Both the position numbers and the translations under genes were made by a program. This document shows, one piece after another, positions 1 to 64,000 of a stretch of DNA of 64,000 nt. How positions within the stretch are numbered: position 1 is the stretch's first letter; each line of letters opens with the position of its first letter. Location: assembly GCA_016872775.1 (NCBI GenBank), contig VGZA01000023.1:1-64000 (forward strand). Reading direction: 5' to 3'. Source of the DNA: Planctomycetota bacterium. Its GTDB lineage: Bacteria > Planctomycetota > Planctomycetia > Pirellulales > Pirellulaceae. The notes under the pieces are model-generated. The model had not been told where the DNA came from and ran no database searches. It was given only the letters and a program-made list of their open reading frames with translations.

Positions 1-96
1 GACTTTGCTGGGCAGTAATTCTTTCTTATATGTCGATTAATGCATGCGCGATCGGCGGGTAAACCGTCCGATGGCACGACGCGGAAATGAGATTCG

Positions 97-1515
97 ATGA
101 AGCTTGATGATTCTACTCGTTGGTTCGACCGCCGTACCGCGTTGCGTTCTCTGGTGGGTGGTTCGGCGATCTTTCCGGCGATTGTCTCGCAATTGTTGTC
201 CGATGAGACGCCGTCGGCCGCGAACGACGACCCGTTGGCGGCCCGACCACCGCATTTTCCTGCCAAGGCACAGCGGGTCATATTCCTGTTCATGAGTGGA
301 GGCGTTTCGCATGTCGACTCCTGGGACCCGAAACCGAAATTGGTCGAGGACGCGGGCAAGACGATTTCGGTGAACGAATTCCAGGGCCGCAAGGGCGATT
401 TCAAAATGTTCCTTAAGGCGCCTCAGTGGCAGTTTGCGCCGTACGGGCAGAGTGGAACCGAGGTCAGCGGCCTGTTTCCCGAACTGGCGAATTCCGTCGA
501 CGATCTGTGCGTCATCCGCTCGATGAAATCGGATCACACGAATCACTACGAGGCGACGCTCGGGATCCACACCGGGTCGTTTACTTTCGCACGACCGAGC
601 GTCGGAGCCTGGGTAAGTTATGGGCTGGGAACGATCAACCGCAATTTGCCGTCGTTTGTGGTGATCGCTCCGCATACGCCCTACGCGGGCGGTCAGGTAT
701 GGGGCAGTGATTTCCTGCCCGGCTCGCACCAAGGCACTCTGGTGGTTCCAGGCGTCCAACCGGTGGCGAATATCCAGCGGCGCGTCGCGTCGGGTCGGCT
801 GCAGGAACTCGAACTGGGTGTTCTCGCGAAAATGAACCAGCGGCACCTATCGGAGCGTCGATCCGACCCGCACCTTGCGGCTCGAATCCGATCGTTCGAA
901 ACCGCGTTTGGAATGCAGGCGGAGATGCCGGAAGTCTTCGACCTGTCCAGGGAAGACGACGCGACGCTTGCCCTTTACGGCCTGGAGCGAGGCAGTACGC
1001 GCGGATTTGCCTGGCAGTGCCTGGTCGCGCGGCGCCTGGCGGAACGCGGCGTTCGGTTTATTGAACTGATCGACGTCGGGTCGTCCAATAACTGGGATGC
1101 GCACGGGGACATGCTGACGCACGAACCGCTGGCTCGCAATGTCGATCGCCCTATCGCGGGCCTGCTGAGCGACCTGAAGCGGCGCGGAATGTTGCAAGAC
1201 ACGCTGGTCGTCTGGACGAGCGAATTTGGGCGCACACCATTTAATGCGGCTGCGGATGCAAAAGGACGTGAACACCACCACTGGGTTTACTCCTCATGGC
1301 TGGCCGGCGCCGGGGTCAAGCCGGGAATCACTTATGGCGAGTCCGACGATTACGGAATCGACGTGGCGCGCGACCCGGTGCATGTCCACGATTTCCATGC
1401 CACAATCCTGCATCTGCTGGGCCTCGACCACACGCGGCTGACCTACCGCCACTCCGGCCGCGATTATCGACTCACCGACGTGCACGGTCGCGTCGTGCAC
1501 GATATCCTTACCTGA
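97..1515 (+). CDS. DUF1501 domain-containing protein (secreted, sulfatase-fold-like)
   Basis: A 472-residue protein of the DUF1501 family, a very expanded planctomycete family distantly related to the alkaline phosphatase/sulfatase fold, with unknown substrate. Seen: an N-terminal Tat-like start (DRRTALRSLVGGSA around residues 11-24), the family landmark FLFMSGGVSHVDSWDPKP near residue 64, an 'EFGRTP' motif near residue 376 and the C-terminal YRHSGRDYRLTDVHG stretch. The ATG at 97 is preceded by GGAAATGAGA. It is the first gene of a plus-strand run (DUF1501, propeller, PSD1, DUF1501) with small gaps, so co-transcription is likely. The second DUF1501 gene of this run (6359-7762) is a clear paralogue. 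In this phylum DUF1501 and PSD1 genes are normally paired, which supports the call. Substrate cannot be inferred. Confidence 0.9.
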   Translation: MKLDDSTRWFDRRTALRSLVGGSAIFPAIVSQLLSDETPSAANDDPLAARPPHFPAKAQRVIFLFMSGGVSHVDSWDPKPKLVEDAGKTISVNEFQGRKGDFKMFLKAPQWQFAPYGQSGTEVSGLFPELANSVDDLCVIRSMKSDHTNHYEATLGIHTGSFTFARPSVGAWVSYGLGTINRNLPSFVVIAPHTPYAGGQVWGSDFLPGSHQGTLVVPGVQPVANIQRRVASGRLQELELGVLAKMNQRHLSERRSDPHLAARIRSFETAFGMQAEMPEVFDLSREDDATLALYGLERGSTRGFAWQCLVARRLAERGVRFIELIDVGSSNNWDAHGDMLTHEPLARNVDRPIAGLLSDLKRRGMLQDTLVVWTSEFGRTPFNAAADAKGREHHHWVYSSWLAGAGVKPGITYGESDDYGIDVARDPVHVHDFHATILHLLGLDHTRLTYRHSGRDYRLTDVHGRVVHDILT

Positions 1516-1568
1516 ATTCCAGTACGATTCATTTCACGCATATTGTCGGCGCCTGTCGGGAGATGATC

Positions 1569-3152
1569 ATGTCGTCAAGGTCGAGCGTGGTGCATGTCGC
1601 CTGCCAACTAACTCTGGCAACGGTAATCGCGGCCTCCGAACCGCCCGCCCCTTCCCAATCGGCGGCAGGCATTCCCGTTGCGCGTGCCGTTTCGGACCCG
1701 ATCGCAATCGGGACGCGACGCGAGTTGTTTGTCGACGACTTCCTGATCGAGTCACTGCGCGACGCTCGACGCACCCTGCATCATCCGACCCCGCGTGAAA
1801 TCGCCATCGTCCACGACGCGGCTTGGGAAGGCGCCGGCAGCGGATACCACACACTGATCCCTGTCGATGGCCTGCTGCGACTGTATTACCGGGGATCCAA
1901 ACTGGGCGTCGAAAAGGGCCAGCTATTGCTCGGGCCGGAAGTCTACTGCCTGGCGGAGAGCCGCGACGGTGGACGCACGTTTATCAAGCCAAAGCTCGGC
2001 CTGTTCGAGCACGAGGGATCCAAAGACAACAACATCGTCTGGAGTGGTGTCGGCACGCACAATTTTTCGCCGTTCCACGACACGCGCAGCGACTGTCCGG
2101 CGGAATCGCGGTTCAAGGCGCTGGGAGGACTGGCCAGTGAAGGGGGTTTGTTCGCATTCCATTCTGCCGACGGCATTCGCTGGACGTTGATGCGCAAAGA
2201 GCCTGTGGTCACGGAAGGCGCCTTTGACTCCCAAAACCTTGCGTTCTGGGATCCGACAGCGGGGCTCTACCGCGTCTATTTCCGCACCTTTACCGGTGGG
2301 ATCACCACCGGCAAGGTCTGGCAGCCGGAGGGATTCCGTGCGATTCGAACGGCGACGTCGGCCGATTTTCTGCATTGGGAGCATCCGACCGACCTGCAGT
2401 ACAAAGATTCGCCGGCCGAACACCTTTACACCAATCAGATTGCTCCCTATCCACGAGCGCCCCACCTGCTGCTTGGATTTCCCACACGGTACGTGGAACG
2501 CGGCTGGTCGGATTCCATGCGGGCATTGCCTCAACGGGAGCAACGTGAACAAAGGGCGGAAGCGCACTTGCGGTATGGTACGGCTTTGACGGAAGGATTG
2601 ATCATGGCCAGTCGGGACGGGGTGAATTTTGAACGTTGGAACGAGGCGTTCCTGCGGCCGGGGCCGGAACGTCCGGCGACATGGATCTACGGACATCAGT
2701 TTATCGTATGGAACATGGCGGAGACCGCTTCCGACTTGCCCGGTGCTGCGAGCGAGCATTCGCTTTATGCCACGGAAGGATCGTGGCATGGCGCGGGGAA
2801 TGCAATCCGCCGCTATACACTGCGGCTGGATGGATTTGTTTCGGTCCAGGCGCCGCTCCGAGGTGGGGAGCTGCTCAGCAAAGTTCTCACGTTCGCCGGC
2901 AACAGTCTCACTTTGAATTTCGCGACGTCTGCGGCTGGCGACATACGGGTCGAGATCCAGAACCCGGACGGGAAGTCCCTTCCCGGGTTTGCGATCGACG
3001 ACTGCGAACCGTTGTTTGGCGACACGGTCCAACGAACGGTGACCTGGAAGCAAGGCGGCGATCTGAGCGCCCTGACCGGTCGGCCCGTCCGCCTTCGATT
3101 TGAATTGCGGGATGCGGATTTGTATTCATTGAAATTTGAAAAGGCGCATTGA
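1569..3152 (+). CDS. Secreted beta-propeller (glycosidase-like) protein, family copy 1
   Basis: About 527 residues. After a signal peptide the mature part opens with the family signature RRELFVDDFLIESL, followed by repeated blade-like segments such as LRLYYRG, 'SADGIRW' and 'SRDGVNF' and a C-terminal beta-sandwich-like end RLRFELRDADLYSLKFE. This layout suggests a five-bladed propeller of the GH43/GH32-like type, but no catalytic residues can be assigned by eye. The ATG at 1569 was chosen because GGGAG (1558-1562) lies 6 bases upstream; the ATG at 1563 touches that Shine-Dalgarno. It sits 53 bp after DUF1501 and 6 bp before PSD1. Related copies lie at 20778-22250, 26422-26670 (remnant), 26711-29599 (tandem) and 31179-34397 (fusion). 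The fold is inferred; the paralogy is seen. Confidence 0.75.
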   Translation: MSSRSSVVHVACQLTLATVIAASEPPAPSQSAAGIPVARAVSDPIAIGTRRELFVDDFLIESLRDARRTLHHPTPREIAIVHDAAWEGAGSGYHTLIPVDGLLRLYYRGSKLGVEKGQLLLGPEVYCLAESRDGGRTFIKPKLGLFEHEGSKDNNIVWSGVGTHNFSPFHDTRSDCPAESRFKALGGLASEGGLFAFHSADGIRWTLMRKEPVVTEGAFDSQNLAFWDPTAGLYRVYFRTFTGGITTGKVWQPEGFRAIRTATSADFLHWEHPTDLQYKDSPAEHLYTNQIAPYPRAPHLLLGFPTRYVERGWSDSMRALPQREQREQRAEAHLRYGTALTEGLIMASRDGVNFERWNEAFLRPGPERPATWIYGHQFIVWNMAETASDLPGAASEHSLYATEGSWHGAGNAIRRYTLRLDGFVSVQAPLRGGELLSKVLTFAGNSLTLNFATSAAGDIRVEIQNPDGKSLPGFAIDDCEPLFGDTVQRTVTWKQGGDLSALTGRPVRLRFELRDADLYSLKFEKAH

Positions 3153-3158
3153 CGCTCC

Positions 3159-6100
3159 ATGAATGGTTGTCGTTTTCCAATTACGATCCACCGGCTTGCC
3201 TCAATGGTTCTGTCGCTCGGCATCGTTTGCGCGGGCACGGGGGAATCGCGCACCGCGCCGCCTGCTCGCATTGATTTCAATCGGCAGATCCGACCGATCC
3301 TGTCGGACAAGTGCTTTCGCTGCCATGGTCCGGATGCGTCGGCGCGACGCGCTGAATTGCGTCTTGACCTGGCCGAACAGGCGACGGCGGACCGCGGCGG
3401 TCGCGCGGCGATTGTGCCCGGCGACTCGGCCGCCTCGATGCTGGTCGAGCGTATAACGGCGGACGATCCTCAGCAGCGGATGCCGCCGGAATCGCTGCGC
3501 AAGCCGCTGAGTCCGATGGAATTGCAACTGCTGCGCGCCTGGATCGATCAAGGCGCCCAGTACCAGCCGCACTGGGCGCTACAGCCGCCCGTCCATCCCG
3601 CGCCTCCGACCAGCGGCGCCGATCCGGCCTCGTTCTCGACACCGATCGACGCATTCGTCGGCGCAGACCTGGCCGAGCGATCCTGGAACTTCTCGCCCCC
3701 GGCCGACCCCGAGACTTTGCTGCGAAGGGTATCACTTGACCTGATTGGCTTGCCACCGACACTTGAGGAAATCGAGTCGTTCCGGCACGAGTTGTCGGGG
3801 AATACCGCGGGTGGCAGCGATGCGTACGAGCGCGTCGTTGACCGGCTGCTCGCGTCGCCGCACTATGGCGAGCATTGGGCGGTACCCTGGCTGGACGCGG
3901 CCCGCTATGCCGACACGAACGGCTATTTCAGCGACAAGCCCCGGCAGGTCTGGCTGTGGCGTGATTGGGTCGTCGGGGCACTGAACCGTGGCATGCCCTT
4001 CGACCAGTTCACGATCGAGCAACTCGCTGGCGATCTCTTGCCCAGCGCCTCACCTGACCAGACGATCGCGACTGGGTTCAATCGCAACCATATGGCGAAC
4101 AACGAGACCGGGATCATCGATGAGGAATTCCGCGTCGAGTATGTGGTCGACCGCGTCAACACGACGATGGCGATCTGGCAAGGTTTGACCGCGGGCTGCG
4201 CTCAATGTCACGACCACAAATTCGATCCGCTTTCCCAGCGCGAGTATTACCAGTTGTTTGCGTTCTTCAACAGCATCGCCGAGTCGGGGTTGATCACCAG
4301 CGACAACCCGCCACCGCTGCTCGAAGTACCCACATCGCAGCACCTGCAGCAACGTGCCAGGCTGGAGACCGACTTGCGGAACATCGTCGAGCGATTCGAG
4401 TCATTTCGCGCGGCTCATCGCGAGTCGATGAGCCGTTGGGAGAACGAAGCTTCGCGGACACTGCCTCACCCGCCGAACGACGCGTTACTTTTCTGGGACC
4501 CGCTGGAGGAAGATCGCCAATCGGCCGCCGTGGCACATGGGACGACCTTGCAGTTTGAACGCGGCATTCGCGGCAAATCGGTTCGGCTCGACGCGACGCG
4601 GCACCTGGAAGCGGCACTTCCTGAATGGGACATCGACCGGCCCTGGACGATCGGCGTCTGGCTGCTGTTGGACGGATCGCTGAGCTGTCCCCTTTCGCGG
4701 ATCGAGCAGGAAGGAAGCCGGCGCGGATTGGAATTGATCTGGAGTAAGGGCCGCTTGAAGGTGCACCTTGTCAATGAATGGGGCGCGCGTCAGATCGAGA
4801 TTGCCGCGGCGCAACCTGTGGCTGCGAAACAGTGGCACCAGATCGTGGTAACCTACGACGGTCGAGGGAAGGCCGACGGTCTGAAAGTCTACCTCGACGG
4901 CGAACGCGTGCCGACCGACATTCGCAGCGACAGCCTGACGGGGACCGCCGGCAATTCGGAACCGTTGCGCATCGGACGCCGCGATTCGGGCTTGGGATAT
5001 TACGGTGCGATCGACGAACTGCGTTTGCTGCAACGATGCGTCGACCCCGACACGATCAGGGACTGGCATTGGTGCGACCGGTTGAGAGGCATTCTGGAAC
5101 TGGATAACGTCGCGAGTCGCTCGTCGCACGATACGGATGCCTTACTCGATTATTATATCGATCGGTTTGCGGACGACGATGCGCGCGGATTGCGGGGGGC
5201 GATGAAAGCCGCCGCCACAGCCTTGAACCAGTTTCAGGCCAGGATCCCTCGTACGCTGATCATGGAGGAGTTGCCTCAACCAAGGGTGACGCATCTGCTG
5301 GAGCGCGGCCAATACGATCGTCCTCAGGCGGTGGTGGAGCCTGGTGTGCCTTCGGCGATCGCTGGTTTTCCTGAATCGTTGCCGCGCAATCGACTTGGAT
5401 TGGCGCTTTGGTTGACCGCGCCGGAAAACCCACTGACCGCGCGTGTAACCGTCAATCGATTCTGGCAGCAGATCTTTGGGGAAGGAATTGTGCGAACTGT
5501 GGACGACTTCGGGTACCAAGGCGAGGCTCCCTCGCATGCGGAGCTGCTCGACTGGCTGTCGCTCGCGTTTCGCGACAATGGCTGGGACGTCAAGCGATTG
5601 TTGCGCACGGTTTGCTTGTCCCATACCTACCGACAGGACTCAGCGATCGACGATCCAGCCCGGTATGAAAGCGATCCGGACAACCGCGCGTTGTCACGTG
5701 GACCTCGCCGAAGGCTCTCCGCGGAAATGCTGCGCGATCAGGCTTTGGCCGCATCCGGCCTGCTTGTACGCACACAAGGCGGTCCGGCGGTGAAGCCACA
5801 TCAACCGCCGGGGTTATGGGAGGAACTGAGTTATAACTCCGAGGATTCGTACCTGCCCGACGCCGGCGAAGGGATGTGGCGTCGGAGCATCTATACCTAC
5901 ATCAAACGGCAAGCGCCTCCCCCTACCCTGCTGACGTTCGACGGGCCAACGCGCGAAAAATGTGTGGTCCGACGGGCCACCACCGACACGCCGATGCAAG
6001 CGCTACTGTTAATGAACGACGAACCTTTTCTGGAGTCGGCCCGGGCACTGGCTCGTAATCTGCTGCGATTACCGATCGGGCTGGAGAGCGATCGGCCCGA

Positions 6101-6362
6101 TCATGCGCGCATCGAACGGTTGTGGAGGAGCATTCTCACGCGCGGCCCGGACGCACAAGAGTATTTGACTGTCGCGGCGCTGTTGACCCGCCAACGCGCA
6201 CGGTTCGACGCTGATCCCGAAGCGGCGGCCCGGCTGGCGACACCGGAGCTCCCGCCCGCTGACGCCGATGGTACCTCGTCGATCGCGGCCCGGGAACTTG
6301 CGAGCTGGATAGTGGTGGTACAAACCGTGTTCAATCTGGACGAGGCAATTCGGAAGCCATGA
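3159..6362 (+). CDS. PSD1 / DUF1549-DUF1553 c-type cytochrome with LamG-like insert
   Basis: A 1067-residue secreted protein of the planctomycete cytochrome (PSCyt) family. Domains in order: signal peptide, haem-binding CFRCHG (C52, C55, H56) in the PSCyt1 region, DUF1549 with a second [11 protein letters not shown] motif near residue 347, a concanavalin/LamG-like domain at about residues 490-640 (around VYLDGERVP), then DUF1553 with [15 protein letters not shown] and [20 protein letters not shown]. Such proteins are thought to be periplasmic or exported redox partners of the DUF1501 proteins, but their reaction is unknown. The stop overlaps the start of the next DUF1501 gene by ATGA (6359-6362), implying translational coupling. 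Starts at 3159, 6 bp after the propeller gene. Confidence 0.92.
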
Positions 6363-7762
6363 GCCCACGCGGTCTTGATCGGCGTTCATTTTTGGGCGGA
6401 TCGGCGATCAGCCTCGGTTCGATCGCGCTGGCATCGATCGCCCAGGGAGAGCCGACCGGGTTGAACCTTGCGCCACGCGCCAAACGCATCATCTACCTCT
6501 TCATGCATGGCGGACCTTCGCAATTGGACCTGCTCGATTATAAACCTGGCCTGCAAGCGGCGCATGGTTCGGAGTTACCGGCGACGGTTCGAGGCGATCA
6601 ACGATTGACAGGAATGACCAGCGGCCAGAAATCGCTGCCCGTGACGGCCTCGCTTTTCAAGTTCCAGCAGCACGGCGAGCGCGGCGCCTGGTTCAGCGAA
6701 CTGTTGCCGTCGCTGGGCTCATGCGCCGACGATCTCTGCGTCATACACTCGATGCATACCGAAGCGATCAACCACGACCCGGCGATCACCTACCTGCAAA
6801 CCGGACATCAGCAGCCGGGACGACCAAGTTTTGGGGCCTGGTTAAGCTACGGGTTGGGGGCGGAGAACGAGAACCTTCCGGCGTTTGTCGTGTTATTGTC
6901 GCACGGCAGCGCTGCGCGACCGGCGGATCCGTTGTATGCCCGACTCTGGGGCCCCGGTTTCCTGCCGTCCCGTTACCAAGGCGTGTCACTGCGCAGCGGT
7001 GGCGACCCGGTACTCTATCTCTCGAATCCGTCCGGCATCGACGCCGCCACGCGCCGCGATCAACTGGACGTGGCCGCCTCTCTGAATCGCCATCGCCCGG
7101 CCGCCCGTTTCGATCCCGCTATTGAAACCCGGATCGCACAGTATGAAATGGCGTTTCGAATGCAGGCCTCGGTCCCCGAATTGACCGATGTCGCCGCCGA
7201 GACCGACGCGACATTCACGGCCTACGGTCCTGAATCGCGCCGGCGAGGATCGTTCGCGGCGAACTGCCTGCTGGCGCGGCGGCTGGCGGAACGAGGCGTG
7301 CGGTTTATCCAGTTGTACCACCGAGGCTGGGACCAGCATTACAATCTGCCCAGCGACCTTCGGCTGCAATGCCGGGACGTCGACCAACCGATCGCCGCGC
7401 TGCTGCGCGATCTCAAATTGCGAGGACTGCTCGAGGAGACGCTCGTCGTCTGGGGCGGTGAGTTCGGGCGGACTGCCTACAGCCAGGGGAAGCTGGAAGC
7501 AACCAACTACGGCCGCGATCACCACGGGCGGTGCTTTACCATCTGGATCGCCGGCGGCGGCATCCGACCTGGGATCGGCTTCGGCGAGACCGACGAGTTT
7601 TCGTACAACGTGGTGCGGGACCCGGTCCATGTCCACGACCTCAATGCGACACTGTTGCATCAGCTCGGGATCGATCACGAGCGACTGACCTACCGCTTTC
7701 AAGGCCGGGACTTTCGCTTGACCGATGTGCATGGGCGCGTGGTACGCGAAATCCTGGCCTGA
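6359..7762 (+). CDS. DUF1501 domain-containing protein, second copy in operon
   Basis: 467 residues. Starts in the ATGA overlap with the PSD1 gene. Tat-like N-terminus ([16 protein letters not shown]), then [19 protein letters not shown], 'EFGRT' near residue 375 and the family C-terminus [18 protein letters not shown], nearly identical to the ending of the protein at 97-1515. The PSD1 followed by DUF1501 order is the standard planctomycete pair. It is the last gene of the plus-strand operon; the hairpin-rich segment 7797-7895 follows before convergent genes. Function beyond family membership is unknown. Confidence 0.92.
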
Positions 7763-7796
7763 TCCGCACCCGCGATTCTTCGAGTACCGCCCGCAG

Positions 7797-7895
7797 CTTG
7801 CTGGGGCTGGAAGCCCCAACTGAAGCTTTGTGGCAGGGGCATCTTGCCCCTGCTGAAGCTGTGCCTGGGGCATCCTGCTCCAGTTCTGTCTTGCT
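7797..7895. repeat. Three consecutive hairpin repeat units (about 33 bp each)
   Basis: Three related units follow one another: one built on GGGGCTGGAAGCCCC, one on GGGGCATCTTGCCCC, one on GGGGCATCCTGCTCC. Each is a short palindrome, and the units share an AGCT/TCT linker pattern. They lie in the convergent gap between the DUF1501 gene (ends 7762) and the phosphatase gene (ends 7933), so they could act as a bidirectional terminator or be a REP-like interspersed repeat. The repeat structure is seen; the role is inferred. Confidence 0.6.
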
Positions 7896-7932
7896 GGACG
7901 AGGTACTGACTCTCCTCGGCGACGTTACGTGT

Positions 7933-8607
7933 TCAAGAGCTGAGCAACTCTTGATCCAGGTGGGACACCGAATTGAAGTCGACCAGTTGTGGCGGACCGC
8001 TCGAAACATCCACGATCGTCACGGCCGTGTTCCAGATCCCGTTCCAGGGATCAGTGGGCCAATTACCGAGCCGGGCCAGTTCCTTCATCAGCAGCGACTT
8101 GAAGTCGGCATGCGTGATGAATGCCACGGCGCCCCCATCGCCATCGTGCAACTGGCAAATGCGCTGCCACAACCTGCGTGCCCGCGCACCGGCCGCTTCC
8201 GCCGATTCGTACTCCTTGCTGGCCCACCAACCGTCGTCGCCGATCGATTCCTCGACGCGATACCAGGGAAAGTGTCGTTCGATTTCATTGCGCGACATCC
8301 CTGGTCGGCCTTGATATAGCCACGGTTGGTATCCCGAGTAGCAACCGCCTTGCTCGTGCAGATCGACCCAGACTTCGGCGCTCAATTTCATATGCGCCCG
8401 CAGGTGCTCCGCGGTTTCCAGCGCCCGGCGGAACGGGCTGGTAATCAAATGCCGAATCTGGTGGCGAGCCTGTCGCGACTCGAAGTCCGCGGCGAGTGCC
8501 GCGGCCTGGCGATGTCCCAGGGGTGTTATCGCTGGATCCTCGACGCGGAGACGCTCGGGAAGTGAATTGTTCGCCGATTGGGCATGACGAATGAAGTACA
8601 ACCGCAT
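7933..8607 (-). CDS. Histidine phosphatase family protein (phosphoglycerate-mutase-like)
   Basis: 224 residues beginning MRLYFIRHAQSANN, so the catalytic RHxxxxxN motif (His8 of RHAQ) is at the extreme N-terminus as usual. Further landmarks are SPFRRALETAEHL and the second catalytic histidine in FITHADFKSLL near residue 170. The reading frame stays open upstream to 9009, but that part is antisense to the methyltransferase; the family start fixes the ATG at 8607. It lies 23 bp downstream of the methyltransferase gene on the same strand and is probably co-transcribed with it. Substrate (small phosphate ester or protein phosphate) cannot be told from sequence. Confidence 0.85.
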   Translation of the reverse strand: MRLYFIRHAQSANNSLPERLRVEDPAITPLGHRQAAALAADFESRQARHQIRHLITSPFRRALETAEHLRAHMKLSAEVWVDLHEQGGCYSGYQPWLYQGRPGMSRNEIERHFPWYRVEESIGDDGWWASKEYESAEAAGARARRLWQRICQLHDGDGGAVAFITHADFKSLLMKELARLGNWPTDPWNGIWNTAVTIVDVSSGPPQLVDFNSVSHLDQELLSS

Positions 8608-8630
8608 GATGATCGAACCTGACTCCGTTC

Positions 8631-10364
8631 CTAAACCGGCTCGATTTCCCGTGCGGCCAGGTCGCGGAGATTCAGTCGGGGATTTCGCCTGGCGACTTCC
8701 AGCGACTGGTAAGCCATCAACGATCCGATCGACCCCTCCACGCGACAATAACTTACCAGGATCTCCTCGGAATACTTTTGCCATCTCGAACCGACTTTGG
8801 AAAACAGCAGTTCCCGCATCCGGCGCCCGAGATTGATCGACTGGCCGAGGTAGAGCGGGCATTGCGATTCCGCGCTTGCCAGCAGGTAGACCCCCGGGAA
8901 ATCGACCGCCTGTCCGGCGAGGACTTCCCGCAGAGGGACCGGCTCGGGGAGCGGCAGTCGGATGTTGCGCGTCGACAAGGCCTGCGCCCGTTTGCGAGCC
9001 CGATGGCACTCCTTCCGCAATTTCAGCGCGCCCCAGCGGTATTCCAACGAGGAGTACCCCGGTGCAAAGTCGCAGGCGATGCGGTCGAAATTTGCGGCCG
9101 AATTCGGATCGCAGAGGATCTCATCCAGACTTCCGGCACCGTTGTCGATCAGTTGCCGCCAGGCAAGTTCACTGGCATGGATAAAGGGGTCACAATGTTC
9201 CCATGTGAACTCCGTGCGCTTGCTGAAATCCAATCCGGACAACTTGCCTGCCTTGCGCATCGCGAACAGGTTACGATTCCACCAGCGAATGTCACCCGGC
9301 AGGCCACGCTTTTCGCAAGCGGCCTCGAACAGCGAATTCAACTGCGGATCGGCAACGACCCGGTCGATCGAGAACCCATCCTGAACCTGCCGAAACGCCG
9401 ACAGCAGCCCGTCGATGACGGTGCGTTTGGATCGCGATTCCCACGCCTCTACCGAGAGCTCCAGCACCTCGTCGTACGGGCTGGCGCCCTGGGTATTGCG
9501 CGGGCGTACGGTCGACGGCGCGCTGATCGTCGGCTCCACCGCCCCATCCAATTGGTCCCCCCGACAAACACGGGCCAACCGCTCGTCGCCGCGCTTTACG
9601 TACTCCGGCGACAATTCAAAGCCGATGAAACCCCGGCCCAGTTTCTTGGCCACAGCCAGGGTCGTGGCACTGCCGCTGAACGGATCCAGGACAACGTCGT
9701 CGGGATTGGAACAGCAGCGGATGATCCGCCCCAACAGTTGCTCAGGCATCTGGCAGCCATGGAAGCCGGCTCGTTCCTTAAAGGTTCCCGCCACGCGCGG
9801 AAAATACCAGGTATCCTCGTCGGGCGAAAACCGATCCGCAAGATCCTGCGGTCGCAGGATCCAAGTGTCGTCCGGCAATCGACCGATTGGGTTCGCGCGG
9901 CGATCGCCGTAAACGAGGAACCTCGCCGAAGGAATGCGCGTTTCAAGTTCCTCCGCTCGGAACGTGAACGTGTGCGGATCCTTGATGAAATAGAACAGGT
10001 GAGCGTGCGAGCGGCTGAATTTGGCCTTGCAATTCACGCCAAACGTGTAGTACCAGATCACCCAGCTGCGCGTCGTAAAACCGATCTCCTGGGCGGCGAC
10101 CTTCAGTTCCGCGGCATATTCATCGCCGATCGCCAGCCAGAAAGTCCCCGATGGCTTGAGCACGCGATGAACAGCCTTAATCCATTTTCGTGACCAGTCG
10201 AGGTAATCGTCGGTCTTGCGGCTATCGGTGTAAACGTCGTATTCGTAACCGATGTTAAACGGCGGATCGGCGAATGCCAGATCGACCGACCCTTCGGGCA
10301 GTTTCCGCATGCCCTCGATGCAGTCCTGCGCGTGAATGCGGCCACAAACTTCCTGCGAAATCAC
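8631..10364 (-). CDS. DNA methyltransferase (beta-class N6-A/N4-C) fused to GIY-YIG-like domain
   Basis: 577 residues. Residues 1-265 form a beta-class amino-methyltransferase: catalytic motif IV as DPPF (D33-F36) precedes the AdoMet motif I region DPFSGSATT (D227 on), followed by GFIGFELSPEYVKRG. Residues 300-460 match nothing I recognise and could hold target recognition. The C-terminus (about 489-565) has GIY-YIG features: GVYLL (491-495), LYLGQS (504-509), basic NLGRR (511-515) and a glutamate (E556) before NPRLN, the positions of the usual Tyr/Tyr/Arg/Glu set. The GTG start at 10364 was chosen because AGGAGG (10369-10374) lies 4 bases upstream; an in-frame upstream ATG (10574) would overlap the amidohydrolase and adds a low-complexity leader. 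No separate restriction gene is adjacent. Confidence 0.85.
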   Translation of the reverse strand: MISQEVCGRIHAQDCIEGMRKLPEGSVDLAFADPPFNIGYEYDVYTDSRKTDDYLDWSRKWIKAVHRVLKPSGTFWLAIGDEYAAELKVAAQEIGFTTRSWVIWYYTFGVNCKAKFSRSHAHLFYFIKDPHTFTFRAEELETRIPSARFLVYGDRRANPIGRLPDDTWILRPQDLADRFSPDEDTWYFPRVAGTFKERAGFHGCQMPEQLLGRIIRCCSNPDDVVLDPFSGSATTLAVAKKLGRGFIGFELSPEYVKRGDERLARVCRGDQLDGAVEPTISAPSTVRPRNTQGASPYDEVLELSVEAWESRSKRTVIDGLLSAFRQVQDGFSIDRVVADPQLNSLFEAACEKRGLPGDIRWWNRNLFAMRKAGKLSGLDFSKRTEFTWEHCDPFIHASELAWRQLIDNGAGSLDEILCDPNSAANFDRIACDFAPGYSSLEYRWGALKLRKECHRARKRAQALSTRNIRLPLPEPVPLREVLAGQAVDFPGVYLLASAESQCPLYLGQSINLGRRMRELLFSKVGSRWQKYSEEILVSYCRVEGSIGSLMAYQSLEVARRNPRLNLRDLAAREIEPV

Positions 10365-10374
10365 CGTTCCTCCT
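10362..10374 (-). promoter_or_regulatory. Strong Shine-Dalgarno deciding a GTG start
   Basis: A perfect AGGAGG (10374-10369 on the minus strand) is followed by AACG and GTG (10364-10362). It makes the methyltransferase start 70 codons downstream of the longest open frame and leaves about 150 bp between it and the amidohydrolase gene. Confidence 0.75.
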
Positions 10375-10515
10375 ATCGGCTTCGCGCCGGGGATATTCGA
10401 TACCAGAATCTTCGTGATACGAATCTCGCGTGGCAGCCGTCCAGAAATCTTCGGCCCCATTATGGGCGTTCTTTTCCCGCGACGCAATTCGCCATGCAAA
10501 AAGTCGGCCGTTGTG

Positions 10516-11349
10516 TCAGGCGTTACCGCCGGCGGTGCCGCAACCGAGCTTCGGACCGAAAACTCGCAGAGCATTCTCCCGCAAAACGGCGCGTTTTTGA
10601 TCGTCGGTCAAGTCGGCATGGTCGATTCGAGCCCGTTGCATGGCCGTCATGTAGAGCGGAGTATCCGTACCGAACAGGACTCGCTCGACGCCCACGGTCC
10701 GCACGGCCCATTCGATTAATCCCGGTGTAATCGATCGAGCACTCGACGTGTCGGCGAATACATTTCCCTGCCTCGATTTTTCGATCGCCCGAACCTGATG
10801 CGTAACGTCACCGTCCCAACCACAGCCGATATGAGCAAGGATCAAGCGTACTTCGGGAAAGGCGTCTGCCCAGGGAATGAAATCGCACGCCAGACTGAAC
10901 TGCTCGCTGCTGTGCGTCAGCACCACGGCCCGATGACGAGCAGCGAATTTGAATATCGCCTCCGCATGTTCGGTGATTGGATACTGATGTTCCTCCGGGT
11001 GAATCTTGATGCCGACGCACTGCGGTTGGGCCAACATCTCCTCCGCCTGCCGATACGTCTCCGGACACCTCGGATCGATCACCACATATTGCTTCAGGCC
11101 CGGCGTGTCGGGAATAATCCGGGCCGCTTCCCGATTTCCGGCGGCGGCATCCGCCTTGTTCCGCGGCATCAGGGCCAATAGCGGCGAGACAATCGTAAGT
11201 TCAACTCCAACGGCGCGGGCCCGTCGCACAACTTCCCGCGCGTCGCCCGTCATGAACTGATTGTAGAGCGAACTTTTGTCTTCCTGGATGTAGATGCCAT
11301 AGTGTCCGTGGACGTCGATGGCGGCGATTTCGACCGGGTGGCTGCTCAC
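10516..11349 (-). CDS. Amidohydrolase family protein (AMDH_2-type TIM barrel)
   Basis: 277 residues. Metal-site motifs of the amidohydrolase-2 family are present in order: HGH near the N-terminus (DVHGHYG), KIHPEEHQYP, VVLTHSSEQF, ILAHIGCGW and the catalytic aspartate in VLFGTDTPLY. These enzymes hydrolyse or decarboxylate small carbonyl substrates. Start is GTG at 11349, inside a GTGA overlap with the stop of the upstream DHDPS-family gene, and preceded by AGGAGG, so the two genes are translationally coupled. The aldolase plus amidohydrolase pairing suggests catabolism of a keto- or sugar acid; the actual substrate is not visible. Confidence 0.85.
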   Translation of the reverse strand: MSSHPVEIAAIDVHGHYGIYIQEDKSSLYNQFMTGDAREVVRRARAVGVELTIVSPLLALMPRNKADAAAGNREAARIIPDTPGLKQYVVIDPRCPETYRQAEEMLAQPQCVGIKIHPEEHQYPITEHAEAIFKFAARHRAVVLTHSSEQFSLACDFIPWADAFPEVRLILAHIGCGWDGDVTHQVRAIEKSRQGNVFADTSSARSITPGLIEWAVRTVGVERVLFGTDTPLYMTAMQRARIDHADLTDDQKRAVLRENALRVFGPKLGCGTAGGNA

Positions 11350-12305
11350 GAATTGTCCTCCTTTTTCCCCTCCGCGATTCCATGCGATCCCGCCTGGGGA
11401 ACCCAGTCGGGCAGCCGTTGTCGCAATAATGCGATGAATTTCGCGTACTCGTCGTCGCTCGATCCCTGGTACGGCGGCTGTAACCGTAAAGGCATCTCGG
11501 GCACATACATTTTTTCAAACAGTTTGTCGTAGCTGCCATCAATACGATCGCCAGGAATCGCTTCGAAAAGGCAGTCGACGACAATGTCGATTTCCTTTTG
11601 GATTGCGCACAAAGTTTCCCGATCGCCCCTTCGTCCCGCTTCATAAAGAGCTCGCTGGCGCGGCCAATGCATGATGAACGAGACGAGGATACTGCATTCG
11701 CCAAACAGAGAACCGTAGACATATCCGGCTTCGGAGAGAAAATGCTGCAGTTCGGGAGCATCCAGCAACAGGCTGCGCAGATGCGAAAGCGAATCGCCAC
11801 AATTTTTCGTCGCGACCAGATTGGGATGCAACTTCGCCAGCCTGCCGTACTCCTTGCCGGTCACCATCCGTTTTGTCCTCGGAAGGTTGTAATGCATGAA
11901 GCGGCAATCGGGAAACGCTCCGCAGATGTGATCGAAAAATGAAAACAGCTCAATGTCACGTAACGCCGCCCAACTCGGAAGCGAAATCTGGAAGTCGCGG
12001 ACGCCCCAATCACTACAGCGGCGGATCCGTTCCAGCATCGTTGTCAGCGAGAGCCCTATCACGCCGACCATCGGTTCGGCGCCGCTTTGCCGCATTTCAT
12101 CGGCGAAAGCCGAGACGATCTGATCGAACTGCCGGTCGCTGACGGCGTAGCCCTCGCCCGCCGTGCCGAAAACATAGAGCATCTGCGTGCCACCCAAAGC
12201 ATGGCGCACATTTCGCCGAAAAATCGATTCCGCAAACTGTCCCTTCTCATTCCACGGAATACAGCAAGTCGCCATCAACCCGCCAGGATATCGCTTGTCC
12301 GCCAT
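11346..12305 (-). CDS. DapA/NanA-family (dihydrodipicolinate synthase-like) aldolase
   Basis: 319 residues with class I aldolase landmarks of the DHDPS/N-acetylneuraminate lyase family: FGTAGEG (pyruvate carboxylate site), the YNLPRTK segment with the conserved Tyr, and the Schiff-base lysine in VATKNCGDS. ATG at 12305 has GGAGAG 8 bases upstream; the in-frame extension upstream to 12494 lacks a ribosome site and runs into the palindrome tract. Paralogues of this family in planctomycetes act on sugar-derived keto acids rather than lysine synthesis; the coupling to an amidohydrolase fits a catabolic role here, but this is inference. Confidence 0.85.
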   Translation of the reverse strand: MADKRYPGGLMATCCIPWNEKGQFAESIFRRNVRHALGGTQMLYVFGTAGEGYAVSDRQFDQIVSAFADEMRQSGAEPMVGVIGLSLTTMLERIRRCSDWGVRDFQISLPSWAALRDIELFSFFDHICGAFPDCRFMHYNLPRTKRMVTGKEYGRLAKLHPNLVATKNCGDSLSHLRSLLLDAPELQHFLSEAGYVYGSLFGECSILVSFIMHWPRQRALYEAGRRGDRETLCAIQKEIDIVVDCLFEAIPGDRIDGSYDKLFEKMYVPEMPLRLQPPYQGSSDDEYAKFIALLRQRLPDWVPQAGSHGIAEGKKEDNS

Positions 12306-12480
12306 AAAAGTATCTCTCCAGGAAAATCCTCGGTTCTCCGTCGGCCGTTCCAAGTCACAGTGAGATCCGGTCGTCGCGCATCCCAAAGCGGCTCCGCGAG
12401 CGACCTGAATTGTGGCGTCCGCAATCCCACCCGTCGAGTTCCCGGGACGGAAGATTTTCAAGATTTCCATTCCACCTACT

Positions 12481-12549
12481 CGTACTCGTCCCATACTCCT
12501 ACTCCTATTCGTACTTGTACGAGTACGGGACGAGTATGGGACGAGTACG
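12481..12549. repeat. Long inverted repeat built on GTACTCGTCC / GGACGAGTAC
   Basis: CGTACTCGTCCCATACTC (12481-12498) is exactly complementary to GAGTATGGGACGAGTACG (12532-12549), giving an 18-bp perfect stem. The 33-base spacer and the right flank repeat the same GAGTACGGGACGAG / GGAACGAGTACGAG motif several times, so alternative foldings exist. The GTACTCGT word recurs at least eight times within 90 bases. Its role (terminator, protein-binding array, or selfish repeat) is unknown. Confidence 0.8.
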
Positions 12550-12682
12550 GAACGAGTACGAGGCGGGTAACACTACTCCTACTTGGACAGCAGCACTTTG
12601 CGGCGGATGCTCCAGTTCTTCCTGCCCTGAAGGGCAACACTGTGAAGCATTTTTTTGTGAATTGGGTAACGTTTCGCGCAGT

Positions 12683-12746
12683 ATTTACCCCAAAGGGTTT
12701 TTTCTGCCGCGCAGCCGGGAGTTGCCGGTATTCCGGCTACCCCCGG
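12683..12746 (-). repeat. Hairpin element, copy A (minus orientation)
   Basis: The hairpin has arms CCGGGAGTTGCCGG (12715-12728) and CCGGCTACCCCCGG (12733-12746) around a 4-base loop, followed on the minus strand by a CCCTTTGGGG mini-hairpin. Read on the minus strand it aligns over about 64 bp with copy B at 13046-13109, so the two form an inverted pair. Confidence 0.65.
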
Positions 12747-13045
12747 AGGACCGTCCCACACGACCCGCCGCCGGTCGAGCGCAACGGTCCATCGACACTC
12801 ATGGGACTGCCGAGACCACAACGGATGCGCCGTTGCGTCGTGGTTGCTTCACTGCACCGCATGGGTTGGTGGTGCAGTGGCAGTCCGTCGATGGGCCTTC
12901 CCGGCAAATCAACTCCGCTCACGGCGCACTGCCACTGGCACAGCACACCAACGTCGGTTCGATCGCCACGATTCCTCACCGTTTCGGTTTCGGTCTCGGC
13001 GACGTCGGTCGGTGCCGATGGGCCCGTGCGCTCGACCGAGTTGTA

Positions 13046-13109
13046 CCCAGGGTAGCCGGACTACCGGCAACCCTGGGCTACACTGCAGAACATCCCCTTC
13101 GGGGAACGA
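13046..13109 (+). repeat. Hairpin element, copy B (plus orientation)
   Basis: Arms CCCAGGGTAGCCGG (13046-13059) and CCGGCAACCCTGGG (13064-13077) with loop ACTA, one mismatch in 14 pairs, followed by GCAGAACATCCCCTTCGGGG. Same order of sub-hairpins as copy A in reverse orientation. CCCAGGGT-type hairpins are, to my knowledge, common intergenic repeats in planctomycete genomes. Confidence 0.65.
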
Positions 13110-13292
13110 GCCACTTTTTCGCGGTTCGACGCGGCTGGCGGCTCGACGGGCTGGCAGGGCGTTGCCGCTGGGCTGATTTGTCGTGCCTCTTCGGGGCGGG
13201 AACGGATCGTTACGTGCGACAGGATGAACGCTTACGGCAAACGGCTATCGCAAAGTGGCGCTGTCCAACGACTCGCACGCCTGCACGATAAT

Positions 13293-14453
13293 TCACCAGG
13301 CTTCGCGATAGAGTCGCACAATGTCGGCGGTGGTTGGAACTACGGGGTTATTCGCGGGGCTGCCTGAAGCGAGCGCATCGGCGGCCATTTTTTCCAGGGA
13401 TGCCTCGAAATGGTCTCGAGCAATGCCCGGGTAGTCGCGAATTCTGGGAACGCACAGGCGCTCGTTCAACCGCTGCAGTTCTTCGACGAGTCGCTCCGCC
13501 GCAAGACGGTCGCAAGGATCCTCGAGTACAATTCCGATCTCCCTGGCCACCTGAGCGTACTTTGTTGTGGACCCAGCGATCGAGAATCTCGTGACGCAGG
13601 GCAGCAGCATGGCGTTGGAGAGTCCGTGCGGGATATGGAAAACGGCTCCCAGCGGCCGGCTCATCCCGTGCACCAGGCAGACGCTGCTATTGGCGAATGC
13701 CATGCCACCTTGGGTTGCGGCGAGCATCATCCCTTCACGCGCGGTGCGATTCGTCGGGTCGTCCCAGGCAGCAACGAGGTGCCGGGAAACGAGTCGCACG
13801 CAGGAGAGCGCGATCGGATCGGTCATTGCGGTCGCCTTGCGCGAGACGAATGCCTCGATGCCGTGTGTCAATGTATCGACTCCGACATGCGCCGTAAGTG
13901 CCGCCGGCATTGTCATCGTCAGTTCGAAGTCGATCAGCGCGACCGACGGCAGCAGGTGTGCGTCGAGGATCATCATCTTGATGTTCCGCTGTTCGTCGGT
14001 GATCACAGCGACCTTGGTGACTTCGCTGCCGGTGCCCGCCGTGGTCGGAATCGCCATCAAAGGCGCACCAGCGCGGGGAATCTTGTGGTACCCCATATAG
14101 TCGGCGAGCGGCTCAGGGTTTCGACTCAGGATCGCGATCGCTTTGGCGCAATCGATCGGGCTGCCGCCGCCGATTGCCACCACGGCCTGGGCCGCCGATT
14201 CCGTAAAAAGGCGCAATCCGTCGCGTACGTTTTGGACGGTCGGATCAGGGCGGACGCCGGCAAAGACCGTTGCGGCGATTTCCGTCGATTTCAGTGGTTC
14301 GAGCAGGCGGGCGATCAGCCCGGATTTGACCAGATATTGGTCGCTGACGACGAGAATTCGCTCGATCTCCAAGCGACGCAGCTGGTTCGTTAGTTCGCTC
14401 GACGCGCCGGCACCGATTAAAACCGTCGAGGGAATATTGAATGCGCTGCTCAT
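13293..14453 (-). CDS. Iron-containing alcohol dehydrogenase (type III)
   Basis: 386 residues of the Fe-ADH family. Seen: NAD-binding GGGSPID, the AIPTTAGTGSEVT segment, and the metal-binding region with Asp/His in VGVDTLTHGIEAF and later His in LVHGMSRPLGAVFHIPHG. It would interconvert an alcohol and an aldehyde with NAD(P)H. ATG at 14453 chosen because AAGGA lies 8 bases upstream; the ATG at 14462 is directly against that site. Its start overlaps by 2 bases or abuts the stop of the aldehyde dehydrogenase gene (14456), implying an operon that would oxidise an alcohol via a semialdehyde to an acyl-CoA. Which alcohol is not shown. Confidence 0.9.
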   Translation of the reverse strand: MSSAFNIPSTVLIGAGASSELTNQLRRLEIERILVVSDQYLVKSGLIARLLEPLKSTEIAATVFAGVRPDPTVQNVRDGLRLFTESAAQAVVAIGGGSPIDCAKAIAILSRNPEPLADYMGYHKIPRAGAPLMAIPTTAGTGSEVTKVAVITDEQRNIKMMILDAHLLPSVALIDFELTMTMPAALTAHVGVDTLTHGIEAFVSRKATAMTDPIALSCVRLVSRHLVAAWDDPTNRTAREGMMLAATQGGMAFANSSVCLVHGMSRPLGAVFHIPHGLSNAMLLPCVTRFSIAGSTTKYAQVAREIGIVLEDPCDRLAAERLVEELQRLNERLCVPRIRDYPGIARDHFEASLEKMAADALASGSPANNPVVPTTADIVRLYREAW

Positions 14454-14455
14454 AC

Positions 14456-15931
14456 TCACCATCCTTGGGCCCGCAGGTACGATTTATCCCACCTCGACAA
14501 CACGACCTTCTGCCGCGTGTAGAACATCACACCTTCCAGTCCTTGAACGTGCAGATCGCCCAGAAAGCTGCGGTTCCACCCGGAGAAGGAAAATAGCGCC
14601 ATCGGTGCCGGCACGCCGACGTTGATTCCCAGCATGCCGCACTGCATTTCCCGAGTGAACTGCCGCGCGGCGGCTCCGCTGCCCGTAAAGATCGTAGCGC
14701 CGTTGCCGAACGATAGTTCATTCATGGTGGTGATCGCCTGTTCGAGACTTGACGGTCGCACCAGGGACAACACAGGGCCGAAAATCTCGTCCTGGAAAAG
14801 ACCGCAAGTCGGTGCGACGCGGTCGACCAGAGTCGGGCCGACAAAGAACCCTTTTTCGGGAATCCGCGCGCTGCCGTCGTAAGCGACCTCGGCGCCCCAT
14901 TGCGGGGCCTGCTGGATGTATCCCAGGACGCGCTGTCGCGCCGACTCGTCGATGACCGGCCCCATCTCGGCCTGATCGTCATGCGTGGTGTCGGCCACGC
15001 GCAGAGTTGCCAGCGCGGCGCTGATCCGTTCGCGCCAGGCGTCGGCCGTTGGCGGACCCACTCCCATCAACACCGACCCGGCCATGCAACGCTGGCCGGC
15101 ACAGCCGAACGCCGAACCGATAATGGCGCGCAGCGTTGATTCCGGTTCCGCATCCGGCATAACCACGAGGACATTCTTTGCGCCACCCGCCGCCTGGACC
15201 CGCTTGCCGTGCGCCGACGCCAACCGATAAACCTCTTCCGCGACGCGCGTCGATCCCACGAAACTGACAGCAGCAATCCGAGGATGCCGGCAAATCGACT
15301 CTACCACCTCGCGACCACCCTGCACCAGGTTGAGCACGCCGGGGGGAAATCCCGCTTCGAGCAGCAGTTCCGCGAGTCGCATCGCCGTCAGTGGCACTTT
15401 TTCACTCGGCTTGAGCACAAAGGTATTGCCGCAGGCAATGGCCAGAGGGTACATCCACATCGGAACCATCGCCGGAAAATTGAACGGCGTAATTCCCGCG
15501 CAGACACCGATCGGTTCCCGCATCGAAACGGCGTCCACTTGGTCGGCGACCTGGGGCAGACTCTCGCCCTTCGACAGATGGGAAATTCCACAGGCAAACT
15601 CGACCACTTCGATGCCGCGTCGAACATCGCCTTTGGCTTCCTCGAAAGTCTTGCCGTTCTCGCGCGTCACCAAGCGGGCCAGTGACTCGAAGTTCCGCTC
15701 CAACAGTTCCCGATACCGGAACATGAACGCGGCCCGCTTCGGCGCCGGAGTCGCTCCCCATTCTAAGAACGCTCGTTGCGCCTCGCTGACCGCCTGATCG
15801 ACCTCCCTTTCACCACTCTGGGGCACCTCTCCGAGCAGTTCACCCGTCGATGGATTGAAGATTGGCGCCAGGGATTGCGTGGAGGGGCGAAGCCAATTCG
15901 GCCCAATCAGATTCGATATTTCCATGGTCAT
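14456..15931 (-). CDS. mmsA: CoA-acylating methylmalonate-semialdehyde dehydrogenase family protein
   Basis: 491 residues, the typical MmsA/IolA length. Landmarks: ITPFNFPAMVPMWMYP, KPSEKVPLTAMRLAEL, FVGSTRVAEEVY and the catalytic cysteine region FGCAGQRCMAGS, all characteristic of the CoA-dependent branch of the aldehyde dehydrogenases. It converts a (methyl)malonate semialdehyde to propionyl- or acetyl-CoA with NAD. Start set at ATG 15931; a second ATG six bases on is equally possible. Forms an operon with the iron alcohol dehydrogenase and is divergent from an MFS transporter (16186). Family assignment is firm; the pathway (valine, thymine, beta-alanine or inositol type) is open. Confidence 0.88.
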   Translation of the reverse strand: MTMEISNLIGPNWLRPSTQSLAPIFNPSTGELLGEVPQSGEREVDQAVSEAQRAFLEWGATPAPKRAAFMFRYRELLERNFESLARLVTRENGKTFEEAKGDVRRGIEVVEFACGISHLSKGESLPQVADQVDAVSMREPIGVCAGITPFNFPAMVPMWMYPLAIACGNTFVLKPSEKVPLTAMRLAELLLEAGFPPGVLNLVQGGREVVESICRHPRIAAVSFVGSTRVAEEVYRLASAHGKRVQAAGGAKNVLVVMPDAEPESTLRAIIGSAFGCAGQRCMAGSVLMGVGPPTADAWRERISAALATLRVADTTHDDQAEMGPVIDESARQRVLGYIQQAPQWGAEVAYDGSARIPEKGFFVGPTLVDRVAPTCGLFQDEIFGPVLSLVRPSSLEQAITTMNELSFGNGATIFTGSGAAARQFTREMQCGMLGINVGVPAPMALFSFSGWNRSFLGDLHVQGLEGVMFYTRQKVVLSRWDKSYLRAQGW

Positions 15932-16185
15932 CCCGACTTTCCCGCGGTACGTTCTCGATCCACCGGTCGTCTTCCCAGGCCATATCATACTCGCAGAACC
16001 CGGCTTCGGCGACGCGTTGCATGATGCCCATCGCTTGAGACCGGATCGATCGGCCCGCGGACGACGAGGTCTCGATCGCGTTCCTGCAACGATTCGGAAT
16101 GTACCGGTAGTATCCGATCCGCGCGATGCGACGTAGACTGGACGCCCTGCCCGAACGTTCATGCGCCAAATATCGGAGCGTCACC

Positions 16186-17469
16186 ATGAATGGCGTTGAG
16201 GAATGCCCCATTCCTGAATCGGATCAACGTCGTAACGGAATCGTATTTCTGATCAGTAACGTGATGATCTATCTGATTGCGCCGGTGACGTATGTTGGTG
16301 TCTTGCACGCAACGATCTTGGAAGCGCTCAAGGCCAGCGACACCGTCGCCAATCTGCCGGAATCGGTCTACATGTGGGTCGCGCCGTTGCCGGTGCTGGT
16401 TGCGTGGATCTGGCCGTCCCCACGCCTGCTGCGCCCGATGCTGATCGCCGCCCAGGTTGTGAAGGGCGCGGCGGGTGGCGCGGCGGCGCTGGTATTCGCG
16501 CTGGCGCCGCCGTCGTGGTGGATTCCAGTTCTGCTGGTCCATCCCGCGGTGATCGGGATCACGGGAGGAGTCCAGATCATGTGCCTGTGGGAATTAATCG
16601 GCCGCGGAATGGGACCGGTCCAGCGTGGCCGAACGCTCGGCTGGACCTACGGCATCGGCCCATTGTTCGCAGTCGCCGGTTCCTGCGCATCGCAGTTGAT
16701 CCTGAAAGGAGAGTTCCCAGGCCTGCCTTCGATCGAACCTTGGAAGCAGCCTTGGAGCTACGTACTGCTGTTCGGTGTGTCCTGTCCGGCAATGTGGTTC
16801 TCCGCAGCGCTTGTGGCGTTGGCGCGCGTGCCTGAATCGACCGGCACCGATTCCGGTGCATCGATTCGTGAAGTCGCGCGAGGCCTGCTCAGCTACCTTG
16901 GAAATCGCATGATCATGATAACCGCCGTGGGATTCCTGCTGACCTACGGAGGGACGATGATCATGAACAACCTGTCGTTGTACGCTCGTGAAGCACTGGG
17001 GGAGGCGCCCGAACACTACGCCGGATTGCAACTGGCGCTGCGATTCGGATTCAAAAGCGTGATGGGCTTTACACTCGGGTGGCTGGTAACCAGGCTTCAT
17101 CCCAAAGCGTCCTTGCTCGCCACCACGTCAATCTGTGCCGCGGGGATCGTCTGGGCTCTGCTTGTACCCGGCAAGCTCTACATGCTCAGCTTCGGCCTGT
17201 TGGGGGCGGGCGAACTGTTTTACGTCTATTACGTCAACTACGTTGTCGGCTGTTCCGAACCGCACCGCATGCGCGAGAACACCGCGTACACCAACCTGGT
17301 CAGCGTTTCCATCGGATTTTTGCCGATTGCCTTCGGCTGGATTTCGGACGAATTCGGTCGCCGGTGGAGCTTTGTCACGGCGCTGGCCATTTTGTTGACG
17401 GCGCTTGCAATCGTGCAGCTGCTGCTGCCAAAACACCCGCGCCCTCTGCCGCGCAACGAACAGAGCTAG
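16186..17469 (+). CDS. MFS transporter
   Basis: 427 residues, about 12 hydrophobic segments starting at residue 12 (GIVFLISNVMIYLI) and ending at ALAILLTALAIVQLLL, with a short basic-proline tail. The loop PQRGRTLGW-like segment VQRGRTLGWTYG and the C-terminal-half loop DEFGRRWSFV resemble MFS signature A positions. ATG at 16186 is preceded by GGAG with 7-base spacing; an upstream in-frame stretch from 16126 lacks a ribosome site. It is divergent from the MmsA/Fe-ADH operon with a 254-bp gap, so it may import the substrate of that operon (inference from position only). Confidence 0.85.
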   Translation: MNGVEECPIPESDQRRNGIVFLISNVMIYLIAPVTYVGVLHATILEALKASDTVANLPESVYMWVAPLPVLVAWIWPSPRLLRPMLIAAQVVKGAAGGAAALVFALAPPSWWIPVLLVHPAVIGITGGVQIMCLWELIGRGMGPVQRGRTLGWTYGIGPLFAVAGSCASQLILKGEFPGLPSIEPWKQPWSYVLLFGVSCPAMWFSAALVALARVPESTGTDSGASIREVARGLLSYLGNRMIMITAVGFLLTYGGTMIMNNLSLYAREALGEAPEHYAGLQLALRFGFKSVMGFTLGWLVTRLHPKASLLATTSICAAGIVWALLVPGKLYMLSFGLLGAGELFYVYYVNYVVGCSEPHRMRENTAYTNLVSVSIGFLPIAFGWISDEFGRRWSFVTALAILLTALAIVQLLLPKHPRPLPRNEQS

Positions 17470-17524
17470 ATTCTCACGAGCAGCGGCCGGCGAGCGGCGA
17501 GCGACCGCTTGAGGCCGGTGAAAC

Positions 17525-18202
17525 TCAACCGCTCGATGCGTTCGGATCACTCACGCACCGCAAGTATTCCGCCAGCCGCGATTGCAGGTCAAGCAGACTT
17601 TGCCATTGACGGGAATCGATAATCACGCGATCGGCTTTCGGTTCCACCTGTGCGGAATTCAACAGATTGCGGATCCGAATGTGGAGATAGTCCAGGACTT
17701 CCGCAAACTGGGCCGCCTGCCCGGGAGTCAGCCTGTCGGGGATCTCGGGAGGTTCAAACGCGTACAAAGTGGCCTTCGGGTCGGCGTCGGCATTCCAATT
17801 CAGATCGGAATCGGAGTGGCTTGCTTTCCGATTTGCTCCTTTGGATTCCTCAGGGTTGATCGTCCCTTCACTTTCGCCGCGCAACTTCGAGAGTCGACCG
17901 GCGATCTGGTCTCGGGATCCGTAGAGTATCACGGACCTGCCTATCAAAATGATGTCGCCGAAACGCAGAATACGGAGTTGGATATCCTCGTTGTTGACTT
18001 TGGTCCCATTTGTGCTTTCCAGGTCGGTCAGCACCAGGCGGGCGTTGTCTTCCTGTATCTTCAGGTGAAAGCGACTGACGCGCTCGTCGTTCAGCTGGAT
18101 CGTATTGCCTTCCTCGCGACCGATCGTGATCGGCGGATCCAGTTTATCGTAGATGCGCCCGCGATCGGCTCCGTCGATAACACGCAATATAATCCCGGAC
18201 AT
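17525..18202 (-). CDS. FHA domain protein
   Basis: 225 residues. A forkhead-associated domain fills residues 1-100 with all phosphothreonine-binding landmarks: GR (28-29), SRFH (43-46) and STNGT (63-67), then VN. The rest (100-225) is a charged linker and a helical C-terminal part (EVLDYLHIRIRNLL, QSLLDLQSRLAEYL) with no recognised domain. FHA proteins read Ser/Thr-kinase signalling, which is abundant in planctomycetes. A good sigma-70-like promoter lies at 18266-18295. It is convergent with the MFS gene. Confidence 0.9.
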   Translation of the reverse strand: MSGIILRVIDGADRGRIYDKLDPPITIGREEGNTIQLNDERVSRFHLKIQEDNARLVLTDLESTNGTKVNNEDIQLRILRFGDIILIGRSVILYGSRDQIAGRLSKLRGESEGTINPEESKGANRKASHSDSDLNWNADADPKATLYAFEPPEIPDRLTPGQAAQFAEVLDYLHIRIRNLLNSAQVEPKADRVIIDSRQWQSLLDLQSRLAEYLRCVSDPNASSG

Positions 18203-18598
18203 AGCGCTCGATTACGAATCCACAGGCCGGTGGAAACTGGTCTCTTGTAAATAGTTACATCTGCGCTTATAGCATCCCTGGGAAACGATGGTCAAGTCAG
18301 ACCGAGCGAAATCGTGGAGATTGCGGCAGTTTAGCGAGTTGTACCGACGAAATGCCAATCGGATAGGGGGCAGGCGCTGACCGATCGAGCTTACCAATGG
18401 TACTGACGGAACAACGGGAAGGTCAAAATCGCGAATCCGGGCCGACGCAGTCGGGTGTTGCCATGGGGCGGCAACCCGATCGGATTCCGTCCAGCGCCAA
18501 TGCGTCCATTGCCTCCAATGCCTTTTCGCCGCAATGCAGATCGAGTAAATTGGTCAGCCGACAGACTGTGCCGACCGCCTCGTGATCGGCACGTTTGT
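18203..18598. other. Gene-free interval upstream of the FHA gene and the tRNA
   Basis: Apart from the promoter at 18266-18295 (minus), nothing with family similarity or a ribosome site was found in the roughly 400 bases. The right half precedes the plus-strand tRNA and must hold its promoter, but no convincing -35/-10 pair was recognised. Confidence 0.5.
18266..18295 (-). promoter_or_regulatory. Sigma-70-like promoter of the FHA gene
   Basis: On the minus strand TTGACC (18295-18290) and TATAAG (18271-18266) are separated by 18 bases. The start of transcription would be near 18259, giving a leader of about 57 bases to the ATG at 18202. Confidence 0.55.
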
Positions 18599-18672
18599 GC
18601 GCCCGTGGCGCAATTGGATAGCGCATCGGTCTTCGGAACCGAGGGTTGCAGGTTCGAATCCTGCCGGGCGTA
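18599..18672 (+). tRNA. tRNA-Arg (anticodon TCG)
   Basis: A complete cloverleaf can be folded: acceptor GCGCCCG / CGGGCGT with one G-U pair at the end, D-stem GCGC/GCGC with loop AATTGGATA, anticodon arm TCGGT-CTTCGGA-ACCGA with anticodon TCG at 18633-18635, variable loop GGGTT, and T-arm GCAGG-TTCGAAT-CCTGC. Position 18672 is the discriminator A; CCA is not encoded. It reads CGA codons for arginine. Confidence 0.95.
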
Positions 18673-18924
18673 CTTTCAACGTGGGATGCGAACAGGTCGT
18701 CGCGCGTCGTTCCGAAAAATCGACGCCGGTCGGGTGCGGAGCCAGGAAAGGCCAATATTCCGTGAAATCCACCCAAATTCGCCCCTCTGCCCGCGCCGCA
18801 AAGCAAAGCTTCGCTCTCGCAATTTCAACACGTCCAAATCTCGCCTGCGTCCCTACGTTACAGCTGGGACTGTCCGATTAGTGTGGTGTCGACACAATTC
18901 AGATTCTCAGATTCTTACCGTTTT

Positions 18925-20508
18925 TCACTTGAGCAAACTACCACGATAAATCGGCTGCTCGGTATTTTCGTTTCGGGAAGTTGTCGAGATTTTTATCTTG
19001 GCTTGCAAACCTTCGGCTGCCAAACGAAACAGGCCATTGTTATCGGTTGGCTGAGCGAAATTGAGTTTCCAACGCATCTGCCGCTGGCCAGAATCGTGCT
19101 CGATGGCGGCAACCCAGCGGTAGTGCTCGATTCCAGCGGGGACTTCCAGCACCTCTACTCCCTCGACAAACTGGTCGTGCAGCGGGACCACACATTCCAT
19201 CCGCAAGGCAGAGTGTTGGTCATCCCAATAATTCAATTGATCGCCTGCGAAAAAGTGAAAGACGGGAGACTGCAACTTGATGTCAACGGTGACGTGGTCT
19301 TCTTGCGCTTGCAGGTTCATGCGGCGCGTGTCCGAATCGGCCTTTGCGGGAAACGGTCGGAATGCGGGATCACCGAACAACACTCCGCCAGTTGAGAATC
19401 GCTTCACTACGGACGCGGGCGTGCGTTGTTGTTCGAGTGCGGTTTCATGTTCCAGACGATACGATTGTGCGCAATGGTCTCCCGACAATAGGTGCGCCAT
19501 CACCACATCCTGAAGGCTTTCACGAAAGAGGCTGCCCAAAGGTTGCCCCGACGCCGCAACCTTCAGGGCTTCGCCCATCATCGTGGGCCCCGCGGGACGG
19601 GGACTGACATAGGCGATGTAGGCGGCCACGCCGCTGTCGATCGCTTGCAGGCAAAAGCTATCTTTGCTGGCGACAGTCCTTTTGCGCACAGTCATCGATT
19701 GAAAGTCATCTTCAAACCAGTCGCAAGTCACTCCTGTGTAACAGGCAATGTTCAGCATCACGGCTCCTGAAAGATCAATGTTCTTCAGATCGCTGGCCTT
19801 GGGGCCCGCGACAAGTCCGTCTGGGTACCCATGAGAAGCAAGCAGGATAATTGGAAACTCTTTTAGTTTCGGCATCGTCTCGGTGATGAACTTCTCGTCG
19901 CGATCCAGATCGGTTTTTCCTTTAAGCAGGAAATTGGTGACGGGAACTTGTCCAGTTCGCAAAGGCCATGCCGCTGTCATGGTTTGAGAGCTCTTTATAG
20001 CGCTGCCGCCAACTCCCAGCAATCCAATCGTTGGTGTTGATTGAGGCCTTGCGGATTCCGAAGCTCTCACCAGTTTTTCAGCGGCTGCACCATCGCGCCC
20101 CGTAATCACTCCCCAAAAGAAATCGACAAACGGATCCGAGTCGACTTGCGTGGAGAGGGCAAACATTCGGTTGACGAGATTGTAGTCCAGTTGCGCTGGG
20201 TGAACGACGAAGGCAACAAATTCAGGGCTGACTGCCTTGAGTTTTTCCCGAACGGTTTCCAGCGAACTTGGCTCGACAACAACGATCTCAGCCGCGTGTC
20301 GATTCGCGAGTAGCTGCGCCGCCGGAAAGAATTCGCTTTTTGAATCAACTAGAGAAAGAACCAAATATCGCCCAGCGCCTTCCGCCTGAACCCGTGTTGT
20401 ATGGGCATGGCTCAGCATTGATGTCGCGAAAGTCGATCCGATGACGATCGCAGTGTAAAAAGATGCATAGGTCAGGTTGGCAAGAAAGTTTCTGGGATTC
20501 GAATTCAT
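18925..20508 (-). CDS. Secreted C25 (gingipain-like) caspase-fold protein
   Basis: 527 residues. A signal peptide-like segment (residues 8-34) is followed by a fold with the two hallmarks of C25/caspase-clan peptidases: a His-Gly after a hydrophobic strand (PIILLASHG, H226) and, 30 residues on, a cysteine after another hydrophobic strand (VMLNIACYTG, C256). Later AAYIAYVSPRP and GVLFGDPAF resemble the closing part of C25 domains. A beta-rich domain of about 150 residues ends the protein. ATG at 20508 has GGAG 8 bases upstream. It would be a cysteine peptidase acting outside the cytoplasm, or an inactive relative; this is inferred from two motifs. It lies 269 bp downstream of the propeller gene on the same strand. 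Confidence 0.55.
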   Translation of the reverse strand: MNSNPRNFLANLTYASFYTAIVIGSTFATSMLSHAHTTRVQAEGAGRYLVLSLVDSKSEFFPAAQLLANRHAAEIVVVEPSSLETVREKLKAVSPEFVAFVVHPAQLDYNLVNRMFALSTQVDSDPFVDFFWGVITGRDGAAAEKLVRASESARPQSTPTIGLLGVGGSAIKSSQTMTAAWPLRTGQVPVTNFLLKGKTDLDRDEKFITETMPKLKEFPIILLASHGYPDGLVAGPKASDLKNIDLSGAVMLNIACYTGVTCDWFEDDFQSMTVRKRTVASKDSFCLQAIDSGVAAYIAYVSPRPAGPTMMGEALKVAASGQPLGSLFRESLQDVVMAHLLSGDHCAQSYRLEHETALEQQRTPASVVKRFSTGGVLFGDPAFRPFPAKADSDTRRMNLQAQEDHVTVDIKLQSPVFHFFAGDQLNYWDDQHSALRMECVVPLHDQFVEGVEVLEVPAGIEHYRWVAAIEHDSGQRQMRWKLNFAQPTDNNGLFRLAAEGLQAKIKISTTSRNENTEQPIYRGSLLK

Positions 20509-20777
20509 TTCTTGGACTCCGCAACAGGAGATGACTCGCTGAACGACAATGCCAGGCGTCCCGCTCCTCATTCAGCCGCTGGATCTGGTTTGGAGGCAAC
20601 AGGTAGTTTAACACTGAACGCTTGGGCTGCGCAGAATTCAAGGCGCTGGTGGCGGCGGGGGTCGAAGTGGGAGGCCCGATGGTCCGCAGCGGTCGAACAG
20701 CACGCGCGTAGTCTAACGACTGAGAGCCCAAGGGGTAACCGTTCAGGGGCAGGAAGGATGCCTCGTCCCGAATGCCG

Positions 20778-22250
20778 TTAGTCGGCAAACCGAAGCGAGA
20801 ACAGGTCGGCATCTTTAAGTACGAATCGCAGGCGCACCGGCCGACCGATCAGCCGGCTCAAGTCACCGCTATCGCCCCATTTGATCGCGGCGTCCAATTC
20901 ATCCCCAAACAGGGGCGTCATTTCGTTCAACCCGAAGCCGGGAATCGCCTGGCCATTCTCGTCCTGCACTTCAACCTGAATCGAACCCGCGACCGAGGTT
21001 GAGTAGTTCAGACGCAACGATTTCCCGCTGAAAACGATTGGCTTGGTCCCCATTTCGCCGCCTTCATATCCGACGTGAACCGAAACGAAACCCCACGGGC
21101 GGATCGACAATCGCCGCAGACGCACGGGCGCGCCGTCCTTCTGCATGTAATGTTCCGAGATCAGGATCGACCATTCCTCCGGCGAAGTCTGGATGATGTG
21201 CCATGCCGGATAGTTGTTTCGCTGCGTCCAATTGCGCTGGTCGAGGCCGGGTCGTACCCAGGCTTCGCGGTAACGGCTCCAATGAACGCCGTCGCGGCTG
21301 GCCATGAACAGCGCGTCGTTGATCCCGCAGAAAGGAAAATTCTGCGGGACTTTGTTGCGATCCAAAACGTATCGGTTGGGAAAACCCAACAGCACGTGTT
21401 CGGCGCCGGAACACGGGACGATATTGTTCTCGTACATCTGCATGGCGACGTCGCCGTCGTCGTACTGCAATGGGACCGGCGGGGTCCAGTGGATGAAGTC
21501 CTTGGAGGTTGACATTTGGATCACGCGAATGCCGGCGCCGCTGGTTGGGGTCGGCTTGAATCCGGCGATCGTTGGGTCATTGACCCGCGTATAGGAGCGA
21601 TAGCAACCGTGCTGAGCATCCCAGAAGGCGGTGTTAATGGTGTCGAAGTCGCCTCGCGTCGTCACGGGCTGGTCCTGCATCGCGTGCCAGCGGAGGCCGT
21701 CGGCGGAGGCCAAGGCATACAGCTTCTGAGCGTTCCCGCTCAAGCCCTTGAATCTCGCTTCCGGCGGACAGTCGGGATTGGTGTCGAGGAATGCCGCTGC
21801 GAATCTGAGGTCACTCCCTTGCCAGATGATGTTGTTTTTCTTCGAGCCTTTGAACTCGTACAGCCCCAGGTTCGGGCGGGAGAAAGATCGCCCTCCATCG
21901 GTGCTTTCCGCTAGCGCCCCGGTAATAATGTTCTCATCCCCATCAGAGAATGTGGCCCGGTAATAGAGCCGTATCTTACTGCCTTCCTGAACCACGCTGT
22001 ATACAAAGAAAGTTCCGCTTTCCCACGCGGCATTAGCTTCAAAAACAACTTCGCGACGTTCGGGGTGGGCAAGTTCCAGACGGGCGTTCGTCATGAAATC
22101 GATCAGAAATCGGTCCACGAACAGTTCTCGCCGCGCGCCGATGTCTACCGGTGGATCTGCGGCAAACGCATGGACGGTCATCAGGCCCACGACGATTCCG
22201 ACCAGTGGCAAGGTTGACTGAGGCCATGAATGCATCCTGCTGTTTCTCAT
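20778..22250 (-). CDS. Secreted beta-propeller (glycosidase-like) protein, family copy 2
   Basis: 490 residues. Signal peptide ending VHAFAA, then IGARRELFVDRFLIDFM, blade-like repeats ('SADGLRW', 'SKDFIHW', 'SRDGVHW') and the C-terminal end RLRFVLKDADLFSLRFAD. Very close in layout to the protein at 1569-3152, with LGLYEFKGSKKNNI matching LGLFEHEGSKDNNI there. ATG at 22250 is followed by a clear signal sequence; no strong Shine-Dalgarno is visible and an internal ATG (MHSWPQ) is possible. Neighbours on the same strand are a Gfo/Idh/MocA oxidoreductase and a DUF4838 protein upstream, which points to carbohydrate processing, but no sugar is identified. Confidence 0.75.
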   Translation of the reverse strand: MRNSRMHSWPQSTLPLVGIVVGLMTVHAFAADPPVDIGARRELFVDRFLIDFMTNARLELAHPERREVVFEANAAWESGTFFVYSVVQEGSKIRLYYRATFSDGDENIITGALAESTDGGRSFSRPNLGLYEFKGSKKNNIIWQGSDLRFAAAFLDTNPDCPPEARFKGLSGNAQKLYALASADGLRWHAMQDQPVTTRGDFDTINTAFWDAQHGCYRSYTRVNDPTIAGFKPTPTSGAGIRVIQMSTSKDFIHWTPPVPLQYDDGDVAMQMYENNIVPCSGAEHVLLGFPNRYVLDRNKVPQNFPFCGINDALFMASRDGVHWSRYREAWVRPGLDQRNWTQRNNYPAWHIIQTSPEEWSILISEHYMQKDGAPVRLRRLSIRPWGFVSVHVGYEGGEMGTKPIVFSGKSLRLNYSTSVAGSIQVEVQDENGQAIPGFGLNEMTPLFGDELDAAIKWGDSGDLSRLIGRPVRLRFVLKDADLFSLRFAD

Positions 22251-22317
22251 GATTCACGTCTTTCGATACTTGGCCGTGTTTTGGTTCAGCGGGAAAAGGA
22301 ATTTCGCAATGCCCGAA

Positions 22318-23397
22318 TTAGCGACTTCGTGCTGATTCCGCAGCGGCGTCGGTAAAGATCTGCGCCAGATACCCGTCCTCCATGCCAGGATGCTCTGACC
22401 AACCACCATTTATTCTGCTCCGCAGCGCCGGAAAAACATATTTCGAGAACCGATTGCCAAATCCTGGATCGGGTATCGTTTCGACCTCCAACTGGTCGCT
22501 GTCGGAGCGCGCCATGGTGATCGTCGAGCGAATTCTGTCTACGGCTAATGACCCGAGCGTACCGTGCAATTCGACGTCGGGCGCCAATCCCTTGCGAATG
22601 AAGGGGGCGTGAGAAACAACCAGTGTCCCGACAACTCCGTTGGCCAGCTCAAAGGCGATGGAGGCATAGTCGAACGCGGTCCCCTTGCGAGACCGTGAGT
22701 TCACTTGGATCCCGGCATTTCCTGCCGCGAGTGCCTCGGAAAGATTGATTGGGCCAAGATCGGGTTTCGCTGGCGTTATGACATTTGCTTGCGCCGTAAC
22801 GCGCACTGCGTTTGAGTTTGCAAGCCAGCGAATCGTATCGTAAGCATGTGAGCCGACATCGGCCACACTGCCGGCCGAGGAGAGGCTGGCATCGTCCCGC
22901 CAGGTAATCGGCATATTTAATGGGCGCGGATTGTGCCAGCGAAAGACGAGTGCCTTCAGCTCACCTATGGTCCCCTGCTGTAGTATCTCTCGCGCTCTGA
23001 CAAAGGCCGGAACGTAGCGTGTCCAAAAGGGAACAAAATGAGCGATCTTCGCAGTCTTGACTGCGTTCCACATCTCCTGGGCCTCGAGCACATTCATGCC
23101 GACTGGCTTTTCACAAAACAAGTGCTTCCCCAACTCGGCACACTTCATGACAGCTTCCCTGTGCAACGCATCGGGAGTGCACACCAGCACAAGATCGACT
23201 TCTGGGTGCATGACAACCTGACGCCAGTCGTCTGTTACAAAACGAGCCTGATCTTCGGCGGCCGCTTGTTCCAGGAGATTTCGACGTCGGCCGCATAAGG
23301 CCACGATTGTTGCATCATTTTCCGCTTCGCGAATCTCACGACGATAGGGAGTGCCAATGTATCCTGTCGCACCAAGTACACCTACGCGGAATTTCAT
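22318..23397 (-). CDS. Gfo/Idh/MocA family oxidoreductase
   Basis: 359 residues. N-terminal Rossmann fold MKFRVGVLGATGYIG, the family hallmark FCEKPVGMN (catalytic Lys of EKP) near residue 99, and a C-terminal alpha/beta domain with GSVADVGSHAYDTIRW, in which the conserved D-x-G-x-H-x-x-D is present. It would be an NAD(P)-dependent sugar or sugar-acid dehydrogenase. ATG 23397 is chosen by the family start; upstream codons are antisense and lack a ribosome site. It lies 68 bp downstream of the DUF4838 gene, probably in one operon with it and with the propeller gene. Confidence 0.9.
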   Translation of the reverse strand: MKFRVGVLGATGYIGTPYRREIREAENDATIVALCGRRRNLLEQAAAEDQARFVTDDWRQVVMHPEVDLVLVCTPDALHREAVMKCAELGKHLFCEKPVGMNVLEAQEMWNAVKTAKIAHFVPFWTRYVPAFVRAREILQQGTIGELKALVFRWHNPRPLNMPITWRDDASLSSAGSVADVGSHAYDTIRWLANSNAVRVTAQANVITPAKPDLGPINLSEALAAGNAGIQVNSRSRKGTAFDYASIAFELANGVVGTLVVSHAPFIRKGLAPDVELHGTLGSLAVDRIRSTITMARSDSDQLEVETIPDPGFGNRFSKYVFPALRSRINGGWSEHPGMEDGYLAQIFTDAAAESARSR

Positions 23398-23465
23398 GAC
23401 GCCAATCCACAATTGGGAGAAACAAGGATACACTGGTCTCGATCGTGCAACAACCTCGGCTCCGG

Positions 23466-25532
23466 CTACCATCCCCACGTTCGGTTTTCGCAAAACGTTG
23501 TATAGGCGATGTTCGAATACAACATGCCTTCGTTTTCCGCACGAAATCGAATTAGGGCTTCTCTTGCTGATATGAACGAGTCGCGATCTCCATCACGTCG
23601 CGAGGAATCAAAGGCCCGCTGTACGGCCAGAGTGAGTTCGGCATCCCGCAGACCCGCGTGCAGAAACGCCACGCGTCGGCTGGCCAGGTCGTCCCCATGA
23701 ACTGCCAGAGCGGCACGATCGAGGATTGCGTACCCTTCGTCAAAGGCTTGCGTGGAGTAGAATTTCTCTGCGACCGTATAAAACGTTCTGAAGTTCAACA
23801 CGCCTGGATCCTGTTGATCTCTTTCGGCGGCAAACGCGTTCCATCGATCACGTGACAGGCCGCTCAGAAGGGCCTGCCAATGCTCGAAGTAGGCACGGAC
23901 ATTATCGGCAGCCAGGCCGAATCCGCGGTAATAGTCGGCGAGCATTTCGGCAGTGGGCTTCTGCGGATGAAGCTGCGCTCTGGCAATCACATAGAGACTG
24001 GGCCCGTGCGCTGCCCATTGGCCAGTCAGGCTGTCCAGATCCGTTCCAATGACGCCCTGCAAAAAGGCAAACTGGATATCTGCCCCGGCGCGTTCTGCGA
24101 AATGGGCCGGAAAGTTGTGCCAACCGTAGGTGATGTTGGGCCGCAGGATCAGACGAGCACCCGTGTCGGACCAGCCCGCGCAGTCGCTGCGAAATTCGCG
24201 GGAGATTTCTTCCTCATAGGGAAACGACAGATAGTTCGCCAGCATGACCACCACGCGATCATTCAACTGCACTCGTTGCGGTGGCCGCATGTAATTTTCG
24301 TAGGCATAGCCGATCACCGTAACTTCCGGATCGACCTGGCGAGCTTCATTCTGCACCGCCAGCAGATAGCTGGCATAACGATTGGAAAGCGGCCCCAGAT
24401 GTCGCCACCAGTCCAGCGGCGTCACGGCATTCTGATCAAACGCCTCACGAACCTGCTTCAGCACCTGCGTCTGCTCTGCCGGGGAGCGGCCATCCCATGC
24501 CAGGCATTTCTCGCAGACGCACTTGCCTGGAGTATCGTTCGGAGAGCAATTGACCCACGGCAGCATCTCCGTGCGATTCGCCTTCCAGTCGCTGACCATC
24601 TGTTTCCAGAGCGCAGGCTCCGATTGACACATGGCCGGGTGGCCTGGATGCTGAGAGTCGGGTTCACGCCGTCCGTTAGGCAGTTGATTGAAGTACTCGG
24701 GATGGCTCGTCTGGAAACGCTGCCAATACCCGGTAAATGCCTCGCCGTAGTCCAGGGTGTATGATCGAGAAATCCGTTGACGTCGCAGCCAGCGGTAGGT
24801 GTCGATCTTGTGTTTATGCCAGGCTGCCTCGGTACTCCATCCCTGTTTTCCGGCAGAGGGCAGTGTTTCGAACTGCCATTGCCGCTGCATCAATTTGGCG
24901 TCTTCGGTGAGACTCCACGTTCCCGAAGAAAGCGTCTCCTGTCGCGGAATGAACTCCCCCAGCTCGCCTGGCCACAACCACCGGACACCCACTTGCTGCT
25001 CAAGGAACTCATAGACGGCAAACAATGTCCCCATGGAAACGCGATCGTGCAACGGAGTGTCTTCGCCTCCGTCTTTTCCCGCCAGGATGAGTTGCTTGCC
25101 GACCGTCCGCATGACAAAACCATTGGGCCGCATCTGACTGACATCAACGCCTGCCGATTTCGAAGCGCTGGTCATGCCGACGTGAATCGACGCCTCAATG
25201 CGTTTCGGCATGGCCATCCATTCCTGTTCCCGGAGAATGGACAGATTGGCACCGGTTGCGCGTTCCAGGTGATAACGTAATTCGCTCGCTGCATCCTCGA
25301 TGACCTTCGGATTCTCAGAGACCTCGGCCTTGATAATGACGGCAACCGGCTTTCCTAGCCGAACGATTTCAAATCCGCGGTCGATCGGTTCGGCCGAATT
25401 GCCAGTTGCCATGCAGCCGACGATTGCCAACAGGCTCAGGAAAACGTGAAGTTGTCCGCGGCACCATTGCAGCGGGGTCCATTGCACCGGAATCCATTGC
25501 GCCGGGGCCAGACTTGGGATTCGGGATTCCAT
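23466..25532 (-). CDS. DUF4838 domain-containing glycosidase-like lipoprotein
   Basis: 688 residues. The N-terminus ends in a lipobox-like LAIVGC, so it is probably a lipoprotein. Residues 50-180 look like a GH20/GH67-type N-terminal domain (AASELRYHLERATGA). The DUF4838 core follows, with GVRWLWPGELGEFIP, the cysteine cluster CSPNDTPGKCVCEKC and YAYENYMRPP. DUF4838 proteins are predicted glycoside hydrolases of unknown substrate. Only one ATG precedes the signal peptide, and the codons before it come from a 15-bp tandem repeat (QWIPVQWTPLQW), so the true start could be an alternative codon nearer the hydrophobic segment. Confidence 0.8.
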   Translation of the reverse strand: MESRIPSLAPAQWIPVQWTPLQWCRGQLHVFLSLLAIVGCMATGNSAEPIDRGFEIVRLGKPVAVIIKAEVSENPKVIEDAASELRYHLERATGANLSILREQEWMAMPKRIEASIHVGMTSASKSAGVDVSQMRPNGFVMRTVGKQLILAGKDGGEDTPLHDRVSMGTLFAVYEFLEQQVGVRWLWPGELGEFIPRQETLSSGTWSLTEDAKLMQRQWQFETLPSAGKQGWSTEAAWHKHKIDTYRWLRRQRISRSYTLDYGEAFTGYWQRFQTSHPEYFNQLPNGRREPDSQHPGHPAMCQSEPALWKQMVSDWKANRTEMLPWVNCSPNDTPGKCVCEKCLAWDGRSPAEQTQVLKQVREAFDQNAVTPLDWWRHLGPLSNRYASYLLAVQNEARQVDPEVTVIGYAYENYMRPPQRVQLNDRVVVMLANYLSFPYEEEISREFRSDCAGWSDTGARLILRPNITYGWHNFPAHFAERAGADIQFAFLQGVIGTDLDSLTGQWAAHGPSLYVIARAQLHPQKPTAEMLADYYRGFGLAADNVRAYFEHWQALLSGLSRDRWNAFAAERDQQDPGVLNFRTFYTVAEKFYSTQAFDEGYAILDRAALAVHGDDLASRRVAFLHAGLRDAELTLAVQRAFDSSRRDGDRDSFISAREALIRFRAENEGMLYSNIAYTTFCENRTWGW
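25464..25508. repeat. 15-bp tandem repeat, three units
   Basis: Three units beginning CCATTGC at 25464, 25479 and 25494 have period 15 and differ at a few bases. On the minus strand they encode the QW-x-P repeat in front of the DUF4838 signal peptide. Confidence 0.7.
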
Positions 25533-25555
25533 TTGAGTTTCATTCCGATTGCGGT

Positions 25556-25733
25556 TTCTCGTCGAATGAGATCGGAGGCGCTATAAGGGTAGCTCAAACC
25601 GAATCGTTCGGATAATTCACGCGATGTTGCTCGAGTATAACGACGACACAGAAAGGCTGCCAAGCCGCGTCCGGTACTGCTGCTGCCGCGCCTTGTAAAC
25701 GACGCCCATCCCGCCCCGCGCGACACAGAACAT
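25556..25733 (-). pseudogene. Fragments of a Ser/Thr kinase and of a transposase-like C-terminus
   Basis: From 25733 the minus strand reads VARGGMGVVYKARQQQ, the glycine-rich loop of planctomycete Ser/Thr kinases, and stops at about 25617 without the VAIK lysine or any other kinase domain part. An overlapping frame (about 25652-25556) reads RRYTRATSRELSERFGLS then SASDLIRRE, which resembles the C-terminal helix-turn-helix of REP-type (Y1) transposases. Both are short debris with no start and no rest of the gene. The kinase-loop match is good; the transposase match is tentative. The interval 25734-25949 contains nothing else that I recognise. Confidence 0.4.
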
Positions 25734-25949
25734 ACGAATGTACTCTTCCAAAAACGTTTTGCCGATCAGGCGTTTGCGCCTCTTGGAATGCCCGACGACT
25801 GATGTCCAGCATTCGTTGAATCATTTCGGGCCGCTGCCGTCGCCAACAGAGAATCCACACCAGAAAAACCCGGCCGCGCTATGTACAGCACGGCGTATGA
25901 CCGAAAAGAAAGATTTGACAGATTAGACAGTTTGGGAGATAGTGCCTGT

Positions 25950-26188
25950 ATGCAAACGACTTTACGACTCAACGACCAGATTTATCGCGACGCTAAGTGG
26001 AAGCCACCCGGCTTGGTGTGACTTTGACTCAGTTCATCGATGATGCTCTTCAGGATCGCATTCGACAGGTCCAAAACGGTCTCCATGGGGTAAGCGATCC
26101 CATCGCCGAGCGGAATCGGATCATGGAAGATTTGTTGCTGGCCACTTCCCATTTTCGCGTAGGCAGCGACCGACTCGAGACGAGATGA
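25950..26188 (+). pseudogene. VapB-type antitoxin gene broken by a 1-base deletion
   Basis: ATG at 25950 opens MQTTLRLNDQIYRDAK and then hits a TGA at about 26020. The continuation EATRLGVTLTQFIDDALQDR is in the next frame from 25997 to the TGA at 26186-26188. One missing base in AAGTGGAAG (about 25997) joins the two into a roughly 79-residue protein with a ribbon-helix-helix-like N-terminus and an antitoxin-like tail. The toxin gene starts immediately after the stop with no gap, the normal vapBC arrangement. The frameshift is seen; a sequencing error cannot be excluded. Confidence 0.65.
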
Positions 26189-26425
26189 ATGAACGATAAA
26201 GTCTTGCTCGATACGAATATTCTCGTCGATGCCATTGAGTCTGCGGGGCCGGAACCTGACAAAGCCGCCACCGCACTCGGGCTCGCGAGGCAGCCTGATG
26301 TCCGAATTTCGACCCAAGTCTTGGGCGAGTTCTATCGCGCCGTTACCAACCCCCGCCGCAAATCACCACTTACGCACGATGAAGCCACGGCCTGGATTCA
26401 ACTCTGGAAACGGTTCGAATCATGA
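26189..26425 (+). pseudogene. VapC-type PIN toxin, truncated
   Basis: 78 residues: MNDKVLLDTNILVDAIES contains the first PIN-domain aspartate and QVLGEFYRAVTNP the conserved Glu. PIN toxins are about 130-140 residues; here the frame stops after WIQLWKRFES, so the C-terminal half with the remaining acidic metal ligands is gone. The stop overlaps the ATG of a different gene remnant (26422), suggesting a deletion joint. Directly adjacent to the frameshifted antitoxin. Expected to be inactive as an RNase. Confidence 0.7.
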
Positions 26426-26670
26426 CGATGAAGGCATGGACCACGCGCGGCCTGCTGGCTCTTGTGTGCGCGATCGCGCTTCGGTCGGAGTTGCGCGGCG
26501 TTGAGCTTCTCGCGGTCGGCTCCGCGCTGGAGCTGGCGGTCGACCCACGCTGGATCGACCGTATGGACCGGCTCGATCGGGTGGCCCACCCTCCCCTACC
26601 CCGCGAGGTCGTTCTCGAACTTCGGTTCGTCATGCACGACGCGGACCTGTTTGCCTTCTGTTTCCAGTGA
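26422..26670 (+). pseudogene. Propeller-family gene with almost the whole interior deleted
   Basis: 82 codons in one frame. The first 60 look like the family N-terminus: signal peptide-like RGLLALVCAIAL, then VGSALELAVDPRWIDRMDRL and PLPREVVL, matching the RELFVDDFLI...PREI region of the other copies. The last 18, LRFVMHDADLFAFCFQ, match the extreme C-terminus of the family (RLRFVLKDADLFSLRFAD at 20778-22250). About 400 codons between are absent, and the join is in frame. It lies 40 bp upstream of an intact tandem copy. Read as a deletion remnant; a functional mini-protein is unlikely. Confidence 0.65.
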
Positions 26671-26710
26671 TGAACGGAGCCGGAGATTCACCGGCGATTG
26701 GAGGTGCCTC

Positions 26711-29599
26711 ATGCTGCTTAAAGTCTCCTCGTGCTCGATCCTCTTCTGGGCGGTGGCCGTCTCGCATGCCGCCGAACCGTCCCGCCCCAGGCACCTCCTG
26801 CTGGATACGCGGGTGGTGGATCGGGTGACCAACGCCCAACTCGTGCTGGCAACCGTCCGCAAGCATCCGCGGAACCCGCTGTTCGGCGAAGACCGGCCGT
26901 GGGAGCCGCGCTACGACAATATGTACCCCAACGTGCTCTACGACGAGCAGGAGAAGATCTACAAATGCTGGTACACGCCTTTCATCACCAGCGAGCTCGA
27001 CGAAAAGACCCCGCGTGAGAAACGCAAGGAGATCAAGTGGAAGGTCTCCGAGCAGAAGTCCGGCCTGTGCTACGCGACCTCGAAGGACGGCCTGCAGTGG
27101 GACAAGCCCGAGCTCGGGATGGTAGACTTCCGCGGCTCGAAGAAGAACAACATCCTGCTCCATGAGATCCGCGGCCCGGGGATCGTCAAGGATCAGAACG
27201 ATCCGGACTCCACCCGGCGTTACAAGATGTTCGGAACGAACGGCGGCATCGGCACGCACCAGATCTGGTTCTCGCCGGACGGAGTCCGCTGGAGCGAACC
27301 GACGGTCATCAAGATCGGCGGTCACTCCGACACGCGCAACAACTTCTACTGGGACGACAACCGGAACGAATGGGTGGCGATCTCGCGCATCTGGACGAAA
27401 GAGCGAAACATCGCTCGGACGGCATCGCCAGACTTCGCGACCTGGGAACCACTCCGGATGGTCATGAAACCTCGGAGCCACAACGATGAACTCCACGACA
27501 TGATTGCCTTCCCGTACTCGGGCGTTTACCTGGGCCTTCTGGGAATAAATGATGTGCCGGGCGAGCGGCAGTGGGTGGAACTGGCCTGGAGCCCTGACAG
27601 CATCCAGTGGCAGCGAGTCTTGCCGGGTACGCGGCTGATCCCCAACGGCGCGAAGGAAGGCGACTATGACTGGGGCGGCATCTTCGCGACGCCGCCCCTG
27701 ATCGGCGGCGACGAGGTCCGCATCTACTATGCCGCCTGCAACGGCAAGATCGACGACTGGCGGGATGGGTTCCTCTGCCTCGGGACCATCGGGCCGGATC
27801 GCTGGGCCGGCTACCGAACGGACGGCGACCGCCCGGGGGTCATCGTGACCAACCCGGTCGTCTGCAGCGGCAAGGAGCTGGCGATCACCGCCGACGCCAG
27901 CGGCGGCTTGATTCGCGTCACCGTATTCCAAGAAGACGGCGGCGAGGTCATTCGCTCGGAGCCAATTACCGGCGATGTCACCGACCGGGTCCTCGCCGAT
28001 CTGACGCCGTTCGTCGGCAAGCGGGTCCGGCTGAGCTTCGAGCTGAAGCAGGCGACCCTCTACTCGTTCTCGTTCCCTGGCGCGGCCCACGAGCCCGATG
28101 GTCTGGACCAGGTGCAGGCGTTCGCGCTCCCGGGCGACGAGGCCCCCTCGGGACTGATCCCGGTCGGCGGTCGCAAACAGCTCATGGCCGACGACTACAT
28201 CATCGACGAGATGAAGAACGTCACGCGCACACTCGGGTCGGTGAAGAAGCACGGCATTGTCCTGGAGCCGACGCCCGGCGTGGACGACGGCGTGTTCTTT
28301 GGCGCGTACCTCACCGTCCTGCGACACGAGCCGACCGGCAAGTTCCAGATGTGGTACAGTGGCGGCAACCCGCGTCGTCCGAATGGCGAGCCCTCCTACC
28401 GCGGGACGTTCTACGCCGAATCGCAGGACGGGATCGCCTGGACCAAACCCGCGGTCTCGGAAGACGGCCGCACCAACTTCGTCCTCCCCGGCACGGGCGA
28501 GAGCGTGATGATCGATCCCACGGTCCCGTGGGGCGCGCCCGACAAGTACAAGGCGGCCTATATGCACAAGGATGCCGCGGGCGAGTTGAACGCTGTGTCG
28601 CTGGCCCGCTCGCCCGACGGCATCCGCTGGACGGCATACAACGACGGCAAGCCGGTCACGCATCGGGCCGCCGACACGCACAACCAGATCGTCTGGGACC
28701 CGCTCCGCAAGAAGTACCGCGTCTCCACGCGAACCGATCTGGCCGGCGGCGGCGGGCCGACCGAGTTCCGCTCCGTCCGGATCATGTACCACGAGGACAA
28801 CGATCTGCTGCACCGCCCGCGGGCCTGGGAGACGCTCAAGGATAAGATCGTCGTGGGCGGGCCGAACGTGCGCTACTACCCCGGCTCGACCAGCGAGCTG
28901 CTGCAGTTCCACCACATCACCTGCTGGATTCACAACGGCGTGTACTTCGGGCTGATGAACGTGTGGAACCACCCGCGCCAGGAATTGTGCGCGGAGAACG
29001 ACTTCCAGACGCGGCACGAAGAGGACGTCTCGGAATACTTCATCGGCACGAGCCGCGACGGGCTCGAGTTCGACAAGAGCTGGGTCTACGCCGCCAAGCC
29101 TTTCGTTCCCCGCGGCGAGGCCGGTACCTGGGACAAGGACTGCATCTGGCCTTCGAGCACCATCCTGACCTGGAACGATGAGCACTGGATCTACTACTGC
29201 GGCATGAACGAGCGTATCTGGAATTTCACGGACGCCACGCCCGAGCGGACGTCAGTCGTGGGCCTTGCCACACTGCGCCGCGACGGCTTCATCGGCCTGG
29301 AGGCGTCGGAAGAACCGGGCACTGTGGTGACTCGGCCGTTCGTGCTCGCGGGGAAGCGCCTGGAGGTCAATGCGGACGCGTCCAACGGCTCGTTACGAGT
29401 CGAGGTGCTGGACGAGACCGGGAAGCCGGTGTCCGGCTTCGGCGAGAGCGAATGCCGGCCGCTGAGTGGGAGCGACTCACTCCGATACCGACCGACCTGG
29501 GGCACTCGGAGCGATCTGGCGGCGCTCGAAGGCAAGGTCATCCGGCTGCGTTTCCATCTGCAGAACGCAAGGCTATATGCGTTCCAGGTTGTTCGTTGA
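26711..29599 (+). CDS. Secreted protein with two tandem propeller (glycosidase-like) domains
   Basis: 962 residues. Signal peptide ending VSHAAE, then domain A to about residue 460 (with 'SKDGLQW', 'SPDGVRW', 'SPDSIQW' blade motifs and the C-terminal sandwich RLSFELKQATLYSFSF) and domain B from about 483, opening VGGRKQLMADDYIIDEM and repeating the series ('SQDGIAW', 'SPDGIRW', 'SRDGLEF') to end RLRFHLQNARLYAFQVV. The two halves are diverged copies of the single-domain proteins elsewhere in the window. ATG at 26711 has GGAGG 6 bases upstream; the open frame upstream to 26462 is the remnant gene in another frame. The gene's very high third-position GC makes a long antisense frame. Confidence 0.75.
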   Translation: MLLKVSSCSILFWAVAVSHAAEPSRPRHLLLDTRVVDRVTNAQLVLATVRKHPRNPLFGEDRPWEPRYDNMYPNVLYDEQEKIYKCWYTPFITSELDEKTPREKRKEIKWKVSEQKSGLCYATSKDGLQWDKPELGMVDFRGSKKNNILLHEIRGPGIVKDQNDPDSTRRYKMFGTNGGIGTHQIWFSPDGVRWSEPTVIKIGGHSDTRNNFYWDDNRNEWVAISRIWTKERNIARTASPDFATWEPLRMVMKPRSHNDELHDMIAFPYSGVYLGLLGINDVPGERQWVELAWSPDSIQWQRVLPGTRLIPNGAKEGDYDWGGIFATPPLIGGDEVRIYYAACNGKIDDWRDGFLCLGTIGPDRWAGYRTDGDRPGVIVTNPVVCSGKELAITADASGGLIRVTVFQEDGGEVIRSEPITGDVTDRVLADLTPFVGKRVRLSFELKQATLYSFSFPGAAHEPDGLDQVQAFALPGDEAPSGLIPVGGRKQLMADDYIIDEMKNVTRTLGSVKKHGIVLEPTPGVDDGVFFGAYLTVLRHEPTGKFQMWYSGGNPRRPNGEPSYRGTFYAESQDGIAWTKPAVSEDGRTNFVLPGTGESVMIDPTVPWGAPDKYKAAYMHKDAAGELNAVSLARSPDGIRWTAYNDGKPVTHRAADTHNQIVWDPLRKKYRVSTRTDLAGGGGPTEFRSVRIMYHEDNDLLHRPRAWETLKDKIVVGGPNVRYYPGSTSELLQFHHITCWIHNGVYFGLMNVWNHPRQELCAENDFQTRHEEDVSEYFIGTSRDGLEFDKSWVYAAKPFVPRGEAGTWDKDCIWPSSTILTWNDEHWIYYCGMNERIWNFTDATPERTSVVGLATLRRDGFIGLEASEEPGTVVTRPFVLAGKRLEVNADASNGSLRVEVLDETGKPVSGFGESECRPLSGSDSLRYRPTWGTRSDLAALEGKVIRLRFHLQNARLYAFQVVR

Positions 29600-29698
29600 C
29601 GAGGGTGGGGGTAGCTCTCGCGTTACGATGTCGGTAAGCTGCAGCTATCAATAGCGGAGAGCAATCGGAGGAGCACAATCGGCTGTCTTTTCAAGCGC

Positions 29699-30373
29699 AT
29701 GAACCAATCCCGTCCGTACTCCGAATACATAGCGATGTCGGCCGAAGAATCGCTTCGGCGGTCGGAACTATTTCTCGATCAGATGCAGACAAGACGAACT
29801 GTCCGGGATTTTTCGGTTCGGCCAGTAGATCGAGCCGTAGTGCACAATTGTTTGAAGGTAGCGATGAGCGCACCTAGCGGTGCGAATCAACAACCTTGGA
29901 CATTTGTCGTCGTTGATGGCGTGGATCTCAGGCGACGATTACGGGTTGCCGCCGAGAAGGAAGAGCGAGAGTTCTACGATCATTCTGCTCCGCAAGAGTG
30001 GCTGGATGCCCTTGCTCCCATAGGAACCGATGCGTCGAAGCCGTTCCTGGAAACGGCTCCCGTGTTGATTGCAATTTTTGTCCAAGCATGGAAGCGAATG
30101 CCGGATGGCGGGCGCGGCAAGCACTACTATGCAAGTGAATCGGTCGGCATTGCAACCGGTTTTCTTATCGCTGCGATGCACAATGCAGGCCTGAGCACCT
30201 TAACGCACACCCCCAGCCCAATGAAGTTTCTAAACCAACTCCTGAATCGACCTGAAAACGAGCGACCTTTTTTGCTCTTGGTAGCTGGCTATCCTGCCGA
30301 GGATTGTACGGTACCGATCATTCAAAAGAAGTCGTTTTCCGAATCGGTCATGGAGGCGATTGGAAGAGATTAG
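29699..30373 (+). CDS. Nitroreductase family protein (iodotyrosine-deiodinase-like)
   Basis: 224 residues of the FMN-dependent nitroreductase fold. Seen: RRTVRDFSVRPVDR (phosphate-binding arginines), MSAPSGANQQPWTFVVV, SVGIATGFLIAAMHNAGLST and LTHTPSPMKFL, which are closest to the iodotyrosine deiodinase/BluB-like branch. It would reduce a small aromatic substrate with NAD(P)H via FMN. ATG at 29699; no strong ribosome site is visible. Neighbours (propeller upstream, a frameshifted gene downstream) give no hint of substrate. Confidence 0.85.
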   Translation: MNQSRPYSEYIAMSAEESLRRSELFLDQMQTRRTVRDFSVRPVDRAVVHNCLKVAMSAPSGANQQPWTFVVVDGVDLRRRLRVAAEKEEREFYDHSAPQEWLDALAPIGTDASKPFLETAPVLIAIFVQAWKRMPDGGRGKHYYASESVGIATGFLIAAMHNAGLSTLTHTPSPMKFLNQLLNRPENERPFLLLVAGYPAEDCTVPIIQKKSFSESVMEAIGRD

Positions 30374-30415
30374 GTTGATAACAATCAAAGCATCCTCTTC
30401 AAATATGAGCCCCTC

Positions 30416-30984
30416 ATGGCATGGCGACCTGAACGATTGGTGAAAGCCGGCGAACTTGACAATACGACTCCCGGCTGGACGATCGGATGGCTAGAACTCG
30501 AAGGCGTCGACGGTCGACTTCAACTCAAGCTGGCAGGCAACTGCCACCCCGATCTCGCGGGATGGAAGTTTCGTATTCGGCGCTTCGAGCCTGAGCTATC
30601 GCTGGGCGACGATGAAGAAGCTGTGGACTGTACCGGAATTAATCTCAACCAATCAGGTCACGGAGGTGACATTACCGCCGACCAAGTGATCAAACACTTC
30701 GAGGTGTCGCACAAAGAACTTGCTAAGCGTCTGATGGCGGGCGAAAATCCCGCTTTCGTCTGGCGAAAGGTCTGTACTTGGAATGGTACAGCAACGACAA
30801 CGGTCGCATAGTGATCCAGAGCACTCGGCTCGAATTTGAGCGACTGGGAGAACGTGCATTCGAGCTGACTGAAAGTCGACATCGCGAACAGGCAATTCAG
30901 AACGCGAGGGAGATGGATCACTTCATGTTGCAGCTCGGCGATGCGCTGAAGAATTTGACGCCGGAAGACGACAATGGTGAATAA
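30416..30984 (+). pseudogene. Hypothetical protein gene split by a frameshift
   Basis: The first frame (from ATG 30416) runs through WLELEGVDGRLQLKLAGNCH to AENPAF-like GENPAFVW, then loses sense and stops at 30811. The next frame takes over at about 30760 with LAKGLYLEWYSNDNGRIVI and continues through ERAFELTESRHREQAI to the TGA at 30982-30984. Joining them gives a single protein of about 189 residues. I do not recognise the family. The break lies in TTTCGTCTGGCG around 30755-30765. A programmed shift is unlikely because there is no slippery run. Confidence 0.5.
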
Positions 30985-31178
30985 TCTGAGCGTTTCTAAC
31001 GTACTCGTTGCTTGAACGCCCTGGGAATGCCGACTCGCACAATCCTCTGCATTGCGCGACCAAGTTGGCCAACATTGCCAGTTGCAACTTCCTGACCCTG
31101 CACCAGCCAATCCGCAACGGGCCGGGACCGGCGCTGAAGCTGGCGTCCGTCTCCATCGATTATCCGGATTGTCCTCGA

Positions 31179-34100
31179 TTATTTTCCGGCGGGCCTAGGT
31201 ACGGCGGTGAACGAAAGGGACGGCCCAAACGTGGCCTTTTCATACTCTCTCGCGCAGACCCGAAACCCGGAATTGGTTCCAAAGCTGCCATCCCAATTAT
31301 TGGTCCTCACAAGCCAGTTTACCGTACCGTTCGCAATGGCCTGATTGATGACGGCCTTGGGGATCGTGAAGTCGAGAGGACCCTTGCCGTGTTTTGCGGT
31401 AGAGTACGTCAACTCGGAAACCAGTGTGCCCTTGTGGGCATAGGGATTGCCTGCAACCCATGGCTCCCCAGGTGCCTTGCCGTTATATGTCGCGAACATC
31501 TCAACCCAGTCGCTATCTTTCGGATCCATCGTGTAGAGCTGGATCTTCACTCCGTCCACGTTGCTGCCCGGCATGACATAGGGCGAGTCTGGATTCACGT
31601 ATAGGGTGAATATTCCATCGCCCTGGGCCACCAGGTCGCGATAGGCCGGCAAATTGAAGCGAACAGTGAAGCCATACTTTTCCGTGCTTGCCCACAGCCC
31701 AAGCAGATGCTGACTGTTCCGTCCCAGATTGATTCCCGTCATAACGGTGTCATAGGTGTTGTCGGCGTCGGCCCAGGCCACAACATATCGGTCTTGCAAC
31801 GGATGTTCCGAGGCACTTGCCACGCGGAACCCACGAAGACGGTGCTCGTAGGTCGGGTAAACGATTTCGATGCCGCGCGTGGAGGCGAGCAGGAAGGATG
31901 AGAAATTGCCAAACGCGCCCCCACGGAAGTCACGCGACGCATACCCTGAGAGTTCATAACCAATCCGTTCGTTCCACTCGCAAACATTACCGCCCTGATC
32001 GAATGTGCCGTAAGGACTCGGCGAGTTCCTGAACGCGCCGACCTCCGTTCGGTAGTAGGGTTTGCCAATTGTGTAATCGCCGTGGTAGTAGTTGGCATTG
32101 TTGGTGCCCGTCTCGGATAATGCATTGTCGGGTGCGGAGTCACTCCTGGTGGGATAGTCGTAATAGCCCGCGCCCCCCGGCTTCCGCGGATCGTAGTACG
32201 CCGCCTTGTACCACTCGTCTTCGTTCGGCAAGAACCACTTCGCGATCCTGTTGCGAACGGTCCCTCGCCCATCCGTACCGTTGTAGCCGTTCAGTGAATA
32301 GGCTCCCGATTCGGTATCGCCGCTGCCCTGGCCGTTGTGCAACCAATTGCAGAACCGGACCGCGTCCCAGTAACTGACATGATTCACTGGTCGGTTCGCC
32401 CAATCAGCAGCCACGATGTACGTGTAGTTTCCATCGCTGCCCAAACGCTCGATCATACAGCCATACTCCGAGTCCATCTCAGCGCTATAAAGTCCATAGG
32501 GATCGGATTTGGCTTTGGCGTTCAGAAAGCTGGCGTACTGCCCCGCCGTAATCTCATACTTACCGATCCGGAAGGGGTAGCGGACGACGCCGACGCCGTC
32601 GCCGGACGGATCCCCGGCGTTGTTCAGATCGCCCACGGGCACCAACTCGATGTCGACAGCGCGGACAACTGTCGCGGCTGCGCCTTCACGAATTTTGTCT
32701 CGCCCTTTGGCAGGCTTCTCTAACGTTGTAGTCAGCGCGGCTGGGGTCACGGCGGGAATCTCTGGCGCTGCCTCGAGCGCGGCAACACCCACCGTATCGG
32801 TCGGGCCCGTGAATCCGGGACCGCCGGCAGCCACGTATCCGTGACTTGCCCCGGAAGCAGCCGGACTCACCCAGAAGGCATAGAGCGAGCCGCTCTTCAG
32901 ATAAAAGCGGAACCTCACAGTCTTGCCGGCCAGTGCCGAAAGGTCGTCGCCCCCCTGCCAGGTGACCGGAACGAGCGTCTTGTCCGTGCTGACAGGTGTG
33001 CAACCGGATCGGGTGAAGGGTTCGATCACGTTACCTGATTCGTCCAGAATCTCAGCCTGGAACTGGCCCTGATCCGCATCCACGTTCACAAACAAATGCT
33101 TGCCGTTGAATCGTATCGGCCGCGTCGTCAGCACTCCTTCGGTAGCCCGTGCATCCATGGATGCGAATCCATCGCGCCGCAGGAAGGCTACCCCGCCGCT
33201 GATCGTGGAGTCTGACCGCTTATCTCGCCACCCGCTGTGATAAAAGTAGAGCTTGTCGCCGACGACCAGGCAGCCGCCGCCGACCGACTGGACATTTCCC
33301 CAGTTCCACGCCGAGTCCGTCTCATCAGTCCCCACAAACGGCCGGCGGTCGGGCCGATGCCAATGGAATCCGTCGCGGCTGTAACCCAGCAGAATTTCAT
33401 TACGCTTCTGACCCCCAGGCGCTCCAGGATCTCCCTGCCAGATCGAGAACAGTCCGAGCATCACGCTCTCATATGCCACGGCGTCGACATTGTACAACTG
33501 TGGGTCGGGTTGGCCGTACTGCGGATTGGGGTTGCGCGGATCGAGCCGATCGGCACAGACCCAAGGTACCGCACCGGGTAATTTCTCCACCAATACCCTC
33601 GCGTCCGGGTGCTCCGAATAGTGACGGGACCTGCCATCGAAACCGCTGCGAATGCTGCCCACCCACATCTTGCGGAACGGATTGTAGAAGACGGTCGACC
33701 GGTCGCCCACGCCGGGAGAAGTGGCCACCGGCTCCGACCAGCGGATGCCGTCCGGTGAGTACCGCAACTGAAAGACCAGGTTTGGCGTGACGGAAAAAAT
33801 CTTATATCGCCGCTGGCGATCCGCCTCGTCGTGATTCAACCACACGATTTCCGAGTCGTGCCGGTGCAACAGGACGACATTGGAACCGGGCTCGACAACG
33901 TCCAGCGACGGTTTGTCCCACTGGATCCCGTCTTTGCTCGTGGCGTAACACGTGGAGAAAGCATAGCCGCCCCAGTACCACAATTTGAACAGCTGGTCGG
34001 CAGGGTCATACCACACACCGTCGCTGTAGATGTCGGCGGTGGCACGCTGGGTGGCCGTTTCCCAGGGACGGTCGGGCCGCAGTACCGGATTTCCCGAATA

Positions 34101-34397
34101 CGGTTCCGCCACGTGCCAGGTCCGCTGAAGTGTCGTCTCCTCGACAAGGAAATCATCCACAAACAGCTGCCGGCCCACGTCGATCGGTACCACCGCCGGT
34201 CGTTGGTTCAAATAGGGAACAGGCATCGGCTCGCGGGTGATCTTCAGCCGGGGCGGCCATTCCTCAGGCAAGCGGATTCCGTTGTAGAGCAGCTCACCAC
34301 CGGCTGGGTCGTCCGCCGCGACGAAAGGGTTGCTCGCTGCCAGAAACGCAAAAACTGCCAGGAGAAAACACCCACATCGTTGACTTTGTCGACGCAT
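31179..34397 (-). CDS. Propeller + SUMF1/FGE-like + DNRLRE-like secreted fusion protein
   Basis: 1072 residues. Signal peptide (CFLLAVFAFLAASNPFVAA), a family propeller at about 60-560 (VGRQLFVDDFLVEE, 'SKDGIQW', 'SPDGIRW', RFRFYLKSGSLYAFWV), a SUMF1/formylglycine-generating-enzyme-like module at about 580-862 (IGKYEITAGQYASFLNA, FLPNEDEWYKAAYY, QGGNVCEWN, GFRVA), and a C-terminal beta-domain of about 200 residues with NWDGSFGTNSGFRVCARE, like DNRLRE-type domains. The FGE catalytic cysteine pair is absent: the RGGAFGNFSSF segment has none. Start ATG 34397 has GAGG 7 bases upstream; two earlier in-frame ATGs add a non-signal leader. Probably a carbohydrate-binding or -cleaving exported protein. 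Confidence 0.75.
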   Translation of the reverse strand: MRRQSQRCGCFLLAVFAFLAASNPFVAADDPAGGELLYNGIRLPEEWPPRLKITREPMPVPYLNQRPAVVPIDVGRQLFVDDFLVEETTLQRTWHVAEPYSGNPVLRPDRPWETATQRATADIYSDGVWYDPADQLFKLWYWGGYAFSTCYATSKDGIQWDKPSLDVVEPGSNVVLLHRHDSEIVWLNHDEADRQRRYKIFSVTPNLVFQLRYSPDGIRWSEPVATSPGVGDRSTVFYNPFRKMWVGSIRSGFDGRSRHYSEHPDARVLVEKLPGAVPWVCADRLDPRNPNPQYGQPDPQLYNVDAVAYESVMLGLFSIWQGDPGAPGGQKRNEILLGYSRDGFHWHRPDRRPFVGTDETDSAWNWGNVQSVGGGCLVVGDKLYFYHSGWRDKRSDSTISGGVAFLRRDGFASMDARATEGVLTTRPIRFNGKHLFVNVDADQGQFQAEILDESGNVIEPFTRSGCTPVSTDKTLVPVTWQGGDDLSALAGKTVRFRFYLKSGSLYAFWVSPAASGASHGYVAAGGPGFTGPTDTVGVAALEAAPEIPAVTPAALTTTLEKPAKGRDKIREGAAATVVRAVDIELVPVGDLNNAGDPSGDGVGVVRYPFRIGKYEITAGQYASFLNAKAKSDPYGLYSAEMDSEYGCMIERLGSDGNYTYIVAADWANRPVNHVSYWDAVRFCNWLHNGQGSGDTESGAYSLNGYNGTDGRGTVRNRIAKWFLPNEDEWYKAAYYDPRKPGGAGYYDYPTRSDSAPDNALSETGTNNANYYHGDYTIGKPYYRTEVGAFRNSPSPYGTFDQGGNVCEWNERIGYELSGYASRDFRGGAFGNFSSFLLASTRGIEIVYPTYEHRLRGFRVASASEHPLQDRYVVAWADADNTYDTVMTGINLGRNSQHLLGLWASTEKYGFTVRFNLPAYRDLVAQGDGIFTLYVNPDSPYVMPGSNVDGVKIQLYTMDPKDSDWVEMFATYNGKAPGEPWVAGNPYAHKGTLVSELTYSTAKHGKGPLDFTIPKAVINQAIANGTVNWLVRTNNWDGSFGTNSGFRVCAREYEKATFGPSLSFTAVPRPAGK

Positions 34398-34546
34398 CTC
34401 TAATCCTCGCGCGAGCATAGACGAATCCAAAGCACCGCCTTGCATTGTAGGTTACCTTAAGGCCCAAGAAAGCGAAACGCCTTAAATGGGATCTTTGATA
34501 GGCTCACCCAGGTCAGCACCAACTTCGAGTGCGGAAAACCACGCGA

Positions 34547-34891
34547 TCATCGCAAAAAGTAGTTTGATCCCGACAACGCTGCCTTCATCGAGCATCTCGG
34601 ACAGATTCGTGGACGTCGGAAGGCCTGGATCACGACTGCGCCGTCTTCGGATTTGTCGAACTGCCAGGCCATCCAGACATCGTTCGCCGTGCGGTACGTC
34701 GTCAGCGAATAGAAATCACCTTCGTAGTACTGCGAAACCTCGCGCCACTCGGCTGTGCCGCCGAACTTGGCCTCGATCCATCGCCGAACCTGCTTCTGTT
34801 CAGCATCGTTGACGCTCGTGGCGATCACGCCATGACATCGAACCCGGCGTCGTGCGCAACATCCGACAACCGTCGAGGAAGACCTCGACAC
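34547..34891 (-). pseudogene. C-terminal fragment of an alpha-galactosidase-like protein (tentative)
   Basis: About 60 residues inside this frame look coding: VRRWIEAKFGGTAEWREVSQ followed by YRTANDVWMAWQFDKSEDG and VVIQAFRRP. The WMAWQFD...VVQAFRR pattern is reminiscent of the end of planctomycete alpha-galactosidase-like proteins. After FRRP the frame becomes nonsensical, while another frame reads TNLSEMLDEGSVVGIK. No catalytic domain is present, so this is a truncated and frameshifted remnant if the identification is right. Confidence 0.35.
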
Positions 34892-34898
34892 CCAAGGT

Positions 34899-35342
34899 CT
34901 ATCTTTCCCCTTCAGGTCGCTGATCCTTCCGCAACTTCATTCGCAGGACGTCGACCGGTGCGCCACGCTTGTCCGCGGGGGTTGTGCGCTTTCCGTCGAA
35001 CGTGAACCCACAACATTGGCACAGCCGGATCGCGGCCTGATTCGTAGCCAGCACGTGCAGGAAGATCTCTTGCAATCCCAACGCTCCAAAGGCCTCCTCG
35101 AGCGCCAACCGCATCGCTTCCGTCCCGATTCCCCGCGCTCGATTGCCCACATCGCCAATGAAGATATGCAATTCCGCGCGACGATGTTGCCGATCAATGT
35201 CACGCAAATAGAGGTTACCGACATGCTCGCCGGATCGACAGATGGCGTAGTTGCGCTCCGTTTCCGGACATTCGCGCCAGACGACGAATTGCACTTTTGA
35301 TCCTGAAGCGATATACAAGGGACGCAACAAACGATCAGTCAT
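34899..35342 (-). CDS. GNAT family N-acetyltransferase
   Basis: 147 residues. The acetyl-CoA pyrophosphate loop is seen as NRARGIGTEAM (R/Q-x-x-G-x-G/A), followed by the beta-bulge/helix region LQEIFLHVLATNQAAIRLCQCCGF typical of RimJ/RimL-like GNATs. It transfers an acetyl group to an amine of unknown identity. The length is normal for a single GNAT domain. ATG at 35342; a weak ribosome site. Confidence 0.85.
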   Translation of the reverse strand: MTDRLLRPLYIASGSKVQFVVWRECPETERNYAICRSGEHVGNLYLRDIDRQHRRAELHIFIGDVGNRARGIGTEAMRLALEEAFGALGLQEIFLHVLATNQAAIRLCQCCGFTFDGKRTTPADKRGAPVDVLRMKLRKDQRPEGER

Positions 35343-35407
35343 GCGTCATCGGGGCGGTCCCATGCGTCGCATGATCGTTGCCAGTCCAGATTGGAAGGAA
35401 ATCTGAC

Positions 35408-35932
35408 ATGTCCACTATTCGTGTTTTCTTCTGCGTTTTCGCGGTTTCATTGGCGGTCATCCCTGGTCGAGCGTGGGGTCAAGCCAAGTCGGATTCGAAG
35501 GATGCGGCCCTGGAGCGCACGCGCAAGCAGGTCTTGATGTTGGACGACATTTACAAGACGACGGTCGTGTTGATCACCGACAAATATGTGCAGGACGAAC
35601 AATCGTTCCCGGCGGGTTCCGCCGCGATTGCGTTATTCGACGCGATCAAGAAGAAGGGGCACCACGAAGTTCGACTGCTTGACGCCACGGGAGAGCCGTA
35701 CGACAAGAAGAACGTCGCCAAAGATGATTTTGAGAAGGAAGCGATCAAGCAGTTGAAGCAAGGGAAAGCGACTTACGAGAAGGTGGAAACCCGCGATGAC
35801 GGCCGCTACCTGCGTATGGCGACCAGCGTGCCGGTCGTCATGAAGAAGTGCATCATGTGTCATGAGGTTTACAACAAAGCCAAAGAGGGCGAGCCGATCG
35901 GGGCGTTGTCGTACACGCTGAAGGTTGAATAG
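35408..35932 (+). CDS. DUF3365 (Tll0287-like) secreted haem protein
   Basis: 174 residues. Signal peptide ending GRAWGQA, a helical part and the haem-binding CIMCH near residue 150 in a context (RYLRMATSVPVVMKKCIMCHE) typical of DUF3365 proteins, which bind one haem in a PAS-like fold. Role is probably redox or gas sensing outside the cytoplasm. ATG at 35408 has GGAAGGAA 7 bases upstream. Stands alone between a divergent GNAT and a convergent gamma-glutamyltransferase. Confidence 0.8.
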   Translation: MSTIRVFFCVFAVSLAVIPGRAWGQAKSDSKDAALERTRKQVLMLDDIYKTTVVLITDKYVQDEQSFPAGSAAIALFDAIKKKGHHEVRLLDATGEPYDKKNVAKDDFEKEAIKQLKQGKATYEKVETRDDGRYLRMATSVPVVMKKCIMCHEVYNKAKEGEPIGALSYTLKVE

Positions 35933-35968
35933 TCGGTATCGCAACCGAACGGGGCGAAACTGGTCAAT

Positions 35969-37696
35969 TCAGTAGGCGGCTGCGCGACGATGAGCCTTGG
36001 GGTCGCCAGCCGCCTCCTTGCTTCCCGACCGTGGATTGATCCGCAGCAGGCATGGATGGCCGGTAGGCGCTTTTGACGCCTGGGTTTCGTGCCCCAGAGC
36101 GCGCAAGCCGGCAACGACTTCCGCCGGGATGGTTTCGTTGAGTTCCAGGCTGGCCGGCCTGGGTACGGACTGGCCAAAGGACCCGGTATGGTGGCTGGTG
36201 CTGAATCGCGGCGCGGCCACCGCTTCCGGAGTTGGGAGTCCGAACTCGAGCGAATTGAGCAAGACCTGCAGCGTCACCTGGTCCTGCAGATCACCTCCTG
36301 CGACGCTGATTGCCGCGATTGGTTTCCCGTCCCGCAGGACCAGGGTTGGGGTCAAAGTGATGCGGGGCCGTTTTCCAGGTTCGACGCAATTCGGATGTCC
36401 ACGCCAACTGTTGAGGCTTTGCAGCCGGGTATTGAGTTGTACGCCGGTGTCGCCGGCGAATACGCCTCCCCAGCCGCTCGGCGTCGCAGCGACCACATTC
36501 CCCTTCCGATCGGCGACGAGACAGGTCGTTGTGTCGCGATTGGGTGTCGCAAGGGCGATCGATTTCACGGCGTCGGGACGCACGGCGCGCATTCCGAGCG
36601 GATCACCCGGTTGAATTTTCCGCGATGCCTCACGGGGATTCAGCAATGTCTGACGCAGTTTGCTGTATTCCGGCGCGAGCAGGCGGGCGGCGGGCTCCGG
36701 GACAAAAAGTGGGTCGGCGTAGTAGGCATCGCGGTCGGCCAGTGCCAGCTTCAGTGCTTCGACGGTCAGATGGATCGACGCCACCTTATTATGTCCCAGC
36801 TGTTTCAGGTCGTGCGGTTCCAGCAGCGCCAGCGACTGCAGCAGGCACGGCCCCTGTGTCCAAAAGCCACATTTGAGGACTTCGTAATCTCGGAAGGAAA
36901 ATCGGACGGGCGAGTCGATCCTGGTGCTATGCGTGGCGAAATCGGCGCGTCGCAGCAGCCCTCCGTTGGCTTCCGACCAGTCACTGATCCGTTGCGCGAT
37001 CGAGCCTCGATAGAATTCATCGGCGACCCGGCGCAGGCCCTCTTTACGGTCCCGGGTCGACTGTTCGGCGGCGATCAGCGTCGCGATGGTGCGTTCCAGG
37101 TCACGGCACCACGGATCGGGGTTGTTCGCCAGCACGTTCCGCATCGGCTGGGCGGCTCGCTGGAACGAAATGGTGCCGAATCGGTCGAGTGCCACCAGCA
37201 TTGCGTCCAGCGCGCCAGGAACCACCGCCGCCTGCGGTCCTGTTTTCGGAATGCCACCCGCCGATTCAAAGTAGTCGATCGTGGCCAATCGGGGCGCGCC
37301 GCCGATTCCCGCCAGTACTTCCACCGCGCCGCGCTGCGCATCGAAGACCATGATCGGAACTTCACCTCCAAAGCAGAAATTCCGTGAGTCGGTAACGCAG
37401 AGAACGAGTAACGCCGCAACGGTCGCATCGACGGCGTTCGCGTCTTCTTTGAGTAGTTCGATCGCAGCGGAAGTCGCCTCCGCGCCACCCGTCACCACCG
37501 CCGCGTTCGCGCCGCTGGCGTGCCAGACTCCGGAACCGTCTGGAATCGAATTCGGCTGCGCGGTCACCGGTCGTCCGGAAACACCCAGTGCCAAAAATGT
37601 CAGCAGCGTCCCGGCAATTCCTGGAAAAAGAACCGTCGATCGGAAGGAGGTCGTCGCGGGAGTTGGGAGGCGATGCGAATGGAGGCAGCGGATCAT
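35969..37696 (-). CDS. Gamma-glutamyltransferase family protein
   Basis: 575 residues. Signal peptide, N-terminal GGT domain (GGAEATSAAIELLKEDANAV) and the autoprocessing nucleophile threonine in NRDTTTCLVADRKGNVVAAT near residue 391, followed by the GGKPRITLTPT-like segment KRPRITLTPTLVL and the GGDLQDQ segment. Known family members cleave gamma-glutamyl bonds (glutathione) after self-cleavage into two chains in the periplasm. ATG 37696 is preceded by GGAG at 9 bases; the ATG at 37711 lacks a ribosome site. Family firm, substrate less certain because GGTs are diverse here. Confidence 0.88.
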   Translation of the reverse strand: MIRCLHSHRLPTPATTSFRSTVLFPGIAGTLLTFLALGVSGRPVTAQPNSIPDGSGVWHASGANAAVVTGGAEATSAAIELLKEDANAVDATVAALLVLCVTDSRNFCFGGEVPIMVFDAQRGAVEVLAGIGGAPRLATIDYFESAGGIPKTGPQAAVVPGALDAMLVALDRFGTISFQRAAQPMRNVLANNPDPWCRDLERTIATLIAAEQSTRDRKEGLRRVADEFYRGSIAQRISDWSEANGGLLRRADFATHSTRIDSPVRFSFRDYEVLKCGFWTQGPCLLQSLALLEPHDLKQLGHNKVASIHLTVEALKLALADRDAYYADPLFVPEPAARLLAPEYSKLRQTLLNPREASRKIQPGDPLGMRAVRPDAVKSIALATPNRDTTTCLVADRKGNVVAATPSGWGGVFAGDTGVQLNTRLQSLNSWRGHPNCVEPGKRPRITLTPTLVLRDGKPIAAISVAGGDLQDQVTLQVLLNSLEFGLPTPEAVAAPRFSTSHHTGSFGQSVPRPASLELNETIPAEVVAGLRALGHETQASKAPTGHPCLLRINPRSGSKEAAGDPKAHRRAAAY

Positions 37697-37760
37697 CGGG
37701 AAGAGCTCCATGGATTGGCGGGCGAGTCATCGACCGCCTATTAGAGCAGTCCGCTGATGA

Positions 37761-38138
37761 AATTCCAGCCGCGGAGCCGGCAATCGCCAGTTCCACGTTG
37801 GCAAAGACAGTTGGGGCCGCACCGCGTTCGCCGCCGACCTTTCCGCCGGCATGCTGCTTGGAATTCCCTTCCATATGGCCCTGACCCGATTTGCCGATCG
37901 GGCGACGCTGTTGGGCAGGTTGGGAGTGGCTTCGGTCGTGGCGCTGCTGATCTGGCTTGTCAATTACTACGGCGTGATTTCCTGGCTGCAGCCGCTCCGG
38001 TTTGGCGGGAGCTGGATCCTCGATGCCGTGCCGTTCTGGGTCGCCGCTTTTACGCACTTGGTTTTTGGCTGGACGATGGCGCTGGTCTATCCATGGGGGC
38101 TGTATAAGCCGTACGAATTGCAACCGGAGGAATCATGA
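37761..38138 (+). pseudogene. Small membrane protein of a former oxidase cluster, 5' end lost
   Basis: The frame is open from 37761 (just after TGA TGA) but the first ATG is at 37851, after about 30 codons that already look coding (WGRTAFAADLSAG). From 37851 it reads 95 residues with about four hydrophobic segments (VASVVALLIWLVNYYGV, WVAAFTHLVFGWTMAL) ending YELQPEES. Its TGA overlaps the ATG of the next reading frame (38135). It may still be translated from 37851. I do not know the family; position next to ccoN-like sequence suggests a respiratory membrane component. Confidence 0.45.
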
Positions 38139-38565
38139 GTTCGTCGACGTTGGAAGCGACGACGTTGCCGGCCGGCCCGGCGATTGTCGAAGCCCGGCTG
38201 GTGCGTTGGTACTTCTATGCAGCGCTGACTTACCTTTTTCTATCGATGTCGGCGGGGCTGCTGGTGGCACTACAGCTTGTGCACTGGAATCCGCTGCAGG
38301 GGATCCACCATTTCCTTTACACGCCGATCCCGATGTTCCTGCAGTACGGTGCCGTGATTTCGACGATCGCCGTGGAGCTGGTGGTGGCTACCGTGGTGAT
38401 CGATTTCATGGGGACGCTTCGGGGCCGGGGCCGGATACTGGCCGGGAATCTGCCGATTCGCTGATTCTACACCGGCATAATCTACTACTCATTACCTGCT
38501 TCCAATGCGATTTGCAGGTGACGATGACCTTCCAGAAGCTGAGCCACTTTACGGATTGGGTTGTC
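38135..38565 (+). pseudogene. Remnant of cbb3-type cytochrome oxidase subunit I (ccoN-like)
   Basis: The frame from 38135 encodes the first transmembrane helix (RWYFYAALTYLFLSMSAGLL) and then jumps within VHWNPLQGIHHF to the far C-terminal helices of a CcoN-like protein (LYTPIPMFLQYGAVISTIAV). A TGA at 38462-38464 replaces the expected Trp before FYTGIIYY, and one frame later ITCFQCDLQVTMTFQK and HFTDWVV continue the same protein. Expected haem and copper histidines of the missing middle are absent. This is inferred from remembered family sequence; about 200 residues appear deleted in frame at a PLQGI/PLPGI-like word. Confidence 0.6.
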
Positions 38566-38800
38566 CGCCAGCTCGCACTCGATGTTCCGCGGCGCTTTGG
38601 TGATGACTGCATTCGGCATCGGTACCGCTCCCGCAATGGTGCTTACAGGGCTGAGTGGCCTGGCGGTACCGGCCGACGTGCGGCGACGATTCTGGCGGAT
38701 CGCGGCCTGGTGTCTCATCGCGACCGGTGTACTGACGCTGGCGCGCGGCGGCCTGGCGCTCGCCAGCCCGTCGCACTCCTTTTCCCCCTGCCCATTCTGC
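38566..38800 (+). pseudogene. C-terminal fragment of a SafE/UreH-like membrane protein
   Basis: Directly after the ccoN-like remnant a third frame reads FRGALVMTAFGIGTAPAM, GLSGLAVPADVRRRFWRIAA and WCLIATGVLTLARG, ending SPCPFC. This is the closing part of a sulfite exporter TauE/SafE-like (cytochrome biogenesis-type) membrane protein. SafE-like genes commonly end cbb3 oxidase clusters, so a large deletion probably removed everything between. The original stop is not recognisable; the frame runs on into the antisense of the prepilin-like gene. Confidence 0.55.
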
Positions 38801-38824
38801 CAGCCTGCGTCGACGCAAGCCACA

Positions 38825-39331
38825 TCACGACCCACCTCGACTAAGCCCGGCCCAGACTTGTCCAGTGTTCGCGTCGTAGAGCCAGCCGGGATATTTCTCG
38901 GCTTCGGGCGGAATCGTTGTGGCAGCCTCGATCACCGACGAATCGTTGAGCGGATTCGTCGGGATTTCGTAGAGGTAAGGACCAAAGACTGGCGGCACCC
39001 CGGGGTTACTGTTTCCCTGCTTGTCGGTTGGTCCCAACAGTTGGGGAAGCGAGCCGGAAACGAGCACCGGCGTTCGGCCGTCGTGCTCCATTTTGTAGCG
39101 CTCGAGAATCGTCTGGAGTTGATGAAGGCTGGTGAGCATCGTGCTTTGCCGGGAATCTTCGACCGCATCCTCCATTTGTGGAATCACCGCCCCAGCGATG
39201 ATCGCCATGGCGACAACCACAATCATCATCTCGACCAGGGTGAATGCCGAGCGTCGACGGGCGCGCGTTGCGCAATGTCGGATGCGGTTGCACCGAGAAG
39301 GATCGTGTTGGTATTGCTCCAGTTTCGGCAT
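38825..39331 (-). CDS. Prepilin-type (type II secretion/pseudopilin-like) protein
   Basis: 168 residues. Prepilin signature AFTLVEMMIVVVAMAII with the peptidase site before Phe and the conserved Glu at +5, preceded by a basic leader. The C-terminal part (QLQTILERYKMEHDGRTP, YLYEIPTNPLN) resembles GspG-like pseudopilins. It would be inserted into the inner membrane and assembled into a pseudopilus or be one of the many planctomycete prepilin-like proteins. ATG 39331 chosen as nearest to the leader; no strong ribosome site. No other secretion genes are nearby. Confidence 0.85.
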   Translation of the reverse strand: MPKLEQYQHDPSRCNRIRHCATRARRRSAFTLVEMMIVVVAMAIIAGAVIPQMEDAVEDSRQSTMLTSLHQLQTILERYKMEHDGRTPVLVSGSLPQLLGPTDKQGNSNPGVPPVFGPYLYEIPTNPLNDSSVIEAATTIPPEAEKYPGWLYDANTGQVWAGLSRGGS

Positions 39332-39710
39332 ACCTAAACATAGAACGCGGTTCAGGAGGCGCCATTTTGTAGAGTTTTCCCTTCGCCGACCGCATTGGTG
39401 TACCATGCGCAACGGGTGGAACGATTATGCCGGGGCTTTAGCGGTTCTCGCTGCACATTTCCGACGGACTGGGCACGGGCTCGGGAGTACCCCCACCCGT
39501 GGCACACGAATCGGTACTCGGGTTTCACGTTGGCACCGCTTGCCTGGCACCTGCCGGGATTTATTCGTTACCTCCTGACATGCCGGCACAATTTGGTTAG
39601 GCTGATCGCATACACACGCGCTCGACCGGGTTCTCGACCGAGTTGACGCAGTCCCCACGGGCGCAGCGTGCCGCACGCCCAGTTTTCCGCCCTCGCGTTT
39701 CGCTCGCAGC
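39332..39710. other. Gene-free interval before mnmG
   Basis: No family match or good ribosome site in about 380 bases between divergent prepilin and mnmG genes. The only structure noted is a 12-base direct repeat, CTCGACCGGGTT (39621) and CTCGACCGAGTT (39633). Promoters of both genes should be here but none was recognised with confidence. Confidence 0.5.
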
Positions 39711-41528
39711 ATGATCGAATACGAATATGACATCGTGGTCGTCGGTGCCGGGCATGCCGGCACCGAAGCCGCATTGGCGGCCGCACGCATCGGCGCAAGG
39801 ACCGCCCTGCTGACCACGAATTGTGACACGGTGGCTCAAATGAGCTGCAATCCGGCGATCGGCGGCGTCGCGAAAGGCCAGATCGTACGCGAAATCGACG
39901 CCCTGGGCGGAGTGATGGGCCGGGCCATCGATGCAACGGGCATTCAGTTTCGCATGTTGAACGTCCGCAAGGGCCCGGCGATGCATAGTCCCAGGGCGCA
40001 GGCCGACAAGAAAGCCTACCAGTTTGAGGTGAAGCGAATTGTCGAATCCCAACCGAACCTGGAACTGCGGCAGGAGATCGTCGAAGACCTGATCGCGGAA
40101 ACCGGCAGCGACGGCACGCGGAGAATCGTCGGGGTGAAGGCGCGAGGCGATGTTGTTTATCGGGCCGGAGCGGTCGTGCTGACCACCGGCACTTTTCTGC
40201 AGGCCATCATGCATACCGGTGAAGCCACCACGCCGGGTGGCCGCGCGGGCGAAGGCACGACGACGGGTATCAGCGGCGCGCTGGCAAGACTGGGCTTCGA
40301 AGTACGTCGCTTCAAAACGGGTACTCCGCCGCGAATCAACGGCCGCACGATCGACTACAGCCGCACGGAACGACAGCCGGGGGACACCGTCCCTCGCCCT
40401 TTCTCGTTCCTTCATGACGCCATTGCGACTCCACAAATGGACTGCTGGATTACATACACGAATCCGGCGGTACACGAACTGATCCGCGCCAACCTGCACC
40501 GCGCTCCGATGTACTCGGGGCGGATTCAATCGACCGGACCACGATATTGTCCTTCGATCGAAGACAAGGTGGTGCGATTTGCCGACAAGGAACGACACCA
40601 GTTGTTCCTGGAACCGGAAGGGCGGCAAACGTATGAAGTCTACGTCAATGGAATCTCGACGAGCCTGCCGCGGGACGTGCAGGATACCATCCTGCGGATG
40701 ATTCCCGGCCTGGAGCAAGCCCAGGTGATGCGCTATGGTTATGCGGTCGAATACGACTACTGCCCACCGGATCAACTGACCGCCACGCTGGAATCCAAAT
40801 CGGTCCATCGACTCTTTCTGGCCGGACAGATCAACGGAACAACGGGTTACGAGGAAGCGGCCGCGCAAGGTTTGATCGCCGGCGCCAATGCCGCGCTTGC
40901 GGTCACGGGCCGGGAACCGCTGGTGCTGCAGCGCAACGAGGCCTACATCGGAGTACTGATCGACGATCTGGTGACCCGAGGGGTGGACGAGCCGTATCGG
41001 ATGTTCACCAGTCGGGCGGAGTTTCGGCTGGTGCTGCGTCACGATAACGCGGATCGGAGGCTCACGCCGCGCGGACGCGCCGCAGGGCTGATCGACGACC
41101 AGCGTTGGCGACGGCTACTCGAAAAAGAGCTTCGTCGTGAGGCGGTGATGGAGCAGTTGGCTCGATTGCGTGTGGGCGACGTGCCGCTTGACCGATTCCT
41201 GCGACGCCCCGAAGTCGAGTTTTCCGACCTGGCGGCGAGGTTCGCGGAGCTATCCAGCGTCCCGACCGATGTCGCCGAACAGGTGTCGATCGACGTCAAA
41301 TATCAGGGTTACGTAACCCGCCAGGAATCGCGCATTGAGCAATTGAACCGACTCCGGGAACATCGTATTCCCGATTCCATGAACTACGAACTGATCGTCC
41401 ACCTGCGGGCGGAAGCGCGGCAAAAGCTCACGCGCATTCGCCCGGGAAATCTGGACCAGGCAAGCCGCATCAGCGGCATCACGCCGGCGGACCTGGCGCT
41501 TTTGCTGGCGCATCTGCACCGTGGATGA
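39711..41528 (+). CDS. mnmG: tRNA uridine-5-carboxymethylaminomethyl modification enzyme MnmG (GidA)
   Basis: 605 residues, close to the usual 620-630. FAD-binding [20 protein letters not shown] at the N-terminus, [32 protein letters not shown] with nearby conserved residues, and [20 protein letters not shown]. With MnmE it places the carboxymethylaminomethyl group on wobble uridine of certain tRNAs, using FAD and folate. mnmE is not in the window. ATG at 39711 by homology; a poor Shine-Dalgarno. Confidence 0.97.
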
Positions 41529-41871
41529 GCGGCGTCGGCACGCAGAGAATAATTTAGACCGATTGCCGTAAACTATTTCTATGCAATGCCTTGTGGAAAA
41601 AATATCAATCTTGACGCTCTGGGCGACCCCGCTATAATTCGGGCGTTTGGCAAGTCTGGCAAAGCGGGCAGAACCGGTCAACATTCCCGGTTACGTCGAG
41701 CCAGAGGATTGCACGAATTGCGGATGTGACGGAGTTTGTAACACGACGGGATTATGGACGAGTGGCGTGCTGGGGAACCGGCATGCCATCGGGTTCCCAG
41801 GCCGGCATGGTTGCCGGTCGAGAGCCTTCGCCCGGGGGTCCCCAATCGGCTAGGAAGGACGGTTGCCAGTC
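41529..41871 (+). other. Promoter region and structured leader of the HTH-receiver gene
   Basis: After mnmG comes a promoter (41611-41638), so transcription should start near 41645 and leave about 227 bases before the ATG at 41872. The leader has short stems, for example GGAACC/GGTTCC (about 41774-41797) and CCGGCA/TGCCGG (about 41802-41819). No start codon with a Shine-Dalgarno giving a convincing protein was seen in it. Its length suggests possible post-transcriptional control, which is inference. Confidence 0.45.
41611..41638 (+). promoter_or_regulatory. Near-consensus sigma-70 promoter
   Basis: TTGACG (41611-41616) and TATAAT (41633-41638) are 16 bases apart. It reads toward the HTH-receiver gene and is the best promoter match in the window. 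Confidence 0.7.
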
Positions 41872-42459
41872 ATGAGCACAAAGACAGTTTTTACAACCGG
41901 CGAGGCAGCAAAAATCTGCAAAGTCAGTCAGCAGACAATTATCCGCTGCTTCGATAATGGAACCTTGAAAGGATTTCGAGTTCCCGGGAGTCGTTTTCGT
42001 CGCATCCCGCGCGACCAGTTATTCGCCTTCATGCGAGACAACGGTATTCCGACCGACGCATTGGAAAGCAGCAAGCGAAAAGTATTGATCGTCGATGACG
42101 ATCAGGAACTGGTCGAGTTGTTGGTGGATGGGTTTGAGCGGGATGGCCGCTTCGAAATCCGCACCGCGAATAACGGCTTCGACGCGGGCATGCAGGTCAA
42201 AGAGTTTCGGCCCGACCTGGTGGTGCTCGACGTCATGTTGCCCGATATTAACGGCAAGGAAGTCTGCCAGCGCGTTCGTAGCGACGAAACGCTTGACGCC
42301 GTGAAGATCATCTGCATCTCCGGAATGGTGGAGCAGGACAAGGTGTCCGACCTCCGTGCGTCGGGCGCCAACGATTTCCTGCAAAAGCCATTTACGGTCG
42401 ACAAACTGCTGGAACGGGCCTGCGACCTGCTGGAAATCGAACGGATGGTTGCCGGCTGA
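41872..42459 (+). CDS. Excisionase/MerR-type HTH fused to a response-regulator receiver domain
   Basis: 195 residues. Residues 6-60 form an excisionase/BldC-like winged helix (FTTGEAAKICKVSQQTIIRC, LKGFRVPGSRFRRIP). Residues 68-190 are a complete receiver: acidic DDD (75-77), phosphoacceptor D120 in VVLDVMLP, S150 in ICISGM and K172 in LQKPF. The order HTH first, receiver second is the reverse of ordinary response regulators. An in-frame TTG at 41863 with AGGAAGG 4 bases upstream may be the real start. A histidine kinase gene follows 64 bp later, so they are probably a two-component pair. Confidence 0.88.
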   Translation: MSTKTVFTTGEAAKICKVSQQTIIRCFDNGTLKGFRVPGSRFRRIPRDQLFAFMRDNGIPTDALESSKRKVLIVDDDQELVELLVDGFERDGRFEIRTANNGFDAGMQVKEFRPDLVVLDVMLPDINGKEVCQRVRSDETLDAVKIICISGMVEQDKVSDLRASGANDFLQKPFTVDKLLERACDLLEIERMVAG

Positions 42460-42523
42460 TCGCCTGGCTGGTCACCCGGTTCCATCCCACTGGGTGCGTG
42501 ATTCGAAACCGGGTTCAAAACGG

Positions 42524-43957
42524 ATGTGGCGACTTCCTCGATTGACGTCGGAAGGGCCGGATTGGCCGCTTCCGTTGTTGCCGCGCACGTCCGTGGCGGC
42601 GGTTCGCGCGTTGCTGGCGGACTCCCAGGAGGAGTCGCGCCAACGATGGGCGGAACAGCTTGAATCCGACCCGGCATTGGCGCTTTGGGTGCTCTGCGCG
42701 GCCCAGCGGGCGTCGTCCGTGATGTCGCCGCTCGATGCATCGTTGGACGGCGTGCTTGATGCGCCCGTCGCACCGCGGATCTTGGCCGACTGGCTCTGTT
42801 CTCGATCGCCTGGCATCTGGCGAGCCCGTGAAGCGGACTACACTCTATCCGCGGAGATTGCTGCTTGCCCTTCCTGGCAACGGTTGCTGGTCTATCTGCA
42901 GTCTTTGACCGGCAGGCCGCCGGCAGCGGATGCAGCGGAGCGGACTTCGTCGGCGTTGGCGACAAGTGCTCTTTCGCCAACCGACACGTTCTGGCAGGGC
43001 GTCGCGGAGTTTCTGGTGCGCTGGCGCCTCAGTTTGGCCCCTCGGACTTCCGGCCGCGACGCCTCGAGCATGATCGTTCCGAACTGGCTGCATTCGCTGG
43101 CCGAAGCAACCGCGGCCGATACAGGCGGGTTTGATGGTGACGGGAACGAGCATCCCGTCGCAACGCGTGATGAATGGGGACAGGATCTGATTCTGCCGTT
43201 GGTGGCGGCCCGACTTTGCGAGCAGCAAGCGACGATCGAGCGTCTGGAGAGTACGCTCGAACAACGCAAGCTCTCCGCACTTCGCGAATTAGCCTACGGG
43301 GCCAGCCACGAAATCAATAATCCGCTCGCAAATATCTCGACCCGCGCGCAGTCGCTGTTGCGCGACGAGCGCGACCCCGATCGAAGACGCAAGCTCGCCA
43401 CGATCCACACCCAGGCGATGCGCGCGCACGAAATGATCTCCGACTTGATGTTCTTCGCCAAACCGCCGGCGCTTCGGCCGGTGCGCCTGGAACTGGCCGG
43501 GATGCTGGCGTCCGCAGTGACCGAATCGAGTTCGGATGCGGTGCATCAGGGTACGGCGCTGGAACATCAGACCGGCCCCGCCGGGTTGAGCGTAGTCGCG
43601 GACGGCGATCATTTAATGAGCTGCCTGCGAAGCCTGGTCCGCAACGCGTTGGAGGCACTGGGTGAGGGGGGTCGCATCGTCCTCACCTGTCGCCAGGCCG
43701 ATGATTCGTTCGTCGAGGTTACCGTATCGGACAACGGACCAGGATTATCCGACGCGGCGCGACAACATGCGTTTGACCCTTTCTATTCCGGGCGCGAGGC
43801 CGGGCGGGGGCTCGGATTCGGTCTGGCCAAATGCTGGCGCGTTGTCGGAATGCATGGCGGAGAAGTATCGATCACGTCGGCCGCCGGGCGAGGAACGATC
43901 GTGACCTTGCGTTTGCCTGTGGTACCCGAATCCGCAGTGGAGTCGCCCCTCTCCTGA
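42524..43957 (+). CDS. Sensor histidine kinase (soluble) with HDOD-like N-terminal region
   Basis: 477 residues, no transmembrane segment. Residues 15-200 resemble a degenerate HDOD domain (LPLLPRTSVAAVRALLADSQ, SDPALALWVLCAAQRASS). A coiled coil (residues 230-255) leads to the dimerisation/phosphotransfer motif SHEINNPLANI with H262 and the ATPase domain with RNALEALGEGGRI (N box), VSDNGPGLS (G1) and GRGLGFGLAKC (G2). It autophosphorylates and presumably passes phosphate to the receiver protein encoded just upstream. ATG 42524 lacks a strong ribosome site; an in-frame GTG about 30 bases upstream is possible. Confidence 0.88.
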   Translation: MWRLPRLTSEGPDWPLPLLPRTSVAAVRALLADSQEESRQRWAEQLESDPALALWVLCAAQRASSVMSPLDASLDGVLDAPVAPRILADWLCSRSPGIWRAREADYTLSAEIAACPSWQRLLVYLQSLTGRPPAADAAERTSSALATSALSPTDTFWQGVAEFLVRWRLSLAPRTSGRDASSMIVPNWLHSLAEATAADTGGFDGDGNEHPVATRDEWGQDLILPLVAARLCEQQATIERLESTLEQRKLSALRELAYGASHEINNPLANISTRAQSLLRDERDPDRRRKLATIHTQAMRAHEMISDLMFFAKPPALRPVRLELAGMLASAVTESSSDAVHQGTALEHQTGPAGLSVVADGDHLMSCLRSLVRNALEALGEGGRIVLTCRQADDSFVEVTVSDNGPGLSDAARQHAFDPFYSGREAGRGLGFGLAKCWRVVGMHGGEVSITSAAGRGTIVTLRLPVVPESAVESPLS

Positions 43958-44074
43958 ATCGCTCCACGGGCGGCGATCCGTCGCTATACTATCGAGTCGA
44001 CGCCGAAGCGCACTCGTGATGTCTCCCTTTTCAATCATCCGTGGGACGGATCATTTTGTGAGGATTCAGCAACC

Positions 44075-44911
44075 ATGGCCCTCTTTCGCAGACAGGAGAT
44101 ACTCGACAGGCTGCGCGACAAAGTTGCGCGCGGGCGGCCGATCGTTGGAGGCGGCGCAGGCACGGGGATCAGCGCCAAGATGAGTGAGGCGGGTGGGATC
44201 GACCTGCTGGTGATCTACAACTCGGGCAGGTTCCGCATGGGCGGTCGGGGTTCGCTTTCGGGCATGATGCCGTACGGGGACGCCAACGCCATCGTGATGG
44301 ATATGGCCCGGGAAGTCCTTCCAGTGGTGACGCGTACTCCGGTGCTCGCCGGCGTTTGCGGTACGGACCCGTTTCGCGTCATGAAGCTCTTTTTGAAGCA
44401 GGTAGACGATGCCGGATTCTCCGGAGTCCAGAATTTTCCGACGGTGGGATTGATCGACGGCAAGTTTCGCCAGAATCTTGAGGAGACGGACATGGGGTTC
44501 GGTCTGGAAGTCGATATGATCCGCACTGCGCATGAAATGGGTCTGCTGACGACTCCTTATTGTTTCAATCCGGACGAAGCGACGGCGATGGCCCGCGCGG
44601 GTGCCGATATCCTGATCCCACATATGGGACTCACAACAAAAGGCACCATCGGCGCCGGAACCGCCTTGTCGCTGGCCGATTGCGTGCCGCTTGTCCAGGC
44701 GATGCATGACGCCGCCAAGCGGATCAATCCGGAGGTTCTGGTCCTCTGCCACGGCGGACCGATCGCCGAACCCGATGACGCCAAATATATCCTCGAACAT
44801 ACACAAGGGATCGTCGGATTCTACGGCGCGAGCAGCATGGAGCGGTTACCGGTGGAGCCTGCGATTCGAGACCGCGTGCGCGACTTCACCAACCTGCCGC
44901 TCCGTAAGTAG
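44075..44911 (+). CDS. Phosphoenolpyruvate hydrolase family (TIM-barrel) protein
   Basis: 278 residues matching the PEP_hydrolase/'TIM-barrel enzyme' family, a relative of the PEP mutase/isocitrate lyase superfamily. Typical stretches are [62 protein letters not shown] and [10 protein letters not shown]. The biochemical role is poorly defined; some members are fused to transcription regulators in other phyla. Single gene, followed by a hairpin at 44912-44929. Confidence 0.88.
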
Positions 44912-44929
44912 CTCGAAACTTGTTTCGAG
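44912..44929 (+). terminator. Hairpin immediately after a stop codon
   Basis: CTCGAAAC-TT-GTTTCGAG starts one base after the TAG of the PEP-hydrolase-family gene, a perfect 8-base inverted repeat. No T-run follows, so if it ends transcription it would not be a classical intrinsic terminator. The convergent FliN-like gene ends 35 bases away. Confidence 0.35.
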
Positions 44930-44963
44930 AGCGCCCAACCGACCGCATTTAACGCCGAGCATC

Positions 44964-45920
44964 TCACGAGTTCCGACCGCGAACGGTTCGGAACCTTTCC
45001 TGATGGGGACAGATCTGCGTGACTCTCAAGCCGAGTTTGTCACCGACCTTCACTGCTTCCCCGGCCGCGACTTTACAACTACCGACTTCCAGCGCCAGAG
45101 TTTTCTCGCAGGACTTGTTGAATTGGATGATCGAGCCGGGGCAGATCTCGAGAACTTTCCCGACGGTTTGTCGGGTTTCGGCGAGTGTCACGACGACCGG
45201 CACGCGAATTCGGAGCAGGCTGCGCGAGAACTGGGGAAGGAGGGGCAGGCCGTCTTCCAGGTCTTGGAACTGAACCATGCGATGGAGCGGCGATGATCCG
45301 CCGGGATTCGCTGCATGCGGGGCGGGGGGTGTCGTGAAGGTTCGAGCACGCGGCTCGGCTGATGGGGCCGCCGACGGGTCCAGAAAGTGACCTTCGGCGT
45401 TGGAGACCGGCCAGAGCAGCCACGCGGTGGTATTTTCACCGTCCCGGGTGAGGGTCGCCTGGATATAGCGTGCCGCTGCCCGCACCGAGGCGGCCTGCAG
45501 CCCTTTTGACAAGTCCTCGATCCGACCGGAACGGCAATCGCCGGGGGCAGCCACATCGGGGACGAGTGCGGCACCGAGTTCCTGGGCCAGCACCTGCAGC
45601 TTTTGTGCAGGGAGCGGTTCTTGGTTCCCTTTCGAAACCGCAAACCAGTTGGCCGGGTCCGAGGCCAACAGGAGCACTGCGGTGTGATTGACCTTAAAGC
45701 TGCAGCCCCAACCGGCTGCGTTTCCGGCCGTCGCTACGGCCTGCGGAATTCCCAAGGCGGCGGCGTGGCCTGCGGCGTTTTCTTCCAACGACGCAACCGG
45801 GGAAAACGACCACTGCCAGCTCCCGCCGAAGGCGCGCTCTAACGCTGCCGCTGCTTCTCCGGCGTTGGCAAGGCAAGCGGAATGGATTGACGAGTCGAAT
45901 TCTGGTCCCTGATCAGCCAT
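44964..45920 (-). CDS. FliN-like flagellar motor switch (SpoA domain) protein
   Basis: 318 residues. The C-terminal about 85 residues are a SpoA/FliN domain: LRIRVPVVVTLAETRQTVGKVL, PGSIIQFNKSCEKTL, and VGDKLGLRVTQICP. The N-terminal 220 residues resemble the FliY/FliM-type CheC-like or an unknown domain (AALERAFGGSWQWSFSPVAS), rich in Ala and Pro near the linker. Known members form the switch ring of the flagellar motor. No other flagellar gene is in the window. ATG 45920 has only a weak ribosome site; the frame upstream lacks family similarity. Confidence 0.8.
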   Translation of the reverse strand: MADQGPEFDSSIHSACLANAGEAAAALERAFGGSWQWSFSPVASLEENAAGHAAALGIPQAVATAGNAAGWGCSFKVNHTAVLLLASDPANWFAVSKGNQEPLPAQKLQVLAQELGAALVPDVAAPGDCRSGRIEDLSKGLQAASVRAAARYIQATLTRDGENTTAWLLWPVSNAEGHFLDPSAAPSAEPRARTFTTPPAPHAANPGGSSPLHRMVQFQDLEDGLPLLPQFSRSLLRIRVPVVVTLAETRQTVGKVLEICPGSIIQFNKSCEKTLALEVGSCKVAAGEAVKVGDKLGLRVTQICPHQERFRTVRGRNS

Positions 45921-46087
45921 CTCTAGTGCGTACTTCGCTCCCGATGCTGGGCTTGCGATGCTGAGCTCCCGATGCTGGGTCGAGGTCGGCCCGTTTCCTG
46001 CCCCCAATATCGGGTCTAGGCGGTCCGAACTTTGCCTTGTTTTTCCCAAATTCGCGCGACGATCAGCCGCTGGCGATTTCGGTAACA

Positions 46088-46115
46088 TTGGCGAGATAGT
46101 GAAACCCTTTATAAT
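46088..46115 (+). promoter_or_regulatory. Sigma-70-like promoter of nadA
   Basis: TTGGCG (46088-46093) and TATAAT (46110-46115) are separated by 16 bases. It predicts a transcript start near 46122, only about 28 bases before the ATG at 46150, and so supports that start over the longer open frame. Confidence 0.6.
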
Positions 46116-46149
46116 CGGGGGAAACAGTTCGGAAGAAATCGAGGTAATC

Positions 46150-47289
46150 ATGGCCACGCACCTGGCCCCCCCTGCCCCGCTGCCATTAGCACGCTACAAG
46201 TCGCTTTCCAACGGGGAGTTGGCAGAGCGCATCCAGCATCTGCGCGGCCGAATGGGGTCGCGGTTGTTGATTCTGGGACACCATTATCAGCAGGACGAAG
46301 TGATTGCGCTCAGCGATCTGCGCGGCGACTCCTACCAGCTCAGCCAGATGGCAGCGGCCAGTGTTGATTGTCATGCGATCGCATTTTGCGGGGTCCATTT
46401 CATGGCGGAAACCGCGGACATTCTCGTCAACAGGCCGGAACGATTACAGGCGAGGCTGGGACGGCGGGTCGATGTCATTCTGCCCGACATGGCCGCCGGA
46501 TGTTCGATGGCGGATATGGCGGCGATTGAACAGGTCGAATCGGCCTGGGCGGAGCTGTCGGGGTTGATTGACGTGAACGACGTGACGCCGGTCACTTACA
46601 TCAATTCGGCCGCCAGTTTGAAGGCGTTTTGCGGCCGGCATGGCGGCATCGTTTGCACTTCCAGCAATGCGGCCGCCGTGTTGCAGTGGGCGTTTGCCAG
46701 AACGGGCCGCGTATTGTTCTTTCCCGACCAGCATTTGGGTCGAAATACCGCAATCAAGATGGGAATCACCAACGAACGGATGCCGGTCTGGAATCCCCAC
46801 GCATCGGAAAATGGCGGGAATAGCGCGGACGCGATTCGAGACAGCCGGGTCATTCTCTGGCAGGGGCATTGCAGCGTCCATCAGATGTTTCGAGCGGAGC
46901 ATGTGCAACAGTTCCGGCAACGGATCCCGGGGATCAAGATTCTGGTGCACCCGGAGTGCCCGCAGGCCGTCAACGACCTCGCCGACGTCTCGGGCTCGAC
47001 GAATGCGATCATTCGCGCCGTCGAACAGGCACCGCCGGGCACCCAATGGGCGATTGGAACCGAACTGCACCTGGTGAATCGCTTGAAGCAGGAACATCCG
47101 GAACAGGAGATTCATTTTCTTTCGCCCGTGGTCTGCATGTGTGCCACGATGTACAGGATCGACCTGGCCCATTTATGCTGGAGCCTGGAGAACCTCGAGG
47201 TCGGGACGCCCGTGAACATTGTCCGCGTGGATGACGAAACGGCGGCCTGGTCTCGAATCGCGTTGGAACGCATGTTGGAAGTGAAGTAA
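46150..47289 (+). CDS. nadA: Quinolinate synthase NadA
   Basis: 379 residues. Makes quinolinate from iminoaspartate and dihydroxyacetone phosphate in NAD synthesis with a [4Fe-4S] cluster. Seen: LILGHHYQQDEV, the three cluster cysteine regions FCGVHFMAETADIL, IVCTSSNAA and VVCMCATMYR, plus FFPDQHLGRNTA and HPECPQAV. ATG 46150 is preceded by GAGG with 5-base spacing and by a promoter at 46088-46115. nadB and nadC are not in the window. The gene is followed closely by lnt. Confidence 0.96.
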   Translation: MATHLAPPAPLPLARYKSLSNGELAERIQHLRGRMGSRLLILGHHYQQDEVIALSDLRGDSYQLSQMAAASVDCHAIAFCGVHFMAETADILVNRPERLQARLGRRVDVILPDMAAGCSMADMAAIEQVESAWAELSGLIDVNDVTPVTYINSAASLKAFCGRHGGIVCTSSNAAAVLQWAFARTGRVLFFPDQHLGRNTAIKMGITNERMPVWNPHASENGGNSADAIRDSRVILWQGHCSVHQMFRAEHVQQFRQRIPGIKILVHPECPQAVNDLADVSGSTNAIIRAVEQAPPGTQWAIGTELHLVNRLKQEHPEQEIHFLSPVVCMCATMYRIDLAHLCWSLENLEVGTPVNIVRVDDETAAWSRIALERMLEVK

Positions 47290-47400
47290 CCTGTGCGATC
47301 CAAGCAAGGAGCGAGTCGATCGGGATTTTCGGCGGCAATTGAGCCCGACGACGGTCGCCGCTCGCGGCAAGCCGGGGTGGATTGCTGGCACGCGCGCTGG

Positions 47401-49059
47401 ATGACAGCCACGAAGTTGTCGATTTTCAGCGCCATCTGCCTGGGGTTATCATTGCCGCCAGTGCATTGGAGTTATTGTATCTGGCTGGCTCCGATCGGCT
47501 GGCTGGTATTGGTGCTGCGAGATCAACCGCCAGGACGGCGCGGTTACGTATGGCTTTGGGCGGCAACGTTTGCATTTTGGTTGCACTATCTTTGGGGAAT
47601 ACGCAGTGCCCACCCCGTGCTCTACCTGGGGTGGCTGGCGTTGTCCGCTTACCTGGCCGCGTATGTGCCGGCATTCGTCCGTATCAGCCGGCACCTTGTC
47701 CATCGGCGTCGGATTCCTTTTGTCGTCGCCGCTCCCGCCGTGTGGACGCTGCTCGAAGTCGCTCGCGGCTACTTGCTCAGCGGCTTTTCCGGGGGCTTGA
47801 TCGGCCATGCTTTGGTACGCCAATCCTGGCTGATACAAATCGCGGATTTGCTGGGCGCGTATACCGTCAGCTGGATGGTGCTCACGGTCGCCAGTCTGGC
47901 GATGCTCGCATTCCGGCCTGGCGGTCGGCGTCTGCCGGCACGCATCGCTCCGTGGCTTGGCATCGGGGTGATCTTGATCGGTTCGATGGGGTACGGGTGG
48001 TGGCGTCTGCACGACCTTCGCGAGTTGCCCCGGGAACGCGATTCCGTGCTGCGTATCGCGCTGCTGCAGGAGTCGATCGACACAGTTTTTGACGGGGAAC
48101 CGGAAAAGAACGTCGAGCGGAGCATCGAGATGTTTCGGAAATATTTGGAGCTCACCGCGCGGGTCCTGAACGAGGACCCGGATCTTGATCTGATCGTCTG
48201 GCCCGAGTCGGCCTTTACTTCGAATATCCCTGATCAGCTGGTCGATTCGATCGACGACCTGCAAGCGCCGCCCGGATTGGAGGAGCGGAGAGCGGAATAC
48301 CAGGATTTTGTTCGCCTCCGCAGCGAGCGGTTTCCGGACAAGCTGCGGGCGCTTCGGGATCTGGTTGCGACGCGCTCGCGGCGCGCCACCCATTTTCTCG
48401 TCGGGACCGACACGATCGACTACAATCAAAATCCGCCCCAGGCGTACAATTCGTGCCTGTTTATATCTCCGGACGGTCAATTGCTTGGCCGTTATTTCAA
48501 GCAGCATCCCGTGCCGTTCGGCGAGTATATTCCGTTCCTTGCCAGCTTCCCTTCCCTCGCGCAACTTTCACCGATTGGCGCGGGCATCGCGGCGGGCGTC
48601 GAGCCGCGATCGTTTCCCCTGGGGAAATTCCGTATCTCACCCAGCATCTGTTTTGAAAGCACGGTCCCTCACGTGATTCAGGGGCAGATGGCCTCGCTGC
48701 GGCGCAACGGCCAATCGCCGGACCTCCTGGTGAATATGACGAACGACGGCTGGTTTTGGGGGTCGGGGATGCTGGATATGCAATTCCACAGCGCCGTTTT
48801 TCGGGCGATCGAGAACCGCCGCCCCTTCCTGATCGCCGCCAATACGGGGATTTCCGCGTGGGTGCGAGCCGACGGCGTCATCGAGCGGGAGAGCGAGCGC
48901 CGCACCGTCCATACCATCGTTGCGACCGTCGCCAAACAGGCCCAAAACAGCCTCTATTCCCCCCTGGGTGACCTGGCGACGATCGTGGTATTGGGGCTGT
49001 TTTTGGCGGGGGGATGGCTCCTGGGAGACGGTCGAACGAATTTATTTGCTATTCGTTGA
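47401..49059 (+). CDS. lnt: Apolipoprotein N-acyltransferase
   Basis: About 552 residues. N-terminal half has some six to seven hydrophobic segments; the C-terminal half is a nitrilase-fold domain with the Lnt catalytic triad: Glu in VWPESAF (near 268), Lys in YFKQHPVPFGEYIPF (near 366) and Cys in SPSICFES (near 417). It adds the third acyl chain to lipoproteins in the inner membrane, consistent with the lipoprotein signals seen here. A GTG start at 47293, 3 bases after nadA, would add 36 non-family residues; the ATG at 47401 starts directly before the first membrane segment. Probably co-transcribed with nadA. Confidence 0.93.
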   Translation: MTATKLSIFSAICLGLSLPPVHWSYCIWLAPIGWLVLVLRDQPPGRRGYVWLWAATFAFWLHYLWGIRSAHPVLYLGWLALSAYLAAYVPAFVRISRHLVHRRRIPFVVAAPAVWTLLEVARGYLLSGFSGGLIGHALVRQSWLIQIADLLGAYTVSWMVLTVASLAMLAFRPGGRRLPARIAPWLGIGVILIGSMGYGWWRLHDLRELPRERDSVLRIALLQESIDTVFDGEPEKNVERSIEMFRKYLELTARVLNEDPDLDLIVWPESAFTSNIPDQLVDSIDDLQAPPGLEERRAEYQDFVRLRSERFPDKLRALRDLVATRSRRATHFLVGTDTIDYNQNPPQAYNSCLFISPDGQLLGRYFKQHPVPFGEYIPFLASFPSLAQLSPIGAGIAAGVEPRSFPLGKFRISPSICFESTVPHVIQGQMASLRRNGQSPDLLVNMTNDGWFWGSGMLDMQFHSAVFRAIENRRPFLIAANTGISAWVRADGVIERESERRTVHTIVATVAKQAQNSLYSPLGDLATIVVLGLFLAGGWLLGDGRTNLFAIR

Positions 49060-49085
49060 CTTCCAGATTCGGCCGTAACTATACT
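49056..49085 (+). promoter_or_regulatory. Sigma-70-like promoter of the coiled-coil gene
   Basis: TTGACT (49056-49061) and TATACT (49080-49085) with an 18-base spacer, beginning on the stop codon of lnt. The leader to the ATG at 49188 would be about 95 bases and contains two copies of AATCACGGG. Confidence 0.5.
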
Positions 49086-49187
49086 TGCGAGATACCTGGG
49101 GTAGCAGTTTTTGGCCATCGTACGTCTTTGCCGATTGGGCAATCACGGGCCGGCTTGGCAATCACGGGAATTCAGGAAAGGTTTGCC

Positions 49188-50021
49188 ATGGGTTTCATCG
49201 GGCGGATGCTCACCTTGTTCATTTTCGTCATGAGCCTTGTGTTTATGACCCTTGCAGTCATGGTTTTTGCTACCCATAAGTCATGGAAAGAGGAAATCAC
49301 TTCGGCCAACGGTTATCAGACGCAGGTCAAGCGTCTGAGGCTGGAAAACGACAATCTGAAACTTGAAATCGACTCCCAGAAGCGAACGTTTGCCGCGGAA
49401 CAGATGGCGCGAGCGTTCTCCTTGGGCGCCTTGCAGTCGAAACTGACCCAGCTGGAGGCTCAAATCCAGCAAAAGGACGGCCAACTTGCGCAGTTACAGA
49501 CCGAAGTGGCCAACAAAACCACCCTGGCTTCGACGACCGCCCAGAACGAAGCCAAGCTGCAGGTGGAAGTCGAACAACAGCGCGAGTTGATTACGAAGAC
49601 CAGGGAAGAGGCGGACGGTTTGTTTCTGTCGGTGGTCGCGTTAACCGATCAGTTGAATCAAGCCAAAGGGATCGAACGTTCCCAGAGCGAAATCAATGCG
49701 GCGCTGCTGCGTCAATATGCCGACCTGAAACTAGTGGCGGACAAGCTCGGCTTTGGCCCCTACACGCTGGTTCAGGAGATCCCGCCCGCCGTGGATGCGA
49801 AGGTCCTGGCGGTCAGCGAAAAAGACTTGATTGAAATCTCCGTTGGATCGGACGACGGTGTTCACAAAGGACACACGATGGAGGTTTACCGAGGGACAAA
49901 TTATCTCGGCAAGGTGGTTGTGCTGAAGACGGAAGGCAACAAGGCGATCGCGAAGATCATCCCCGAGTATCGCAAGGCTCCGATTAAGAAGGATGACCAT
50001 GTCACAACCCGGCTCAACTAG
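49188..50021 (+). CDS. Membrane-anchored coiled-coil protein
   Basis: 277 residues. One N-terminal transmembrane segment (LTLFIFVMSLVFMTLAVMVF, residues 8-27) followed by a long coiled coil to about residue 190 (RLRLENDNLKLEIDSQKR, QTEVANKT, VEVEQQRELITKTREE) and a small beta-rich C-terminal domain (DLIEISVGSDDGVHKGHTME, VVVLKTEGNKAIAKI) resembling the end of other planctomycete envelope proteins and MreC-like barrels. ATG 49188 has AGGAAAGG 6 bases upstream. Function unknown; probably structural in the cell envelope. It overlaps the next small gene by 23 bases. Confidence 0.8.
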   Translation: MGFIGRMLTLFIFVMSLVFMTLAVMVFATHKSWKEEITSANGYQTQVKRLRLENDNLKLEIDSQKRTFAAEQMARAFSLGALQSKLTQLEAQIQQKDGQLAQLQTEVANKTTLASTTAQNEAKLQVEVEQQRELITKTREEADGLFLSVVALTDQLNQAKGIERSQSEINAALLRQYADLKLVADKLGFGPYTLVQEIPPAVDAKVLAVSEKDLIEISVGSDDGVHKGHTMEVYRGTNYLGKVVVLKTEGNKAIAKIIPEYRKAPIKKDDHVTTRLN

Positions 50022-50193
50022 CCCCGTTACGACGGCACCGACCACCAAGCACAGCTTCAACATCTATTCCATGATGCTGTTGCTTTCGTTCATCGCGCTT
50101 TCCGTGGGTGCGATGCTGCTTTACTACGAACTGCAGAAGTATGGTTCTTTTCCTTGGTGGAAAGCCGGAACCGCGTCGAGCGCCGGCAGTTAG
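49999..50193 (+). CDS. Small single-span membrane protein
   Basis: 64 residues with one hydrophobic segment (MMLLLSFIALSVGAMLLYYE) between a Thr/Pro-rich start and a short aromatic tail (GSFPWWK). The ATG at 49999 has AAGG 6 bases upstream and overlaps the coiled-coil gene, so translation is probably coupled. No family is recognised; conservation of the pair would suggest a joint envelope role. Confidence 0.6.
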   Translation: MSQPGSTSPVTTAPTTKHSFNIYSMMLLLSFIALSVGAMLLYYELQKYGSFPWWKAGTASSAGS

Positions 50194-50592
50194 CAACCGT
50201 TTATCGCGGTTATGCGCAGGGGTAATGCGGCTGCCGTCAGCAGTCGGATGCAGAACATGGATTCTGGCGGCGGTAAGCGGGTCGGGGGACTTTGGATAGC
50301 GATTTGTCCGTCCGCAACGTTTGGCGCGAGCGGCATGAATTTCGCCTTTGACTTGCGCAAATGACTTCCTGCCCGGCGCGGGGGCAATTCAACTTTTCTT
50401 GCAGGTGGCTGGCGGTTCTTCGCCAGCTTGAACCAAAGGCGTCCCATACAGTTGCGCTCGAATCGCCCCCCGACGCGATTTGACCGGTCCGACTTTCCGA
50501 CCTACTTTTTTTCATACCGTCAATACGGGTCGAATTGGGCACCGACGCCTCGAATCTCCCAGTGCGTACTCGAGCAGTCAATCGGAAACTTG
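50194..50592. other. Gene-free interval of about 400 bases
   Basis: No coding signal was found. It contains a hairpin GCTGGCG-GTTCTT-CGCCAGC (50408-50427) and a weak promoter-like pair TTGACC (50480-50485) / TACTTT (50503-50508) with 17-base spacing that would serve the GGDEF gene. Confidence 0.45.
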
Positions 50593-52824
50593 ATGGACGA
50601 CCTTAGGACCCACGCGACTGGCGCTCTCGAAGCGACGCAAGATGTCGTTCTTCCCGAGCCGCATCCGGCGGCCAAGATCTCGGAGATTCTGGGATCCTTG
50701 GACGAAGTCGCCAATCTGGATTCCACGCGCCAAGCGAAATCGGCCGCATCGCACCAGTCGCACCTTGCCGAGCGTCGATTGGGGATTGCATCCAGTCTGT
50801 TTGTGGCATTGCGGGCGAAGCACTCCCCGACGGCATCCCATTGTTTGCGGGTGGCGCTGGGAAGTTCCTCGTGGGCTCAACGGCTGAAGCTCTCCGAGAA
50901 CGAGCGCGAGGAACTAGAGATCGCGGCGCTGCTGCACGACGTCGGCAAGATCGGCGTTCCGGATTATGTGATTTCCAAACCGAGTACACTCGACGGCGAA
51001 GAATTGCTGGCGATGGAAACCGGCCGCGCGCACACCCGGAACATCCTGTTGGCGATGGGCACAAGCTCGTCGATCCTGGATATCATTCATTACGCGTCGG
51101 CTTGGTACGATGGAAGCCGGCATGGCTACGACCGCGCGGGCGACTCGCTGCCGCTTGGGTCACGAATCATCAGCATTGTCGACACGTTTGACGCGATGAC
51201 CACCGATCATGTCTATCGACGCGCCTATTCGCGGGAGCGGGCGGTAGCGGAGCTTTACGCCTGCGCGGCGTCCCAGTTTGATCCGGCGTTGGTCAGCGAT
51301 TTTGCCCGACTGCTGAGCCAGGATCTGGCAGGGCTCTCCTCTTCGGTCGCCCGCCGCTGGCTGCAGCACCTGCAACCGGAAACGGCTTCGGCACGTTGGA
51401 AGCCGGGCACGGTCGCCGAAAACGCGACGATCCCGCTCGAAAAACTGTTTCATCAAAGACTGCTCGACAACATGCAGGATGCCGTGGTGTTCGTCGACCA
51501 GGCATTGAACATCCTGCTCTGGAACCACGCAGCGGAGAGACTCACGGGGATCGTCTCCACAAGCGTTGTGCACCAGCGCTGGATGCCTTCGCTGGTTCGG
51601 ATGTCCGATCAAACCGGCAAGCCGATCGAAGACAACGAGTGCCCTCTGGCGCAGGCTGCCACCAGCAATGTGCAGACCTTCCGCAGACTGACCATCATCG
51701 GACGCAACGGGCAACCGATCTCGGTCGACGCTCAATTGGTGCCGGTTGTCTATCGCAACGGCGTGAATCAGGGGGCGGCGCTGTTGTTGCGGGATGCCTC
51801 GCGACAGGTGACATTGGAGGAACGGGTCGAGTCGCTTCACCAGCAGGCGACGCGCGACCCGCTTACGCAGGTCGCCAATCGCGCAGAGTTCGATCGCGTG
51901 CATGAGCAGCTGGTGGAACAGCATGTGGCGTCGCGGGCGCCGTGCGCTCTGATCATCTGCGATATCGACCACTTCAAGAAAATCAACGATACCTACGGAC
52001 ATCAGGCGGGGGACGAGGCGTTGCAGTCGTTCGCTCGTGCGTTGCAGGCCAATTGCCGGCCGACCGACATGGTCGCACGCTACGGCGGCGAGGAATTCGC
52101 GATTCTCTGCCCCGATTGCGACAACAGTTCCGCGGCGGAGCGGGCGGAAGCGATGCGCAAGGCGCTGGCCAATACCCGGCAACCGGCGTTGAACGGAAAT
52201 TGCATGACGGCCAGCTTCGGTGTCACGGAATTGCAGAAAGGTGACTCGCCGGAAACGATGTTCCGCCGGGCCGATCGCGCGCTGTATCAGGCCAAGGACG
52301 CCGGTCGAAACTGTGTCGTGCAGTTGGGCAGCGGGCTGGAGCCGGATCGGTCGCCCGCGCGATGGCGCTGGTTCTCCTGGTTCAGTGACACGCTCAGCGA
52401 ACAGGTGGTCTCGCGCGATCTGGTGACCGCGGTTCCCTTGAAAGCCGCCGCGGAAAAATTGCGAGGATTCGTCGCCGATCAGACGGCGGAGATCCTGTTG
52501 ATCGACGAGAATCGCGTCGTGCTGCGAATCGACGCCACCAAGGTCCCGTTGACGCGCCGCGCTAACGATCGCCCGATCCCGTTTGAAATGGAACTGGCAT
52601 TCGAGGAGCGGACGTTCACGCTCGAAGGTGGCAAATCGACACCGAGCCTGCGCACCTTGATTCACGTCACCATCCGCCCACGGCGGCAACGCGATCGACG
52701 GCGACGGGACGTCGTCGAGCGGGCTCGTCGACTACTGTTGAGTCTGAAAGCGTACTTCGTCGCGCAGGATTTCGCCGAAATGAAAGGCGCGTTTGGCGAG
52801 ACGACCGGCGGAAAACTGCGTTAG
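50593..52824 (+). CDS. HD (degenerate HD-GYP) - PAS - GGDEF - PilZ-like signalling protein
   Basis: 743 residues. Residues about 70-270: HD domain with intact LLHDVGKIGVPD but changed GYP region (RHGYDRAGDSLPLGSRIISI, i.e. GYD for GYP and no HHE). About 285-415: PAS domain (LLDNMQDAVVFVDQALNILL). About 420-580: diguanylate cyclase with active-site YGGEEF (497-502) and FKKINDTYGHQAGDEAL. The last 140 residues look PilZ-like (RIDATKVPLTRR, basic RPRRQRDRRRRD). It should make cyclic di-GMP; the HD part may or may not cleave it. ATG 50593 has GGAA nearby; no transmembrane segment, so cytoplasmic. Confidence 0.88.
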   Translation: MDDLRTHATGALEATQDVVLPEPHPAAKISEILGSLDEVANLDSTRQAKSAASHQSHLAERRLGIASSLFVALRAKHSPTASHCLRVALGSSSWAQRLKLSENEREELEIAALLHDVGKIGVPDYVISKPSTLDGEELLAMETGRAHTRNILLAMGTSSSILDIIHYASAWYDGSRHGYDRAGDSLPLGSRIISIVDTFDAMTTDHVYRRAYSRERAVAELYACAASQFDPALVSDFARLLSQDLAGLSSSVARRWLQHLQPETASARWKPGTVAENATIPLEKLFHQRLLDNMQDAVVFVDQALNILLWNHAAERLTGIVSTSVVHQRWMPSLVRMSDQTGKPIEDNECPLAQAATSNVQTFRRLTIIGRNGQPISVDAQLVPVVYRNGVNQGAALLLRDASRQVTLEERVESLHQQATRDPLTQVANRAEFDRVHEQLVEQHVASRAPCALIICDIDHFKKINDTYGHQAGDEALQSFARALQANCRPTDMVARYGGEEFAILCPDCDNSSAAERAEAMRKALANTRQPALNGNCMTASFGVTELQKGDSPETMFRRADRALYQAKDAGRNCVVQLGSGLEPDRSPARWRWFSWFSDTLSEQVVSRDLVTAVPLKAAAEKLRGFVADQTAEILLIDENRVVLRIDATKVPLTRRANDRPIPFEMELAFEERTFTLEGGKSTPSLRTLIHVTIRPRRQRDRRRRDVVERARRLLLSLKAYFVAQDFAEMKGAFGETTGGKLR

Positions 52825-52881
52825 CCACCCCCGTCGGGACCGTACCGCTCGAATCCTCGCTGGCCCACGGCCCCGCAGCGC

Positions 52882-53139
52882 TTACTGTGCCCGCTCCTGA
52901 TACTCCGCCGGCGTGACGCCATACTTCTCGACGAGCCGGTACAGCTTGCGGCGATCGATTCCCTGTGCCCGAGCGGCGCGAGTCTTATTGCCGCGCAGCC
53001 GCCCCAGAACCTCGACGACTTTCGTCCGCTCGATCGAGGCCAGATCGTCCGTGACGAGTGGCAATGACGCTCTCGACAGGCTGACGGACGGAGCCGCGAC
53101 ATTGGAGATATCGTGCGGCAGATCGCGCAGCGGACCCGC
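52882..53139 (-). pseudogene. Fis-type helix-turn-helix fragment (NtrC-family C-terminus)
   Basis: The frame reads LRDLPHDISNVAA, a linker, then IERTKVVEVLGRLRGNKTRA and ARAQGIDRRKLYRLVEKYGV, the classic Fis-family DNA-binding end of sigma-54 activators. The AAA+ ATPase and receiver parts expected in front are missing and no ATG starts this frame; only a TTG (53064) is available. It is therefore most likely the 3' remnant of a regulator gene fused by deletion to another remnant (53140-53321). A small stand-alone Fis-like protein is a less likely alternative. Confidence 0.6.
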
Positions 53140-53321
53140 TTGTCGTCCGCCATGATCTTGGCGCGCGCGACCAGTTCCTTGCCCTTGCCACTGTAATCCG
53201 TTGTGACAGGTGAATACTCGCTGTGGGTTCCGCTCGCGTGAAACGGAACCACCTACGCCTGGACAGCGCTGGTAAAGAGCAAACCTGAAACCAAAACCCC
53301 CAGGAACAGTCGTTGCAACAT
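53140..53321 (-). pseudogene. 5' remnant of a secreted protein gene with a nonsense codon
   Basis: ATG at 53321 encodes a textbook signal peptide (LFLGVLVSGLLFTSAVQA) that ends at a TAG (53255-53253) exactly where cleavage would occur. Beyond the TAG the same frame reads VVPFHASGTHSEYSPVTTDY then GKELVARAKIMADDKR before sense is lost. The combination of signal peptide, in-frame stop and continued coding shows a nonsense-mutated, truncated gene. The family is not recognised with certainty. Nothing else was seen between 53322 and 53566. Confidence 0.55.
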
Positions 53322-53566
53322 CACGATCTGCTTTGCGGACAGAACCTCATCCCCACCACTTCAGTGAAACGTGAATAAACACCCGAGTGTAATCCATATG
53401 ATTTACTACATATAGCCCGAAAGGGTAGGTACAAGTTTAGGGGCGAGCCGTGGCCGTTACAAGCAGCCGGCACGGATTATCGGGCAAGATTGTGGAACCG
53501 CACGCGGACCGAGGAAGTGGTGTCTTGCTCATATCACCGGGGGCCGGTCGCGAACCGTTCCCCCGT

Positions 53567-54349
53567 TCAGAATTTGCCGCGCCGCCGTTCCTTGGCCGGC
53601 AGGATTTCGAGGCAGGTGGTCCACCACCCGGTCATGATCGTCTCGACGAATTCCTGGGGCAGTCGTTCCGATTGCATCTCGCGCGCCAGCCTGGGGTAAT
53701 CGTATTCGACGGAAAGATATTCGGCCGAGGCGCAGTCGGGTTGCAGTTGCAGCATCGTATAGCCAACCGACGTACGTCCGTCGTTTTCCGGACGGCCCAG
53801 AACGCCGGCATTGACGAACAATCCTCGGGGCGACAGCGGGCGCTGCCAGTGAATACCGGTGTGGGTACCGGCGATCACGTCGGCCTGATATGTGTTCCGC
53901 AGGTGTTCGAGGAAATGGGTCGAAGTCGCCGATTCCCAGAGGAATTCATTCGTGCGGCGCGGGCTGCCATGGCAGAGCAGCACGCGCCAGCCATCGACCT
54001 GCGAGCGGATCTCGCGCGGCAGGCCGCGCAGCCAATCGCGGTTTTCCGGGCTGGTATGGGCCAGCGTGTAGTCGTAACTTAACTGGGCAAACTTGTTGTC
54101 GCGCGGGTCGCTGTAACCGCATTGGCAGTCGGGCAGGCCGTTTCCGACCGAATCGTCGTAATTCCCCTGCACGCATTCCACGCCGTGATCGCGCAGTAGC
54201 GGGAAAACGCGATCCGGAAACGGTCCAAAGGCGCCCAGGTCGCCCAGGCAGTAGAGGGCGGATGCTGCTCGTCGCCGCGCATCATGGATGGCCGCTTCCA
54301 GCGCCAGGTAGTTGCTGTAAACTCCACCGAACAGCGCCAATCGAGTCAC
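53567..54349 (-). CDS. Metallophosphoesterase family protein
   Basis: 260 residues of the calcineurin-like phosphodiesterase fold (YfcE-type). Motifs GDLGAFGPFPD, GNYDDS, LLCHGSPRR and GTHTGIHW match the second to last metal-binding motifs. The first motif, normally D-x-H, reads FGGVYSNYLALEA, so both ligands are replaced (G and Y). This may be a family-level variant with altered activity. Start assigned at GTG 54349; a TTG at 54358 is the only other in-frame choice. It is divergent from recG with a 69-bp gap. Confidence 0.8.
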   Translation of the reverse strand: MTRLALFGGVYSNYLALEAAIHDARRRAASALYCLGDLGAFGPFPDRVFPLLRDHGVECVQGNYDDSVGNGLPDCQCGYSDPRDNKFAQLSYDYTLAHTSPENRDWLRGLPREIRSQVDGWRVLLCHGSPRRTNEFLWESATSTHFLEHLRNTYQADVIAGTHTGIHWQRPLSPRGLFVNAGVLGRPENDGRTSVGYTMLQLQPDCASAEYLSVEYDYPRLAREMQSERLPQEFVETIMTGWWTTCLEILPAKERRRGKF

Positions 54350-54418
54350 CAGCCGCAACCCCCACCACAGACTGTAAAAATAATTTACTTAGTGGGGTTT
54401 CCGGCGTACGATGAAACC

Positions 54419-56776
54419 ATGAGCACTCTTCCGCCAAAAACCGCCAGTGAACTGCTTACCACGCCGGTGCAGTTTCTCAAAGGGGTCGGTCCGGAGCGCG
54501 GAGAATTGCTGTCGCGGATGGGGTTGCGGTGCGCGCGGGACGTGCTGTTCTTTTTTCCGCGGGACTACGAGGACATGAGCGAACTGCGGCCGATCGGCCG
54601 GCTCGAGGAGGGGCAGCCCGTCAGCGTCTGCGGATGGGTGGAGGAAGTCGAGTTGAAGACGACGGCGGGCGGAAAAGTGATTCTGGGGGTGTTGGTCCGA
54701 GAACAGAACGAGTTTCTGAGGGCGATCTGGTTCAATCAGGCGTTCCTGCGGCCCAAGTTCCGCTGGGGGGGCAAGGTGCTGTTGTCGGGCACGCCCAAGA
54801 TGAACGGCTTCCGCTGGGAAATGGTGCATCCCAAAGTGGCTTTCTTGGGGGACAACGAAGAGCCACCACCGGGGCGCATTTTGCCGGTATATGGATTGAC
54901 GGAGGGGGTCAATCAGCAGCAGATGCGGCGGGTGGTGCATGGCGCCGTCGAACAATACGCGTCGTTGCTGGACGAGGTGCTTCCCGAGTCGCTGCGGGAC
55001 GCCAAGCGGATCTGGCCGATTCAGGCCGCGCTGCCGCAACTTCATGCCCCACGCGACAAAACTTCGTTGGAACAGGCGCGCCATCGATTTGTCTACCAGG
55101 AACTGTTGGTGCTGCAACTGGGTTTGGCGATGCGGCGGGCGAAACGCGAGCGCGATTGTCGAGCGCCGGTATTGGACTGCACGGACCGGATTGACGAGCG
55201 AATTCGCCGTCTGTTTCCGTTCTCCTTCACGGCCGACCAGAACCGCGCGATCGCCGATGTCGTTGCCGACCTGCGGCGGGGAGTGCCGATGAATCGGCTG
55301 TTGCAGGGGGACGTTGGGAGCGGCAAGACGGTCGTGGCGATGTACGCGATGCTGCTCGCGGTTTCCCAGGGCTATCAGGCAGCTCTGATGGCGCCGACCG
55401 AAGTGCTGGCCAGGCAGCACGCCAGAACCCTGGAACGCAGTCTGCGCGAGAGTCGCGTGCGGATTGGACTATTGACCGGTTCGATTTCGGCTGCCGGCCG
55501 CCGGGAGATGCTGCAATCGATCTCCAGCGGCGAGATCGACCTGGTGGTCGGCACTCATGCCGTGATCCATGCGGTCGCCCGATCGGACGCGCGCTTTGCC
55601 CGTCTGGCGCTGGTGGTCATCGACGAACAGCACAAGTTCGGGGTCCGCGAGCGGGCCGCGTTGCGCGAAGCGGGCATCGAGCCTCATTACCTGGTGATGA
55701 CCGCCACTCCGATCCCGCGTACGGTCTCGATGACCCTGTTCGGCGACCTGGATCTTTCGACGCTTCGATCGTCCCCACCGGGCCGCCAGCCGGTGCATAC
55801 CTATCTGGCAAGTGACGAACAACGGCCGCGTTGGTGGGAGTTTTTCCGCAAGAAGCTGTGCGAGGGTCGTCAGGGGATCGTGATCGTGCCGATGGTGGAG
55901 GATCAGGAGATCGATATTCGGCAGGAGTTGGAAAACTGGAATAACGGGCCAACGTCGCCGGATTCCTCGTCCGAGGCTGGGACCGAACTGGTGGCGTTGT
56001 CGCGTTCCACGCCAGTGGCGGAATCGCCAGCGGCGGAATCGCCGGCGGCGGAGTCGGGGGCGACGGAATCGGAGACGTTGGACGGAGACGGGCAAGACGG
56101 CGTCCGCGGTGGCGAGGAGATTGCCTCCGACGAGAGCGCCGACGGCGAAATGGGTCGACCAGCGATCGCCAGTGTGGCGCGCGCTTACGAATCGTTGGTG
56201 AATGGTCCCTTGGCGGAATTTCGCGTCGACTTGATCCATGGGCGTCTGAGCGCCGCGGAGAAAGATCGGGCGATGGAGCAGTTCCGCGATGGAGAGACAC
56301 AGGTGCTGGTGGCGACTTCGGTGATCGAAGTCGGTGTGGATGTGCCGAACGTGGCCGTAATGACGATCGAGAACGGCGAGAGGTTCGGGCTGGCTCAGTT
56401 GCATCAACTGCGGGGCCGCGTGGGGCGAGGCGGACATGCGGGTTACGTCTGTGTGTTCGCCAATCCCAATCCCAATTCCGAACTGTCGCAGCGGCGGTTG
56501 CAGGCGTTTACGCGTACGACGGATGGATTCGAGCTGGCGGAACTTGATTTTGAGTTGCGTGGACCAGGCGACCTGTTTGGAACGCGGCAGCATGGACTCC
56601 CGCCGCTGCGGATCGCCGACTTACGCAGGGACATCGACGTGTTGCGGGACGCACGGACGGACGCACAGGCGATCATCGCCGCCGATCCGGAACTTCGCGC
56701 GCCGGAGTTTGCTCGCCTGCGACGCATGATGCTGGTCCGCTATGGCGAATCCCTGGACCTGGGCGACGTGGGCTGA
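54419..56776 (+). CDS. recG: ATP-dependent DNA helicase RecG with acidic insertion
   Basis: 785 residues, about 90 longer than typical. N-terminal wedge/OB domain (VQFLKGVGPERGELLSRMGL), Walker A GDVGSGKT (near 297), DEQHKFGV (near 401), TATPIPRT and the C-terminal motif VI region QLRGRVGRGGHAGYV plus the RecG-specific tail. Residues about 510-580 between helicase lobes form an Ala/Glu/Ser/Asp-rich insertion with a repeated VAESPAAES unit. RecG reverses stalled replication forks and processes Holliday junctions. ATG 54419; the longer open frame upstream lacks family similarity. Confidence 0.95.
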   Translation: MSTLPPKTASELLTTPVQFLKGVGPERGELLSRMGLRCARDVLFFFPRDYEDMSELRPIGRLEEGQPVSVCGWVEEVELKTTAGGKVILGVLVREQNEFLRAIWFNQAFLRPKFRWGGKVLLSGTPKMNGFRWEMVHPKVAFLGDNEEPPPGRILPVYGLTEGVNQQQMRRVVHGAVEQYASLLDEVLPESLRDAKRIWPIQAALPQLHAPRDKTSLEQARHRFVYQELLVLQLGLAMRRAKRERDCRAPVLDCTDRIDERIRRLFPFSFTADQNRAIADVVADLRRGVPMNRLLQGDVGSGKTVVAMYAMLLAVSQGYQAALMAPTEVLARQHARTLERSLRESRVRIGLLTGSISAAGRREMLQSISSGEIDLVVGTHAVIHAVARSDARFARLALVVIDEQHKFGVRERAALREAGIEPHYLVMTATPIPRTVSMTLFGDLDLSTLRSSPPGRQPVHTYLASDEQRPRWWEFFRKKLCEGRQGIVIVPMVEDQEIDIRQELENWNNGPTSPDSSSEAGTELVALSRSTPVAESPAAESPAAESGATESETLDGDGQDGVRGGEEIASDESADGEMGRPAIASVARAYESLVNGPLAEFRVDLIHGRLSAAEKDRAMEQFRDGETQVLVATSVIEVGVDVPNVAVMTIENGERFGLAQLHQLRGRVGRGGHAGYVCVFANPNPNSELSQRRLQAFTRTTDGFELAELDFELRGPGDLFGTRQHGLPPLRIADLRRDIDVLRDARTDAQAIIAADPELRAPEFARLRRMMLVRYGESLDLGDVG

Positions 56777-56797
56777 TCGGGGACGGAAGTGGAGCGG

Positions 56798-58039
56798 CTA
56801 TTCGTAGCGCAGGGCTTCGATCGGATCGAGCCGACTGGCCCGGTAGGCCGGGTAGAATCCAAAGAACATGCCGACGCCGGCCGCAAAAATGAATGCGACG
56901 ATTCCGGCCGGCACCGAGACAATGATCGGCCATTTCGAACCGCTGGTGGCCCAGTTGATCGCCGCGGTTGCCCCCACCGAAAGCGATACGCCCAGGATGA
57001 TGCCGATGACACCGCCGATGCACGACAGCAATACTGCTTCCACCAGAAACTGACGCAAAATATCGCCCGAACGGGCTCCCACGGCCATACGGATGCCAAT
57101 CTCCCGAGTCCGTTCTGTGACGGAGACCAGCATGATATTCATGATTCCGACTCCGCCGACGATCAGCGATATTGCGGCGATCGAAGCCAGCATCATCGTC
57201 AGCGTTCCGGTGACGATCGCGAACACGTTTGCGATCTGCGTGGTGTTCTGAACGTCAAAGTCGGGTGGTTCACCGATATGAATCCGGTGTCGTTCCATCA
57301 GCAGGTCGTTGATTTCGTTTTCGGCGTCCGCCATCACCGTCGTCGTTCTGGCGGAAACGAGCAACGCGTTCACATTGTCGAATTCGGAACCCTGCAGCCG
57401 CTTGCGCACGCTGGTGTAGGGCATCAACACGATGTTATCCAGGTCGTTGCCGACCATGTCGGCGCCTTTCTTCTCCAGAACGCCGACGACCCGGAACGGG
57501 ATGTTCTTGATCCGAATGGTCTCGCCGACCGGATCCTGGGTCTGGAACAGTTTGGCAACCAGCGTCTGACCGATGACACAGACCTTCGCGGCCGATGATT
57601 CATCGCGTTGTGTAAAGAAGCCACCGCCGCGCAAAGGCCAGTTGCGCACCGTGAGGTAATCGACACCGACCCCGTACATTTCCCGCGGGCTCCAGTTCGC
57701 GTTGCGGTAGATCACCTGTCCCGCAGCACCGACGAGGGGTGACGAGGCAAGCACCGACGGGCATTCGCGCGCGATGGCCACGGAGTCGCGCGCGGTGAGT
57801 GTTGGAAAATTGGCTTGCCGTACTCCGCCTTGGCGGCGGCTACCCGGAAAGACCACCAGCACGTTCGTGCCGAGGCCCTCGAATTGGCTTTGTACCAGGC
57901 CGCTCGCGCTCTGCCCGATCGAAACCATGGCGGTGACGGCGGCAATGCCGATGATGACCCCCAACATCGTCAGGCCCGCCCGCATCTTGTTCTTGGCCAG
58001 GGCACGAATCGCGACGCGAATCGTCAACAGGAATCCCAT
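56798..58039 (-). CDS. MacB-type ABC transporter permease (FtsX domain)
   Basis: 413 residues. N-terminal transmembrane helix followed by a periplasmic MacB core domain (KNKMRAGLTMLGVIIGIAAV, GLGTNVLVVFPGSR) and the C-terminal FtsX membrane part (IAAISLIVGGVGIMNIMLVS, TREIGIRMAVGARSGDI). No ATPase domain is fused, unlike E. coli MacB; the ATPase is the separate gene at 59593. ATG 58039 has GAGGAAG 8-9 bases upstream. It follows the adaptor gene by 20 bp on the same strand. Exports an unknown compound or peptide, or a lipoprotein. Confidence 0.92.
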   Translation of the reverse strand: MGFLLTIRVAIRALAKNKMRAGLTMLGVIIGIAAVTAMVSIGQSASGLVQSQFEGLGTNVLVVFPGSRRQGGVRQANFPTLTARDSVAIARECPSVLASSPLVGAAGQVIYRNANWSPREMYGVGVDYLTVRNWPLRGGGFFTQRDESSAAKVCVIGQTLVAKLFQTQDPVGETIRIKNIPFRVVGVLEKKGADMVGNDLDNIVLMPYTSVRKRLQGSEFDNVNALLVSARTTTVMADAENEINDLLMERHRIHIGEPPDFDVQNTTQIANVFAIVTGTLTMMLASIAAISLIVGGVGIMNIMLVSVTERTREIGIRMAVGARSGDILRQFLVEAVLLSCIGGVIGIILGVSLSVGATAAINWATSGSKWPIIVSVPAGIVAFIFAAGVGMFFGFYPAYRASRLDPIEALRYE

Positions 58040-58059
58040 GGTTGAGCACTTCCTCGATC

Positions 58060-59331
58060 TCAGGAACCGGGTGGCTTTTTCGGCTTGATACCGGTGACCA
58101 GCGTTTTTCCGGTCGGCAGGTCGCCGCTGACCAACTCGGTAAAGTGACTGTCGCTGATGCCGGTCTCCACCTCCACAGCCCGCAGCCAGTCGCCGTCGGA
58201 TACCCAGACATGGCGGCGATTCCGCTTGCGGCGCAGTTCCGCACGCTCTTCCGCCGACAGATTCGCCTCGCCCGCGTCCTCCTGTTCTCGTTTAATGTCT
58301 TCGCGGGTTTCGAGCAGCTTGCGATCCGATTCATGGACGTGCTTCGGATCGGGAAAGAACCTTAACGCGGCGTTGGGGATCTTGGTCAGTTCCGGCCGGT
58401 CACTGATATGAAACGAAATCGTCGCGGTCATCCCGGGCCACAGACGCAGGTCGGGATTGGGTGCCGCAATGATCACCGGATAGGTCACGACATTCTGCGT
58501 CGTGGTGTGGCTCAATCGGATCTCGCGGATCCGACCCTCGAACAGATCGTCGGGGTATGCGTCGACCGTGAAGAACACCGGGCGATTTTCCTCCTTGGCC
58601 TTGTTGATCAGCCCCACGTCCGCTTCGTCCACCGACGCGTGAACGTGCATCTCACCACGCATATCTTGACCGATGATGAATAACTCGGGTGTTTGAAACG
58701 CCGCCGCAAGCGTCTGACCTGGTTCGATAACGCGTTTAATGATGATTCCATCGACCGGCGAGACGATATCGGCGTAGTTCAGATTGGCTACGGAGTTCTC
58801 GAGCGCAGCCTGGGCCTGTGCCACCGCCGCCTGGGCCACTTCCAATTGAGCCTCGAACGACAGACGGGTGAAATGAAACTTGTCCATCTCCGCCTGGGCG
58901 ATGAACAGTTCATCCTCCTGCCGCAGAGCGATCGCGCGACGCTCGTCGTTTTCGGCCTGCTGCAACTGCGCCTTGACGCGCTTGACATCCGCCTGCCGCG
59001 TCAAAAGTGTCGCCTCGTCACGTTCCACATTCGACCTGTACAGACGGGGGTCGATCTTGGCCAGCAGATCTCCTTGGCGCACTGGCTGGTTGTGGTTTCC
59101 GTGGAGTTCGATCACCGGTCCGGAAACGAACGAACCGACGGACACCGAGATCTGCGGCTTGATGGTTCCCGTCGCGTTCACGACGGCGATAATCCGACCT
59201 TTTTCCACCTCGGCCGTTCGCCAGTCGGGCATATTGCGTTTCCGCCACCATTCCGCGATCGGTTTGGCCGAGACAGCCCCGCCAATGGCTAGTACGACAA
59301 TTACGACCAGAATTCGGACCAGAATTTTCAT
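58060..59331 (-). CDS. MacA-like periplasmic adaptor (HlyD/RND family)
   Basis: 423 residues. N-terminal membrane anchor (LVRILVVIVVLAIGGAV), lipoyl/barrel-sandwich halves (GNHNQPVRQGDLLAKIDPRLY and SPVDGIIIKRVIEPGQTLA), a coiled-coil hairpin between (QADVKRVKAQLQQAENDERR) and the beta-barrel/membrane-proximal parts. It links the inner membrane permease to the TolC-like outer membrane channel. Start ATG 59331, first residue of the anchor. The gene is transcribed away from the ATPase and TolC genes. Confidence 0.92.
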   Translation of the reverse strand: MKILVRILVVIVVLAIGGAVSAKPIAEWWRKRNMPDWRTAEVEKGRIIAVVNATGTIKPQISVSVGSFVSGPVIELHGNHNQPVRQGDLLAKIDPRLYRSNVERDEATLLTRQADVKRVKAQLQQAENDERRAIALRQEDELFIAQAEMDKFHFTRLSFEAQLEVAQAAVAQAQAALENSVANLNYADIVSPVDGIIIKRVIEPGQTLAAAFQTPELFIIGQDMRGEMHVHASVDEADVGLINKAKEENRPVFFTVDAYPDDLFEGRIREIRLSHTTTQNVVTYPVIIAAPNPDLRLWPGMTATISFHISDRPELTKIPNAALRFFPDPKHVHESDRKLLETREDIKREQEDAGEANLSAEERAELRRKRNRRHVWVSDGDWLRAVEVETGISDSHFTELVSGDLPTGKTLVTGIKPKKPPGS

Positions 59332-59375
59332 CAGCGACTCATAGGGGCGTCAAAACCGTTGCAGCGAAGCCAGAC

Positions 59376-59404
59376 ATTATAGTTGCTCGCCCAGCCCATT
59401 TCAT
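59376..59404 (-). promoter_or_regulatory. Possible promoter of the adaptor-permease operon
   Basis: On the minus strand TATAAT (59381-59376) is present with ATGAAA (59404-59399) 17 bases upstream as a poor -35. The -10 is perfect, the -35 weak. It lies in the divergent gap with the ATPase gene. Confidence 0.35.
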
Positions 59405-59592
59405 CGGGACAAGTTCCAAAAACCCCCTTTCGGGGCGCTTCCAAGGCCTTGTTTGCGGGCAAAAACGGGATACTCGACCCGCAGGATGGGCGATTCGCGG
59501 ATCTCCGAGCAGATTCGTCGCGCCGACAACATTCTTGTCGATCGTTGCACTATCCCTTCACCTGGGAGGATTGGGCGATTAGTTTGGAGACC

Positions 59593-60339
59593 ATGCCAAT
59601 GATCGAATTGCGCGATGTCTCGAAGATTTACGACCTGGGGGAGGTGAAAGTCTCGGCCCTAGTCAACGCGAGTCTCACGATCGACAAGGGCGAATATGTG
59701 GCCCTCGTCGGGCCGTCCGGTTCCGGCAAGTCGACCTTGATGAACACCCTGGGCTGCCTCGACCGACCCACTTCGGGCAGTTACCTGCTCGCCGGCGAGG
59801 AAATCGCTACGATGGAGTCGAATGAACGGGCGCGGATTCGCAATCAGCACATTGGCTTTGTATTTCAGAATTTCAACCTTCTGGCGCGGACTTCCGCGTT
59901 GGAAAATGTGGAACTGCCGTTGCTCTATGGCAAGTCGATACCGGCCCGCGAACGACACGCCCGTGCGATGGAAGTATTGAAACAGGTTGGGCTTGGGGAC
60001 CGCATGGACCATCATCCCGGCCAGCTCTCGGGAGGCCAGCAGCAACGTGTGGCGATTGCTCGGGCCCTGGTGAACCGTCCTTCGATCCTGATGGGAGACG
60101 AGCCGACGGGAAACCTGGATACCCGCACAAGCCGTGAAGTCATCGGGCTTTTGAGGGAACTTAACGAAGAGCGCGGACTTACGGTGATCCTGGTAACCCA
60201 CGATCATGCCGTGGCCAAGACTACGAAGCGCCAGGTGGTTTTACGGGATGGGCAGATTGTGCTGGACACGACAAATCCTGAGCAGGCGTTACGACTGTTA
60301 CATTCGTCGGCCGAGGAACTACTGTCGCCGGAAAAATGA
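59593..60339 (+). CDS. MacB/LolD-type ABC transporter ATP-binding protein
   Basis: 248 residues: Walker A GPSGSGKST, Q-loop VFQNFNLLARTS, signature LSGGQQQR, Walker B ILMGDEPTGNLD and switch His in LVTHDHAVA, in the arrangement of the MacB/LolD/FtsE group. It drives the permease encoded divergently at 56798-58039. ATG 59593 follows GGAG at 3-4 bases; the next in-frame ATG (59599) has better spacing. The TolC-like gene follows after 57 bp in the same direction. Confidence 0.93.
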   Translation: MPMIELRDVSKIYDLGEVKVSALVNASLTIDKGEYVALVGPSGSGKSTLMNTLGCLDRPTSGSYLLAGEEIATMESNERARIRNQHIGFVFQNFNLLARTSALENVELPLLYGKSIPARERHARAMEVLKQVGLGDRMDHHPGQLSGGQQQRVAIARALVNRPSILMGDEPTGNLDTRTSREVIGLLRELNEERGLTVILVTHDHAVAKTTKRQVVLRDGQIVLDTTNPEQALRLLHSSAEELLSPEK

Positions 60340-60396
60340 TCGGTTAAGCCCAAATTCCCCGCATTCTTGGTACGGCACGTCCGAATTCCCATTAGC

Positions 60397-62910
60397 ATGG
60401 GGATCGGACACAAATTTATTCGCCGGTCGTATCCCGACTTTTTCGGGTTGGTGCTGGGTCTCACGATCGCAGCGGCAGCCTGCCTGCCGCGTGGCGCGAA
60501 AGGGCAGATTTCGCAGCCGTTTCCCTGGATGCCCGAGCAGCGGAGCATCCAGGTTCGCGACCCGTCAGAACTAGTGAAAACACGGATTCCCGACGCGCCG
60601 CCTCCGGCAACGGTCTCGGACCCTCAAAATGAACTGGAACCCCGGCTGCTTTCGCTGGACGAAGCGATTCGAATATCACTGGCAAACGGCGACGTCGTAC
60701 GGGTGCTCAGCGGCGTCGTGGCGGTCAACAGTGGCAGGACGATTTACGATCCCGCAATCACGAATACGACGATCGACCAGCAGCAGTCTCGGTTCGATCC
60801 GTTCCTGGAAGCCGGCAACACCTGGAACCAATCCGAGCTGCCAACCGCAGTGTTTGGACCGCTGGGACCGCCATCGGCGTTGATCACCGGCGTAAAGACG
60901 GACGGCTACAATCTCAACGTCGGACTGGGAAAGCAGACGGTTACGGGTGGTCGTGCCAGCCTGGGGGTGAACGCGTCTCCCTCGTACACAACGCCGGGCG
61001 CCTTTCCACTCAATCCGTCCACTCGAAGTTCTCTCGATTTGACCTATACCCAGCCGTTACTGCAGGGAGGCGGCATCGCCGTCAATCTGGCGCCCCTGGT
61101 CCTGGCGCGGATTGACACCGAACGATCGTATTTCCAGTTCAAGGATGCCACGCAGGAACATGTCCGCGGCGCGATTGAAGCGTACTGGCTGCTGGTCTTC
61201 GCCCGCGTCGATGCCTGGGCCCGTGCGCGGCAGGTCGAGCAGGCGGCGGAAGCGTTTCGGATCGCGCAGGGACGACAACGTGCGATGATCGGCAACATCG
61301 CAGATGTCGCCCAGGCACGGGTCACGCTGGCAAATTTCCGATCAAGCCTCGTTTCGTCCCAAGCCAACGTGCTGCTGCGCGAAGCGGCTGTGCGCAACAT
61401 CCTGGGGCTGCCCCCCACGGACGGAAGCCGGATCGTCCCCACGTCGCCACCCAACACCGATGTCTTTCAGCCAAACTGGAGCCGGATCCTCGAGATCGCG
61501 GAGGAGCAGCGCCCAGACCTGATTGAACTGAAACTGATACTCGAAGCCGACCAACAGCAACTCCTGATCGCCAAGAACCAGGCGAATCCACGACTCGATG
61601 CTCTGGCACTCTATCGTTGGAATGGGCTGGAAGGGGAACTGGCGGGTGGCGCCGGACTGGCTTCCAGTCCGAGACAATTCACCGACTGGACACTCGGCAT
61701 CAATTTCTCCGTCCCGTTGGGCTTGCGACAGGGACGCGCCGGATTGCGGCAGCGAGAACTGTTGATCGCCCGCGATCGCGCCAACCTCGAGCAGGGAATG
61801 CACAATGTCGTGCACGCGATCGCAATCAACGTGCGATCGATCTCCCAGTTCCAGGAACAGTATCTGGTGCTGCGGGAAGCGCGCCAGGCGGCGGAGGTAA
61901 ACCTCAAGGCGCAGCTTGGCCGATTCCGCACCAACCAGGCATTGTTCCTCAGTGTGCTGCAGGCGATCACCGACTGGGGAAACGCGGTCAGCGGCGAAGC
62001 GAATGCCCTGAGCCAATACAATGTGCAGCTGGCCAATCTCGAACGGCAAAGCGGCACGATCCTGGAAACGCACGGCATCGCCTTCTACGAAGAACGGATG
62101 GGCTCGGTCGGTCCGCTTGGACGATGGCGGAAAGAAGTCTGCTATCCCCGCGATATGCGTCCCGGTCCGAATAGCCCGATGTACAGATCCCAGGAAATCC
62201 CTGCCGAAGAGTCGTTCCAACTCCAGGATCCGACCGGCGACGGTCGGCGACCACTCTCTCCCGAAGAGATCCAGCGCATCCCACTGCCTTCGGCTGAAGA
62301 GCTTTCCCCACCACCGGAAAAGTTACCGCCGGGGGGATCGGAAAATCGCACGCTCGAGCCGCTTGACGACGCCCCGGCGACCGACTTGCCATCCGACACC
62401 ACCTCGGATCGCGCGGGGCTGGAGCGAGGACGTGGCGAGAACGGCGACACCGAAGGGGCCTCGGGGCGTTCCGCGGACAACGACCTGGGAGTTGACGCGG
62501 TTCCCATCGGAAACCGCCTTCCCAATCCGCTCCGCGGCAGCGGGAGCTTGCCAGGATCACAATCGCTTCCTTCGCCGGTCTCCAAAGCAACGCTGCCCGA
62601 TGCGCGTCTGCCAAGAGACCCGCTGCCCATCCCCCAGTCGGAATCCCTATCGGTACCGCAGCTAGAGTCGCGCGTTGAACCCTCGGTCGAGCCGAGTGGG
62701 CGGGACTCCGTTCCACTCGTGGAATTGCCGCAACTTCAGGCGCCGCTTTCCCAACGTCACCGCTTGCCGCCTGATGCTCGACCGGAACGGCAAGCGGCAG
62801 GCGAGCGACACCAAAGACTCCATGGTCGCAAGGAATTTCAAACGCCACCGCCTTCAAGCTGGCATCACGGAACAACCCGCCCAGCGGCACCATCAACACG
62901 CGGCCAATGA
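60397..62910 (+). CDS. TolC family outer membrane efflux protein with long proline-rich tail
   Basis: 837 residues. A signal peptide (FFGLVLGLTIAAAACLPRGA) and an outer-membrane-efflux domain from about 80 to 575 with two repeats (SLDEAIRISLANGDVVR, HVRGAIEAYWLLVFARVDAW; later LEQGMHNVVHAIAINVRSIS). After KEVCYPRD near 577 the remaining 260 residues are low complexity, rich in Pro, Ser, Glu (LPSAEELSPPPEKLPPG). The last 50 or so codons run antisense through a minus-strand gene remnant (62760-63115), so the original stop is probably lost and the true C-terminus altered. Forms the outer channel of the MacAB-like exporter. ATG 60397 by signal peptide. Confidence 0.85.
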   Translation: MGIGHKFIRRSYPDFFGLVLGLTIAAAACLPRGAKGQISQPFPWMPEQRSIQVRDPSELVKTRIPDAPPPATVSDPQNELEPRLLSLDEAIRISLANGDVVRVLSGVVAVNSGRTIYDPAITNTTIDQQQSRFDPFLEAGNTWNQSELPTAVFGPLGPPSALITGVKTDGYNLNVGLGKQTVTGGRASLGVNASPSYTTPGAFPLNPSTRSSLDLTYTQPLLQGGGIAVNLAPLVLARIDTERSYFQFKDATQEHVRGAIEAYWLLVFARVDAWARARQVEQAAEAFRIAQGRQRAMIGNIADVAQARVTLANFRSSLVSSQANVLLREAAVRNILGLPPTDGSRIVPTSPPNTDVFQPNWSRILEIAEEQRPDLIELKLILEADQQQLLIAKNQANPRLDALALYRWNGLEGELAGGAGLASSPRQFTDWTLGINFSVPLGLRQGRAGLRQRELLIARDRANLEQGMHNVVHAIAINVRSISQFQEQYLVLREARQAAEVNLKAQLGRFRTNQALFLSVLQAITDWGNAVSGEANALSQYNVQLANLERQSGTILETHGIAFYEERMGSVGPLGRWRKEVCYPRDMRPGPNSPMYRSQEIPAEESFQLQDPTGDGRRPLSPEEIQRIPLPSAEELSPPPEKLPPGGSENRTLEPLDDAPATDLPSDTTSDRAGLERGRGENGDTEGASGRSADNDLGVDAVPIGNRLPNPLRGSGSLPGSQSLPSPVSKATLPDARLPRDPLPIPQSESLSVPQLESRVEPSVEPSGRDSVPLVELPQLQAPLSQRHRLPPDARPERQAAGERHQRLHGRKEFQTPPPSSWHHGTTRPAAPSTRGQ

Positions 62911-63115
62911 TCTTGCGATCCCGCTGGTTCTGGAAGATGACCTCCACGTAGGCCACGCCGTTTCTTGCAACAATTGATGGCAAGAATGCGAAGCCATCTT
63001 GATCGAAGTGCTTGCCCTTTGTGACTTGATGAAGATGGTCGGTAATTTCGTCTTTTGGATTGAACGTAAAAAATACGCGATCAGCCCACCAACTGCTAAC
63101 GTTGTGAATCGGCCC
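62760..63115 (-). pseudogene. Fragment of a secreted-domain protein, truncated at both ends
   Basis: From just after a TAA (63118-63116) the minus strand reads a consistent frame: VSSWWADRVFFTFNPKDEIT, HLHQVTKGKHFDQDGFAF, NGVAYVEVIFQNQRDRKI and RVLMVPLGGLFRDASLKAV, then LAVPVEHQ near 62762. The composition is that of a beta-rich domain with 'Y-V-E-V' strands. There is no start codon at the beginning, and after 62762 sense is lost. The only internal ATG (62983) cuts into the domain. The 3' end overlaps the reading frame of the TolC-like gene on the other strand. The family name is not known to me. Confidence 0.45.
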
Positions 63116-63479
63116 TTAGCGACCAAAGTATCGTGGTGAGATCGTCCAGCGGCATCCACGCGATGTCCGCACCCATACCACCGATCACCATCGGGGCCAT
63201 TGCCCAACTGGCGAATAATTCGCGTCGACGATCACCTTTCAACGATGCCGTCGAATTGTTCCCGAATCGAGGTGCAAGAGTATCCCCATTAAAGTCGCCA
63301 GGCCGGATTCTTCGGGCGGTATCTTGACTTATTATCGTTGTTGTTGTTGTACTCTTGCACCAGGGCGATTGACAATTTATAGAGTAGGTCTGCATTCGGA
63401 TCCGCGTACTTATGCAAGTTGCGCATGCACGCTTTCAGAGCGCGCGTGGTGTTGGCCAGGCCGCCAGGAGCTGAAAAAA
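63116..63479. other. Unresolved interval with minus-strand coding traces
   Basis: On the minus strand two overlapping frames show coding-like stretches: RELFASWAMAPMVIGGMGAD followed by AWMPLDDLTTILW (63100-63240), and CMRNLHKYADPNADLLYKLS then IALVQEYNNNNDNK (63340-63440). Neither has a start with a ribosome site or a recognised family. A GTT/AAC triplet repeat (63337-63350) encodes the Asn run. Probably further debris of the gene remnant at 62760-63115. Confidence 0.35.
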
Positions 63480-64000
63480 ATGGAGCGTATCTCCGACGTT
63501 GGCCGTCCATGCCCGTCTCCCGCATCCGAAAATTCTTCGGCGGCGGCGAGGGTGTTGAACTGTTGCCGTCACGTGGCCGTTGCCAGTCTCTTGTTGATCG
63601 GTTGTCCCGGGATTTCGCAGGAAGCGACGACTCCACCGGCTTGGAATTATGCCCCCGAGGCGTTGCAGCCAATCTGGCAAGGCACGGTCATGCATGGAGA
63701 ATCGGTACTGTTCATCCTTGACGAGAAGTCAGGGGAAGGCCGCGCCTCGGTGCTGTTTCCGATTCGCAAACTGCTGGAAGTGACCAGTTCCGCCGGCGAT
63801 ATCCGCTACGAAGAGGGACGCGACTTTGTCTGGAGCCACGATCGCAGGGAGATTCGCATTCCGCCCAATTCACGGATCCCGGTCAAGCGGCCGAGCGACC
63901 TGCGACGGCCCGCTAAGAGCCAGAAATATGAACTGACCCATCGCGACGGAATGGGCGAGATTTTCTTCGGCGCGAGCCTCGAATACGCCGCGATGCAGAC
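63480..64000 (+). CDS. Lipoprotein, N-terminal part of an SGNH/GDSL-hydrolase-type protein (cut by window end)
   Basis: The frame is open from ATG 63480 to the window end (173 codons). AGGAG lies 8-9 bases upstream. Residues 31-45 hold a hydrophobic stretch ending in a lipobox (VASLLLIGC), though a GTG about 24 codons downstream could be the real start. The following part, PIWQGTVMHGESVLFILDEK, LEVTSSAGDIRYEEGRDFVW and SHDRREIRIPPNSRIP, matches the beta-domain that precedes an SGNH hydrolase domain in planctomycete proteins, as I recall it. The catalytic domain itself is outside the window. Confidence 0.6.
   Translation, partial: MERISDVGRPCPSPASENSSAAARVLNCCRHVAVASLLLIGCPGISQEATTPPAWNYAPEALQPIWQGTVMHGESVLFILDEKSGEGRASVLFPIRKLLEVTSSAGDIRYEEGRDFVWSHDRREIRIPPNSRIPVKRPSDLRRPAKSQKYELTHRDGMGEIFFGASLEYAAMQ

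Follow-up and report, generated by a model that had tools for sequence, protein, structure and literature searches.

A probable orphan DNA methyltransferase with a GIY-YIG pseudonuclease tail in Planctomycetia

The gene located at 8631..10364 on the minus strand of the window, i.e. the whole 64,000-nucleotide stretch of planctomycete DNA analysed here, encodes a 577-aa protein in which a beta-class DNA methyltransferase is followed by a helical repeat domain and a degenerate GIY-YIG domain. As judged from sequence, it is best described as a real, conserved and unusual architecture, and not as a one-gene restriction enzyme. We regard it as probable that the protein is a solitary (orphan) DNA amino-methyltransferase equipped with a C-terminal pseudonuclease module; in some relatives, sister modules that look catalytically intact are encoded by genes translationally coupled to the methylase. 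The analysis documents a helical-repeat module that had escaped recognition, and a probable GIY-YIG pseudonuclease stably attached to a methylase. In the largely open-access literature surveyed on planctomycete methylomes, GIY-YIG proteins and restriction-modification, no description of the family was found.

The methylase gene and its surroundings

The 577-codon gene runs from a GTG start at 10364 to a stop codon at 8633-8631, and a Shine-Dalgarno AGGAGG (10369..10374, minus strand) is located 4 nt ahead of the start. The earlier note on this DNA had placed an open frame exactly here, and the frame is present, with DPPF, DPFSGSATT, GVYLL, LYLGQS, NLGRR and NPRLN all inside it. The plus strand of the interval carries a 471-codon open frame (8778-10193). 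The methylase gene is real, and conservation in 128 distinct fused modules excludes chance.

A histidine phosphatase gene (7933..8607, minus strand; Pfam PF00300) follows the methylase after 23 bp, and the flanking genes include neither a nuclease nor a specificity gene, as the note had reported. No homologue of the phosphatase, amidohydrolase or DHDPS-like gene that flank the methylase in the window adjoins it at 80 related loci, and a conserved operon with any of the three, found at 0/80 loci, is discarded; since the neighbourhood is not conserved, the histidine phosphatase is placed outside the system. No known Rfam RNA was found near the gene. PADLOC, queried with the window protein, returned among its best matches generic methyltransferase models only.

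Repeated DNA is present in the same window. Nested imperfect inverted repeats, with arms of 55, 29, 27 and 20 nt, fill the intergenic interval 12583-13268, and together form an imperfect palindrome of roughly 690 bp. Matching segments in the same genome amount to 53 (self-matches counted), are scattered on many contigs and are 70-100% identical; the palindrome is therefore a member of an abundant dispersed repeat family. An 11-bp unit, ACGAGTACGGG, is repeated in tandem (3.8 copies) at 12519-12560, and has inverted counterparts at 12479-12502.

An amino-methyltransferase joined to a two-domain tail

The methyltransferase domain spans residues 10-290 (9495..10337, minus strand), as delimited by PF01555, by PDB relatives and by the alignment of fused proteins. 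The Pfam scan matches PF01555 to residues 27-257 (E 1.9e-49), and motif IV, DPPF, at residues 33-36 precedes the SAM-binding motif I, DPFSGSATT, in the order typical of beta-class amino-methyltransferases, so that the class assigned in the note holds. For METHYLTRANSFERASE, the solved proteins closest to the methyltransferase domain are CcrM, M.BceJIV, MboIIA and RsrI; M.BceJIV is the top PDB match in one search and the second in another. The best PDB relatives, M.BceJIV, CcrM and MboIIA, are N6-adenine enzymes, and the methylated base is probably N6-adenine. A rotifer N4C enzyme is a close structural match too, and the window enzyme may methylate N4-cytosine. An alignment of 25 fused proteins has invariant residues, all of which the window protein retains, and its methyltransferase domain is expected to be active.

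Residues 278-312 (9429..9533, minus strand) form a predicted disordered linker (pLDDT < 50 in the full-length model). The pTM of the full-length model is 0.52, so that the relative arrangement of the domains is not fixed by it. A separate AlphaFold2 model of the tail, built on a profile of 65 homologous tails, reached a mean pLDDT of 94.5 and a pTM of 0.91. In this model residues 309-465 (8970..9440, minus strand) fold as an all-helical domain, with eight main helices predicted, arranged in two tandem repeats. Repeat 1 (residues 319-380, 9225..9410) and repeat 2 (residues 399-460, 8985..9170), both on the minus strand, align in register over 62 columns by HHalign (probability 97.2, E 3.6e-11). 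No PDB fold and no Pfam family matched the helical domain, which is a newly recognised module.

The predicted structure of residues 489-566 (8667..8900, minus strand) has the GIY-YIG fold, as the note had suggested. Foldseek matched the model to UvrC with probability 1.00 (TM 0.73 by target, E 0.012), and the family profile retrieved the UvrC GIY-YIG domain from the PDB at E 1.5e-11. Family profile and fold were needed because single-protein matches are weak: the window protein alone scored E 0.12 and 13.2 bits against the GIY-YIG family PF01541, below the Pfam cut-off of 22.6, and the other GIY-YIG signal in the single-protein Pfam and NCBIfam scans was of the Cho type, at 1.3e-4. A type IV methylation-dependent wH-GIY-YIG nuclease was considered and rejected, the middle region being all-helical with two repeats, and the GIY-YIG site incomplete.

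The GIY-YIG site lacks its catalytic glutamate

Alignments of fused homologues indicate that both catalytic Tyr positions are kept in the window protein (Y493, 8886..8888; Y505, 8850..8852; these and the following codons are on the minus strand), as is the catalytic Arg (R515, 8820..8822). The C-terminal Asn of the site is retained as well. What an active GIY-YIG nuclease has in addition, the metal-binding Glu, is missing. In the alignment to UvrC this residue lies nine residues ahead of the Pro in P-x-L/Y-N, and the corresponding residue of the window is Q553 (8706..8708). The earlier note had proposed a complete Tyr/Tyr/Arg/Glu set, of which the first three members stand. The Glu that it had chosen, E556 (8697..8699), lies six residues before the Pro of NPRLN, in a column filled by Leu in 65/80 fused relatives, and is rejected as the catalytic residue.

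The loss is systematic. In 49 fused relatives the Glu position is occupied by Q (23), K (9), R (7), W (5), A (2) or M (1), with 2 gaps, and at 80 named planctomycete loci by Q (65), R (8), K (4), A (1) or C (1), with 1 gap; the two samples overlap, and jointly include 128 distinct fused modules. Glu is found in 0/49 and 0/80 fused homologues, versus 14/14 complete copies of the solo nucleases encoded in tandem with the methylase in relatives. The note had taken homologues regularly deprived of the catalytic residues as contrary to its proposal, and for Glu this is what the homologues look like. Among the 80 fused proteins the first Tyr is kept in 76, the second in 70 and the Arg in 77. The position Arg+4, occupied in the window by L519 (8808..8810), is a His in 10/10 tandem solo nucleases from named loci, versus 11/80 fused proteins.

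In Eco29kI the same Arg+4 position is held by H108 (R104 + 4), and the E142A mutation abolishes cleavage, while specific binding to the site is retained; I-TevI E75A is inactive (PMC1952068). Since these published mutants are Glu-to-Ala changes, they suggest by extension that the Glu-to-Gln domain would be inactive; residual or altered activity may persist with Gln at 553. A type IIC single-chain restriction-modification enzyme was rejected as a candidate, as the predicted nuclease site has neither the Glu nor the Arg+4 His.

Solo modules and the coupled gene of relatives

Stand-alone modules have been found in three kinds, tandem, signal-peptide-type and HicB-type. A tandem solo module gene resides directly downstream of the fused methylase at 15 distinct related loci. 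At 10 named loci, the downstream gene overlaps the methylase stop as ATGA in seven cases and as TAATG in two, and starts 6 bp after it in one. The 15 tandem copies include the 14 complete ones mentioned above, all carrying Glu, and about 86% of the fused loci have no tandem partner. Distances among the 15 methylases correlate with those among the nucleases (Mantel r = 0.56, permutation p 0.0002), and distances among fused modules with those among solo modules (r 0.76, permutation p 0.0002), though shared species history contributes to the correlations, and the r figures include this contribution. Fused modules are not closer to their own partners than to others (0.356 vs 0.361), and recent duplication or gene conversion is therefore excluded. 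These findings suggest that methylase and coupled gene may act, in these relatives, as modification and restriction partners that are based on paralogous modules.

In the window genome no second module was found, the other weak match being UvrC, and the notion that a nuclease with the same module is encoded elsewhere in this genome was abandoned. With neither a flanking nuclease nor a second C-module in its own genome, the enzyme conforms to the definition of an orphan methyltransferase. A distant, unrelated nuclease may reside in the genome.

The remaining stand-alone modules are of diverse make. Six (L032, L036, L037, L038, L039 and L040) form one clade, have the full catalytic set including Glu, and lie behind apparent signal peptides, judged by eye; they are possibly exported nucleases. 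In five proteins (L031, L034, L035, L087 and L088) a ribbon-helix-helix domain of the HicB type, confirmed by Pfam scan in three of them, precedes the helical and GIY-YIG module; 4/5 of these fusions have no catalytic Glu, and Leu at its position. An 828-residue protein (L090:311-2794) combines a type I specificity domain (Methylase_S, 2.1e-31) with the helical and GIY-YIG module, and has Ala at the catalytic Glu position.

Origin and distribution of the tail

In the module tree a branch with support 100 separates 90/90 fused rows from 27/27 solo rows. The pattern fits a single fusion, with the Glu lost at or soon after the event. In the methylase tree tailless forms are interspersed; parsimony requires at least 9 changes, of which well-supported branches force 2, and the 15 loci with the coupled nuclease are scattered across the tree. 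The interspersed tailless methylases fit repeated loss of the tail. Replacement may have occurred instead, since some branches are weak and both forms coexist in one genome, G245 (contig 1, L185), which encodes the tailless core methylase along with a second, fused copy. Many orthologues do without the tail, so that the methylase does not depend on it. The C-termini of tailless methylases are short and rich in Lys/Arg, and one orthologue (L042:737-2716) has, in place of the module, a 367-residue Lys/Ala-rich C-terminus resembling histone H1. Such replacements hint that the job of the tail is DNA contact.

Median dN/dS values are 0.034 for the methylase, 0.040 for the helical domain and 0.093 for the GIY-YIG domain; the tail is therefore under purifying selection, and has been kept over a deep divergence, about 30-40% identity. 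The methylase matches at E < 1e-100 in 55/60 related genomes, normally once per genome, and qualifies as a lineage-wide planctomycete DNA methylase, present in about 90% of the sampled relatives; matches beyond the class are about 52-60% identical. The module is carried by about 45/147 genomes of the order (48 genomes at 1e-10, three of which are weak GIY-YIG-only matches at about 1e-11), and in a phylum-wide draw of 199 is confined to the same class. The labels of the 80 named matches are all those of Planctomycetota groups, or uninformative MAG titles. More than 100 planctomycete proteins share the order methylase, middle region and GIY-YIG fold.

Interpretation and alternative explanations

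In the model proposed, residues 10-290 would flip and methylate a base, and the flexible linker (about 278-312) would tether the helical two-repeat domain and the GIY-YIG-fold domain, the latter presumably disabled by Gln 553 in place of the metal-binding Glu and by Leu 519 in place of the Arg+4 His. As purifying selection persists and yet the Glu is absent, the most likely role of the tail is binding, to DNA or to a partner, and not cleavage. By analogy with the unrelated C-terminal domain of CcrM, it would most likely contact DNA beside the target and/or mediate oligomerisation. The tail would derive from a fusion that took place once, early in Planctomycetia. A module with an intact site would be supplied, in some relatives, by the translationally coupled gene that follows the methylase, and the two genes would make a probable modification-nuclease pair. 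Because the window genome has no such gene, the preferred reading of its enzyme is that of a solitary methylase whose tail is a pseudonuclease. Against the pseudonuclease reading stands the retention, in most fused proteins, of the two Tyr and of the Arg, residues that a mere scaffold would not all require.

The architecture described in the earlier note is correct; the functions attached to it, a one-gene restriction-modification or methylation-dependent nuclease, or a repair enzyme, are unsupported. A single-chain nuclease, in which the GIY-YIG domain would cut by means of Gln553 or E556 in place of Glu, could appeal to the fold, to both Tyr, to the Arg and to the C-terminal Asn. Yet it seems very improbable, as Glu is absent from every fused homologue, E556 is unconserved and the Arg+4 His is lost, Glu-to-Ala changes kill Eco29kI and I-TevI (PMC1952068), and the separate gene with an intact site found in relatives would be redundant. 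It is likewise unlikely that the tail is a decaying passenger left by a selfish GIY-YIG element, and deprived of current function. The known mobility of GIY-YIG domains (PMC1564403) and the repeated lack of the tail in orthologous methylases would suit a passenger; the strong purifying selection acting on both tail domains, the single origin, and the maintenance over the divergence reported above would not.

The coupled partner might alternatively be a repair nuclease that cooperates with the methylase, as Vsr does with Dcm, the tail recruiting either the partner or the Uvr machinery. Translational coupling, and UvrC as the closest solved fold, are in line with such a role, which we nonetheless hold to be improbable: no repair gene family is prominent among the recurrent neighbours at the 80 related loci, and the deamination lesion repaired by Vsr is not generated by N6-adenine methylation. 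A two-gene restriction-modification remnant extends the orphan reading rather than opposing it. The tail would once have paired with the coupled nuclease, through a hetero-oligomer or shared target recognition, and loss of the nuclease would have left the methylase as an epigenetic or protective orphan. The scattering of the coupled loci over the methylase tree and both distance correlations speak for this history, which we consider a serious possibility, though somewhat short of an even chance: correlation may also come from shared species history, most fused loci are partnerless, the restriction role of the pair is putative, and the methylase, in contrast to mobile restriction-modification genes, is present almost universally as a core gene. 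Along the same lines, and again at somewhat less than an even chance, it is tentatively proposed that Planctomycetia possess a modification-restriction architecture not described before, with methylase and nuclease set on paralogous copies of a single DNA-recognition module (helical repeats and GIY-YIG). An inactivated copy would be fused to the methylase and an active one encoded in the overlapping gene downstream, the methylase having been repeatedly retained alone, as in the window. If methylase and nuclease do share such modules, this would bear on the way in which modification and restriction maintain a common specificity, and on the degeneration of restriction systems into orphan methylases.

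Comparison with known systems

Among the closest known systems is CcrM, the Caulobacter methylase specific for GANTC, a beta-class, lineage-conserved N6-adenine orphan whose C-terminal domain is attached through a linker and acts as a DNA-binding domain (PMC6787082). The CcrM tail is a SAND-like domain of about 88 residues, whereas the window tail consists of helical repeats and a GIY-YIG fold; the window enzyme is not known to have a cell-cycle role. M.BceJIV, the Burkholderia N6-adenine methyltransferase that best matches the catalytic domain in the PDB, has no C-terminal module. The N-terminal GIY-YIG domain of UvrC, the closest solved fold of residues 489-566, shares the Tyr, Tyr, Arg and Asn positions, but differs in the catalytic Glu, which is Gln in the window, and in the flanking domains.

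The Eco29kI and Hpy188I systems place a methylase beside a GIY-YIG nuclease, an arrangement that the coupled pairs of planctomycete relatives share. The likeness seen is one of arrangement, and the planctomycete methylase itself bears a paralogous, apparently inactive nuclease module. The earlier note had named Eco29kI and Hpy188I as GIY-YIG restriction enzymes separate from their methylases; the general claim that GIY-YIG domains and methylases are otherwise always separate would be too strong. Slx1-like GIY-YIG domains fused to NPPY-methyltransferases have been described in Lactobacillales by Dunin-Horkawicz et al., 2006 (PMC1564403), and a methyltransferase-GIY-YIG fusion as such is therefore not new. 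These COG4123 fusions are natural, and also exist as adjacent genes, but involve another methyltransferase family and another GIY-YIG subfamily, and the paper on them mentions no helical repeat domain (PMC1564403). The engineered RM.Eco29kI fusion demonstrates that a methylase and a GIY-YIG nuclease in a single chain can be bifunctional; that protein is artificial, and its active site is intact (PMC3039593).
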